Under the pieces are notes generated by a model. The model worked only from the letters and a program-made list of their open reading frames with translations. It made no database searches and was not told the DNA's origin. A stretch of 36,367 nt of DNA from Lachnospiraceae bacterium. Lineage in GTDB: Bacteria > Bacillota > Clostridia > Lachnospirales > Lachnospiraceae. A program made the position numbers and the translations under genes. Below are positions 1 to 36,367 of the stretch, one piece after another. The DNA lies in contig JAAWAV010000047.1 in the NCBI GenBank assembly GCA_022792335.1, forward strand, positions 1 through 36,367, in the 5' to 3' direction. The stretch's first letter is position 1. The number at the start of each line of letters is the position of its first letter.

Positions 1-28
1 TCTGACAAAAGAATCAGAACTTGCCAGT

Positions 29-55
29 GTATTATTTTTCTGCATGCACATAATA
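29..55 (+). promoter_or_regulatory. Possible forespore (sigma-G/F-like) promoter of the SASP gene
   Basis: A CATAATA box at 49-55 resembles the -10 element of forespore promoters, and TGTATT at 29-34 could be the -35. The 14-nt spacer is shorter than usual for sigma-G, so this is a weak call that rests partly on the known forespore expression of SASP genes. Confidence 0.3.
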
Positions 56-94
56 AGCGTGTACCAAATAACAACCGAAAAGGAGGTGCTTCAG

Positions 95-310
95 ATGTCT
101 ACAAAAAATTCTGGAAGCAGCAATCAGGTAAACGTACCCGAAGCAAAAGAGGCTATGGATCGCTTCAAGATGGAAGTGGCCAATGAGCTGGGTGTGCCGT
201 TAAAGAATGGTTACAACGGTGACCTCACTTCTTACCAGAACGGTTCCGTTGGCGGCTATATGGTCAAGAAGATGATTGAGGAACAGGAAAGACAGATGGC
301 TGGTAAGTAA
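95..310 (+). CDS. Alpha/beta-type small acid-soluble spore protein (SASP)
   Basis: This 71-residue protein would coat and protect DNA in the dormant spore and be degraded at germination. The second half carries the family hallmarks: an ELGVPL segment (about residues 32-37) followed by GSVGGYMVKKMIEEQ near the C-terminus, matching the conserved glycine-rich DNA-binding helix of alpha/beta SASPs. The length is typical of the family. The frame is open upstream to another ATG at 44, but I place the start at 95 because AAAGGAGG lies 8-9 bases before it and the N-terminus then matches family size. The gene stands alone and is followed by a strong terminator shared with the convergent fba gene. Its presence implies a spore-forming host. 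Assignment is secure; which SASP paralogue it is cannot be told. Confidence 0.93.
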   Translation: MSTKNSGSSNQVNVPEAKEAMDRFKMEVANELGVPLKNGYNGDLTSYQNGSVGGYMVKKMIEEQERQMAGK

Positions 311-356
311 ACCTTCCTCTTTCCAAATCGGGAACTGAATACAAAATTTCCCGGAG

Positions 357-396
357 AAAATGGCTGTCCCTGAAAAAAGGACAGCCATTTTTTATT
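357..396. terminator. Bidirectional terminator between SASP and fba
   Basis: A 13-bp stem (AAAATGGCTGTCC with GGACAGCCATTTT, 357-369 and 379-391) closes a 9-nt loop and runs into T residues on the plus strand. The complementary strand also ends in TTTT, so it can serve both convergent genes. Confidence 0.85.
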
Positions 397-447
397 TCAT
401 AGAAAGGTGCGTCCTATGAAACAAAAACGCATTACGGCGATAAAAAA

Positions 448-1386
448 TCAGATCTTTCCGGAAGAACCAAGAACCTCAGTGATCTTGTGCTTCACGACAT
501 CCTTCACATAAGCCCTTGCCGGAGACAGATACTGTCTAGGATCAAAATGATCCGGATGAGCCATCATATGCTCTCTAATACCTGCGGTCAGAGCCAGACG
601 AAGGTCAGAATCAATGTTGATCTTGCAAACTGCCATTCTGGCTGCCTGACGAAGCTGATCTTCAGGAACACCGATGGCGTCCTTTAAAGCTCCGCCATTG
701 GCATTGATAATCTTTACATATTCCTGAGGAACAGAAGAAGAGCCATGGAGTACAATCGGGAAACCAGGCAGTCTCTTCGCTACATCTTCCAGGATGTCAA
801 AACGAAGCTGAGGGTTTGTACCAGGTTTGAACTTGTAAGCGCCGTGGCTTGTTCCGATGGCGATAGCCAGGGAGTCCACTCCTGTCTTATCTACAAACTC
901 TTCTACCTCTTCCGGTCTGGTGTAGGAAGAATCCTCCGCGCTCACCTGCACATCATCTTCGATGCCGGCCAGCGTACCAAGCTCTGCTTCTACCACTACG
1001 CCTTTTTCATGAGCATACTCTGCAACCTTCTTCGCCAATGCGATATTCTCCTCAAAAGGCTTGGAAGAACCGTCAATCATCACAGAGGTGAAGCCACCGT
1101 CGATACAGGACTTGCAGATCTCAAAATCTGCGCCGTGATCCAGATGCAGAGCAATGGGAAGCTCCGGATAAATATCAAGAGCAGCCTCAACCAGACGCTT
1201 CAGATATGCGCCATTGGCATATTTCCTGGCGCCTGCGGAAGCCTGCAAAATGATGGGGGATTTCTCCTCCGCTGCAGCTTCAGTGATGGCCTGGACGATC
1301 TCCATGTTGTTCACATTGAACGCGCCAATCGCATAGCCGCCTTCATATGCTTTCTTAAACATTTCAGTAGTTGTAACTAAGGGCAT
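448..1386 (-). CDS. fba: Fructose-bisphosphate aldolase, class II
   Basis: Zinc-dependent cleavage of fructose 1,6-bisphosphate to glyceraldehyde-3-phosphate and dihydroxyacetone phosphate in glycolysis and gluconeogenesis. The 312-residue protein shows the class II motifs: HLDHG at 81-85 (Asp83 expected catalytic, His84 zinc ligand), IGTSHG with His181, and VLHGSSS with His214, then KINIDSD (255-261) for phosphate binding. Length fits the shorter class IIB group. The open frame extends 13 codons upstream, but the ATG at 1386 has an AAGGAAG ribosome site 8-9 bases before it and gives the usual MPLVTTxEMF N-terminus. It is a single-gene unit with its own promoter and the shared terminator at 357-396. 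A tagatose-bisphosphate aldolase activity cannot be excluded from motifs alone. Confidence 0.95.
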   Translation of the reverse strand: MPLVTTTEMFKKAYEGGYAIGAFNVNNMEIVQAITEAAAEEKSPIILQASAGARKYANGAYLKRLVEAALDIYPELPIALHLDHGADFEICKSCIDGGFTSVMIDGSSKPFEENIALAKKVAEYAHEKGVVVEAELGTLAGIEDDVQVSAEDSSYTRPEEVEEFVDKTGVDSLAIAIGTSHGAYKFKPGTNPQLRFDILEDVAKRLPGFPIVLHGSSSVPQEYVKIINANGGALKDAIGVPEDQLRQAARMAVCKINIDSDLRLALTAGIREHMMAHPDHFDPRQYLSPARAYVKDVVKHKITEVLGSSGKI

Positions 1387-1436
1387 TGTTATCTCTTCCT
1401 TTCTATGGATTCTTTGCGTTTGCACGCTTTGTCCTT

Positions 1437-1465
1437 ATTATATCATAAACTCCATTTTTTAACAG
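1437..1465 (-). promoter_or_regulatory. Probable fba promoter
   Basis: On the minus strand a consensus TATAAT -10 (1437-1442) lies 51 bases before the fba start. The -35 at 17-nt spacing (1460-1465, CTGTTA) is poor, so the -10 carries the call. Confidence 0.5.
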
Positions 1466-1611
1466 TTGTTTTTTTACTAATTTTTGCAGGATACATGGAA
1501 AGGCCGTAGTTCCTTCTGACATACCACAAGCATTCTCGTTTCTCTCATCTGCACCAATTGAAAACAACTGCATATGATAAAGCAACAGCATTTTCTGAAA
1601 GGATGGTTCCC

Positions 1612-2232
1612 TTGAAAGAAACCTCCTGTTATATTCGCTTTTTCCATGCCGCCGCCGATACGGAAGCTCTTCAGGTTTCCGTAGATGACACTTCCCTTCT
1701 GTCGGAACTTTCCTACCGGACAGTTACTGGCTATGCGGAGTTAAGGACAGGTTTTCTGACCATTACTCTGGCCGGCACCCGCTCCAGACGAGTCTATCTG
1801 CAAAAGACTCTGCCCTTCTTCCTTCCTATTAAATATACTCTCGCCATCATTCAGACGGATAATGGGCTGGACCTCAGACAGATCTTTGATTACATGTGCC
1901 CGCTGTTTCCCTCCGGTTTCGGTTGTTTACGAGCCGCCAATCTGGCCTATCAAAGCGGACCTCTGGATTTCTTCCTCTATGGAAACAAGCTGGTCTTTGC
2001 TGATGTGACTTTCAAGGAAGTCACTCCTTTCAAACCCTTCCGCCCAGGCGAATACGGCTTTTATCTGACTCCTGGGCAGGAAGAAGATAACCCGCTTCTT
2101 TCCATCTTGACAGATATAGAAGCCGGAACGATGTACACCATGTGCGTCATCAATGGAACCTGGGGACCGGATGCTCTGGATGTGGTCATATTGGACTACG
2201 ACGACTCCGTTCCGAAGATCGAACCCCGTTAG
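1612..2232 (+). CDS. DUF4397 domain-containing protein
   Basis: A protein of about 206 residues beginning ETSCYIRFFHAAADTEALQVSVDD, which matches the start of DUF4397 (a beta-sandwich repeat usually beginning with R-hydrophobic-H-A-x-P/A-D). DUF4397 proteins are often surface or secreted, but no signal peptide or hydrophobic segment is visible here, so this copy may be cytoplasmic or a spore protein; the function is unknown. I prefer the TTG start at 1612, because AAAGGA sits 8 bases before it; an in-frame ATG at 1603 has its Shine-Dalgarno sequence abutting the start and a TTG at 1558 has none. It stands alone and ends at a strong hairpin. The interval 1466-1611 holds only the upstream region of the two divergent genes. 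Confidence 0.75.
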   Translation: MKETSCYIRFFHAAADTEALQVSVDDTSLLSELSYRTVTGYAELRTGFLTITLAGTRSRRVYLQKTLPFFLPIKYTLAIIQTDNGLDLRQIFDYMCPLFPSGFGCLRAANLAYQSGPLDFFLYGNKLVFADVTFKEVTPFKPFRPGEYGFYLTPGQEEDNPLLSILTDIEAGTMYTMCVINGTWGPDALDVVILDYDDSVPKIEPR

Positions 2233-2239
2233 CCATACA

Positions 2240-2281
2240 AAAACCAATGGATTCCGGCCCCTGCCGGAATCCATTGGTTTT
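2240..2281. terminator. Bidirectional terminator between DUF4397 gene and ABC operon
   Basis: A 19-bp perfect stem (2240-2258 with 2263-2281) around a CCCT tetraloop. It is flanked by A/T runs inside the stem ends (AAAACC...GGTTTT), so it can stop both the plus-strand DUF4397 transcript and the minus-strand exporter operon. Confidence 0.88.
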
Positions 2282-2301
2282 CAAGACCTTTTGGATGTAT
2301 T

Positions 2302-4185
2302 TTATGCAGTCCTCTCGAACTGACTGTTGTAGAGTTCCGCATAGAATCCCTGTTTCTTAAGCAATTCCTCGTGAGTCCCCTGCTCGATGATATCGCCATC
2401 TTTCATAACCAGAATCAGGTCCGCGTCTCGAATGGTGGAGAGTCGATGGGCAATGACAAAGCTGGTCCGCCCTCTCATCAGGTTATCCATGGCCTTTTGA
2501 ATCCGCTCCTCCGTTCTGGTATCTACAGAGCTGGTTGCCTCATCCAGGATCAGAATCTTATTGTCTGCCAGAATGGCTCTGGCGATGGTAAGAAGCTGTT
2601 TTTGCCCCTGGGACACATTCCCCGCCTCTTCATTTAGCTCCAGATTATAACCATCCGGCAAGGTAGAGATAAAATGATGGGCATGAGCCGCCTTTGCCGC
2701 GGCAATGACCTCCTCGTCGGTGGCATCCAATTTTCCGTAACGGATATTTTCCATAATAGAACCTTTAAAAAGCCAGGTATCCTGAAGGACCATACCAAAA
2801 AGTTCTCGAAGCTCACTCCGGTTGAAGGAACGGATATCTTTCCCATCAATTCGGATCGCTCCGCCATTCACATCGTAAAACCGCATCAGAAGTTTCACCA
2901 GCGTCGTCTTGCCTGCGCCGGTGGGACCGACAATGGCGATCTTCTTTCCAGCTGAAATCTCGGCGCTAAAATCGTTGATGATCATCTTGTCCGGTCGGTA
3001 GCCAAATTTCACATGGTCAAAGGTCACGTTCCCCTCAATCCCTGTAAGAGAAGCCGGATGTTCTACACTCTGGTCCTCTTCTTCCTCCTCCAGAAATTCA
3101 AAAACACGTTCTGCTGCTGCCGCCGTAGACTGAAGCAGGTTGGACACCTGGGCCATCTGAGCAATCGGCTGGGTAAAGTTTCTCACATACTGGATAAAGG
3201 ACTGGATATCTCCCACCTGAATCCGCCCGCGGATAGTCAGAAAACCTCCTACAATCGCCACGGCCACATACCCAAGGTTTCCCACAAACTGCATGACCGG
3301 CTGCATCATACCGGAGAAAAACTGGGATTTCCATGCAGACTGATACAGGATCTGGTTGGTCTCATTAAATTCCCGAAGGACCGCTTCTTCTCGGTTGAAT
3401 ACTTTGATGACTGTATGGCCACCGTAATTTTCTTCCACCTGACCATTAACCTTCCCCAGATATTCCTGCTGCTGTCGGAAAAACCGCTGGGAACGTTTGA
3501 TAATAAAGGAAATCATTCCCATGGAGATCGGAAGAATGAGAAGAGCGAGCACCGTCATCAGAGGACTGATGGAAAGCATCATGACAAACACGCCGATAAT
3601 CGTCGTCACCGAAGTGATCATCTGAGTAATACTCTGGTTCAGGCTCTGCCCCAAAGTATCCACGTCATTGGTAATCCTGGAAAGCACTTCCCCGTGGGTC
3701 TTGGTATCATAATAGTTCATGGGAAGCCGGTTGATCTTTTCTGACATTTCCTTCCTCATACGGAAGCTCACCTTCTGTGAAATCGTCGTCATCGTCAACC
3801 CCTGAGCGAAACCGCACAGGGCGCTTATGCCGTAAAGCACCAAGAGCGTGAAAAGAATCCTCCCAATGGCAGAAAAATCAATACCGGGACCTCCGGAAAG
3901 CTTTCCAGTCAGTCCAGTAAAAATCTCTGTGGTCGCCCTTCCAAGAATTTTCGGTCCAACCACATGAAACACCGTACTCGCTACCGCGAAAACAAGGACC
4001 GTCAAAATCCCCCATTTATAGCGCCCCATATAGGCAATCAGCTTCTTCATGGTCTTTCCAAAGTTTTTAGCCTTCTCCCCACTTCCGCCTGCGGGGCCGC
4101 CGTGTCCTCCCATGCCTCCCCTTCGCATCCCGGGAGCAGCATGTTGCCCTTCCTGTTTCGGAGTTTTTTTCGTCTCGTTATACAT
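2302..4185 (-). CDS. ABC exporter half-transporter, catalytic-type subunit
   Basis: One half of a heterodimeric ABC exporter (membrane domain about residues 45-345, ATPase about 385-620). Walker A GPTGAGKT is at 420-427, Walker B ILILDE at 544-549 with the catalytic Glu549, and the switch His at 580. The signature is VSQGQ (524-528) instead of LSGGQ. The N-terminus has a Gly/Met-rich cytoplasmic stretch (about 18-37). I chose the ATG at 4185 because AGGAGG lies 9 bases upstream; a GTG at 4209 lacks this. It overlaps the upstream half-transporter gene by 8 nt (ATGTATAA), so translation is probably coupled. The partner is the gene at 4178-6406 and the regulator is the MarR gene ahead of it. Substrate unknown; drug or peptide export is usual for MarR-linked pairs of this family. 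Confidence 0.93.
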   Translation of the reverse strand: MYNETKKTPKQEGQHAAPGMRRGGMGGHGGPAGGSGEKAKNFGKTMKKLIAYMGRYKWGILTVLVFAVASTVFHVVGPKILGRATTEIFTGLTGKLSGGPGIDFSAIGRILFTLLVLYGISALCGFAQGLTMTTISQKVSFRMRKEMSEKINRLPMNYYDTKTHGEVLSRITNDVDTLGQSLNQSITQMITSVTTIIGVFVMMLSISPLMTVLALLILPISMGMISFIIKRSQRFFRQQQEYLGKVNGQVEENYGGHTVIKVFNREEAVLREFNETNQILYQSAWKSQFFSGMMQPVMQFVGNLGYVAVAIVGGFLTIRGRIQVGDIQSFIQYVRNFTQPIAQMAQVSNLLQSTAAAAERVFEFLEEEEEDQSVEHPASLTGIEGNVTFDHVKFGYRPDKMIINDFSAEISAGKKIAIVGPTGAGKTTLVKLLMRFYDVNGGAIRIDGKDIRSFNRSELRELFGMVLQDTWLFKGSIMENIRYGKLDATDEEVIAAAKAAHAHHFISTLPDGYNLELNEEAGNVSQGQKQLLTIARAILADNKILILDEATSSVDTRTEERIQKAMDNLMRGRTSFVIAHRLSTIRDADLILVMKDGDIIEQGTHEELLKKQGFYAELYNSQFERTA

Positions 4186-6406
4186 GTCCAAGCTCCTCCT
4201 TTCCTTCACTCCCGATTACGCTTTTCTCTTCCGACTTTCCGGTAAGCTCCTCTTCCGAGAGCTGAGAACCTGCAATCTGCCGATAGACCTCGCAGTTCTT
4301 AAGAAGCTCCTCGTGGGTCCCCTTTCCCGCAATTCGTCCTTCATCCAGTACGATAATCTGCTCCGCATGAAGGATAGTGCTGACTCTCTGGGCCACCACC
4401 AGCTTTGTGCTGCCCGCCGCATATTCGTTCAGAGCCTTTCTGAGGGTTGCATCCGTCTTAAAATCCAGAGCAGAAAAGCTGTCGTCAAACACATAGATGT
4501 TGGGCTTTTTTGCCACAGCACGGGCGATGGAGAGGCGTTGCTTCTGCCCGCCAGATACATTGGCGCCGCCCTGGGCAATGTGGCTTTCATACTTCTCCGG
4601 CTTTTCTTCTACAAAATCTGCTGCCTGGGCAATGGTGGCTGCCTCCCGAATCTCATCCTCATCTGCATCCCGTCTGCCAAATCTTAAATTAGAAGCAATG
4701 GTCCCGGAGAAAAGTACGCCCTTTTGAGGTACGAAGCCAATCTGTTCTCTGAGTTCCTGAATGGACAGCTCCCGTATATCCACGCCATCCACAGTAATCG
4801 AACCCTCCGTCACATCGTAAAGTCTGGGCAGAAGATTTACCAACGTGGATTTTCCGCTTCCCGTACTTCCGATAAAAGCCGTCGTCTCTCCTGGCTTTGC
4901 CGTAAAGGTAATATCATGGAGCACATCATTTCCTGCGCCGGGATACCGGAAAGAAACATGGTTAAATTCCACAATACCTTTTGCATCCTTTGGAAGAGGG
5001 ATGGGGGACGCCTTTTCCTCAATGGAAACTTTTGTCGTCAATACCTCATCAATACGGTTCGCCGCCACAGCTGCTCTCGGCAGCATAATCGATACCATGG
5101 TAATCATCAAGAACGCCATGACAATCTGCATGGTATAGGTAATGAAAGCCATCATATCGCCTACCTGGAGATTCCCCCCTTCAATCCCGTGGGCGCCGGT
5201 CCAGATGATGAGTACTGTAATCCCGTTCATAATAAACATCATGGCAGGCATCATAAAGGACATGCACCGGTTGGTAAAGAGCATCGTCCTTGTCAAATCC
5301 CGGTTGGCCGCGTCAAACCGCGCTTCCTCATGTTTTTCTCTGCTGAATGCCCGGATCACAGGCAGGCCGGTTAAGATCTCCCTGGCCACCAAATTAACCC
5401 GGTCCACCAGTTTCTGCATCAGTTTAAACTTCGGCATAGCCACCGCCATGAGTATGACCACCAGACAGCTCACCGCCAATACAGCCACTCCAATGATCCA
5501 GGCCATGGAAGCGCCGGACCGGATCACTTTAAAGAGGCCGCCAATACCGATAATAGGAGCATATAGCACCATCCGCAAAAGAAGCACCGTCACAAGCTGG
5601 ACCTGTTGGATATCATTGGTACTCCTGGTAATCAGAGAAGAAGTAGAAAATCGGTCCATCTCCCCGCCGGAAAAGGAAATCACTTTCCGGAACACCTGGC
5701 CCCTCAGCCGCATACCGACGGAGGCCGCCACTTTGGAGGCTATCAGACAGACCAAAACACTGGCTGCCATGGCAAGAAGGGCAATTCCCAACATTTTAAG
5801 GCCGGAAAAAAACAGATAATCTGTCTGAAGTTTCTTTAAGTCTACGCCGATGACCTCATATTCTGCTTTCACGTAAGCTGTTCCAAGCTGACTTAACATG
5901 GAGTCGGAAAGAGCCTCTGTCTGAGTAGTAAGCTCCGCCATGATTCCCGCCGCCATTTCTGGGGAAAGTTCTGAAACTTCTAGTCCCATTTGCCTGGCCA
6001 TCATAAATCCTGCCTCCGCCCGGCTTAAAATCTCGTTCAGCTCCTTAAGCGCCTCATCAGATAGCTTTTTTCTTATTAACAGGGGCTCTTCCCCGACCGC
6101 TGGATACTGCCTCCTGTAACGGACATATTCTTCTTCAGAAAAGTTTTCTGTGGACAACAATTGATAGGAGCCCTCTACTGTCTGCCTTTCTCCATCCTCC
6201 AGAAACAGAAACAGATTTTCCATTTCCGCCTGTCGAATGGCTTCCGGCACCCCGTGGGCAATCCCGCCCTGCTGAATCCCCACGTCTACAATGTCTGACG
6301 TATATTGTGGAAGGGACAGGTCACAATACGCCTGCAATCCCAGAAGCATCAGAATAAGAAGCGCCCAGCCCGTCGATTGCCTGAGATATTTCAAAATCTT
6401 TCCCAT
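4178..6406 (-). CDS. ABC exporter half-transporter, degenerate-site subunit
   Basis: The second half of the heterodimeric exporter, 742 residues. Walker A GSTGSGKST is at 513-521 and the signature VSGGQ at 617-621 is near canonical. The Walker B region reads VFDD, placing Asp642 where the catalytic Glu belongs, and the switch His is replaced by Gln673 (VAQR). These are the changes known from the degenerate-site subunit of heterodimeric exporters such as TM287/TM288. Between the first and second membrane helices there is an insertion of roughly 150 residues (about 45-195), rich in charged residues and helical in character, expected outside the membrane. AGGAG lies 10 bases before the ATG. The gene follows marR by 59 nt in the same transcript. 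Confidence 0.92.
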   Translation of the reverse strand: MGKILKYLRQSTGWALLILMLLGLQAYCDLSLPQYTSDIVDVGIQQGGIAHGVPEAIRQAEMENLFLFLEDGERQTVEGSYQLLSTENFSEEEYVRYRRQYPAVGEEPLLIRKKLSDEALKELNEILSRAEAGFMMARQMGLEVSELSPEMAAGIMAELTTQTEALSDSMLSQLGTAYVKAEYEVIGVDLKKLQTDYLFFSGLKMLGIALLAMAASVLVCLIASKVAASVGMRLRGQVFRKVISFSGGEMDRFSTSSLITRSTNDIQQVQLVTVLLLRMVLYAPIIGIGGLFKVIRSGASMAWIIGVAVLAVSCLVVILMAVAMPKFKLMQKLVDRVNLVAREILTGLPVIRAFSREKHEEARFDAANRDLTRTMLFTNRCMSFMMPAMMFIMNGITVLIIWTGAHGIEGGNLQVGDMMAFITYTMQIVMAFLMITMVSIMLPRAAVAANRIDEVLTTKVSIEEKASPIPLPKDAKGIVEFNHVSFRYPGAGNDVLHDITFTAKPGETTAFIGSTGSGKSTLVNLLPRLYDVTEGSITVDGVDIRELSIQELREQIGFVPQKGVLFSGTIASNLRFGRRDADEDEIREAATIAQAADFVEEKPEKYESHIAQGGANVSGGQKQRLSIARAVAKKPNIYVFDDSFSALDFKTDATLRKALNEYAAGSTKLVVAQRVSTILHAEQIIVLDEGRIAGKGTHEELLKNCEVYRQIAGSQLSEEELTGKSEEKSVIGSEGKEELGHV

Positions 6407-6465
6407 ACTTGTCGTTCTCCTTTAAGTCTCTTTAAACTGTCTTATTTTCCATTCTTTTTTTCAAT

Positions 6466-6921
6466 CTACCGCCGTCGGAATACCTCCTCAGCGCAGAGAA
6501 TAAATCGTTCCGTCAGTTCCAGTAGCTGTTCCATATTCTCACCTCCCATACGTTCTGCAATCTGGCTTACTGCCTCATCCCGGTAGCGTCTCTCCGCCTC
6601 CAGATTTTTTCTTCCGGTCTCCGTCAAGTTTATATAGACCACCCGCCTGTCCTGACTGGAGACTGTCCGTACGAGGAAACCCTTTTCCTCCAGAGTCCCT
6701 ATCATCTTTGATACGGCTGGTTTGCTGATATAACCGTCCATGGTCAGCTCCGAAGGCTTAACTCCAGGACTTTCCGGATGCTTCTCCAGAAAATATTCCA
6801 CCTGAATGAGCATCATCAACTCTCCCGGATTTAATCTCAAAACCATGTCCTGCGCACAAACCAGTCTGTGAAGCCTGTTGATTTGTTCAAAGAAACGGCC
6901 GCCTGTGGAATCCGCTTTCAT
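6466..6921 (-). CDS. MarR-family transcriptional repressor of the exporter operon
   Basis: A 151-residue winged-helix regulator. The central part (about 35-105) has the MarR layout: a helix pair, the recognition helix region SKPAVSKMIGTLEEKGFLVR, then the wing SSQDRRVVYINLTETGR, where the D-R-R motif is diagnostic for the family. Flanking helices form the dimer interface. It is first in an operon with the two half-transporters, a common arrangement in which MarR represses its own operon and a small ligand, often a pump substrate, relieves it. GGGGGAG lies 7 bases before the ATG. A near-perfect palindrome between promoter and start is the likely binding site. Confidence 0.93.
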   Translation of the reverse strand: MKADSTGGRFFEQINRLHRLVCAQDMVLRLNPGELMMLIQVEYFLEKHPESPGVKPSELTMDGYISKPAVSKMIGTLEEKGFLVRTVSSQDRRVVYINLTETGRKNLEAERRYRDEAVSQIAERMGGENMEQLLELTERFILCAEEVFRRR

Positions 6922-6938
6922 ACGATCACTCCCCCAAA

Positions 6939-6959
6939 ATGATTAACCAGGTAAATCAT
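6939..6959. promoter_or_regulatory. Palindromic operator, probable MarR binding site
   Basis: A 21-bp near-perfect palindrome: ATGATT-T-ACC on one side mirrored by GGT-T-AATCAT, with only the centre and one symmetric position pair unpaired. It lies between the -10 box (6974-6979) and the marR Shine-Dalgarno sequence, about +8 to +28 of the predicted transcript. Size, symmetry and position are those of MarR operators. Confidence 0.75.
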
Positions 6960-6973
6960 TAACACGAGAAACT

Positions 6974-7001
6974 ATTATAATAAAATTTTGTGGAAAGTCA
7001 A
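6974..7001 (-). promoter_or_regulatory. Promoter of the marR-ABC exporter operon
   Basis: On the minus strand TTGACT (6996-7001) and a consensus TATAAT (6974-6979) are separated by 16 nt. The start of transcription would be near 6967, just before the palindrome. The remaining 7002-7105 interval shows nothing I can assign. Confidence 0.8.
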
Positions 7002-7105
7002 TGGATTTTATGCTTTGTTTAGAAAAATATCGGAATTATATCATGAATATATGTTCAGAACAGTTTCTTGTTGGATGGAACATTCAGGGGACTTTCCTAA
7101 GCAGC

Positions 7106-7145
7106 AAAAATGCCGCTTGACCGTTCATTCTGACGGCCAGCGGCA
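7106..7145 (-). terminator. Terminator of the NlpC/P60 gene
   Basis: On the minus strand a 7-bp stem TGCCGCT/AGCGGCA continues past a small internal loop and is followed by TTTTT (7106-7110). It lies 25 bases past the stop codon. Confidence 0.75.
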
Positions 7146-7169
7146 CTCCATTCTCTCCATAAAAATTTT

Positions 7170-8006
7170 TCAAAAAATACTCCCTGCCATTGTCACCGTA
7201 GCCGCCAAGTCTCCCCGGTAGTTGGCAGCCGTATGGTTCAGGCTATTTACCACGACGCCATCCTGCCCCATCCGACCTGTGGCGTGGACATACTGAAAAC
7301 ATCCGATATAGAGCGCCATATGGCCTGGAAAATAGAGAAGATCCCCCGGTTTTACACTACACACAGGAATTTCCTTTACCGGATACCCCTCTTTCACCGC
7401 CGCATCCCGGTAGATGTAGACTCCGTGAAGCAGATATACCATGGAACAAAGCCCGGAACAATCAATTCCCCAAGGGGTTTTTCCGCCCCACCGATAGGGG
7501 GTGTGTAAATAGGAAACAGCCGTCCGTACCAAGCTTTCCCGAAATATCTCTTCTTCTTTTTGAACAGAATCATGGATTTCTGAAAGAGGACGAAGCTGGG
7601 ATCGACGCATATAAATTCCCCTTCCGTCAATGAGGCTTACCTGCTGCCATCCTGCCTGTCCTTCGTCTGGCACCTCTGCCACCAGACTTCCCCTCGGCAG
7701 AGTCAGCACATAAGGATTCTGGTAACCAGGAATTTCATAAACATCTGCTGACCGGGAAGTCACCACATATTTGGGAAGTTTCTGCCACTTCCGAATGTTC
7801 CATTCCCGGCACTCCAGCCCGTCCAGTCTCGCATATCCCTGATATCCATAGATCGTTTCCACCAGCGCCCAGCCACCTTTTATCGTTTTCTCCTGAATCT
7901 GTACTTCCATACCATAAAGCACCTCATCCACTGTCTGAGACTCTACAGACGGATGCTCTTTCAGCGGCAAAAATGGTTCTTTTACGATTCCGTTACGATT
8001 CCACAT
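7170..8006 (-). CDS. NlpC/P60 cysteine peptidase, dipeptidyl-peptidase VI / YkfC-like
   Basis: Probably a gamma-D-glutamyl-(L)-diamino-acid endopeptidase acting on murein peptides. The 278-residue chain has two SH3-like regions (about 15-70 and 78-140) and a C-terminal NlpC/P60 domain (about 155-275). The catalytic triad is visible: Cys183 in IDCSGL, His229 in PGHMALY and His241 in YVHATG. The RWGGKTPWGIDCSG context is that of the dipeptidyl-peptidase VI / YkfC group. There is no signal peptide, so the enzyme should be cytoplasmic, recycling imported cell-wall peptides or acting in the mother cell during sporulation. GGGAGG lies 5 bases before the ATG. It is monocistronic or read from the acetyltransferase upstream. 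No peptide permease or epimerase gene is next to it. Confidence 0.88.
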   Translation of the reverse strand: MWNRNGIVKEPFLPLKEHPSVESQTVDEVLYGMEVQIQEKTIKGGWALVETIYGYQGYARLDGLECREWNIRKWQKLPKYVVTSRSADVYEIPGYQNPYVLTLPRGSLVAEVPDEGQAGWQQVSLIDGRGIYMRRSQLRPLSEIHDSVQKEEEIFRESLVRTAVSYLHTPYRWGGKTPWGIDCSGLCSMVYLLHGVYIYRDAAVKEGYPVKEIPVCSVKPGDLLYFPGHMALYIGCFQYVHATGRMGQDGVVVNSLNHTAANYRGDLAATVTMAGSIF

Positions 8007-8039
8007 ATTTTCCTCCCCTGACCTTGTCCGGTTCTTTCA

Positions 8040-8183
8040 TCAGAACATTCTATGAAACCAGTCGAAAGGATATACCACTATGCCGATTCTGTCCATATTT
8101 TGCCGCCCATACTTGGTAGCAACAAATCCCCTGCCACTCTGGTATTTTGCAAGATTCCCAAAGCCATAATTTAAGTGTAACAT
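8040..8183 (-). pseudogene. Possible 47-codon gene remnant
   Basis: An open frame of 47 codons, MLHLNYGFGNLAKYQS... to a stop after DWFHRMF, with amino-acid content more like real protein than chance (GRGFVATKYGRQNMDRIG). It lies 19 nt behind the acetyltransferase stop and has no convincing ribosome site. I do not recognise the family. It may be a small gene, the 3' end of a decayed gene, or a chance frame in A+T-richer DNA. Confidence 0.22.
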
Positions 8184-8202
8184 CTCGAACGAGCATATGT
8201 AC

Positions 8203-8835
8203 TTAATCCTCCATAAGTTCCTTGACACGCCCCGACTGTATCGCCATGATATTTTGGGCAATTTTCTCGTCTGGCCAGTCCCACCATTTCAAAGAAAGTA
8301 ACTCAGAAATCGTATCTTCATCAAAGCGTTTTTTTATTGGCTTTGCCGGGATACCTCCTACAATGGTATATGGCGGCACATCTTTTGTGACAAGGGCACG
8401 AGTGCCGATAATTGCTCCGTCGCCAATCGTAACTCCTGCCAAAATAACCGCTTCAAATCCAATCCATACATCATTGCCGATAATGATATCCCCCTTATTA
8501 TCCCAGCTCTTCGCCACGTTCTTCCCGTCCAGTCCCCACTCTTCAAAAAAGAGGGGAAAAGGATAAGTACTTAATGAAGTCAATGTATGGTTCGCACTGT
8601 TAAACAGAAATTTTGTTCCGCAGGCAATCGAACAAAACTTTCCTATGATGAGCTTATCATAATTAATGGGATAATGATACAGCACATTATGTTGTTCAAA
8701 CTTTGTCGGGTCATTTAAAAAATCATGATACATCGTATAATTTCCAACTTCAATATTGGGATTCGTAATCACATTTTTGAGATAAATCGTCTGCGTATCT
8801 CCCGTACGTGGATATAGGTTCCTTGAATCAGCCAT
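8203..8835 (-). CDS. Vat/CatB-like xenobiotic O-acetyltransferase (hexapeptide repeat)
   Basis: A 210-residue left-handed beta-helix acyltransferase close to the streptogramin A (Vat) and CatB chloramphenicol acetyltransferases. Seen in the sequence: [22 protein letters not shown], a hallmark of this subfamily; NSANHT with His83 at the position of the catalytic His of Vat(D); hexapeptide repeats from about 112 to 160 ([32 protein letters not shown]); and a C-terminal [19 protein letters not shown] helix. These enzymes acetylate a drug hydroxyl with acetyl-CoA. Vat-like homologues in many genomes have no proven drug substrate, so resistance is not established. The gene has its own promoter, AGGAGG 8 bases before the ATG, and is visibly more A+T-rich than its neighbours, which suggests acquisition. 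Confidence 0.85.
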
Positions 8836-8867
8836 TTTACACTCCTCCTATGGGTTATATTTCACAT

Positions 8868-8896
8868 ATTTTATTCCTCTGGTACCTTCTTTTCAA
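8868..8896 (-). promoter_or_regulatory. Promoter of the Vat/CatB-like gene
   Basis: On the minus strand TTGAAA (8891-8896), a 17-nt spacer and TAAAAT (8868-8873), 33 bases before the start codon. Confidence 0.72.
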
Positions 8897-8924
8897 TACA
8901 CCAAACAGTACAGATATCATGTGT

Positions 8925-8956
8925 AAAAAAGAGCCGCCATTCTCCAGGCAGCTCTC
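8925..8956 (-). terminator. Terminator of an upstream remnant
   Basis: Minus-strand hairpin: GAGAGCTGCC pairs with GGCGGCTC (one G-T wobble) over an 8-nt loop, then TTTTTT. It lies behind the open-frame remnant at 8977-9096 and ahead of the acetyltransferase promoter, so it belongs to something other than either intact neighbour. Confidence 0.7.
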
Positions 8957-8976
8957 GTATAATTATTTCTGATATA

Positions 8977-9096
8977 TTATTTTTCTAATGGCATAAACTG
9001 AAAGATAGTAATCATCTGCAAGTCTTTCCATTTTTGTTTATACGCATCAGTCTCACCACCAATATTTTTTCGTTCTTTCCTGTCTGGCTGTGGATG
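8977..9096 (-). pseudogene. Possible 3' end of a decayed gene
   Basis: A frame of 39 codons without a start, ending GGETDAYKQKWKDLQMITIF-QFMPLEK-stop. The composition is protein-like and the stop is followed 20 bases later by a good terminator (8925-8956), as for a real gene end. Upstream the frame is closed by TGA. I do not recognise the family. Together with the terminator this suggests that a gene once lay between the tRNA and the acetyltransferase. Confidence 0.25.
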
Positions 9097-9124
9097 GTTT
9101 TGTCAATGACAGTATAAAATACAT

Positions 9125-9177
9125 AAAAAGCCCCGGAAACGCGGAAGTTTTCTTACTCTTCCAGCATTTCCGGGACT
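9125..9177 (-). terminator. Terminator of tRNA-Leu
   Basis: Minus-strand hairpin with long arms (9158-9177 and 9130-9147; core CCCGGAAA/TTTCCGGG plus GGAAG/CTTCC with two small mismatches), followed by TTTTT at 9125-9129. It starts 11 bases past the tRNA. Confidence 0.88.
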
Positions 9178-9187
9178 TTCGCACTCC

Positions 9188-9270
9188 TGCGGATGGTGGG
9201 ACTTGAACCCACACGAGGTCGCCCCCGTCAGATTTTGAGTCTGATGCGTCTGCCATTCCGCCACATCCGC
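9188..9270 (-). tRNA. tRNA-Leu(CAA)
   Basis: An 83-nt class II tRNA read on the minus strand. The acceptor stem GCGGATG/CATCCGC is perfect with discriminator A. The anticodon arm TCAGA-CTCAAAA-TCTGA gives anticodon CAA, which decodes UUG. There is a long variable arm and the T-arm GTGGGTTCAAGTCCCAC. The 3' CCA is not encoded; GGAG follows. It has its own consensus promoter and terminator, so it is a single-gene unit. Confidence 0.95.
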
Positions 9271-9310
9271 CAATGGTTCCCTGAACAAAATCGCCCTCAA
9301 ACCGAAATTT

Positions 9311-9339
9311 ATTGTACCATATCTGCCTAAATTATGCAA
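9311..9339 (-). promoter_or_regulatory. Promoter of tRNA-Leu
   Basis: Minus-strand TTGCAT (9334-9339), 17-nt spacer and TACAAT (9311-9316), 41 bases before the mature 5' end. Confidence 0.8.
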
Positions 9340-9380
9340 GCATTTTTTCCCATACAGAAATCTATTTCTGAAATTTATAG

Positions 9381-9536
9381 AAACGGTATCCTCCGTATCT
9401 GTAGGATTCTGTTTGATAAGGCAGGGGCCGTGATAGAGCATTTAAATTTCCCTCTCCGTCTCCGCTTTCGCCTGATAAGCGGAGACAGGGGGACAGATAG
9501 ACACCAAAACTATACCGTTTTTCCCAAGCCCCTGCC
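9381..9536. repeat. Nested and crossed inverted repeats between tRNA-Leu promoter and cstA
   Basis: Three perfect inverted repeats lie in the 302-bp gene-free interval 9271-9573. AAACGGTAT (9381-9389) matches ATACCGTTT (9512-9520). GGCAGGGGC (9420-9428) matches GCCCCTGCC (9528-9536). GTCTCCGCTT (9458-9467) pairs with AAGCGGAGAC (9477-9486) over a 9-nt loop. The first two cross each other, as in a pseudoknot or alternative fold. No T-run follows, so it is not a standard terminator for cstA, although it lies directly behind it. Confidence 0.6.
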
Positions 9537-9573
9537 TCTTTGTCATCTTTCTGTGCAGATCTCAAAGCCTAAT

Positions 9574-11301
9574 TTAGTTCGCTGTTTTCTTTGCCGACTG
9601 TGCCCGAAACGTCTGGACGCCTTCCACCACCAGGACAATGGCCAGAATCGCCATGGCCGCAGCAAACAGTAACTGGAACCAGTCTCCCCACGCGGCTGCC
9701 TGATCCGGTACCATACCGGCAATCAGCTTGACTTTACCGATGACCGTAATCACCAGGCTGGTCAAGGTAGCTGCCAGCATAAATACCATGGGGATATAAA
9801 ACATCTTGTTATTTTTACCCACATTGCCAAGCCATGCGGCGACTGCCATCAGGGCGATGCCTGCAAGAAGCTGATTGGCCGCGCCAAACAATCCCCAGAT
9901 CTGGCTGAGACTTAAACCTCCAAGAATGCAGCCAATAAGAACCATCAATCCAGTTCCCACCAGCGGATGAGCCAGTACTTTGCGAACACCGGTGGCGTCT
10001 TTGTATGTATTCTCACCATCTTTTAAAAACAGCTCCGAGAACATAAATCGAGAAAGACGGGTACCAGTATCCAGAGAGGTCAGTGCAAATACGGAAACAG
10101 CCAGCGTCAGCAGTGCATAAATCGTGCCGTAAACATGAGTGGTCTCTCCGCTGAACATGAGCGCAATACCGCCTGCAAAAGCCGCAGAAGGAGAACCAAA
10201 GCCGCCCTCCAGATATTTGTCAAACACCATACCAACCGCGAGCAGCGCCACAATACCAAGAGCAGATTCAATCAACATGGAACCATATCCAATGGCCTTG
10301 GCATTCTTTTCACTGTCAAGTTGCTTGGAAGAAGTACCGGTGGAAATCAGGCTGTGGAAGCCAGAACATGCGCCGCAAGCCACTGTGATAAACAGAGCCG
10401 GGAACAGGGTGCCGATCTTGGTACTCCAGCCGGTAAATGCAGGAATCGTAAACGTCGTACTTCCTGTAAAAGCGGAAATCAAAATTCCTATAATTGCCAG
10501 CGCCATCATGGCGTACAGCAGGAAACTGGACAAATAATCACGAGGCTGCAACATGATCCATACAGGAATCAGGGAAGCAATCGTAATGTAAACGCCGATA
10601 AACACAATCCAGCCGATACGTCCCATGGCAAGGCCCACATTCAGGCCAAGAGCTATAATGGCTACAATACCGATCAGACCGACGATCGTCGCCGGAACAG
10701 TTTTTACGCCGAAGCGGTTGGTCATCATACCATAAACAATCGCCAGCAGAATAAAGAGTACGGAAATCATGGCTGTCGTCTGATTTCCGGTAGGATTGGT
10801 CGTAAAACCAAAAGTCACGTCTGCATCTGACGCCGTAAAGAAGGTACCTGCCACAACATTTACAAAGGAAGCAATGACAAGAATCAGGACCAGAAGTGCA
10901 AAAATGATAAACAGCTTCTGTGCTCTCTTACCCATGGAATCTTTAATAATTTCACCTACTGATTTTCCTTCATGGCGAATGGAAGCAAACAGAGAGCCAA
11001 AGTCCTGTAAACCACCAAAAAAGATACCGCCGATGATGCACCAGAGGAATACGGGAACCCATCCGAATACAGAAGCCTGGATCGGACCATTGATGGGTCC
11101 TGCACCTGCAATTGAGGAAAAATGATGCCCCATCAAAACTGCGGGAGGCGCCGCGACATAGTCCACACCGTCCTCCATTTCCAGTGCAGGCGTTTTTCTT
11201 TTCGGGTCAATGCCCCATTGTTTCGCCAGCCAGGAGCCATAGAAAACATAGCCGATGACCAGCAGAACAATTGCAACAAGAATAATAAGTAATGCTGTCA
11301 T
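9574..11301 (-). CDS. cstA: Carbon starvation protein A (CstA), short form
   Basis: A polytopic membrane transporter of 575 residues. Established work on CstA-family proteins of enterobacteria supports uptake of peptides and/or pyruvate. The diagnostic motif HHFSSIAGAGPINGP is at about 59-73, followed by alternating hydrophobic helices to the end (at least 14 by eye). It is shorter than the ~700-residue E. coli form and matches the short version common in Firmicutes. AAGGAG lies 8 bases before the ATG. It is the last gene of an operon: two small genes of unknown function precede it with gaps of 19 and 3 nt. No LytS/LytT-type two-component system is next to it, unlike pyruvate-responsive systems elsewhere. 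Confidence 0.92.
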   Translation of the reverse strand: MTALLIILVAIVLLVIGYVFYGSWLAKQWGIDPKRKTPALEMEDGVDYVAAPPAVLMGHHFSSIAGAGPINGPIQASVFGWVPVFLWCIIGGIFFGGLQDFGSLFASIRHEGKSVGEIIKDSMGKRAQKLFIIFALLVLILVIASFVNVVAGTFFTASDADVTFGFTTNPTGNQTTAMISVLFILLAIVYGMMTNRFGVKTVPATIVGLIGIVAIIALGLNVGLAMGRIGWIVFIGVYITIASLIPVWIMLQPRDYLSSFLLYAMMALAIIGILISAFTGSTTFTIPAFTGWSTKIGTLFPALFITVACGACSGFHSLISTGTSSKQLDSEKNAKAIGYGSMLIESALGIVALLAVGMVFDKYLEGGFGSPSAAFAGGIALMFSGETTHVYGTIYALLTLAVSVFALTSLDTGTRLSRFMFSELFLKDGENTYKDATGVRKVLAHPLVGTGLMVLIGCILGGLSLSQIWGLFGAANQLLAGIALMAVAAWLGNVGKNNKMFYIPMVFMLAATLTSLVITVIGKVKLIAGMVPDQAAAWGDWFQLLFAAAMAILAIVLVVEGVQTFRAQSAKKTAN

Positions 11302-11320
11302 GTTTCATTCTCCTTCTTTT

Positions 11321-11812
11321 TTAGAATATATTACTGACAAGCTTTCTAAGGTTTCGGCCTTGGCGGTTACAGGCGACTCGCCCGGAAGAAAGCTCGACGG
11401 CAATCAGACGATAATGACTCCATCCCTGGAATCCAAGACGGTAGCTTTTGTAATGTTTTGTTTTCGGAATCATAGAAAAAACTTCTTTTTCCATATATTC
11501 CGCCAGAATCACCAAAACGATATCTGTGTTCCGGTGGTTGGCATGAGGTTTTACGCGGGCAAGTCCCCTCTCCCAGGCGGCCTCATCAAAAGCGACGAAA
11601 CCCTCCCTGTCCAGTCGGTCAGCCGTGGCAAAATAGACATATTCTTTGGAATCCATTTCTGCGATCCTCGCGCTTTTCACCAGAAAATACTGCTCGTCAT
11701 GGAGGGAAAACTCTGCCTCCGCCACAAAAGGTTCTGTCACTGCTTCCCGACGAACATCGTAATACCGTTCAAAAGAGTGAAGCAGCTTATCAAGCATTTC
11801 TGTCATCTCCAT
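11321..11812 (-). CDS. Conserved hypothetical protein in the cstA operon
   Basis: A soluble 163-residue protein I cannot assign to a named family. It begins with an amphipathic helix (MLDKLLHSFERYYDV), then FVAEAEFSLHDEQYFLVKSARIAEMDSKEYVYFA, a mixed beta pattern, and later a KPHANHRNTDIVLVILAEYM segment and a basic C-terminus (GRNLRKLVSNIF). No signal peptide or membrane helix is seen. AAGGAG lies 6 bases before the ATG. It is packed between the 123-residue gene (3-nt gap) and cstA (19-nt gap), so it is expected to be co-expressed with the transporter and may modulate or depend on it. The functional link is inference from operon position only. Confidence 0.8.
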   Translation of the reverse strand: MEMTEMLDKLLHSFERYYDVRREAVTEPFVAEAEFSLHDEQYFLVKSARIAEMDSKEYVYFATADRLDREGFVAFDEAAWERGLARVKPHANHRNTDIVLVILAEYMEKEVFSMIPKTKHYKSYRLGFQGWSHYRLIAVELSSGRVACNRQGRNLRKLVSNIF

Positions 11813-11815
11813 GGA

Positions 11816-12187
11816 TCACTCCTTTTTTGTCGCAGGCGGCGCCGTAAAATCTGCATCCGGAATCTTACTTTTCAGTTCTTCCATGAGCCCTTTCGCCGCC
11901 CTGGTTCCCGGCAGTCCAATCTGGGCCAGCTCTTTGGAGTCTGAACAGACGACCAGATGCTCCACCTGCAAATCTCCTCTGCCGCAACAAAGCTTTGCCG
12001 GAACCAACATGACTCTTCGAAATACCCGGCGAATACAAGGATAAGGAATGTAATAGACCTTCCAGCCTTTCCGGAAATACAGATATGTCTCTCCCAGCCT
12101 TACCACTCCAATCTCCTTTGCCACCTTATAATCGAGCGCCAGTTCCTCTTGATTTCCTTCTGCTTGTGCCAACGGATAGAACTTCAA
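11816..12187 (-). CDS. Hypothetical protein, first gene of the cstA operon
   Basis: A 123-residue soluble protein with a pattern suggestive of a PH-like beta-barrel followed by a helix: KEIGVVRLGETYLYFRKGWKVYYIPYPCIRRVFRRV, then a second strand set and the helix GTRAAKGLMEELKSKI; the tail is Pro/Ala/Lys-rich. The fold is a guess from pattern, not from a match. The start is TTG at 12187, supported by AGGAG 9 bases upstream and by the promoter just before it; no ATG or GTG is better placed. It is followed 3 nt later by the 163-residue gene and then cstA. Function unknown. Confidence 0.7.
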   Translation of the reverse strand: MKFYPLAQAEGNQEELALDYKVAKEIGVVRLGETYLYFRKGWKVYYIPYPCIRRVFRRVMLVPAKLCCGRGDLQVEHLVVCSDSKELAQIGLPGTRAAKGLMEELKSKIPDADFTAPPATKKE

Positions 12188-12225
12188 TGCTTTACACTCC
12201 TAAACTTTCTATAATTGACTTTATT

Positions 12226-12254
12226 ATATTAGCAACATCTTTATAATTTTTCAA
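12226..12254 (-). promoter_or_regulatory. Promoter of the hypothetical-hypothetical-cstA operon
   Basis: Minus-strand TTGAAA (12249-12254), 17-nt spacer and TAATAT (12226-12231); an overlapping TATAAT is at 12223-12228. The surrounding 12210-12310 is strongly A+T-rich. Confidence 0.65.
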
Positions 12255-12380
12255 GATTTTTTTTATATTTTTTTTAGAAATTGGTTTGCTTTTCCTAACA
12301 GTAAAAAAGGAATCTATTTCCGGTTTTCCAGCCTTTTGATACTTCCCTGCAGTTTCGTCCGGCAGATACAAATAAAATAC

Positions 12381-12409
12381 TTGCGAAGAAGGGCAACTAT
12401 GTGTAAAAT
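12381..12409 (+). promoter_or_regulatory. Promoter of luxS
   Basis: TTGCGA (12381-12386), 17-nt spacer and TAAAAT (12404-12409). It is followed at once by a perfect 8-bp inverted repeat, AGAGAAAA-GGGA-TTTTCTCT (12411-12430), overlapping the expected transcription start; this could be an operator or a 5' mRNA hairpin. A leader of about 125 nt results. Confidence 0.6.
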
Positions 12410-12439
12410 CAGAGAAAAGGGATTTTCTCTCTATTATTA

Positions 12440-12525
12440 CACCGTCGATTGGCAAGAACATACACGGCCCGGCAAGAGACAGATGATGTCGCTTGGAATG
12501 TGTATATCCCTGTCAGTCTACGGTA
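12440..12525 (+). repeat. Inverted-repeat element in the luxS leader (copy 1)
   Basis: The left arm at 12440-12456 (CACCGTCGATTGGCAAG) is complementary at 12 of 17 positions to the right arm at 12509-12525 (CCTGTCAGTCTACGGTA). The left 31 bases (from 12441) match 24 of 31 bases at the left end of the element at 20388-20486, with most differences being transitions. It fills the leader between the luxS promoter and the AAAGGA ribosome site. Whether this is a mobile repeat or a conserved RNA structure cannot be told here. Confidence 0.55.
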
Positions 12526-12541
12526 GGAAAGGACAATTATT

Positions 12542-13021
12542 ATGGAAAAAATCGCCAGCTTTACTGTAAATCATTTAACTCTGCTCCCAGGTCTCTACGT
12601 TTCCCGTAAGGACCATGTAGGCGACAACGTTATTACCACCTTTGACATTCGTATGACCCGTCCCAATTATGAGCCGGTCATGAACACAGCAGAGCTTCAT
12701 ACTATTGAACACCTGGGAGCTACTTTCCTTCGAAATCATCCCGTTTATGGAGATAAAACCATTTACTTCGGCCCCATGGGCTGTCGGACCGGCTGTTATC
12801 TTCTGCTGTCTGGCGACTATGAGTCAAAAGACATTGTTCCTCTTATGAAGGAAATGTTCTCTTTTATCCGGGATTTTAGTAGCGAGGTGCCGGGAGCCAG
12901 GGCCAGAGATTGCGGAAACTATATGGACCTGAATCTGCCCATGGCCAATTATTTGGCGGATCGTTATCTGAGAGAAGTTCTGGAGAATATCGGGGAAGAA
13001 CGCCTGATTTATCCGGAATAA
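12542..13021 (+). CDS. luxS: S-ribosylhomocysteine lyase (LuxS, autoinducer-2 synthesis)
   Basis: Cleaves S-ribosylhomocysteine to homocysteine and the AI-2 precursor DPD in the activated methyl cycle. The 159 residues are full length. Metal ligands are visible as His53 and His57 in the HTIEH motif and Cys124 in RDCGNY; Cys81 in MGCRTG and Glu56 are the expected catalytic residues. AAAGGA lies 8 bases before the ATG. The gene stands alone: no pfs/mtnN or methionine gene adjoins it. A 125-nt leader with an inverted-repeat element precedes it. I see no convincing terminator in 13022-13177; a short CCCA...TGGG match there lacks a T-run. Confidence 0.96.
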   Translation: MEKIASFTVNHLTLLPGLYVSRKDHVGDNVITTFDIRMTRPNYEPVMNTAELHTIEHLGATFLRNHPVYGDKTIYFGPMGCRTGCYLLLSGDYESKDIVPLMKEMFSFIRDFSSEVPGARARDCGNYMDLNLPMANYLADRYLREVLENIGEERLIYPE

Positions 13022-13177
13022 TCAGGAACAGAAAACATGAGTCCCAAAACGAACGTACTGGGAAAAATTTATGCATGCGTTTCTGAACGGGAAATTTGGA
13101 TCAAACAGAACTTATATAGAAGAATCCTGGTTTTCTGACATACTTTGGACCGTTCAAGACTGAATAAACAGATCAGT

Positions 13178-13885
13178 TCAGCCAAACAGAATGTAGTCCA
13201 GGAAGGCTAAAAGGGACAGGTGGACTGGGTAAAAGAAATAAAAAAAGTATTTCTGTACCAGGGCGCCTGCTCTCTTTTTGGGAGTTTTTCCGCCTTTTTC
13301 TCCGTTGTAGAAAAAGATCAGAGGCAGGGCCGCCAGAGCATAAATTTCCAGGCCGCCCATAAATACTATGACCAGAGCAGTGCTTATATACATGGCCATG
13401 GGCCTGAAGCGGAAAAAATAGAACAGATAGATCATCAGCACGCCTTCCGCCCCATAGTCGCAGTGAATGACATAGGCCAGGCACAGCATGGAGACCACGG
13501 TCATGATGGCATAGATGGGCTGAGTGTTCGCCAGGAACCGATTATATAAATATAGGAGCAGAAGGCCGATGAACAGGGTGAAAAACACATTCTGGTAATC
13601 CGGATGCCAAAAGCGGCGAAACACCACCAGATCAAAGGGAATCTCCGAGAGCAGAGCAAATATTCCAAGGCGGATCAGATATTTTTTCACGTCTCTGGTA
13701 TGGTAAAACCCTTCCACCAAAAGGAAGCAAAAGATCGGGAACGCCAGCCTCCCGATGATACGCATCGCCGTCCATATCTCCCTGGAAACACCAGCTGAAA
13801 GTACGATTCCCAGATGATCGATGAACATCGTCATAACAGCGATCCACTTCAACATCCTGCCGCTTAAAAATTTTTTCTGCTCCAT
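13178..13885 (-). CDS. TraX-family integral membrane protein
   Basis: A 235-residue polytopic protein with the TraX pattern: a first helix KWIAVMTMFIDHLGIV, RLAFPIFCFLLVEGFYHTRDVKKYLIRLGIFALLSEIPFDL, and a C-terminal FFYPVHLSLLAFLDYIL. TraX of F plasmid acetylates pilin; chromosomal homologues in Clostridia are not linked to conjugation and belong to the wider acyltransferase-like membrane group. No other conjugation gene is present here, so a pilin role is unlikely. The FYPVHL motif near the end fits an acyltransferase-like fold. GAGGA lies about 9 bases before the ATG. It is the last gene of the xth operon, 24 nt behind the GlgX-like gene. Confidence 0.85.
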   Translation of the reverse strand: MEQKKFLSGRMLKWIAVMTMFIDHLGIVLSAGVSREIWTAMRIIGRLAFPIFCFLLVEGFYHTRDVKKYLIRLGIFALLSEIPFDLVVFRRFWHPDYQNVFFTLFIGLLLLYLYNRFLANTQPIYAIMTVVSMLCLAYVIHCDYGAEGVLMIYLFYFFRFRPMAMYISTALVIVFMGGLEIYALAALPLIFFYNGEKGGKTPKKRAGALVQKYFFYFFYPVHLSLLAFLDYILFG

Positions 13886-13909
13886 ATTGCCGATTCCTCT
13901 TTTCTACCC

Positions 13910-15778
13910 CTATTTTTCTGCTTTCGAATCCTTTGTTTCTTTTCTTACTACAGCCTTTTCTGTGGTTCTGCCTTTTTTGTTCGTCAGGCTGGCCTCTTCT
14001 TTTTTCTTTCTGTCGGAAAGAAGCACCACGATGCTCCTGGCCTCCAATTCAAAGGTCTCCTGGTTCTCTAAAAGCTCCGGCTCGTCAAAGACCCCGTTTT
14101 TGTCCTCTCTGGAGGTATCCACCACCAGACGCCATGCTCCCTCCCCATGAGGAATGGAGAAGGTATGAGGTTCCCAGTGCATATTGAGCATCAGGTAGAT
14201 ATCCCCGTCCTCTGCATACCTCCCACTGTAATAAAATCCAAGCTGTCTCCGGTATGCCTCGTACTGAGGATACCAAGGCGACACCCCGTGGACAGAAAAA
14301 TCTGGACATCCTGTCCCCAGATAATCCATTCCTTTCAGTCCTCCCTCTTTGTGAAGCATCGGATGAGCCTTCCGGAACTGAAGCATATGGCTGGCAAACT
14401 GGAACACATCCTCTCCAAATTTTCCTCCTTTCCAGTTCACCCAACCGGTAGGATTGTCCTGACAGTAGGCGTTGTTATTCCCATCCTGGGAATTTCCACA
14501 TTCATCTCCAGCCAAAATGAGAGGGATTCCCTGGGACATCGTAAGCAGGACCCAGGCGTTCCGGAGCTGTTTTTTCCGAAGTTCCAGGATCCGTTTTTTC
14601 CGCACAGGCCCTTCTGCGCCGCAGTTCCAACTATGATTGTAATCCGATCCGTCTCTTCCGTTCTCTCCGTTGGCTTCGTTGTGCTTCCGGTCATAGGAGA
14701 CCATGTCCGCCATGGTAAATCCGTTGGTATTCGCCATAAAATTGACCTTACCGACAGCCCCCCCATCTTCTTTCATCTGGTATGCCGCCAACTGAAGCAT
14801 ATCCTCGTCTCCTTTTAGCAGGCGGCGCATATCTGTCTGGAAGTCCTCCCGGTAACAGGCCAGATGGCGATTTCTGTCTGAGACTCCGGTACAAAAGTCT
14901 CCGGCAAACAGTTTCACTCTGGCAAGGGCCGGATCGGCAGCAGCCGCCCGGCTGTCAAAGTTCCCGGAAAGGTGAATACCGTCCACATGGTATTCCCGTA
15001 CCCAGTGTCGTAAACAGGCAAGCTGAAGCGGTGTTCCCATGTCCGGCCCAAAATAGAGCTCCACAGCAAGCTCCATCCCATTTTCGTGAAATGCCTTTAC
15101 CAGCTTCTTGAACTGAATATCCGGAGACTCTTCTTTTCCCCCCTTTACACAGTAAGAGGCTTTCGGCGCAAAGCAGTAGGCTGGGCCGTAGCCCCAGTAA
15201 TTGATCCGTCCCCCCTCTCCTCCTTCTGCAAATTCATCCGGTACCATAAGTTCTACCATGGTAACGCCCAATTCTTTCAGATAAGGAATCTTTTCCTGGA
15301 TTCCAGCAAAGGTTCCCTTGTTTTTTACGCCGGAAGAGGGATGCTTCGTAAACCCTCTCACATGAAGCCGATAGAGAACGGTGTTTTCAAAGGAGTAGTC
15401 CGGTGATTGATCGAGCCCCCAGTCGAAGCCCTCTTTCAAAAAACCATATCGAATCGGCCCCCCTGGCTCTCCCCACTTCTCCCGCCCCGTCACCACCGCC
15501 GCGCATAGATCCCGGACAGGAGCGCCGTCTACGGAAAGACTGTATTCGTATGCCGCTGGGTCAAAGCCGGAAAGAGTCACGTACCGTATATTCCCAAGCC
15601 TGCACTCTTTGGGGAAGGCGAACACTCCAGCCTCCTGTTCCCTCCCCTTCTTATATAAATGAAATCTGGCTGTTCCCTCCACCTCTGATATAAAAGACAC
15701 ATATACGCTGCCCCCTTCCACCCTGGTTCCCAGGGGAAGCGGCCTGGCCCCCGAAGCCTCTGCTTTTATTTTACCCAC
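13910..15778 (-). CDS. GlgX-like GH13 protein lacking all catalytic residues (pseudoenzyme)
   Basis: A 622-residue protein with clear overall similarity to glycogen debranching enzyme GlgX: an N-terminal CBM48-like region, WGYGP at about 195-199, the strongly conserved KHNEANGENGRDG (365-377) and AGDECGNSQDGNNNAYCQDN (423-442). Yet every GH13 active-site signature is changed. Region I DxVxNH reads VELYFG; region II FRFD reads IHLS (Ser271 for the nucleophile Asp); region III AEPW reads AGDF (Gly293 for the acid/base Glu); region IV AHDG reads NTNG (Asn352 for the third Asp). It should not hydrolyse glucan; binding or regulation is possible. I chose the GTG at 15778 because a perfect AAGGAGG lies 6 bases upstream; ATG codons at 15796 and 15886 lack one. 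The tail is Lys/Glu-rich. It follows the Uup-like gene by 31 nt. Confidence 0.88.
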   Translation of the reverse strand: MGKIKAEASGARPLPLGTRVEGGSVYVSFISEVEGTARFHLYKKGREQEAGVFAFPKECRLGNIRYVTLSGFDPAAYEYSLSVDGAPVRDLCAAVVTGREKWGEPGGPIRYGFLKEGFDWGLDQSPDYSFENTVLYRLHVRGFTKHPSSGVKNKGTFAGIQEKIPYLKELGVTMVELMVPDEFAEGGEGGRINYWGYGPAYCFAPKASYCVKGGKEESPDIQFKKLVKAFHENGMELAVELYFGPDMGTPLQLACLRHWVREYHVDGIHLSGNFDSRAAAADPALARVKLFAGDFCTGVSDRNRHLACYREDFQTDMRRLLKGDEDMLQLAAYQMKEDGGAVGKVNFMANTNGFTMADMVSYDRKHNEANGENGRDGSDYNHSWNCGAEGPVRKKRILELRKKQLRNAWVLLTMSQGIPLILAGDECGNSQDGNNNAYCQDNPTGWVNWKGGKFGEDVFQFASHMLQFRKAHPMLHKEGGLKGMDYLGTGCPDFSVHGVSPWYPQYEAYRRQLGFYYSGRYAEDGDIYLMLNMHWEPHTFSIPHGEGAWRLVVDTSREDKNGVFDEPELLENQETFELEARSIVVLLSDRKKKEEASLTNKKGRTTEKAVVRKETKDSKAEK

Positions 15779-15809
15779 GCTTTTCCTCCTTGTCATTACG
15801 CCAAAGCGT

Positions 15810-17750
15810 TCATCCTGCTGTCTCTCCTGCTGCAATCTTTTCTGCCAGCTCTTCCAGGTACATCCACCGTTCCATTTTTTCTTCAAGAGTCGTTTCCAAC
15901 TTCCTCTTTTCTTCCATCAGTTGGTTTAAAGCAGTATAATCCGACGCTACTTCTTCAATCGCAGCCTCTTTTTCTGAGACTGCCTCTTCCAATAAACGGA
16001 TTTCTTCTTCTATCGTCTCGAAGTCCCGCTGTTCCTGATAGGTAAATTTTAATTTTCTAGGCCGCGTATTCTGCTTCCGGCCTTCTTTTCGCCCCTCAGA
16101 GGCCCTGTTAGACTCCTGGACTCCTTCTGAAACCGACGGGAGGTTCGTCTCCTCTATCCCCTGACGCTTTTTTAAAGCCGCCTCATAATCCGTATAGCCG
16201 CCCTCATACTGGCGAAGCCTTCCATTTTCTTCAAAAGCAAAGATTCGACGGACCACCCGGTCCAGGAAATAACGATCATGGGATACGGCTATGACAATAC
16301 CTGGAAACTGATCCAGGTAGTCTTCCAGAATCATCAAAGTCCTGATATCCAGATCATTGGTGGGCTCGTCCAGGAGCAGCACGTTAGGCGCTTCCATTAA
16401 AATTCGAAGAAGATACAGACGCCTTCGTTCTCCACCAGATAACCGTCCGACGGTCGTATATTGAAGATCCGGAGGGAATAGAAACCGCTCCAGCATTTTG
16501 GAAGCGCTCACGCTTCCATCCTCTGTCGTCACATACTCTGCCACATTCCGGATATAGTCGATGACTTTGAGACTCTGATCCATGGATTCATTTTCCTGAG
16601 AAAAGTAGCCCAACTTTACAGTCTGACCCAGGACTACTTCTCCGGAATCGGCCGTACAAATTCCCATGATCAGTTTCATCAGCGTAGATTTTCCGCAGCC
16701 GTTTGGACCTGAAATTCCCACCCGGTCGTTTTTTAAAAACGTGTAGGAAAAATCCCGAATCAGCCTCTTCTCTCCGTAAGCCTTTGAGAGATCGTGAAGT
16801 TCCACCGTCGTCTTTCCCAACCTGCTTTTGACGGATCCGAGTGTGATTGTCTCGTCTACTTCCGGCCCCTTTCTGTCCCGGAGTTCTTCGTAGCGTCGAA
16901 TATGAGCTTTCTGCTTGGTGGACCTGGCCCTGGCTCCCCGCATCATCCATAAAAGCTCCTTCCGAAGGAGACTTTGCCGTTTCCGTTCCGACGCCTGAGC
17001 CATATTTTCCCGCTCCGCTTTTAGTTCTAAAAATTCAGAATATCCACCTGGATAACCGTACAGCTTTCCCCGGCTAAGCTCTACAATCCGGTTGCAGACA
17101 CTGTCCAGAAAATACCGGTCGTGAGTCACCATGACCAACGCACCCTTATATCGTTTCAGATATTCTTCCAGCCATCCGGCCATCCCACTGTCCAGATGGT
17201 TGGTAGGTTCGTCCAGAACCAGTATGTCCGCCTCTGACAGAAGCGCCGCCGCCAGGGCCGCCCGTTTTCTCTGTCCGCCGGAAAGCTCTCCCATGGGCTG
17301 TAAGAAATCTGGCATTCCCAGAGTATTTAACATGGCCTTGGCCTGGCTTTCCAAGTCCCAGTGCTCCTTTTCCCTAACCTCGCCCGTATTCCAGGCCCTC
17401 CCAGAACGTTCAGGCACGCCCCTACTCCAAACGCTCCCGGAAACGCCAGAGTGTTCAGAACTGTCAAAACTTTCGGAAAGTCCGGAAAGCACTGAGGCAA
17501 GTACCGACTTCGTCCCGTCAAAGGCCGGCGTCTGGGGCAGATAGCAGAAAGTCAACCCATTCCCTCGAACCACACTGCCCTGATCCGGTTCGCAAAGCCC
17601 CGCAATCATCTTTAAGAGCGTACTTTTCCCGGTCCCATTGATTCCGATGAGCCCCACTTTTTCCCCCGTCCCAAGGGAAAAAGAGGCGTTGTCGAAGAGA
17701 AGTCGCTCCGTGTAGGACTTGGTTATATGCTCCATGGTCAACAAATTCAT
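15810..17750 (-). CDS. ABC-F ATPase, Uup-like with C-terminal coiled coil
   Basis: A 646-residue tandem ATPase without membrane domain; ABC-F proteins act on the ribosome as translation factors. First cassette: Walker [10 protein letters not shown] 36-44, LSGGQ 156-160, DEPTNHLD 181-187. Second: GPNGCGKS 348-355, LSGGE 437-441, DEPTNDLD 461-468. The linker (about 240-295) is rich in Arg and Lys. The C-terminal part (about 563-640) is a long coiled coil as in Uup, which binds DNA/ribosome. A Ser/Gly/Arg-rich stretch at about 91-130 is inserted in the first cassette between Walker A and signature. The start at 17750 overlaps the xth stop by 4 nt (ATGA), so translation is probably coupled. It is unlikely to be a drug-resistance ABC-F given the Uup features. 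Confidence 0.9.
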
Positions 17751-18508
17751 AGGTCGATCAAAAGCTCCACGGGACAGTGATCGGAACCTACAACTTCCGT
17801 ATGAATGGCCGCACCAGCCAACCGTTCTTTTAATCCCTCGGAAACACAAAAATAATCAATACGCCATCCGGCATTTTTCTCTCTCGCTTTAAACCGGTAG
17901 GACCACCAGGAGTAAATCCCCTCCTGATCCGGATAAAAGTAACGAAATGTATCAATAAAACCAGCTTCCAATAATGCTGTAAATTTCCCCCGCTCCTCTT
18001 CTGTAAAACCGGCATTTTTCCGGTTATTCTTCGGATTTTTCAAATCGATTTCTTTGTGAGCCACATTCAGGTCTCCGCAAATGATCACCGGTTTTTTATG
18101 CTCCAGCTCCTTTAAATAACCAAGAAATGCATCCTCCCATTCCATCCGGTAAGGAAGTCTCGCAAGCTCATTTTGAGAATTGGGCGTATAGCAGGTTACC
18201 AAATAGCAGGTCGGGTATTCCAGGGTAATGACTCTGCCTTCTTTGTCATGTTCTTCTTTTCCCATGCCATAGAAAACAGAAAGGGGCACTTCTTTTGTAA
18301 AGATTGCCGTTCCAGAATAGCCTTTCTTTTCCGCATAATTCCAGTACTGATGATAGCCCTCCAAGGGAAGTTCAATCTGTCCTTCCTGGAGCTTCGTTTC
18401 CTGGAGGCAGAACACGTCTGCGTTCGCTTCTTTGAAATACGTTTCAAATCCTTTGGTCACACAGGCCCTGAGGCCGTTGACATTCCAGGATATCATTTTT
18501 TTTACCAT
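17747..18508 (-). CDS. xth: Exodeoxyribonuclease III (AP endonuclease, EEP family)
   Basis: DNA repair nuclease that incises abasic sites and removes 3' blocks. All active-site residues of the ExoIII family are in place in the 253-residue chain: SWNVNG (7-12), LQETK with Glu37, Tyr107 in CYTPN, Asp146 and Asn148 in GDLN, and the terminal GSDHCPV with Asp243 and His244. The ATG at 18508 has GGAGG 7 bases upstream; upstream in-frame codons only add a hydrophobic stretch that lies in the promoter. It leads a four-gene operon: xth, Uup-like ABC-F, GlgX-like protein, traX. Confidence 0.95.
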
Positions 18509-18527
18509 ATTTTTTCCTCCAGTTTTT

Positions 18528-18556
18528 ATTATAAACGATAGGAAGAGCACGTTCAA
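18528..18556 (-). promoter_or_regulatory. Promoter of the xth operon
   Basis: Minus-strand TTGAAC (18551-18556), 17-nt spacer and a consensus TATAAT (18528-18533), 20 bases before the xth start. Confidence 0.8.
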
Positions 18557-18643
18557 GAAAAAATACAAATCTGTTTTTCATCATACCACAGCAAAAGTGC
18601 CGCAGGCAATGAAAAAATCAGAGTCCTCCTAAGGAAATTTCAC

Positions 18644-18671
18644 TTGCAAAATCCTTATTTTCCTGTAAAAT
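18644..18671 (+). promoter_or_regulatory. Promoter of the YkpA-type ABC-F gene
   Basis: TTGCAA (18644-18649), 16-nt spacer and TAAAAT (18666-18671), 58 bases before the start. Confidence 0.65.
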
Positions 18672-18729
18672 AAGACTTGTTGTGAGATACACTCTGTAGA
18701 TCATTTAATTGTAAAGAAAGGATTTTTCT

Positions 18730-20370
18730 ATGATAAGTGCAAATAACATCACGCTTCGCATTGGAAAAAAGGCGCTTTTCGAGGATGTGAATATCAAATT
18801 TACGGAAGGAAACTGTTATGGTCTCATCGGGGCCAACGGTGCAGGAAAATCTACGTTTTTAAAAATTCTGTCCGGACAGTTGGAATCTACCAAAGGAGAC
18901 ATTGCCATTACCCCCGGCCAGAGGCTTTCTTTTCTGCAACAGGACCATTTCAAATATGACGACTGCGTGGTCTTAGATACGGTCATGATGGGAAATCCCC
19001 GCCTGGTAGAAATCATGAAGGAGAAAGACGCCATTTACGCCAAACCTGACTTTTCCGACGAGGACGGCATCCGGGCGGCGGACCTGGAGGCAGAATTTGC
19101 TAATATGAATGGCTGGGAAGCGGAGTCTGACGCCGCCACCCTCTTAAACGGTCTGGGAATCGGCCCGGAACTTCACTACTCTCTCATGAAAGATCTGGTT
19201 GGCAATGACAAAGTAAAAGTCCTCCTGGCCCAGGCTCTTTTCGGAAATCCGGATATCCTGCTTCTCGACGAGCCCACCAACCATCTGGATCTGGATGCCA
19301 TCGCCTGGTTGGAAGAGTTTTTAATCAATTTCGATAATACGGTGATCGTGGTTTCCCACGACCGGTACTTCCTCAATAAAGTCTGTACCCATATTGCAGA
19401 TATCGACTATGCGAAGATTCAGCTTTATGCCGGAAATTATGATTTCTGGTATGAATCCAGCCAGTTGATGATCAAACAGATGAAAGAGGCCAACAAGAAA
19501 AAAGAGGAAAAGATCAAAGAATTACAGGAATTTATCCAGCGTTTTTCTGCCAACGCCTCAAAATCGAAACAGGCTACCTCCAGAAAGCGCGCGCTGGAGA
19601 AAATCCAGTTGGACGAAATCAAACCCTCCAGCCGGAAATATCCCTATATTGATTTCCGGCCCGAACGGGAGATCGGAAATGAAGTCCTGGTGGTGGAAAA
19701 CCTCTCCAAAACGGTGGATGGCGTCAAAGTCTTAGACAATCTCTCCTTTATTCTCGGCCGCAACGACAAGGTTGCTTTCGTCGGCTCTGATGAGATCGCC
19801 AAGACCACCCTGTTCCAGATTCTCTCCGGAGAACTGGAGCCAGACGAAGGTACCTATAAGTGGGGCATCACTACCTCACAGGCCTATTTTGCCAAAGACA
19901 ATACCAAAGAATTTGACAATGACCTTACCATTGTGGACTGGCTCACCCAGTTCTCTCCGGTAAAAGACGTAACCTATGTCCGTGGCTTCCTGGGACGGAT
20001 GCTTTTTGCCGGAGACGACGGTGTAAAGAAAGTAAAAGTCCTCTCCGGAGGTGAGAAGGTCCGCTGTCAGCTCTCCAAGATGATGATACAGGCCACCAAT
20101 ACTCTGATTCTGGATGAACCTACCAACCACCTGGACATGGAGTCCATCACCGCCTTAAACAATGCCCTGATCAAATATCCTGGCGTGGTACTCTTCTCCT
20201 GTCACGACCATCAGTTTGTTCAGACCACAGCCAACCGGATTATGGAACTCACCCCCGGCGGTCTCATTGATAAGATTACCACTTACGACGAGTATCTGGA
20301 AAGTGACGAGATGGCCAGGAAACGTCAGAAGAGCTACAGCCTCTCCGCTTCCGACGCCGAGGACAATTAG
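18730..20370 (+). CDS. ykpA: ABC-F ATPase of the YkpA/YbiT group
   Basis: A 546-residue tandem ATPase that aligns end to end, from memory, with B. subtilis YkpA (NIKFTxGNCYGLIGANGAGKSTFLK, KPDFSDEDGIRAA, NYDFWYESSQL). The first Walker A is intact (34-42) with DEPTNHLD at 180-187, but the first signature reads LVGND (156-160). The second Walker A is degenerate, GSDEIAKT (352-359), with two Gly replaced, while the second signature LSGGE (438-442) and DEPTNHLD (462-469) are normal. This asymmetry is also known in YkpA and is not damage. ABC-F proteins of this group are ribosome-associated factors, not exporters. AAAGGA lies 7 bases before the ATG. The gene is transcribed away from xth and is followed by an inverted-repeat element and a terminator. 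Confidence 0.93.
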   Translation: MISANNITLRIGKKALFEDVNIKFTEGNCYGLIGANGAGKSTFLKILSGQLESTKGDIAITPGQRLSFLQQDHFKYDDCVVLDTVMMGNPRLVEIMKEKDAIYAKPDFSDEDGIRAADLEAEFANMNGWEAESDAATLLNGLGIGPELHYSLMKDLVGNDKVKVLLAQALFGNPDILLLDEPTNHLDLDAIAWLEEFLINFDNTVIVVSHDRYFLNKVCTHIADIDYAKIQLYAGNYDFWYESSQLMIKQMKEANKKKEEKIKELQEFIQRFSANASKSKQATSRKRALEKIQLDEIKPSSRKYPYIDFRPEREIGNEVLVVENLSKTVDGVKVLDNLSFILGRNDKVAFVGSDEIAKTTLFQILSGELEPDEGTYKWGITTSQAYFAKDNTKEFDNDLTIVDWLTQFSPVKDVTYVRGFLGRMLFAGDDGVKKVKVLSGGEKVRCQLSKMMIQATNTLILDEPTNHLDMESITALNNALIKYPGVVLFSCHDHQFVQTTANRIMELTPGGLIDKITTYDEYLESDEMARKRQKSYSLSASDAEDN

Positions 20371-20387
20371 TCCATTTCTTACAACTT

Positions 20388-20486
20388 TACCGTCGCTTGA
20401 CAAGAGCACACACGGTCGAAAAAGGGGGAAATTCAGCTCCTGCGGCGTTACTTTCACTCCGCGTACGTCCTTGTCAAGCGACGGTA
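20388..20486. repeat. Inverted-repeat element behind ykpA (copy 2)
   Basis: A 99-bp unit bounded by perfect 17-bp terminal inverted repeats: TACCGTCGCTTGACAAG (20388-20404) and its complement at 20470-20486. Its left 31 bases resemble those of the element in the luxS leader (24 of 31 identical). No coding sequence of its own is apparent. A separate terminator follows. Size and ends would fit a MITE-like repeat or a folded RNA. Confidence 0.7.
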
Positions 20487-20494
20487 TATTCTTC

Positions 20495-20566
20495 AAAAAA
20501 AATCGGTTTTTCCCGATCCGAAACCTTTCAAAACATGTTTCGGATGGGAGGAAACCGATTTTTTTG
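20495..20566. terminator. Bidirectional terminator between ykpA and the broken symporter
   Basis: A long hairpin: AAAAAATCGGTTT and ATCCGAAAC on the left pair with GTTTCGGAT and AAACCGATTTTTTT on the right, with a small internal loop and a 12-nt apical loop. T-runs follow on both strands, serving both convergent genes. Confidence 0.9.
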
Positions 20567-20655
20567 ATTACTCTTTATCGTACTGTCCGTTGACAGAAAC
20601 ACTTAAGTCTCTATCCATCGCTAGCATCGCCGATGATTTCCCTTTTTCATCCAGA

Positions 20656-21879
20656 TTAAGAAGCCCGCTTTGCTTCCTTCTTTTCTTCCAACTTGCTCAC
20701 AATGATCGCACAGGCAGCATCGCCGGTAATATTGACCGTGGTACGCCCCATATCAAAGATTCGATCCACACCTGCTACAAGTGCAATCCCTTCTACCGGC
20801 AGGCCCACACTCTGAAGCACCATCGCCAGCATAATCATACCTGCGCCTGGTACGCCGGCCGTACCGACGGAAGCCAGGGTCGCCGTCAGAATAATGGTAA
20901 GCTGCTGAGGCAGTGTCAGAGAAATCCCAAAGCAGGAAGCAATAAAGATCGCGCAAACACCCTGATAAATGGCCGTGCCGTCCATATTGATGGTGGCGCC
21001 CAGTGGCAGCGTAAATGCTGCGATATCCTTCCTTGCGCCTAACTTCTCCGAGCACTCAATATTTAAAGGCAGAGCTCCTACGGACTACGAACTGGAAAAA
21101 GCCATCATCATCGCGGGGAACATCCCTTTGAAGAACTTGATCGGGCTCAGGCCGCCCATCAGTTTCACTGTAGAAGAATATACCACCACTGCATGAATGA
21201 CATAACACAGGTACGCAACCAGCAGTACAATAGCCAAGCTTCCCAGAATCTTCGGGCCATTGTCTGCGACAACAGGAGTAATCAGGCAGAATACACCGAT
21301 GGGACTCAGCGCAATAATGAAAGACATAATCTTCATGGAGACTTCGTTGACGCTATCACAGAAATCACCGAAAGACTTTCCCTTCTCCCCTGCCAGAATG
21401 ATGCCAAAACCAAAGAACAAAGAGGCCACAATCACCTGCAGCATCGTTGCATTGGCAAAGGGCGAAATAATATTGCTGGGAAAAATCGCCACGATCGTAT
21501 CCATAATGCTGGGCGCCTCACTGGCTTCATATTCCAGTCCGGAAACCTCTAACACCGGGAAAGCTCCCTTGAAAACATTCGCAAAAACCAGTCCAATCAC
21601 AATGGCAAAGGCCGTCGTACACAGGTAAAACACCACTGTCTTTACACCGATACTTCCCACCTTACGAATGTCTTTCATAGAAATAACGCCACAGATGATG
21701 GAGAAAAATACAATCGGTACCACAATGAATTTGATCAGATTCAAGAAAATTGTACCGAAGGGTTTTATGTAGGTATCCGCAATTTCCGGCGCTCCCATAA
21801 AGCAAAGACCGGCGATGATACCCAGGACCAGACCGATAAAGATTTGAAGCGGCAGTGCAATTCGTTTCTTTTTTTCCAT
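20656..21879 (-). pseudogene. Dicarboxylate/amino acid:cation symporter (DAACS) interrupted by an in-frame TAG
   Basis: Homologue of GltP/DctA-type Na+- or H+-coupled symporters. The first 264 residues run from MEKKKRIALPLQIFIGLVLG to MMMAFSSS, where TAG at 21085-21087 stops translation. In the same frame the sequence continues [16 protein letters not shown], then the conserved [14 protein letters not shown] and [16 protein letters not shown] motifs to the normal end, 142 more codons. Frame and family motifs are otherwise intact, so one substitution (TCG to TAG would restore Ser) explains it. The lesion falls in the serine-rich tip of hairpin HP1, part of the substrate site. No ribosome site supports restart downstream. 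I start at 21879, 8 bases past GGGAG; the ATG at 21885 is too close. It may be a real null allele, a sequencing error or rare readthrough. Confidence 0.85.
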
Positions 21880-21927
21880 ACTCATTACTCCCTTTCCACC
21901 GTTTCACGGCTTATATGTTATAATAAT

Positions 21928-21956
21928 ATTTTACTAAATTTTCTGTATTTTGGCAA
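21928..21956 (-). promoter_or_regulatory. Promoter of the symporter gene
   Basis: Minus-strand TTGCCA (21951-21956), 17-nt spacer and TAAAAT (21928-21933), in an A+T-rich stretch. The rest of the interval up to 22080 shows nothing assignable. Confidence 0.6.
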
Positions 21957-22080
21957 CTGTTTTTTTGTTTTTCCGAAAAATAAAAAAATCTTAAATTTTT
22001 CAGTAAGCATCAACTAAATTCAAATATTTTTTCCAGACAATATACTGTCGACAATCTGTAATTCAGAAAAAGCAGATACA

Positions 22081-22124
22081 AAGAGGTCCATCCCTTTTTC
22101 TTATGAAAGGAACGGACCTCTTTT
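22081..22124. terminator. Terminator behind ppk
   Basis: Stem AAGAGGTCC/GGACCTCTT with a continuing CCTTT/AAAGG inner helix. A TTTT run follows on the plus strand and a short TTT on the minus strand. It is 21 bases past the ppk stop and closes the long minus-strand gene train. Confidence 0.75.
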
Positions 22125-22144
22125 CTACATTTTTTATAAATTTC

Positions 22145-24298
22145 TTATTCTTCCAGCCTCTCTCTTGGAACAAAAGTCCGACCTGATACCAGTTGATCTT
22201 TCTTTTTCTTTAATTCCTCTGATGCCTGGATAGCCTCCTCGGCAAATACCGCCTGAGAATCCACCAGAGCCTTTCCCCGTTTATCCGGCTTTTCGTAGGT
22301 ACCGTCCGGCTGAAGAATATGAGCCCGCACATTGTCAGCCAGCTCCGTCTCCAGGATATGGAGCGCGCGCGCCTTATTTTCTTCTACTTCCACCGGAAAC
22401 AAAAGTTCCACTCTTCGGTCCAGGTTTCTCGGCATCCAGTCAGCGCTCCCCATGTAGATTTCATAGCTCCCTCCGTTTCCGAAATAGAAAATCCGGCTAT
22501 GCTCCAGGAATGTGCCAATGATAGAGCGAACCGTAATGTTCTCACTGACTCCGGGAAGTCCCGTCTTTAAACTACAGATTCCCCGGACAATCAAATCAAT
22601 CTTTACTCCCGCCGCCGAAGCCTTGTAAAGTTCCTCGATGATCACCGGATCACACAGAGAATTCATTTTCGCGATAATTCTGCCCTCATACCCCTGGGAC
22701 ACACATTTGATCTCCCGCTCGATCAGAGCTACAAACCGATTTTTCAGCCAGAGCGGCGCCATGGAAAGTTTATTCCAGGAAAGCGGCTCCGAATAGCCGG
22801 ACAGCATATTGAATACAGCGCTGGCATCCTCCCCGATAGCCCTGTCGCAGGTCATAATTCCCGTATCGGTGTAAAGCTTCGCCGTAGAATCATTATAATT
22901 TCCCGTAGCCATATGGACATAGCGGCGGATACCATCCTCCTCTTTTCGGACCACCAGGCAGATTTTACAATGGGTTTTTAAACCAAGAAGGCCGTAAATG
23001 ACATGACAGCCGGCCTGTTCCAGCCGTTTGGCCCAGAGGATGTTATTCTCCTCGTCAAACCGGGCCTTGAGTTCTACCAAAACTGTCACCTGTTTGCCAT
23101 TTTCTGCCGCCTTTGCAAGGGCCGCCACAATGGGCGAATGACCGCTGACCCGGTACAAAGTCTGTTTGATGGCCAACACCTGCGGATCCCCCGCCGCCTG
23201 TTTCACAAAATTCACCACCGGGTCAAAGGATTCATAAGGGTGATGCAAGAAAATATTTCCTTTCCGGATATTGGCAAAAATATCGTCCTCATTTGCAAAT
23301 TCCGGAACAATCTGAGGCTTCCAGGATTTCTGTTTCAGATGGTCGAACCCTTCCATGCCATAAACTTTCATCAGGAAGGTCAGATCCAGGGGACCGTTGA
23401 TGAAGAAGATCACATCCTCTTTGATGGCAAATTCCTTTTTCAGGATTTTCAGGAGCCGCTTGTCGATGCTCTCCTCTACCTCCAGCCGGATGACCTCTCC
23501 CCACTGACGTCTTTTTAACTGCCTCTCGATTTCCTTTAACAGATCTTCCGCTTCCTCTTCATCGATTGGAAGATCCGCGTTTCTCATAATCCGGTAGGGA
23601 TGAGCGCAGATAATTTCGTAATTGAGAAACAGCCTGCTCATATTTCGCTCAATGATTTCCTCCAGAAGAATCATAAAGCGTTCTCCGTCTTTCCCTCCCG
23701 GAAGTTCCACAATTCTCGGAAGTACCGACGGAACCTGTACGGTGGCAAATTCCAGTTCTGCTTTCTTCTCTCCGCCTTTTTTCTTTTTTAACAGAGCGGC
23801 GATATTTAATGATTTATTCCGAATCAGAGGAAAGGGCCTGGAAGAATCTACGGCCATAGGAGTGACCACCGGATACACCGAAGTCTCAAAATACTCGTCC
23901 ACAAAGGCGGCCTGCTTTTCGTTTAACAGCTCATGACAGGAAATAAACTCAATTTTCTCTTTTTTCAAAAGCGGAAAAAGCGAACGGTTCCAGGTAGAAT
24001 ACTGAACGTCCACCAAATCATGCATACCCTCTCCGATTTTCTCAAGCTGCTCTTCGGCTGTCATCCCGGCAATATCTTTTCCAGTATAGTCTGCATGAAC
24101 CATGTCTTTCAAAGAAGCCACGCGGACCATAACAAACTCATCCAGATTGGACGCCGTAATAGACAGAAATTTAAGCCGCTCAAACAACAGGTTATTCTTG
24201 TCCCGCGCTTCACTTAAAACCCGGTGGTTGAACTGAAGCCAGGAAAGTTCTCTGTTTTGAAAATACTCCACTTTCCGAAAATCCTTCTCCATTCCCAT
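22145..24298 (-). CDS. ppk1: Polyphosphate kinase 1
   Basis: Reversible transfer of the ATP gamma phosphate to long-chain polyphosphate, through a phospho-histidine. The 717 residues show the PPK1 order: N-terminal helical domain with NRELSWLQFNHRVLSEA, head domain, and two phospholipase-D-like C domains. The autophosphorylated His is His443 in GLKTHCK, and a second conserved His is His600 in FLEHSRIFYF. TATGNYN-like HMATGNYND follows the first. The ATG at 24298 has GGAG 7 bases upstream and lies 2 nt past the ppx stop; a GTG two codons earlier would overlap ppx by 4 nt. It is last in the operon, directly behind ppx, so synthesis and breakdown of polyphosphate are co-expressed. Confidence 0.95.
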   Translation of the reverse strand: MGMEKDFRKVEYFQNRELSWLQFNHRVLSEARDKNNLLFERLKFLSITASNLDEFVMVRVASLKDMVHADYTGKDIAGMTAEEQLEKIGEGMHDLVDVQYSTWNRSLFPLLKKEKIEFISCHELLNEKQAAFVDEYFETSVYPVVTPMAVDSSRPFPLIRNKSLNIAALLKKKKGGEKKAELEFATVQVPSVLPRIVELPGGKDGERFMILLEEIIERNMSRLFLNYEIICAHPYRIMRNADLPIDEEEAEDLLKEIERQLKRRQWGEVIRLEVEESIDKRLLKILKKEFAIKEDVIFFINGPLDLTFLMKVYGMEGFDHLKQKSWKPQIVPEFANEDDIFANIRKGNIFLHHPYESFDPVVNFVKQAAGDPQVLAIKQTLYRVSGHSPIVAALAKAAENGKQVTVLVELKARFDEENNILWAKRLEQAGCHVIYGLLGLKTHCKICLVVRKEEDGIRRYVHMATGNYNDSTAKLYTDTGIMTCDRAIGEDASAVFNMLSGYSEPLSWNKLSMAPLWLKNRFVALIEREIKCVSQGYEGRIIAKMNSLCDPVIIEELYKASAAGVKIDLIVRGICSLKTGLPGVSENITVRSIIGTFLEHSRIFYFGNGGSYEIYMGSADWMPRNLDRRVELLFPVEVEENKARALHILETELADNVRAHILQPDGTYEKPDKRGKALVDSQAVFAEEAIQASEELKKKKDQLVSGRTFVPRERLEE

Positions 24299-24300
24299 GG

Positions 24301-25830
24301 TCACGCTCCTTTCTTTTTCTTAAGCACCGGACGGATCCCGTAGACCTCTTCAAAAAAATCCGCCCTGTGAGTAAACATGGTCTCTTCCAGAAGAATGCTC
24401 TCTGAGGAAGAAGTGGTGATAAACATCTGCAGATCTTTTACAGAAACCCGCACATCCTTAAACTTCTGTTTCTGGCTCCGATCCATGGCGTTACCGATTT
24501 TTAGAATGGCCGTGAGCTTCGCGATGGTAATCCTCATGGATTTGTTCAAATCCACATCCTGAGTTCTGTAATCAAACTCCATAGCATTGTATTTTACCAC
24601 ATTGGCAATGATCACCCGTTCTCTGTGGGAGACGCCGATAATTTCCGTGGACAGGATAATGTTGTAAGCACATTCTCCCGGCGTTTTCATACTGATGTAT
24701 TTTCCACAGTCATGAAGAATCGCACTGATCTGCAAAAGCAGCCGCTCCCGTTTTCCCAGACCGTGATATTTTTTCATGCCGTCAAAGATATTCAACACAT
24801 TTTTCTCCAGAATGGCCGAATGGTCCCTGTCGCTCATATACCGCTTCGCAATATTTCTGGCCGCCACCAGAATATCCTTGGAAAAATCATGGGCAAAATG
24901 AATCAACTTCTTTTGCTCTGCAAATTCCGCCACAATGCCGTCCCCAAGGCGTACTCCCGGAAGCCACACCATCTCCGCCTCCGTCGCGTCAATCAACTGT
25001 TTATAGACCATGGCACCTGGAACCACAAGAGACACAAACTCTGCCGGAATATCATATTTGTCCGCGATCTGTTCCTCACTCATATTGCGCAGATCCTCAT
25101 AAAACTCCATGAACTCCTGGGCGCTTATCCGCTGCTTATCTACATGAGCGCCTCTCCCCAGATACACAGCGCATACGCCGGTGGCAATGATGTTTTTCAC
25201 ATTCCGTTCTTTTAAAAACAATTTTTTAAAGGTAGCGATGTCATTGTCTATCAGTTCCTGAGCCAGCTTTTTCCGATCCTCGGCCATCCCGCCAATCCTG
25301 GCCAAAATCTGGTGGATCCGAAGAGCCCCCAGCTTCAGATTCTGGGTAGTCACCAGGGCATCCTTGTCAAAGAGGGAAATCTGGGTGCTGCCAGATCCTA
25401 CCTCCACAATGGCCGTACCCTTTTGAATAATGTTATGAAACTCATTTTCTTTGGCGGCAATGGCCTTGTAGCAGAGAAAACGCTGCTCTGAATTGCTCAA
25501 AACATCGATCTCAATACCTGTGCGCACCCGTATCTGATCCAGGACCACTTCCCTGTTTTCCGCTTCTCTGATAGCGCTGGTCCCGTAGGCCCGATAGTTT
25601 TCCACCTGATATTCCGCCATGACCCCCTGGAACCGGTGCAGAAGCTTACACATTTCGTCCACCCGATCATAACTTATCATTCCTCTGTCATAGGTATCCC
25701 GCCCCAGTCCGATGACCTTCCTCAGCCGCTCCACCTGGACGATCCCCTTCTTCGGCGAAATCTCATAAATAGTCAGCTCCAGCTCATAAGAGCCCACATC
25801 AATCGCCGCAAACGTCGTAACAGCAGCCAT
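24301..25830 (-). CDS. ppx: Ppx/GppA exopolyphosphatase-family phosphatase with C-terminal HD domain
   Basis: An ASKHA-fold phosphatase (about residues 1-310) followed by an HD-type domain (about 320-500, with ILHDCGKYIS). Family activity is removal of terminal phosphate from polyphosphate or from pppGpp. The phosphate loops are recognisable: AAIDVGSYELELTIYEI (8-24), GTSAIREAENR, EVGSGSTQISLF and GVRLGDGI. In the first loop the usual SN after GS is replaced by YE (Tyr15-Glu16), which may change substrate use. Length of 509 matches two-domain PPX forms. It sits 21 nt behind the DUF815 ATPase and 2 nt ahead of ppk. A role as (p)ppGpp phosphatase cannot be excluded. Confidence 0.88.
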   Translation of the reverse strand: MAAVTTFAAIDVGSYELELTIYEISPKKGIVQVERLRKVIGLGRDTYDRGMISYDRVDEMCKLLHRFQGVMAEYQVENYRAYGTSAIREAENREVVLDQIRVRTGIEIDVLSNSEQRFLCYKAIAAKENEFHNIIQKGTAIVEVGSGSTQISLFDKDALVTTQNLKLGALRIHQILARIGGMAEDRKKLAQELIDNDIATFKKLFLKERNVKNIIATGVCAVYLGRGAHVDKQRISAQEFMEFYEDLRNMSEEQIADKYDIPAEFVSLVVPGAMVYKQLIDATEAEMVWLPGVRLGDGIVAEFAEQKKLIHFAHDFSKDILVAARNIAKRYMSDRDHSAILEKNVLNIFDGMKKYHGLGKRERLLLQISAILHDCGKYISMKTPGECAYNIILSTEIIGVSHRERVIIANVVKYNAMEFDYRTQDVDLNKSMRITIAKLTAILKIGNAMDRSQKQKFKDVRVSVKDLQMFITTSSSESILLEETMFTHRADFFEEVYGIRPVLKKKKGA

Positions 25831-25851
25831 ACTTCCACCCCCGCTCCTTTA

Positions 25852-27117
25852 CTATTTGGTTCCCTTTAAATAAGTAATAAACTGCACTGCAGTCCGCCCG
25901 GAAATTCCGCCGTGGGACAGTTCCCACTGGTTGGCCAGAAGAAGCAACTCCTCCTCCGGCATCTCAAGTCCGGCCCGTTTTGCAAGAGTCGTCACGATCT
26001 GTTTAAATTCCTTCGGTTCCGGCCTTCCAAAATAAATTGTAACCCCAAATCGGGAGGACAAAGATAACTTTTCCTGGACCGTATCAGACCGATGCATATC
26101 CTCCCGCACTTCCTCCTTGTCGCTGAAATTCTCCCGGATCAGATGACGTCTGTTGGACGTAGCGTAGATGAGCACATTCCCGGGCTTCACCTCCAGCCCT
26201 CCCTCGATAATTGCCTTCAGGTATTTATAGTCCACTTCAAACTCTTCGAATGACAAGTCGTCCATATAAATAATAAATTTGTAATTCCTGTTTTTGATTT
26301 GTCCAATGACGTCCGACAGATCCTGAAACTGGTGTTTGTAAATCTCAATCATCCGGAGCCCCTGATCATAATACCTGTGAAGAATCGCCTTGATACTGGA
26401 AGATTTTCCCGTCCCGCTGTCTCCAAACAGCAGACAGTTATTGGCCTCCCGTCCCTTTACAAACGCCTCCGTATTCTCTATCAGCTTTTTCTTCTGGCTC
26501 TCATAGCCCACCAGATCCTCCAGATACACATGCTCAATATTTTTAATGGGCACAATCATGGGGCGCTCTTTGTGTTCAATGCGAAAGGCCTTGTGAAGTC
26601 CAAATTTCCCCACGCCAAAGCGACGATAAAATTCCGTCATAATAAAATGCCACTGTCCCTCCGTCTCCGCCCTGGAAAGTTCCTCCGAAAGAGTCTGGAT
26701 ATCATCCCGGATGCGACGGTTAAATACAGTGCTGTGGGTTCCGGTGCTTTCATACTGCTTCAGAAATGAAAATACACGGCTTCCAAAGATTTCGTCAAGG
26801 GCCGCCAAGTCATAGTCAAACCACTCCTTAAATATGGCAAAGTCATGGAGAGCCAAAGCATTGACAGTTCCCTCCACTGCTCCTCGAATCTCGCAGGCCA
26901 TACTAAAGGCGTTCTCACTGGTCGCCAGCACATAGGCCAAAAAGCTGTGCCACAGATTTCCCTTAAAACCGTGAGCCGCGGAAAACTCCGTCAGCCGTCC
27001 CACTGTCTCATAAGGATCAAAAGCCGCTTCCTCTCCCTTTTCCATAAGCGCCGTCATGGCTTCCAGTATCTCTCTATGTCCTGGATTTCTGTATAGAATC
27101 AATTCTTTAATTTTCAT
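25852..27117 (-). CDS. DUF815-family AAA-type ATPase
   Basis: A 421-residue protein with an unrecognised N-terminal half (about 1-185, helical) and an AAA-like ATPase module: Walker A GDSGTGKSS (232-240), Walker B FIIYMDDLSF (281-290), a sensor-like VLIYATSNRRHL, and an arginine-rich SRFGVTIYFGRP segment near the end. DUF815 proteins are widespread and uncharacterised; the fold is close to DnaA/RuvB-type loaders, and the short IYMDDLSFE stretch is typical of the family. The start at 27117 overlaps the pheA stop by 11 nt, with AAGGGA 10 bases before it, so translational coupling is likely. It is followed by ppx and ppk. A role in polyphosphate or DNA handling would be guesswork. Confidence 0.9.
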   Translation of the reverse strand: MKIKELILYRNPGHREILEAMTALMEKGEEAAFDPYETVGRLTEFSAAHGFKGNLWHSFLAYVLATSENAFSMACEIRGAVEGTVNALALHDFAIFKEWFDYDLAALDEIFGSRVFSFLKQYESTGTHSTVFNRRIRDDIQTLSEELSRAETEGQWHFIMTEFYRRFGVGKFGLHKAFRIEHKERPMIVPIKNIEHVYLEDLVGYESQKKKLIENTEAFVKGREANNCLLFGDSGTGKSSSIKAILHRYYDQGLRMIEIYKHQFQDLSDVIGQIKNRNYKFIIYMDDLSFEEFEVDYKYLKAIIEGGLEVKPGNVLIYATSNRRHLIRENFSDKEEVREDMHRSDTVQEKLSLSSRFGVTIYFGRPEPKEFKQIVTTLAKRAGLEMPEEELLLLANQWELSHGGISGRTAVQFITYLKGTK

Positions 27118-28267
27118 TGACGTTTTTTCCCTTATCCGTATAATAATTTCCGAGGATTCGAAAATAATTCGCTTCCTCCAGAATCCCTCTTAAGGCGTTC
27201 TTCACCCCTGCGTCTCCCAGATTTCCCTCAAAATCCACAAAAAATCGAAATTCCCAGGGCCTTCCCATAATGGGTCTGGATTCCAGCTTTAACATATTGA
27301 GTCCATTGTAAGTCAGATGGGACAGCATGTTATAGAGCGCCGCATTCTCATGTTTTGTCTCAAAACAGACGCTTAGCTTATTGGCACAAACCTCATAAAG
27401 CTTCCTGCTGGCCACAATAATGAATCTGGTGGTATTCCCTCTCTGATTCATCACATTTTTATCAAGAACTTTTAAGCCATAAAGCTGTCCCGCCATCTCG
27501 CTGGCAATAGCCGCGCAGGTCTTATCTCCCGCCTCCTTCACCTCTTTGGCAGAAAGAGCCGTATTGCCCGTACTGTGCCTGGTCCAGTCCTTATGCTCAT
27601 CCAGATAAGTGCTGCACTGCATCAGTCCCTGTGGATGAGAATAGACCAGCCGGACATCAGAAAGCTCTGCTTCCGGAAGCCCCAAAAGCACATGATCCAC
27701 TTTCACATAAGTCTCTCCCACAATATAGTTGTCAAATTTCACCAGTAAATCATAAATATCCGACACGCTTCCTGCCGAAGAATTTTCAATGGGAAGAACT
27801 GCAAAATCCGCTGTCCCGGCACAGATGGCCTTCATGGCGTCATCCCAGGTCTTAACATGAAAAAATTTCGCCCTCTCCCCGAAAAACTGCAGAGAAGCTA
27901 CGTGGCTGTAAGCCCCCTCCACCCCCTGGTACACCACCTTGGCCCGGGATTTTTGGAGATTGGGAACCATCTCAAAGGGTAGTCCGGTGATCACACCTTT
28001 GTCCGCCAGAAGTTCATACTGAAGCTTCCGGCTCATGGACATAATCTGTGTAAAAAGTTCACGGACTCCATAGCGAGTGAAGGAAGAGCCAGCCATTTCC
28101 TCAAGATTCGCCAGTTTCTCCGTCTCCCGTTTTCTATCTAGCACCTGCATCCCCGTCTGGATCTTGTATTCCGCCACTCTGCGGCAAAGTTCCATCCGTT
28201 TTTCAAAGTGACGCACCAGCTCCTCGTCAATCCCATCGATCTCTTTTCTGATCTCGCTTAAATCCAT
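27107..28267 (-). CDS. pheA: Bifunctional chorismate mutase / prephenate dehydratase (P-protein)
   Basis: Converts chorismate to prephenate and then to phenylpyruvate, the committed route to phenylalanine. Three domains are visible in 386 residues: AroQ-type chorismate mutase (1-90; IRKEIDGIDEELVRHFEKRM, with Arg and Lys positions), prephenate dehydratase (about 108-287; YQGVEGAYSH, LPIENSSAGSV and the catalytic NTTRF at 278-282), and a C-terminal ACT domain (about 297-375) with ESRP at 329-332, which in this family binds phenylalanine for feedback inhibition. The gene starts 6 nt behind folB/folK and overlaps the DUF815 gene. No T-box or attenuator lies directly ahead of it, so control is probably allosteric and through the operon. 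Confidence 0.95.
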   Translation of the reverse strand: MDLSEIRKEIDGIDEELVRHFEKRMELCRRVAEYKIQTGMQVLDRKRETEKLANLEEMAGSSFTRYGVRELFTQIMSMSRKLQYELLADKGVITGLPFEMVPNLQKSRAKVVYQGVEGAYSHVASLQFFGERAKFFHVKTWDDAMKAICAGTADFAVLPIENSSAGSVSDIYDLLVKFDNYIVGETYVKVDHVLLGLPEAELSDVRLVYSHPQGLMQCSTYLDEHKDWTRHSTGNTALSAKEVKEAGDKTCAAIASEMAGQLYGLKVLDKNVMNQRGNTTRFIIVASRKLYEVCANKLSVCFETKHENAALYNMLSHLTYNGLNMLKLESRPIMGRPWEFRFFVDFEGNLGDAGVKNALRGILEEANYFRILGNYYTDKGKNVNEN

Positions 28268-28273
28268 TCCTGC

Positions 28274-29104
28274 CTAGCCCTCCGTGGTTTTCTCCAAAAG
28301 TTCCTCCAAAAGCGTCTTTACCCGCTTTCCAAGTACTGGGTGAACTTTGTAAGGCGCAATCTGCGCCAGCGGTTCCAATACAAACAGCCGTTTTTCCAAC
28401 TCCGGATGAGGTACCGCCAGTTCCTCTGATTCCAAAACCTCATTCTCATAAAAAAGGAGATCCAGATCCAGCGTCCGGGGGCCCCAGTGAACCAGGCGCT
28501 CCCGCTTTTCCTGCTGCTCCGCCTTATGAAGCACTTCCAGAAGCTCATGAGGAGAAAGAAGCGTGTCCAGTTCCAGGCAACCGTTTAAAAACTCGTCCTG
28601 TTCCACGCCGCCGTAAGGCTCTGTGATAATCATATCGGAGAGCCGTCCGACCCGGATCCGCTTCTCCTCTTTGAGAAACTGGATTCCCGCCTCAATATGG
28701 GCCCGTTTATCTCCCATATTGGATCCAAAAGCCACATAAGCCCGGCGCCATCCCCGCTCAATTTTCACAGAGACGGTCTCCAGAGGAAGCCCCACCGGCG
28801 CCCAGGGTTTCTGAATCTCCAGAACAATCCCCCTCATCAGCGGAAACGTAAGAAGCAAATGCTCCGCCAGTTCTTCTGCCGCCGCTTCAATCAGCTTTTT
28901 CGTATGGGTCTTCATATGGGAGGTAATCGCTTCAGCCACCAGTCCGTAGTGAATGGAATGTTCCAGCTCATCTGTCCGTCCGGCTCTCCTTGTATCGCAC
29001 AGAAGTTTGGCGCTCACCAAAAACTTCTGTCCCAGCTTCGTCTCCTCCGGAAATACGCCATGGTTGGCAAATACTTCCAGATTCCGAATGATAATCTTAT
29101 CCAT
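28274..29104 (-). CDS. folK: Bifunctional dihydroneopterin aldolase / HPPK (FolB-FolK fusion)
   Basis: Two consecutive steps of folate synthesis in one chain of 276 residues. FolB occupies about 1-118 (IIIRNLEVFANHGVFPEE, with the catalytic-type Glu, and IQKPWAP with Lys99). FolK follows from about 121 (RRAYVAFGSNMGDKRAHIEAG, then GPRTLDLDLLFY at 208-219, the metal and ATP site, and VPHPELEKRLFVLEPL). Such FolB-FolK fusions are common in Firmicutes. Of the two adjacent ATG codons I choose 29104, which puts AGGAG 6 bases upstream; 29107 is only 3 bases from it. It lies 11 nt behind folP and 6 nt ahead of pheA. Confidence 0.94.
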   Translation of the reverse strand: MDKIIIRNLEVFANHGVFPEETKLGQKFLVSAKLLCDTRRAGRTDELEHSIHYGLVAEAITSHMKTHTKKLIEAAAEELAEHLLLTFPLMRGIVLEIQKPWAPVGLPLETVSVKIERGWRRAYVAFGSNMGDKRAHIEAGIQFLKEEKRIRVGRLSDMIITEPYGGVEQDEFLNGCLELDTLLSPHELLEVLHKAEQQEKRERLVHWGPRTLDLDLLFYENEVLESEELAVPHPELEKRLFVLEPLAQIAPYKVHPVLGKRVKTLLEELLEKTTEG

Positions 29105-29115
29105 CATATTCTCCT

Positions 29116-29925
29116 CTATGCCCGCAAAATCGCTTCCGTCATCTTTATGGCCCTGGCGTTTTCCTTCACATCATGAACCCGCACAAAGGCGCAGCCCTTG
29201 ATGACGCCCATAACGGTGGTGGCCAATGTTCCCTCCAGCCTGTCTGTTACCGGGAGATCCAGAGTCAATCCAATCATGGATTTTCTGGAAGTACCCAGGA
29301 GCACCGGATATCCAAGATCCCCTAAAACCTCCAGATGGTTCATCAGAATCAGATTCTGTTCATAGGTTTTCCCAAATCCCATACCGGGATCCAAAAGAAT
29401 CCGATTCTCTTCCACTCCTGCTTCTCTCGCAAGGGCCACGGACTTGGAAAGATCCGCCTTCACTTCTTCCAGATAATTTTCATAGACCGGTTCTTTCCGG
29501 TTGTGCATCAGACAACAGGCCGCCCCGGCTTCTGCAATCACCCCTGCCATCTTTCTGTCGTACTTGCAGCCCCAGATGTCATTGACCAGGTCTGCTCCCG
29601 CTTCAAGAGCTACTTTGGCCACGCCTCCCTTGTACGTATCAATGGAAATGGGGATATCAAATCGCTTCCGCACCGCCTCGATAACCGGAAGCACCCTGGA
29701 TAACTCCTCCTCGTCCGGAAGGATGGCGCCGTAACCGGGTCTAGTCGACTCTCCACCGATATCAATGATATCCGCGCCGTCTCTGATCATCTCCTCCACA
29801 TGAAAAAGGGCCGCGTCCTGTTGATTCCATTTTCCTCCGTCCGAAAAAGAATCCGGCGTCACATTGAGGATTCCCATCAGATATGTATGCGCTCCAATCT
29901 CAAATTCCCGATTCCCGATTTTCAC
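29116..29925 (-). CDS. folP: Dihydropteroate synthase
   Basis: Joins p-aminobenzoate to the pterin pyrophosphate to form dihydropteroate; the sulfonamide target. The 269-residue TIM barrel has both diagnostic signatures: GILNVTPDSFSDGG (18-31) and IDIGGESTRPG (54-64), plus NDIWG, MHNR and the phosphate-binding GTSRKS. The start is GTG at 29925, with GGAGG 6 bases upstream. It precedes the FolB-FolK gene by 11 nt, keeping consecutive pathway steps together, while folE and folC are further upstream on the same strand. A hairpin lies in the 79-nt gap ahead of it. Confidence 0.96.
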   Translation of the reverse strand: MKIGNREFEIGAHTYLMGILNVTPDSFSDGGKWNQQDAALFHVEEMIRDGADIIDIGGESTRPGYGAILPDEEELSRVLPVIEAVRKRFDIPISIDTYKGGVAKVALEAGADLVNDIWGCKYDRKMAGVIAEAGAACCLMHNRKEPVYENYLEEVKADLSKSVALAREAGVEENRILLDPGMGFGKTYEQNLILMNHLEVLGDLGYPVLLGTSRKSMIGLTLDLPVTDRLEGTLATTVMGVIKGCAFVRVHDVKENARAIKMTEAILRA

Positions 29926-29967
29926 TTTCTACCTCCATCCTTCTGTCATGTCTCATCTATCGAACAT

Positions 29968-30001
29968 CGGTGTACAGAGGGCAATACGCCTCTATACACC
30001 G
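29968..30001. repeat. Intergenic hairpin between the HD gene and folP
   Basis: CGGTGTACAGAGG (29968-29980) pairs with CCTCTATACACCG (29989-30001) at 12 of 13 positions around an 8-nt loop. No T-run follows on either strand, so it is not a plain terminator. It may be an mRNA processing or stability element within the operon. Confidence 0.6.
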
Positions 30002-30004
30002 ACG

Positions 30005-30490
30005 CTATCGCTTCACATTATAATTTTTCCGCTCTATGGGCCAGTTACAGGAATCCTGCGCCTTACAGGCGAAACACGCTCTGGATCTTTTGTCCGCCTC
30101 ATACAAAATCCTCGCCAGAGGCCTGTCCCCGGCGGCAGTATCTTTGGAACGGTGACAGCTTATAGCTTCGAGAATCTCGGCACACTCTCCCTCGCCAAAC
30201 CCGCAATCCGTCAGGACTGTCTCTGCAATCAAAGCTCCGGCTTTATCATGGGGCATCCCCGTCTCATACTGACTGGCTCTTCCGATATCGTGGAGCAGCG
30301 CCGCCGCATAGATCAGATCCTTTTTGAGAGGAAGCGTTTCCTCGAGGGCTGTGATATAGGCCAGCCTCGCCACATTCAGAAGATGATCGATATCGTGACG
30401 ACAGTACATGCGGTCCCGTTCCAAACGGTTGAGCTTTTTCATCTCTTTAATAAAAACTTCATGCTGAATAATTCGGTTTACCCGTTCCAT
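30005..30490 (-). CDS. HD-domain hydrolase
   Basis: A 161-residue single HD domain. The metal-binding pattern is present: CRHDIDH (30-36), the central AALLHDIGR with His67-Asp68, GMPHDKAGALIAE and a later Asp in LYEADK. A C-terminal Cys-rich patch (SRACFACKAQDSCNW) might bind metal. HD proteins of this size usually hydrolyse nucleotides or phosphate monoesters. Its place between folE and folP raises the idea that it supplies the missing dephosphorylation of dihydroneopterin triphosphate, but that is only inference from neighbourhood. GGGAG lies just before the ATG. Confidence 0.85.
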   Translation of the reverse strand: MERVNRIIQHEVFIKEMKKLNRLERDRMYCRHDIDHLLNVARLAYITALEETLPLKKDLIYAAALLHDIGRASQYETGMPHDKAGALIAETVLTDCGFGEGECAEILEAISCHRSKDTAAGDRPLARILYEADKRSRACFACKAQDSCNWPIERKNYNVKR

Positions 30491-30617
30491 CTATCTCCCT
30501 GCCTTTCTCCTGCAAATCTTTTTCAACTTTGAGACTTTCTCAGATTCTTTCAGAAATTCTCACAAAATCAAAGTTCTTGCAGAACCTCTTTTAAAACAGA
30601 AAATCTTTTAGAACCTC

Positions 30618-30649
30618 TTAAAAAAGAATCCTGCATAGCAGGATTCTTT
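30618..30649 (-). terminator. Terminator behind folE
   Basis: Minus-strand 12-bp perfect stem AAAGAATCCTGC/GCAGGATTCTTT with a 3-nt loop, running into TTTTTT. It lies 19 bases past the folE stop, so folC-folE may be a separate or attenuated unit from the HD-folP genes that follow 177 bp later. No strong promoter is evident in 30491-30617. Confidence 0.85.
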
Positions 30650-30667
30650 GCTGCCGGATGCTACGCT

Positions 30668-31222
30668 CTAGCGGAGCATGGCGAATACTCTTTCGCAAAG
30701 CGCCGGATCCTCTTTAAATATCCCCCGACAGGCGTAAGTCATGGTTCTGGCCCCGGGCTTTCTTATCCCCCGCATGGTCATACACATATGCTCTGCCTCG
30801 ATGACCACCATCGATCCTTTGGGGTTCAAATGATCCATCAGCGCATCCGCAATCTGGGCCGTAAGCTGTTCCTGGATCTGGGGACGTCTGGCATAGGCCT
30901 CCACCGTTCGGGCCAGCTTGCTTAACCCCACCACACGGCCGTCTGGCACATAGGCCACATGGGCCTTTCCATAAAAAGGAAGCAGGTGATGCTCACACAT
31001 GGAATAAAGAGCGATATCCTTCTCCAAAACGATCTCGCCTCCCACTGCCGGAAAAGTTTTGGAGAGATGTACGGCCACCTCTTCGTCCGTTCCGCCATAA
31101 ATTTCTTCGCACATTCTGGCGATCCGGTCCGGCGTCCCGATAAGTCCCTCTCTGTTTACATCCTCGCCAATTCCTTCCAACAAAAGACGCACTGCCGCTT
31201 CCACTTTTTCTCTGTCAATCAT
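30668..31222 (-). CDS. folE: GTP cyclohydrolase I
   Basis: First step of tetrahydrofolate synthesis: GTP to 7,8-dihydroneopterin triphosphate and formate. The 184-residue chain has the FolE-I zinc ligands Cys76 and His79 in [10 protein letters not shown] and Cys147 in HMCMTMRG, with GLSKLAR and RPQIQEQLT in their expected places. Length is typical for bacterial homodecameric enzymes. The start overlaps the folC stop by 8 nt and has AGGAG 7 bases upstream. It ends at a strong terminator. Confidence 0.96.
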
Positions 31223-32525
31223 GGATACTCTCCTTTAAGGCTTTTGACAGTTCTCCCAGGTACGAAAGGGAACCGAAAGCCACAATGACGCTATCCTCTC
31301 CTGCCTGATCAAGCGCGTCATGCACGGCCTCCCGCACGCTGTCTTTCTCCTGCACCTCTCCCGAAAACCCAATCTCCTCCGCCTCCTCTTCAATACAGAG
31401 GCGAAGCTTTTCCCCGGAAAGAGCTCTGGGGCTATCTGGGGTCACCGTATAGATCCGCTCCGCCAAAGGCGCCGTGATCTTCACGATGTTCCGGTAGTCC
31501 TTGTCTGCCAATATCCCCATTATATAAATAATTCTTCTGTTTGTAAAATACAAGTTCAGGGAATCTTTCAGTCTCTCGGCCGCCTCCGGATTATGAGCTC
31601 CATCAAGGACAAACAAGGGCCGCTCCAGAAGTATTTCAAACCGGCCCGGCCACCGGACGCAGGCCATTCCCTCGTAAACTGCATTCTCTTCAATATCATA
31701 GCCCAAATCCCGGAGAATTTCAACTACTTCAAGTGCCGTACAGGCGTTTATTATCTGATATTTTCCAGCCAGAGGAATTTTTATCTCCGAAAAATTTCCA
31801 TAAGAAAAGCGGCTCCCCCAAAGTCCCGTCTCAGTCACTCTGGCATCCTCTGGCGAAGAAACCGTAAGAACTGCTTTTTTTTCCTGACAAATTGCCCGGA
31901 TGACTCCCTCTACCCTCTCGCTCTGGCCACAAAGGATCACCGGCCGGCCAGGTTTGATGATTCCGCCCTTCACCCTGGCAATCTTCTCCAGCGTATCTCC
32001 CAGAAACTGCATATGATCCATGCTTATGGAAGAAATCACACTGCAAACTGTGGTTTTCACCACATTGGTGGCGTCTCCCTCCCCGCCCATCCCGGTTTCC
32101 AGGGCCACCAGATCACACCCCTGTTCCCGGAAATACAGAAACGAAACGGCCGTCTCCGTTTCAAAGGCTGTCGGGTGCGGATATCCTTCTGCCTCCATCT
32201 CCTCACTCACTCTTCGAACTTCACGGATCAATCTGGCCGCATCTTTCTCCGATATACACTCCCCATTTACCTGAATCTTTTCACAGTAGGAAAACACGGA
32301 CGGGGAGTGATAACGTCCTACCCGGTAGCCTGCCGCCTGACATACGGAGGCAATAAACGCCAGCGTGGAGCCTTTCCCGTTGGTTCCTGCAATATGGATA
32401 AAAGACAGCTCCTCCTGAGGATTTCCAAGCCTCTTCAGCAGTTTCTCCATGGTGGAAAGCCCCAGAGAAATCTTTTTCGTTCGTGTGATTTCTTCTATAT
32501 ATGCCTTTGCTTCTGTAAAGTTCAT
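31215..32525 (-). CDS. folC: Folylpolyglutamate synthase / dihydrofolate synthase
   Basis: Adds glutamate to dihydropteroate and folates in an ATP-dependent reaction. The 436 residues show the Mur-ligase-like layout: P-loop GTNGKGS (47-53), the VGRYHSPSV substrate loop, the GGEGDATNV motif, and the C-terminal [12 protein letters not shown] domain. Length is normal. AGAGGA lies 6 bases before the ATG. It heads the folate gene train, with a good promoter and a hairpin in the leader, and overlaps folE by 8 nt. Whether it carries DHFS as well as FPGS activity cannot be told from the sequence alone, but no separate folC/folA is in view. Confidence 0.94.
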
Positions 32526-32548
32526 GGCTCATCCTCTCTTGTCTCCAA

Positions 32549-32588
32549 AAAGGACAGCCCGCAACGGTTACATTTATCACTGTCCTTT
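32549..32588 (-). promoter_or_regulatory. Attenuator-like hairpin in the folC leader
   Basis: In the minus-strand leader, AAAGGACAG (32580-32588) pairs perfectly with CTGTCCTTT (32549-32557) across a 22-nt loop and runs directly into a T-run (32547-32551). It lies between the promoter and the folC ribosome site, where it could terminate transcription early. No upstream anti-terminator or known riboswitch is recognised. Confidence 0.55.
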
Positions 32589-32604
32589 CTTTGTTTTCAG
32601 CCCA

Positions 32605-32633
32605 ATTATACTAAAAAGGTCCGTTTTTTTCAA
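32605..32633 (-). promoter_or_regulatory. Promoter of the folC-folE transcript
   Basis: Minus-strand TTGAAA (32628-32633), 17-nt spacer and consensus TATAAT (32605-32610). Transcription would begin near 32597, about 70 nt before folC. Confidence 0.82.
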
Positions 32634-32725
32634 CAATATCAGGACATATAATATTTTTTCATAAAAAAATAAAAACCTACGAATATCCTGGCATATTTCC
32701 TCTCAGATCTTCCCATACTGATACC

Positions 32726-33133
32726 ATGGAAAGCACTTTTATCAAATGCGGGCTGGCAGGCTGGTCCGCCGAACTGTGTTACAGCAGCCTGATTGCAAGG
32801 ACCAGAAACCACGACAAACGACTGATGGGACAAACCTCCCTGTATATGTTCCCCATTTATGGTATGGCGGCTGCCATCGGTCCCATCAAAGAGAAACTCT
32901 GTGCCCGCAGCGAGCTTCTGCAAAAGAGCGTCATCTGTCGCGGCGGCATCTATACCGGTCTGATTTTTTTTACGGAATACTGTACCGGCTGGCTTCTCAG
33001 AAAGGCCGGACGCTGTCCCTGGGATTACAGCCAGGCAAAACTAAATATAAACGGCCTGATCCGGTTGGATTTTGCTCCTTTCTGGTTTGCTCTGGGATTA
33101 TTTTTCGAACGGTATACGACCGGAGTTTCCTGA
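32726..33133 (+). CDS. Small CmpB-like putative ABC transporter permease (membrane protein)
   Basis: A 135-residue membrane protein of the type annotated as putative ABC transporter permease (CmpB family, PF06541). Seen: three to four hydrophobic segments, TSLYMFPIYGMAAAIGPI, a FFTEYCTGWLLRK helix and the highly diagnostic CPWDYSQAKLNINGLIRLDFAPFWFALGL. No ATPase partner is nearby and transport function is unproven for this family. The ATG at 32726 gives the usual length, but the 30 bases before it contain no Shine-Dalgarno sequence, unlike all its neighbours. A TATAAT at 32647-32652 with a poor -35 may be its promoter. Confidence 0.8.
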   Translation: MESTFIKCGLAGWSAELCYSSLIARTRNHDKRLMGQTSLYMFPIYGMAAAIGPIKEKLCARSELLQKSVICRGGIYTGLIFFTEYCTGWLLRKAGRCPWDYSQAKLNINGLIRLDFAPFWFALGLFFERYTTGVS

Positions 33134-33151
33134 AAAAAGAAAAGAATTTCA

Positions 33152-33181
33152 TTGCTTCCTGTATCGTCTCCATGCTACAAT
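33152..33181 (+). promoter_or_regulatory. Promoter of the alanine symporter gene
   Basis: TTGCTT (33152-33157), 18-nt spacer and TACAAT (33176-33181) preceded by TGC, an extended -10. It is 30 bases before the start codon. Confidence 0.7.
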
Positions 33182-33210
33182 AGATACAAAATATCGAGAG
33201 GAGACGTCCC

Positions 33211-34611
33211 ATGAATGACATTCTGACCAAAGTCAACGATGCCATGTACACTTATATCTTACTGATTCTTCTGGTAGGAGTAGGCGTTTATTTTACAGTC
33301 CGTACCAGAGGAGTACAGCTTCGCCTTTTAAAGGACGGCTTAAAATCCATGCTGGATAAGGCGCCGGAAGGAGAGCATGGGGAGAAGAAAGTATCTTCCT
33401 TTCAGGCGCTGATGATATCTACGGCTTCCCGGGTAGGTACCGGAAATATCGCCGGCATCGCGACAGCCATTGCCGCCGGAGGACCGGGCGCTGTGTTTTG
33501 GATGTGGCTTATGGCCGTGATCGGAGGCGCTTCCGCCTTTATCGAAAGTACTCTGGCACAGATCTATAAAATCAAAGACGGAGATCATTTCCGCGGCGGG
33601 CCTTCCTATTATATGCAGAAAGCGCTTGGCAAACGATGGCTTGGAATCTTGTTTTCCATCGCCCTGATTATCTGCTTCGCCTACGGTTTCAATGGACTTC
33701 AATCCTTCAATATGTCCTCCTCCCTGGAATATTATATTCCAAATTACAGTTCTACATATGTCCCGATGATTGTCGGCGCCCTTTTGGCCCTCTCGACAGC
33801 CTTCGTGATCTGGGGTGGCGTCCATCGAATCGGTTTTATTACTTCTGTCCTTGTACCGGTCATGGCTGTCATCTATATCCTGATCGGGTTGTTTACCATG
33901 TTCACTCATGTGGGAGAACTCCCCCGTGTATTTTCCGTAATCTTTGAAAACGCTTTTGATTTCCGGGCAATGGCAGGCGGCCTGGCAGGCAGCGCCGTCG
34001 TCGTCGGTATCAAGCGGGGACTCTTTTCCAACGAAGCCGGCATGGGCAGTGCGCCCAACGCCTCTGCTTCCGCTGATGTGGACCATCCGGTAAAGCAGGG
34101 ACTGGTACAGGTTATTTCTGTATTTATCGATACGCTCTTAATCTGTTCCAGTACTGCCATGATGCTTCTCGTCTCCGGTATCCAGGGAGAGAGCGGAGTC
34201 ATGGACGGTATCCCCTATGTCCAGGCTGCCATCAGCGCCAATGTGGGAAGCTGGGGCATTCATTTCATCACTTTTTCTATCTTTGCTTTCGCTTTCAGCA
34301 GCCTGATCGGCAATTATTTTTACGCGGAATCTAACTTTCTGTTTATCAAAGACAATAAACTTCTGTTAAACCTTTTCCGCATCACCTGTATTGCCGCAAT
34401 CTTCCTGGGCGCGCAGGCGGACTTCTCTCTCATGTGGAACATCGCAGATATCACCATGGGTTTCATGGCCATCATCAACATCCTCGTCATTTTCCTCCTG
34501 GGAAATATCGCTATCCGGGCGTTAAAACACTATGAGGAGCAAAAGAAAAAGGGCGGGGAAATCACCTTCCGCGGAGAAGAGATCGGAGTCAAAGACACTG
34601 TGTGGAAATAA
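33211..34611 (+). CDS. Sodium:alanine (AGCS-family) symporter
   Basis: A 466-residue polytopic membrane protein that imports alanine, glycine or a similar amino acid with Na+. Family marks are clear: FQALMISTASRVGTGNIAGIATAIAAGGPGAVFWMW (about 64-98), FRGGPSYYMQKALG, and GIKRGLFSNEAGMGSAPNASASADVDHP (about 268-295). About 11 transmembrane helices can be counted. The C-terminus is a short polar cytoplasmic tail. AGGAG lies 7 bases before the ATG and a good promoter precedes it, so it is transcribed independently of the CmpB-like gene. A strong terminator follows, shared with the converging GDPD gene. Confidence 0.94.
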   Translation: MNDILTKVNDAMYTYILLILLVGVGVYFTVRTRGVQLRLLKDGLKSMLDKAPEGEHGEKKVSSFQALMISTASRVGTGNIAGIATAIAAGGPGAVFWMWLMAVIGGASAFIESTLAQIYKIKDGDHFRGGPSYYMQKALGKRWLGILFSIALIICFAYGFNGLQSFNMSSSLEYYIPNYSSTYVPMIVGALLALSTAFVIWGGVHRIGFITSVLVPVMAVIYILIGLFTMFTHVGELPRVFSVIFENAFDFRAMAGGLAGSAVVVGIKRGLFSNEAGMGSAPNASASADVDHPVKQGLVQVISVFIDTLLICSSTAMMLLVSGIQGESGVMDGIPYVQAAISANVGSWGIHFITFSIFAFAFSSLIGNYFYAESNFLFIKDNKLLLNLFRITCIAAIFLGAQADFSLMWNIADITMGFMAIINILVIFLLGNIAIRALKHYEEQKKKGGEITFRGEEIGVKDTVWK

Positions 34612-34618
34612 AATTCAC

Positions 34619-34703
34619 AAAACAGTCCGATTCCAGCCCTCTGTTATCCCCTTAGACTAGAATTAAGCCTGGAAGATAGCAGAGATTGGAACCGGACTGT
34701 TTT
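34619..34703. terminator. Bidirectional terminator between the AGCS symporter and GDPD genes
   Basis: AAAACAGTCC (34619-34628) pairs with GGACTGTTTT (34694-34703); inner arms ATTCCA, CTCTG and TAT continue to pair with their complements with small bulges, forming one long hairpin. T-runs occur on both strands. Confidence 0.82.
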
Positions 34704-34714
34704 ACAATCTTCTC

Positions 34715-36184
34715 TCAGTCAAATAGTTTGATGTATTCAGCCAAAAAATTGCTGTACCGACTCTCGTAGACACATTTTTTCGCCAGCTCAATATCGTCTG
34801 TAATGATATTGTCCACATTCCGCTCAATCATCCGGTCAATACTTTCCTTCGTATTCACCGTCCAGACATAAAGCTGCTTTCCCGCATGATGTACTCTGTC
34901 AACCAGACTTTCTGTGGCGTTCATGGCTTCTACGCTGAAATGATCCGCCGCTGCAAGCTGATTGATATCTCCATAAGCCAAACTCATCACATATACAGTG
35001 GTGATGGAATTGTCATAAGTTTTTACCCGTTCCAGCACCTCATAAGTCTGAGAGGTAACGACGCAAGTATCCTGAATCCCCTCCTGATGGATCACGTCAA
35101 CGACGGCCTGTTCAAAGTCCTTCTCGTAGCCGGTAGGCTTTAACTCGATGTTCAGTCGAATCCGATTCTCCCTTGCAAACCGGGCCGCCTCTGAAAGAAG
35201 CGGAATCCGTTCTTTCGCGTAAGCTTCGTCAAAGAAGCTGCCCGCATCCAGTTTGGCTATCTCCTCATAGGTCATTTCCCAGGTATTGGCGTCCACCCCG
35301 GTGGTTCGCAAAAGATTTGTATCATGGATTACCAAGATCTGCCCGTCTTTACTCTGCTGTACATCCAGCTCAATCCAATCCGCTCCCAACTCCTTCGCCC
35401 CCCGAAAGGCCGCCATGGTATTTTCCGGGTAAAAGGCAGAGGCCCCCCTGTGGGCCGTAATTTCCATGGTGCGCACATATTCGATCTGTGGATTCAGCCG
35501 ACCGGAACAAAGGAAAAATCCCAGCGCCAGACTCCCCGCCGTTACAAGCCACCCGGCTGCCACAAAGCACCGGTGGAGCAGGCGCGCCTGCTTTTCATTT
35601 TGAATATACTGGGGCGCCTGACTATGAATCACTGCTTCTCCCCGCTCCTCTTTACGCCGATAATACAGGACACTGATACAGCCGTAACTGACCGGCATCG
35701 CAAGAGCCGCCACCAGTATCAGAGAAAATACCAGCACAGTCCAGACAAAGGTAGCCGACAGCCATCGTAAAACAAACACGCCAGCAAACCATTTTCCGGC
35801 AAGGGCCGCCAGAGCGACAGCCACAAACACAAACAAAAGGTAAAACAGCGCAAATACAAGCTGGACAAAAAGCAACCATAAAAAATCCCGGAACCGCCGT
35901 TTTTTTCCAAGTTCTTTGCTTTTTCGTCTGGCCTCTCTGAAAGAACAGCCTTCCAATGTAAAATAATGAAAGGCATACAGCCACTTTATCAGCAGCGCCG
36001 TCAAAAACAGCGTCGCCGCCGTAAACAGCAAAGACAGCGATACATCCGACTCAATAAAGCTTTGAATAAATTCCGGAATGGAAATGGTGGTGAGGACACT
36101 GGAGGCCATCCCGATATTCAGAAACGGCAATAATAAAAGTACCGCCAGAATCAACATTAAATTCTTCGGATTCCAGGCTCGCAT
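34715..36184 (-). CDS. Membrane-anchored glycerophosphodiester phosphodiesterase, 5'-truncated
   Basis: Hydrolyses glycerophosphodiesters to glycerol-3-phosphate and an alcohol. The C-terminal GDPD barrel (about 240-475) is intact: ITAHRGASAFYPENT with His245-Arg246, WIELDVQQSKDGQILVIHDTNL with Glu272, Asp274 and His287. The N-terminal part (1-235) is the GPDPase membrane domain but starts in its middle: family members normally have about 100 more residues before the WNPKN...PFLNI...IPEFI block. Upstream of the ATG at 36184 the same frame reads on with family-like residues (IGQILRFSFRNG) for 20 codons to an in-frame TAG at 36245-36247, with no start codon or ribosome site. The gene has therefore lost its 5' end, and expression is doubtful. 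Confidence 0.85.
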   Translation of the reverse strand: MRAWNPKNLMLILAVLLLLPFLNIGMASSVLTTISIPEFIQSFIESDVSLSLLFTAATLFLTALLIKWLYAFHYFTLEGCSFREARRKSKELGKKRRFRDFLWLLFVQLVFALFYLLFVFVAVALAALAGKWFAGVFVLRWLSATFVWTVLVFSLILVAALAMPVSYGCISVLYYRRKEERGEAVIHSQAPQYIQNEKQARLLHRCFVAAGWLVTAGSLALGFFLCSGRLNPQIEYVRTMEITAHRGASAFYPENTMAAFRGAKELGADWIELDVQQSKDGQILVIHDTNLLRTTGVDANTWEMTYEEIAKLDAGSFFDEAYAKERIPLLSEAARFARENRIRLNIELKPTGYEKDFEQAVVDVIHQEGIQDTCVVTSQTYEVLERVKTYDNSITTVYVMSLAYGDINQLAAADHFSVEAMNATESLVDRVHHAGKQLYVWTVNTKESIDRMIERNVDNIITDDIELAKKCVYESRYSNFLAEYIKLFD

Positions 36185-36314
36185 TCCATTCCGGAAAGAG
36201 AACCGGAGGATTTGTCCAATATGTACCTTCTCTTTTTGGGCCGACTAATGTTGGATAGTGCGGAGGGGCGACAAACAAATACAAATAAAAAAGGGACTTC
36301 CTCAATCCTTAAAA

Positions 36315-36345
36315 GGCTATGACAGCAACGGTTATAGTCTTTTTT
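36315..36345 (+). terminator. Terminator-like hairpin at the window edge
   Basis: Plus-strand stem GGCTATGAC/GTTATAGTC (all paired with G-T wobbles) over a 7-nt loop, then TTTTTT. It lies just upstream of the truncated GDPD gene. A perfect 12-bp palindrome, CGGTAATTACCG, follows at 36350-36361. No plus-strand gene in the window ends here. Nothing else is assignable in 36248-36314. Confidence 0.55.
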
Positions 36346-36367
36346 CATGCGGTAATTACCGTAGGAA

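Follow-up and report, generated by a model that had tools for sequence, protein, structure and literature searches.

The window analysed here, the whole 36,367-nucleotide stretch of contig JAAWAV010000047.1 from a Lachnospiraceae bacterium, carries on its minus strand a GlgX-like gene that lies between genes for a TraX-family protein and an ABC-F ATPase, with an exodeoxyribonuclease III gene and a second, divergent ABC-F gene farther upstream (Table 1). The initial annotation credited the GlgX-like gene with an open frame and a good ribosome-binding site, and both are present; all 622 codons are open and the sequence AAGGAGG stands 6 nt from the GTG start codon. The last 30 residues of its product (window 13913-14002) form a charged, lysine-rich, low-confidence tail that is absent from many aligned relatives. 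A gene for LuxS (S-ribosylhomocysteine lyase) is located nearby at window 12542-13021, and LuxS is the direct downstream neighbour, on the other strand, of the corresponding gene in loci L016 and L133.

Table 1. The GlgX-like gene, its neighbours and its diagnostic residues (positions in the window; counts refer to the 98 aligned members of the non-catalytic clade unless stated; contact numbering is that of Streptomyces venezuelae GlgX)
Feature	Position	Strand	Remarks
Non-catalytic GlgX-like protein, CDS	13910..15778	(-)	GTG start; 622 aa plus stop; aligned with 18 relatives
Shine-Dalgarno AAGGAGG	15785..15791	(-)	6 nt before the GTG at 15778; read directly
TraX-family (PF05857) protein	13178..13885	(-)	24 bp downstream of the GlgX-like gene, same strand
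ABC-F ATPase (ribo_prot_ABC_F)	15810..17849	(-)	31 bp upstream of the GlgX-like gene; 453 bits, cut-off 380; coordinates are those of the longest frame, true start probably further in
Exodeoxyribonuclease III (ExoIII)	17747..18568	(-)	upstream of the ABC-F gene, same strand
Second ABC-F gene, PRK15064 type	18730-20370	divergent	upstream of ExoIII
W195-G196-Y197 (contacts Trp222 and Tyr224)	15188..15196	(-)	W in 98/98; Y in 86/98, F in the other 12
G244-P245 for region I Asn-His	15044..15049	(-)	region I His kept in 0/98
S271 for region II nucleophile Asp	14966..14968	(-)	Asp kept in 2/98
G293 for region III acid/base Glu	14900..14902	(-)	Glu kept in 19/98
N352 for region IV Asp	14723..14725	(-)	Asp kept in 16/98
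Motif KHNEANGENGRDGSDYNHSWNCGAEG (365-390), E372 = contact Glu470	14609..14686	(-)	E in 98/98, against 43/64 in GlgX
Motif GDECGNSQDGNNNAYCQDN (424-442), N436 = Asn534, Y438 = Tyr536	14453..14509	(-)	N in 98/98; Y in 95/98, W in the other 3
D485..GxPDxSxHGxxxW502 motif	14273..14326	(-)	nearly invariant in the clade; more variable or gapped in GlgX

Against the NCBIfam GlgX model TIGR02100 the window protein scores 288.8 bits (E 7e-86), below the equivalog cut-off of 640.9, a value that is also missed by 23 of the 58 genomes counted below as GlgX-positive, and against the Pfam Alpha-amylase model it scores 25 bits, just over the cut-off of 22. Among proteins of solved structure, those closest to it in sequence are isoamylase 1, S. 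venezuelae GlgX and TreX, and its GH13_11 fold is predicted to be intact over the full length, from the N- to the C-terminal domain. It resembles GlgX and TreX (CAZy GH13_11, TIGR02100) in the whole of this predicted fold, in the GlgX motifs and in the acarbose contacts outside the catalytic centre; unlike them, it and its clade lack the catalytic triad, the region I NH and a block of 44 residues, and have a stricter D..GxPDxSxHGxxxW motif. The window genome has a GlgX of its own, a separate protein of 741 amino acids that is encoded on a different contig and has all of the catalytic residues.

The initial annotation had read Ser271, Gly293 and Asn352 in place of the three catalytic carboxylates and the region I NH as lost, and alignment with E. 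coli GlgX and 63 further GlgX proteins gives the same reading at every position. The alignment contains 98 distinct sequences of the non-catalytic clade, including that of the window, and 64 GlgX sequences, 62 of them in addition to those of E. coli and the window genome itself; the clade sequences are uneven in origin, with 26 contributed by one genus and 10 by the genus of the window, and the 436 amino acid sequence of locus L187 was left out. None of the three carboxylates is kept in 65 of the 98 clade members, one in 29, two in 4 and three in 0, and the 62 members outside the two heavily sampled genera divide similarly (none in 43, one in 16, two in 3). At the region I NH and the three carboxylate sites, 63 of the 64 GlgX sequences read N, H, D, E and D, the 64th being gapped at region IV. 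With no clade member having all three carboxylates and 63 of 64 GlgX proteins complete, the loss of the catalytic residues is not due to chance. There is also a deletion in the same part of the protein: a segment between regions I and II, numbered 317-360 in the GlgX of the same genome, has no counterpart in the window protein just after G244-P245, and the interval that separates the P245 and W259 columns of the alignment is 12-14 residues long in 98/98 clade members and 57-62 in 64/64 GlgX. Thirteen short forms (568-609 aa; loci L142, L143, L145, L190-L193 and L195-L200), three of them within the alignment and ten among 15 further genomes that were read, lack region III as well, so that stretch is dispensable for the protein's role.

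A first scan of the collection, of which the best 80 of at least 597 loci were considered, contained 18 relatives that belong to the non-catalytic clade; nine of these carry a family name, in all cases Lachnospiraceae, and another is titled Eubacterium sp. Within the window's family the non-catalytic gene is present in 161 of 200 genomes (199 genera), as against a GlgX match in 58 of the same 200. The 161 carriers are 146 genomes with one unbroken match and 15 with split or partial matches that proved to be of this type when read; the 98 sequences and the 15 further genomes were read residue by residue, and the other carriers among the 146 were classed by a match that runs without interruption over profile positions 263/264, close to which GlgX matches break. 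The 39 non-carriers include incomplete genomes, and G004, G048 and G053 have GlgX only. All 11 genomes of the window's genus have the non-catalytic gene (one as a partial match), whereas only 6 of them have a full two-stretch GlgX match, with a fragment in G529; in another genus it is found in 26 of 31 genomes and in 16/16 of those of good quality. Outside the window's family no match at E 1e-125 was found in a class search (196 genomes, at least 6 of them of the same family; 4 matches) or an order search (146 genomes, at least 15 of the same family; 13 matches), the family assignment being that among the genomes listed, beyond which lie 172 and 113 further genomes without a match.

The split between the 98 clade members and the 64 GlgX has a FastTree support of 1.0, and that between 22 clade members and the 64 GlgX a UFBoot value of 100. 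Two low clade support values, 0.535 and 47, were labels displaced by rerooting and were set aside, since the split itself reads 1.0 and 100. When the tree is rooted on E. coli GlgX the non-catalytic clade nests inside GlgX, although the support labels for this nesting are unsafe after rerooting. A Nei-Gojobori script gave dN/dS values of 0.05-0.23 for those listed pairs in which dS exceeded 0.4 (pairs were listed if dS was below 1.6 or if they included the window, and many are near saturation); the window compared with its nearest relative gave 0.09. For the same 15 species pairs of the window's genus, dN of the non-catalytic gene is 1.1-2.3 times that of GlgX, and the purifying selection on it is therefore somewhat weaker than on GlgX but of the same order. 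The plain reading of these sequence comparisons is one origin followed by constraint. A gene decaying in the window genome only, which the lost catalytic residues taken singly could have indicated, has practically no probability left; it is refuted by the 161 carriers in one clade, the dN/dS range and the open frame. The losses are common to the relatives, and the earlier proposal of a maintained pseudoenzyme as opposed to a decaying gene is supported.

The glycogen genes of the same 200 genomes were counted at E 1e-100 for GlgX, GlgB and type I pullulanase and at 1e-60 for GlgA. At these thresholds GlgX is found in 58 genomes (35 over the curated cut-off; counted by score, mostly not residue by residue), type I pullulanase in 49, GlgA in 194 and GlgB in 192; most of the searches scored 5-8 candidates per genome, so a GlgX or pullulanase may have been missed in places. 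GlgB is present in 161/161 carriers and 31/39 non-carriers (p 1e-6, kinship ignored), an association that depends on 8 genomes without GlgB, 4 of which are less than 90% complete, in a set of genomes that are not independent by descent; the GlgB-less genomes that are at least 90% complete (G053, G073, G075 and G089) have GlgA and lack the non-catalytic gene. GlgA is present in 159/161 carriers and 35/39 non-carriers (p 0.014, kinship ignored). Since GlgA is found in 35 and GlgB in 31 of the 39 non-carriers, branched glycogen in itself does not require the non-catalytic protein. Partnership with type I pullulanase was also considered, and no association was found over the 200 family genomes (Fisher p 0.68).

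The association with GlgX bears on whether the protein might be a dedicated partner subunit of catalytic GlgX, related to it as plant ISA2 is to ISA1, in a heteromer whose dead subunit tunes the choice of substrate. The non-catalytic gene occurs in 55/58 GlgX genomes and in 106/142 others (Fisher p 7e-4, kinship ignored), in G126 (locus L236, G126:C6:58000-77900) GlgX, an ABC-F gene and the non-catalytic gene stand in a row on one strand, and ISA2 is described as a non-catalytic paralogue within ISA1/ISA2 complexes in PMC12510319. Yet no GlgX match at E 1e-100 was obtained in 106 of the 161 carriers, 77 of which also lack a match to type I pullulanase, and the window's genus keeps the non-catalytic gene throughout with a full GlgX match in little more than half of its genomes, so that we consider such a dedicated partnership improbable. 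For the same reason regulation of a true debranching enzyme, which the initial annotation had offered as one possible function, does not stand as a general role. In locus L237 (G133) the two GlgX-like genes are found about 2 kb apart in opposite directions.

S. venezuelae GlgX contacts acarbose through residues that include Trp222, Tyr224, Glu470, Asn534, Tyr536 and Arg212, according to PMC9530166. Five contacts outside the catalytic centre, W195, Y197, E372, N436 and Y438 of the window protein, are kept by alignment in 86-98 of the 98 clade members (Arg212 is not counted in this tally), and the non-catalytic clade retains 53 of the 123 invariant GlgX columns at a level of 90% or more. The initial annotation's suggestion that the protein could bind glycogen or another glucan thus receives indirect support. 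The motifs that hold the kept contacts may be conserved for folding, which counts against reading them as signs of glucan binding. Several acidic residues are nearly invariant in the clade, with D485 and D493 peculiar to it, and together with the absence of any GlgX or type I pullulanase match from 77 carriers this could point to an active enzyme whose catalytic residues have moved elsewhere. We regard that as very improbable: in the predicted model D485 and D493 are placed behind the final helix of the barrel, within the clade-specific motif, the other strict acidic residues (E372, D376, E389, D425 and D441) are common to GlgX, none of the strict acidic residues occupies the position of the nucleophile, and 98/98 members lack the 44 residues that follow region I, with region III also absent from the 13 short forms.

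Neighbouring genes were surveyed in 45 loci, that is, 54 less duplicates, loci without the gene and three with too low a score or a partial gene. The gene directly upstream on the same strand has an ABC-F label in 19/45 loci (the cluster so labelled also took in other ABC ATPases, for example that at window 2305-6421); the other 26 upstream neighbours are ExoIII in 7, on the same strand, DUF1292 in 7, on the other strand, and various genes in 12. Directly downstream, on the same strand, are TraX in 13/45 and DUF5662 in 11/45. Because the ABC-F cluster label included other ABC ATPases, upstream genes were scanned; 20 upstream genes with the label were listed, one of them twice (L137 = L221), and 10 were scanned along with the window's own. 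All 11 are ABC-F proteins, 7 ribosomal-protection-like and 4 of the PRK15064 type, the latter being the immediate upstream neighbours of the non-catalytic gene in L031, L052, L137 and L227. A glycogen operon around the gene was sought in 33 loci (34 minus one unclustered) and then in the 45, and housekeeping genes were found there instead. The regular neighbours in the loci examined are housekeeping and not glycogen genes, which counts against a role in glycogen metabolism. At least 11 genomes (G117, G134, G121, G189, G039, G119, G127, G161, G044, G110 and G193) have a long-frame GlgB gene (about 750-910 aa) within 20 kb of the non-catalytic gene and on the same strand; this proximity was given no weight, as the order and the intervening genes differ and the genomes are related.

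The initial annotation had also suggested regulation of the co-operonic factors, for which the ABC-F protein encoded directly upstream in 19/45 loci would be the candidate. The upstream gene raises the question of whether the protein is no longer involved with glycogen and instead acts together with the ABC-F ATPase, perhaps as a factor linked to the ribosome or to stress, its kept motifs being structural. Besides its frequency in the survey, the ABC-F neighbour is kept although its subtype differs between loci, and the window has both types; both may, however, simply be old residents of the region, and a different neighbour is found in 26/45 loci. A departure from glycogen also agrees poorly with the kept glucan contacts, with E372 being stricter in the clade than in GlgX, and with GlgB in every carrier, and we think it unlikely.

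We favour, with a probability only a little above one half (about 0.55), the reading that the product of the gene derives from the glycogen debranching enzyme GlgX, has the GH13_11 fold and is non-catalytic, a protein that belongs to the GlgX family by descent, is by its residues no GlgX enzyme, and would act as a branched-glucan-binding protein of glycogen metabolism. A dead enzyme is retained by most of the genera sampled in the family, usually without GlgX, and therefore the protein probably still grips branched glycogen and has a job other than cutting it. We infer both the glucan binding and the partner from sequence comparison. The remaining cleft would hold alpha-glucan chains near the branch points of glycogen without cutting them, and the protein would act by its presence, as a glycogen-bound scaffold, a branch-point cap or a recruiting subunit for glycogen enzymes; its likeliest functional neighbour would be GlgB. 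A more far-reaching and quite tentative proposal is that a debranching hydrolase was converted, within the Lachnospiraceae, into a glycogen lectin or scaffold. Such a non-catalytic protein, specific to the family, would recognise branched glucan and function in the absence of any active GlgX, an enzyme that it would have replaced or outlived in the majority of genera; together with GlgB it would determine the architecture or turnover of glycogen, and its expression would be tied to an ABC-F translation factor.

Plant ISA2 is likewise of non-catalytic GH13_11 descent, with its catalytic residues lost and the protein kept lineage-wide, and we assume that the clade arose separately from it. ISA2 is described in complexes with active ISA1, in contrast to the clade, where a GlgX match is present in only 55/161 carriers, so the likeness would be one of analogy, minus ISA2's defining partner. 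The same article ties ISA complexes to several glucan-binding sites and calls the role of the non-catalytic isoamylase ISA2 not understood (PMC12510319). The clade is then a second setting for asking what non-catalytic isoamylases do, including where no active partner is present. GlgD, an inactive protein that is described as modulating its active homologue GlgC in glycogen synthesis of Firmicutes (PMC9093745), is similar in being an activity-less protein of glycogen metabolism in the same phylum, but it belongs to a different protein family and pathway step and acts in GlgC/GlgD enzymes. S. venezuelae GlgX is reported to be active and regulated by c-di-GMP (PMC9530166), and in its activity is unlike the non-catalytic clade. 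The only inactive enzyme isoform among the places examined in PMC11046441 is in a table on archaea, and a review of 2023 refers to two glgX homologues in Blautia obeum (PMC10395257). No description of the non-catalytic clade was found among the titles and abstract openings listed in searches of the open PMC literature.

The Lachnospiraceae rank among the main families of the mammalian gut, and in this family, where glycogen synthase is present in 194/200 genomes, the dead GlgX outnumbers the live one. Automatic counts of "glgX" or "alpha-amylase" genes in these bacteria may therefore be wrong. We note that, of the 189 genomes in which GlgA and GlgB occur together, 97 gave no match to GlgX or to type I pullulanase at the thresholds used here.
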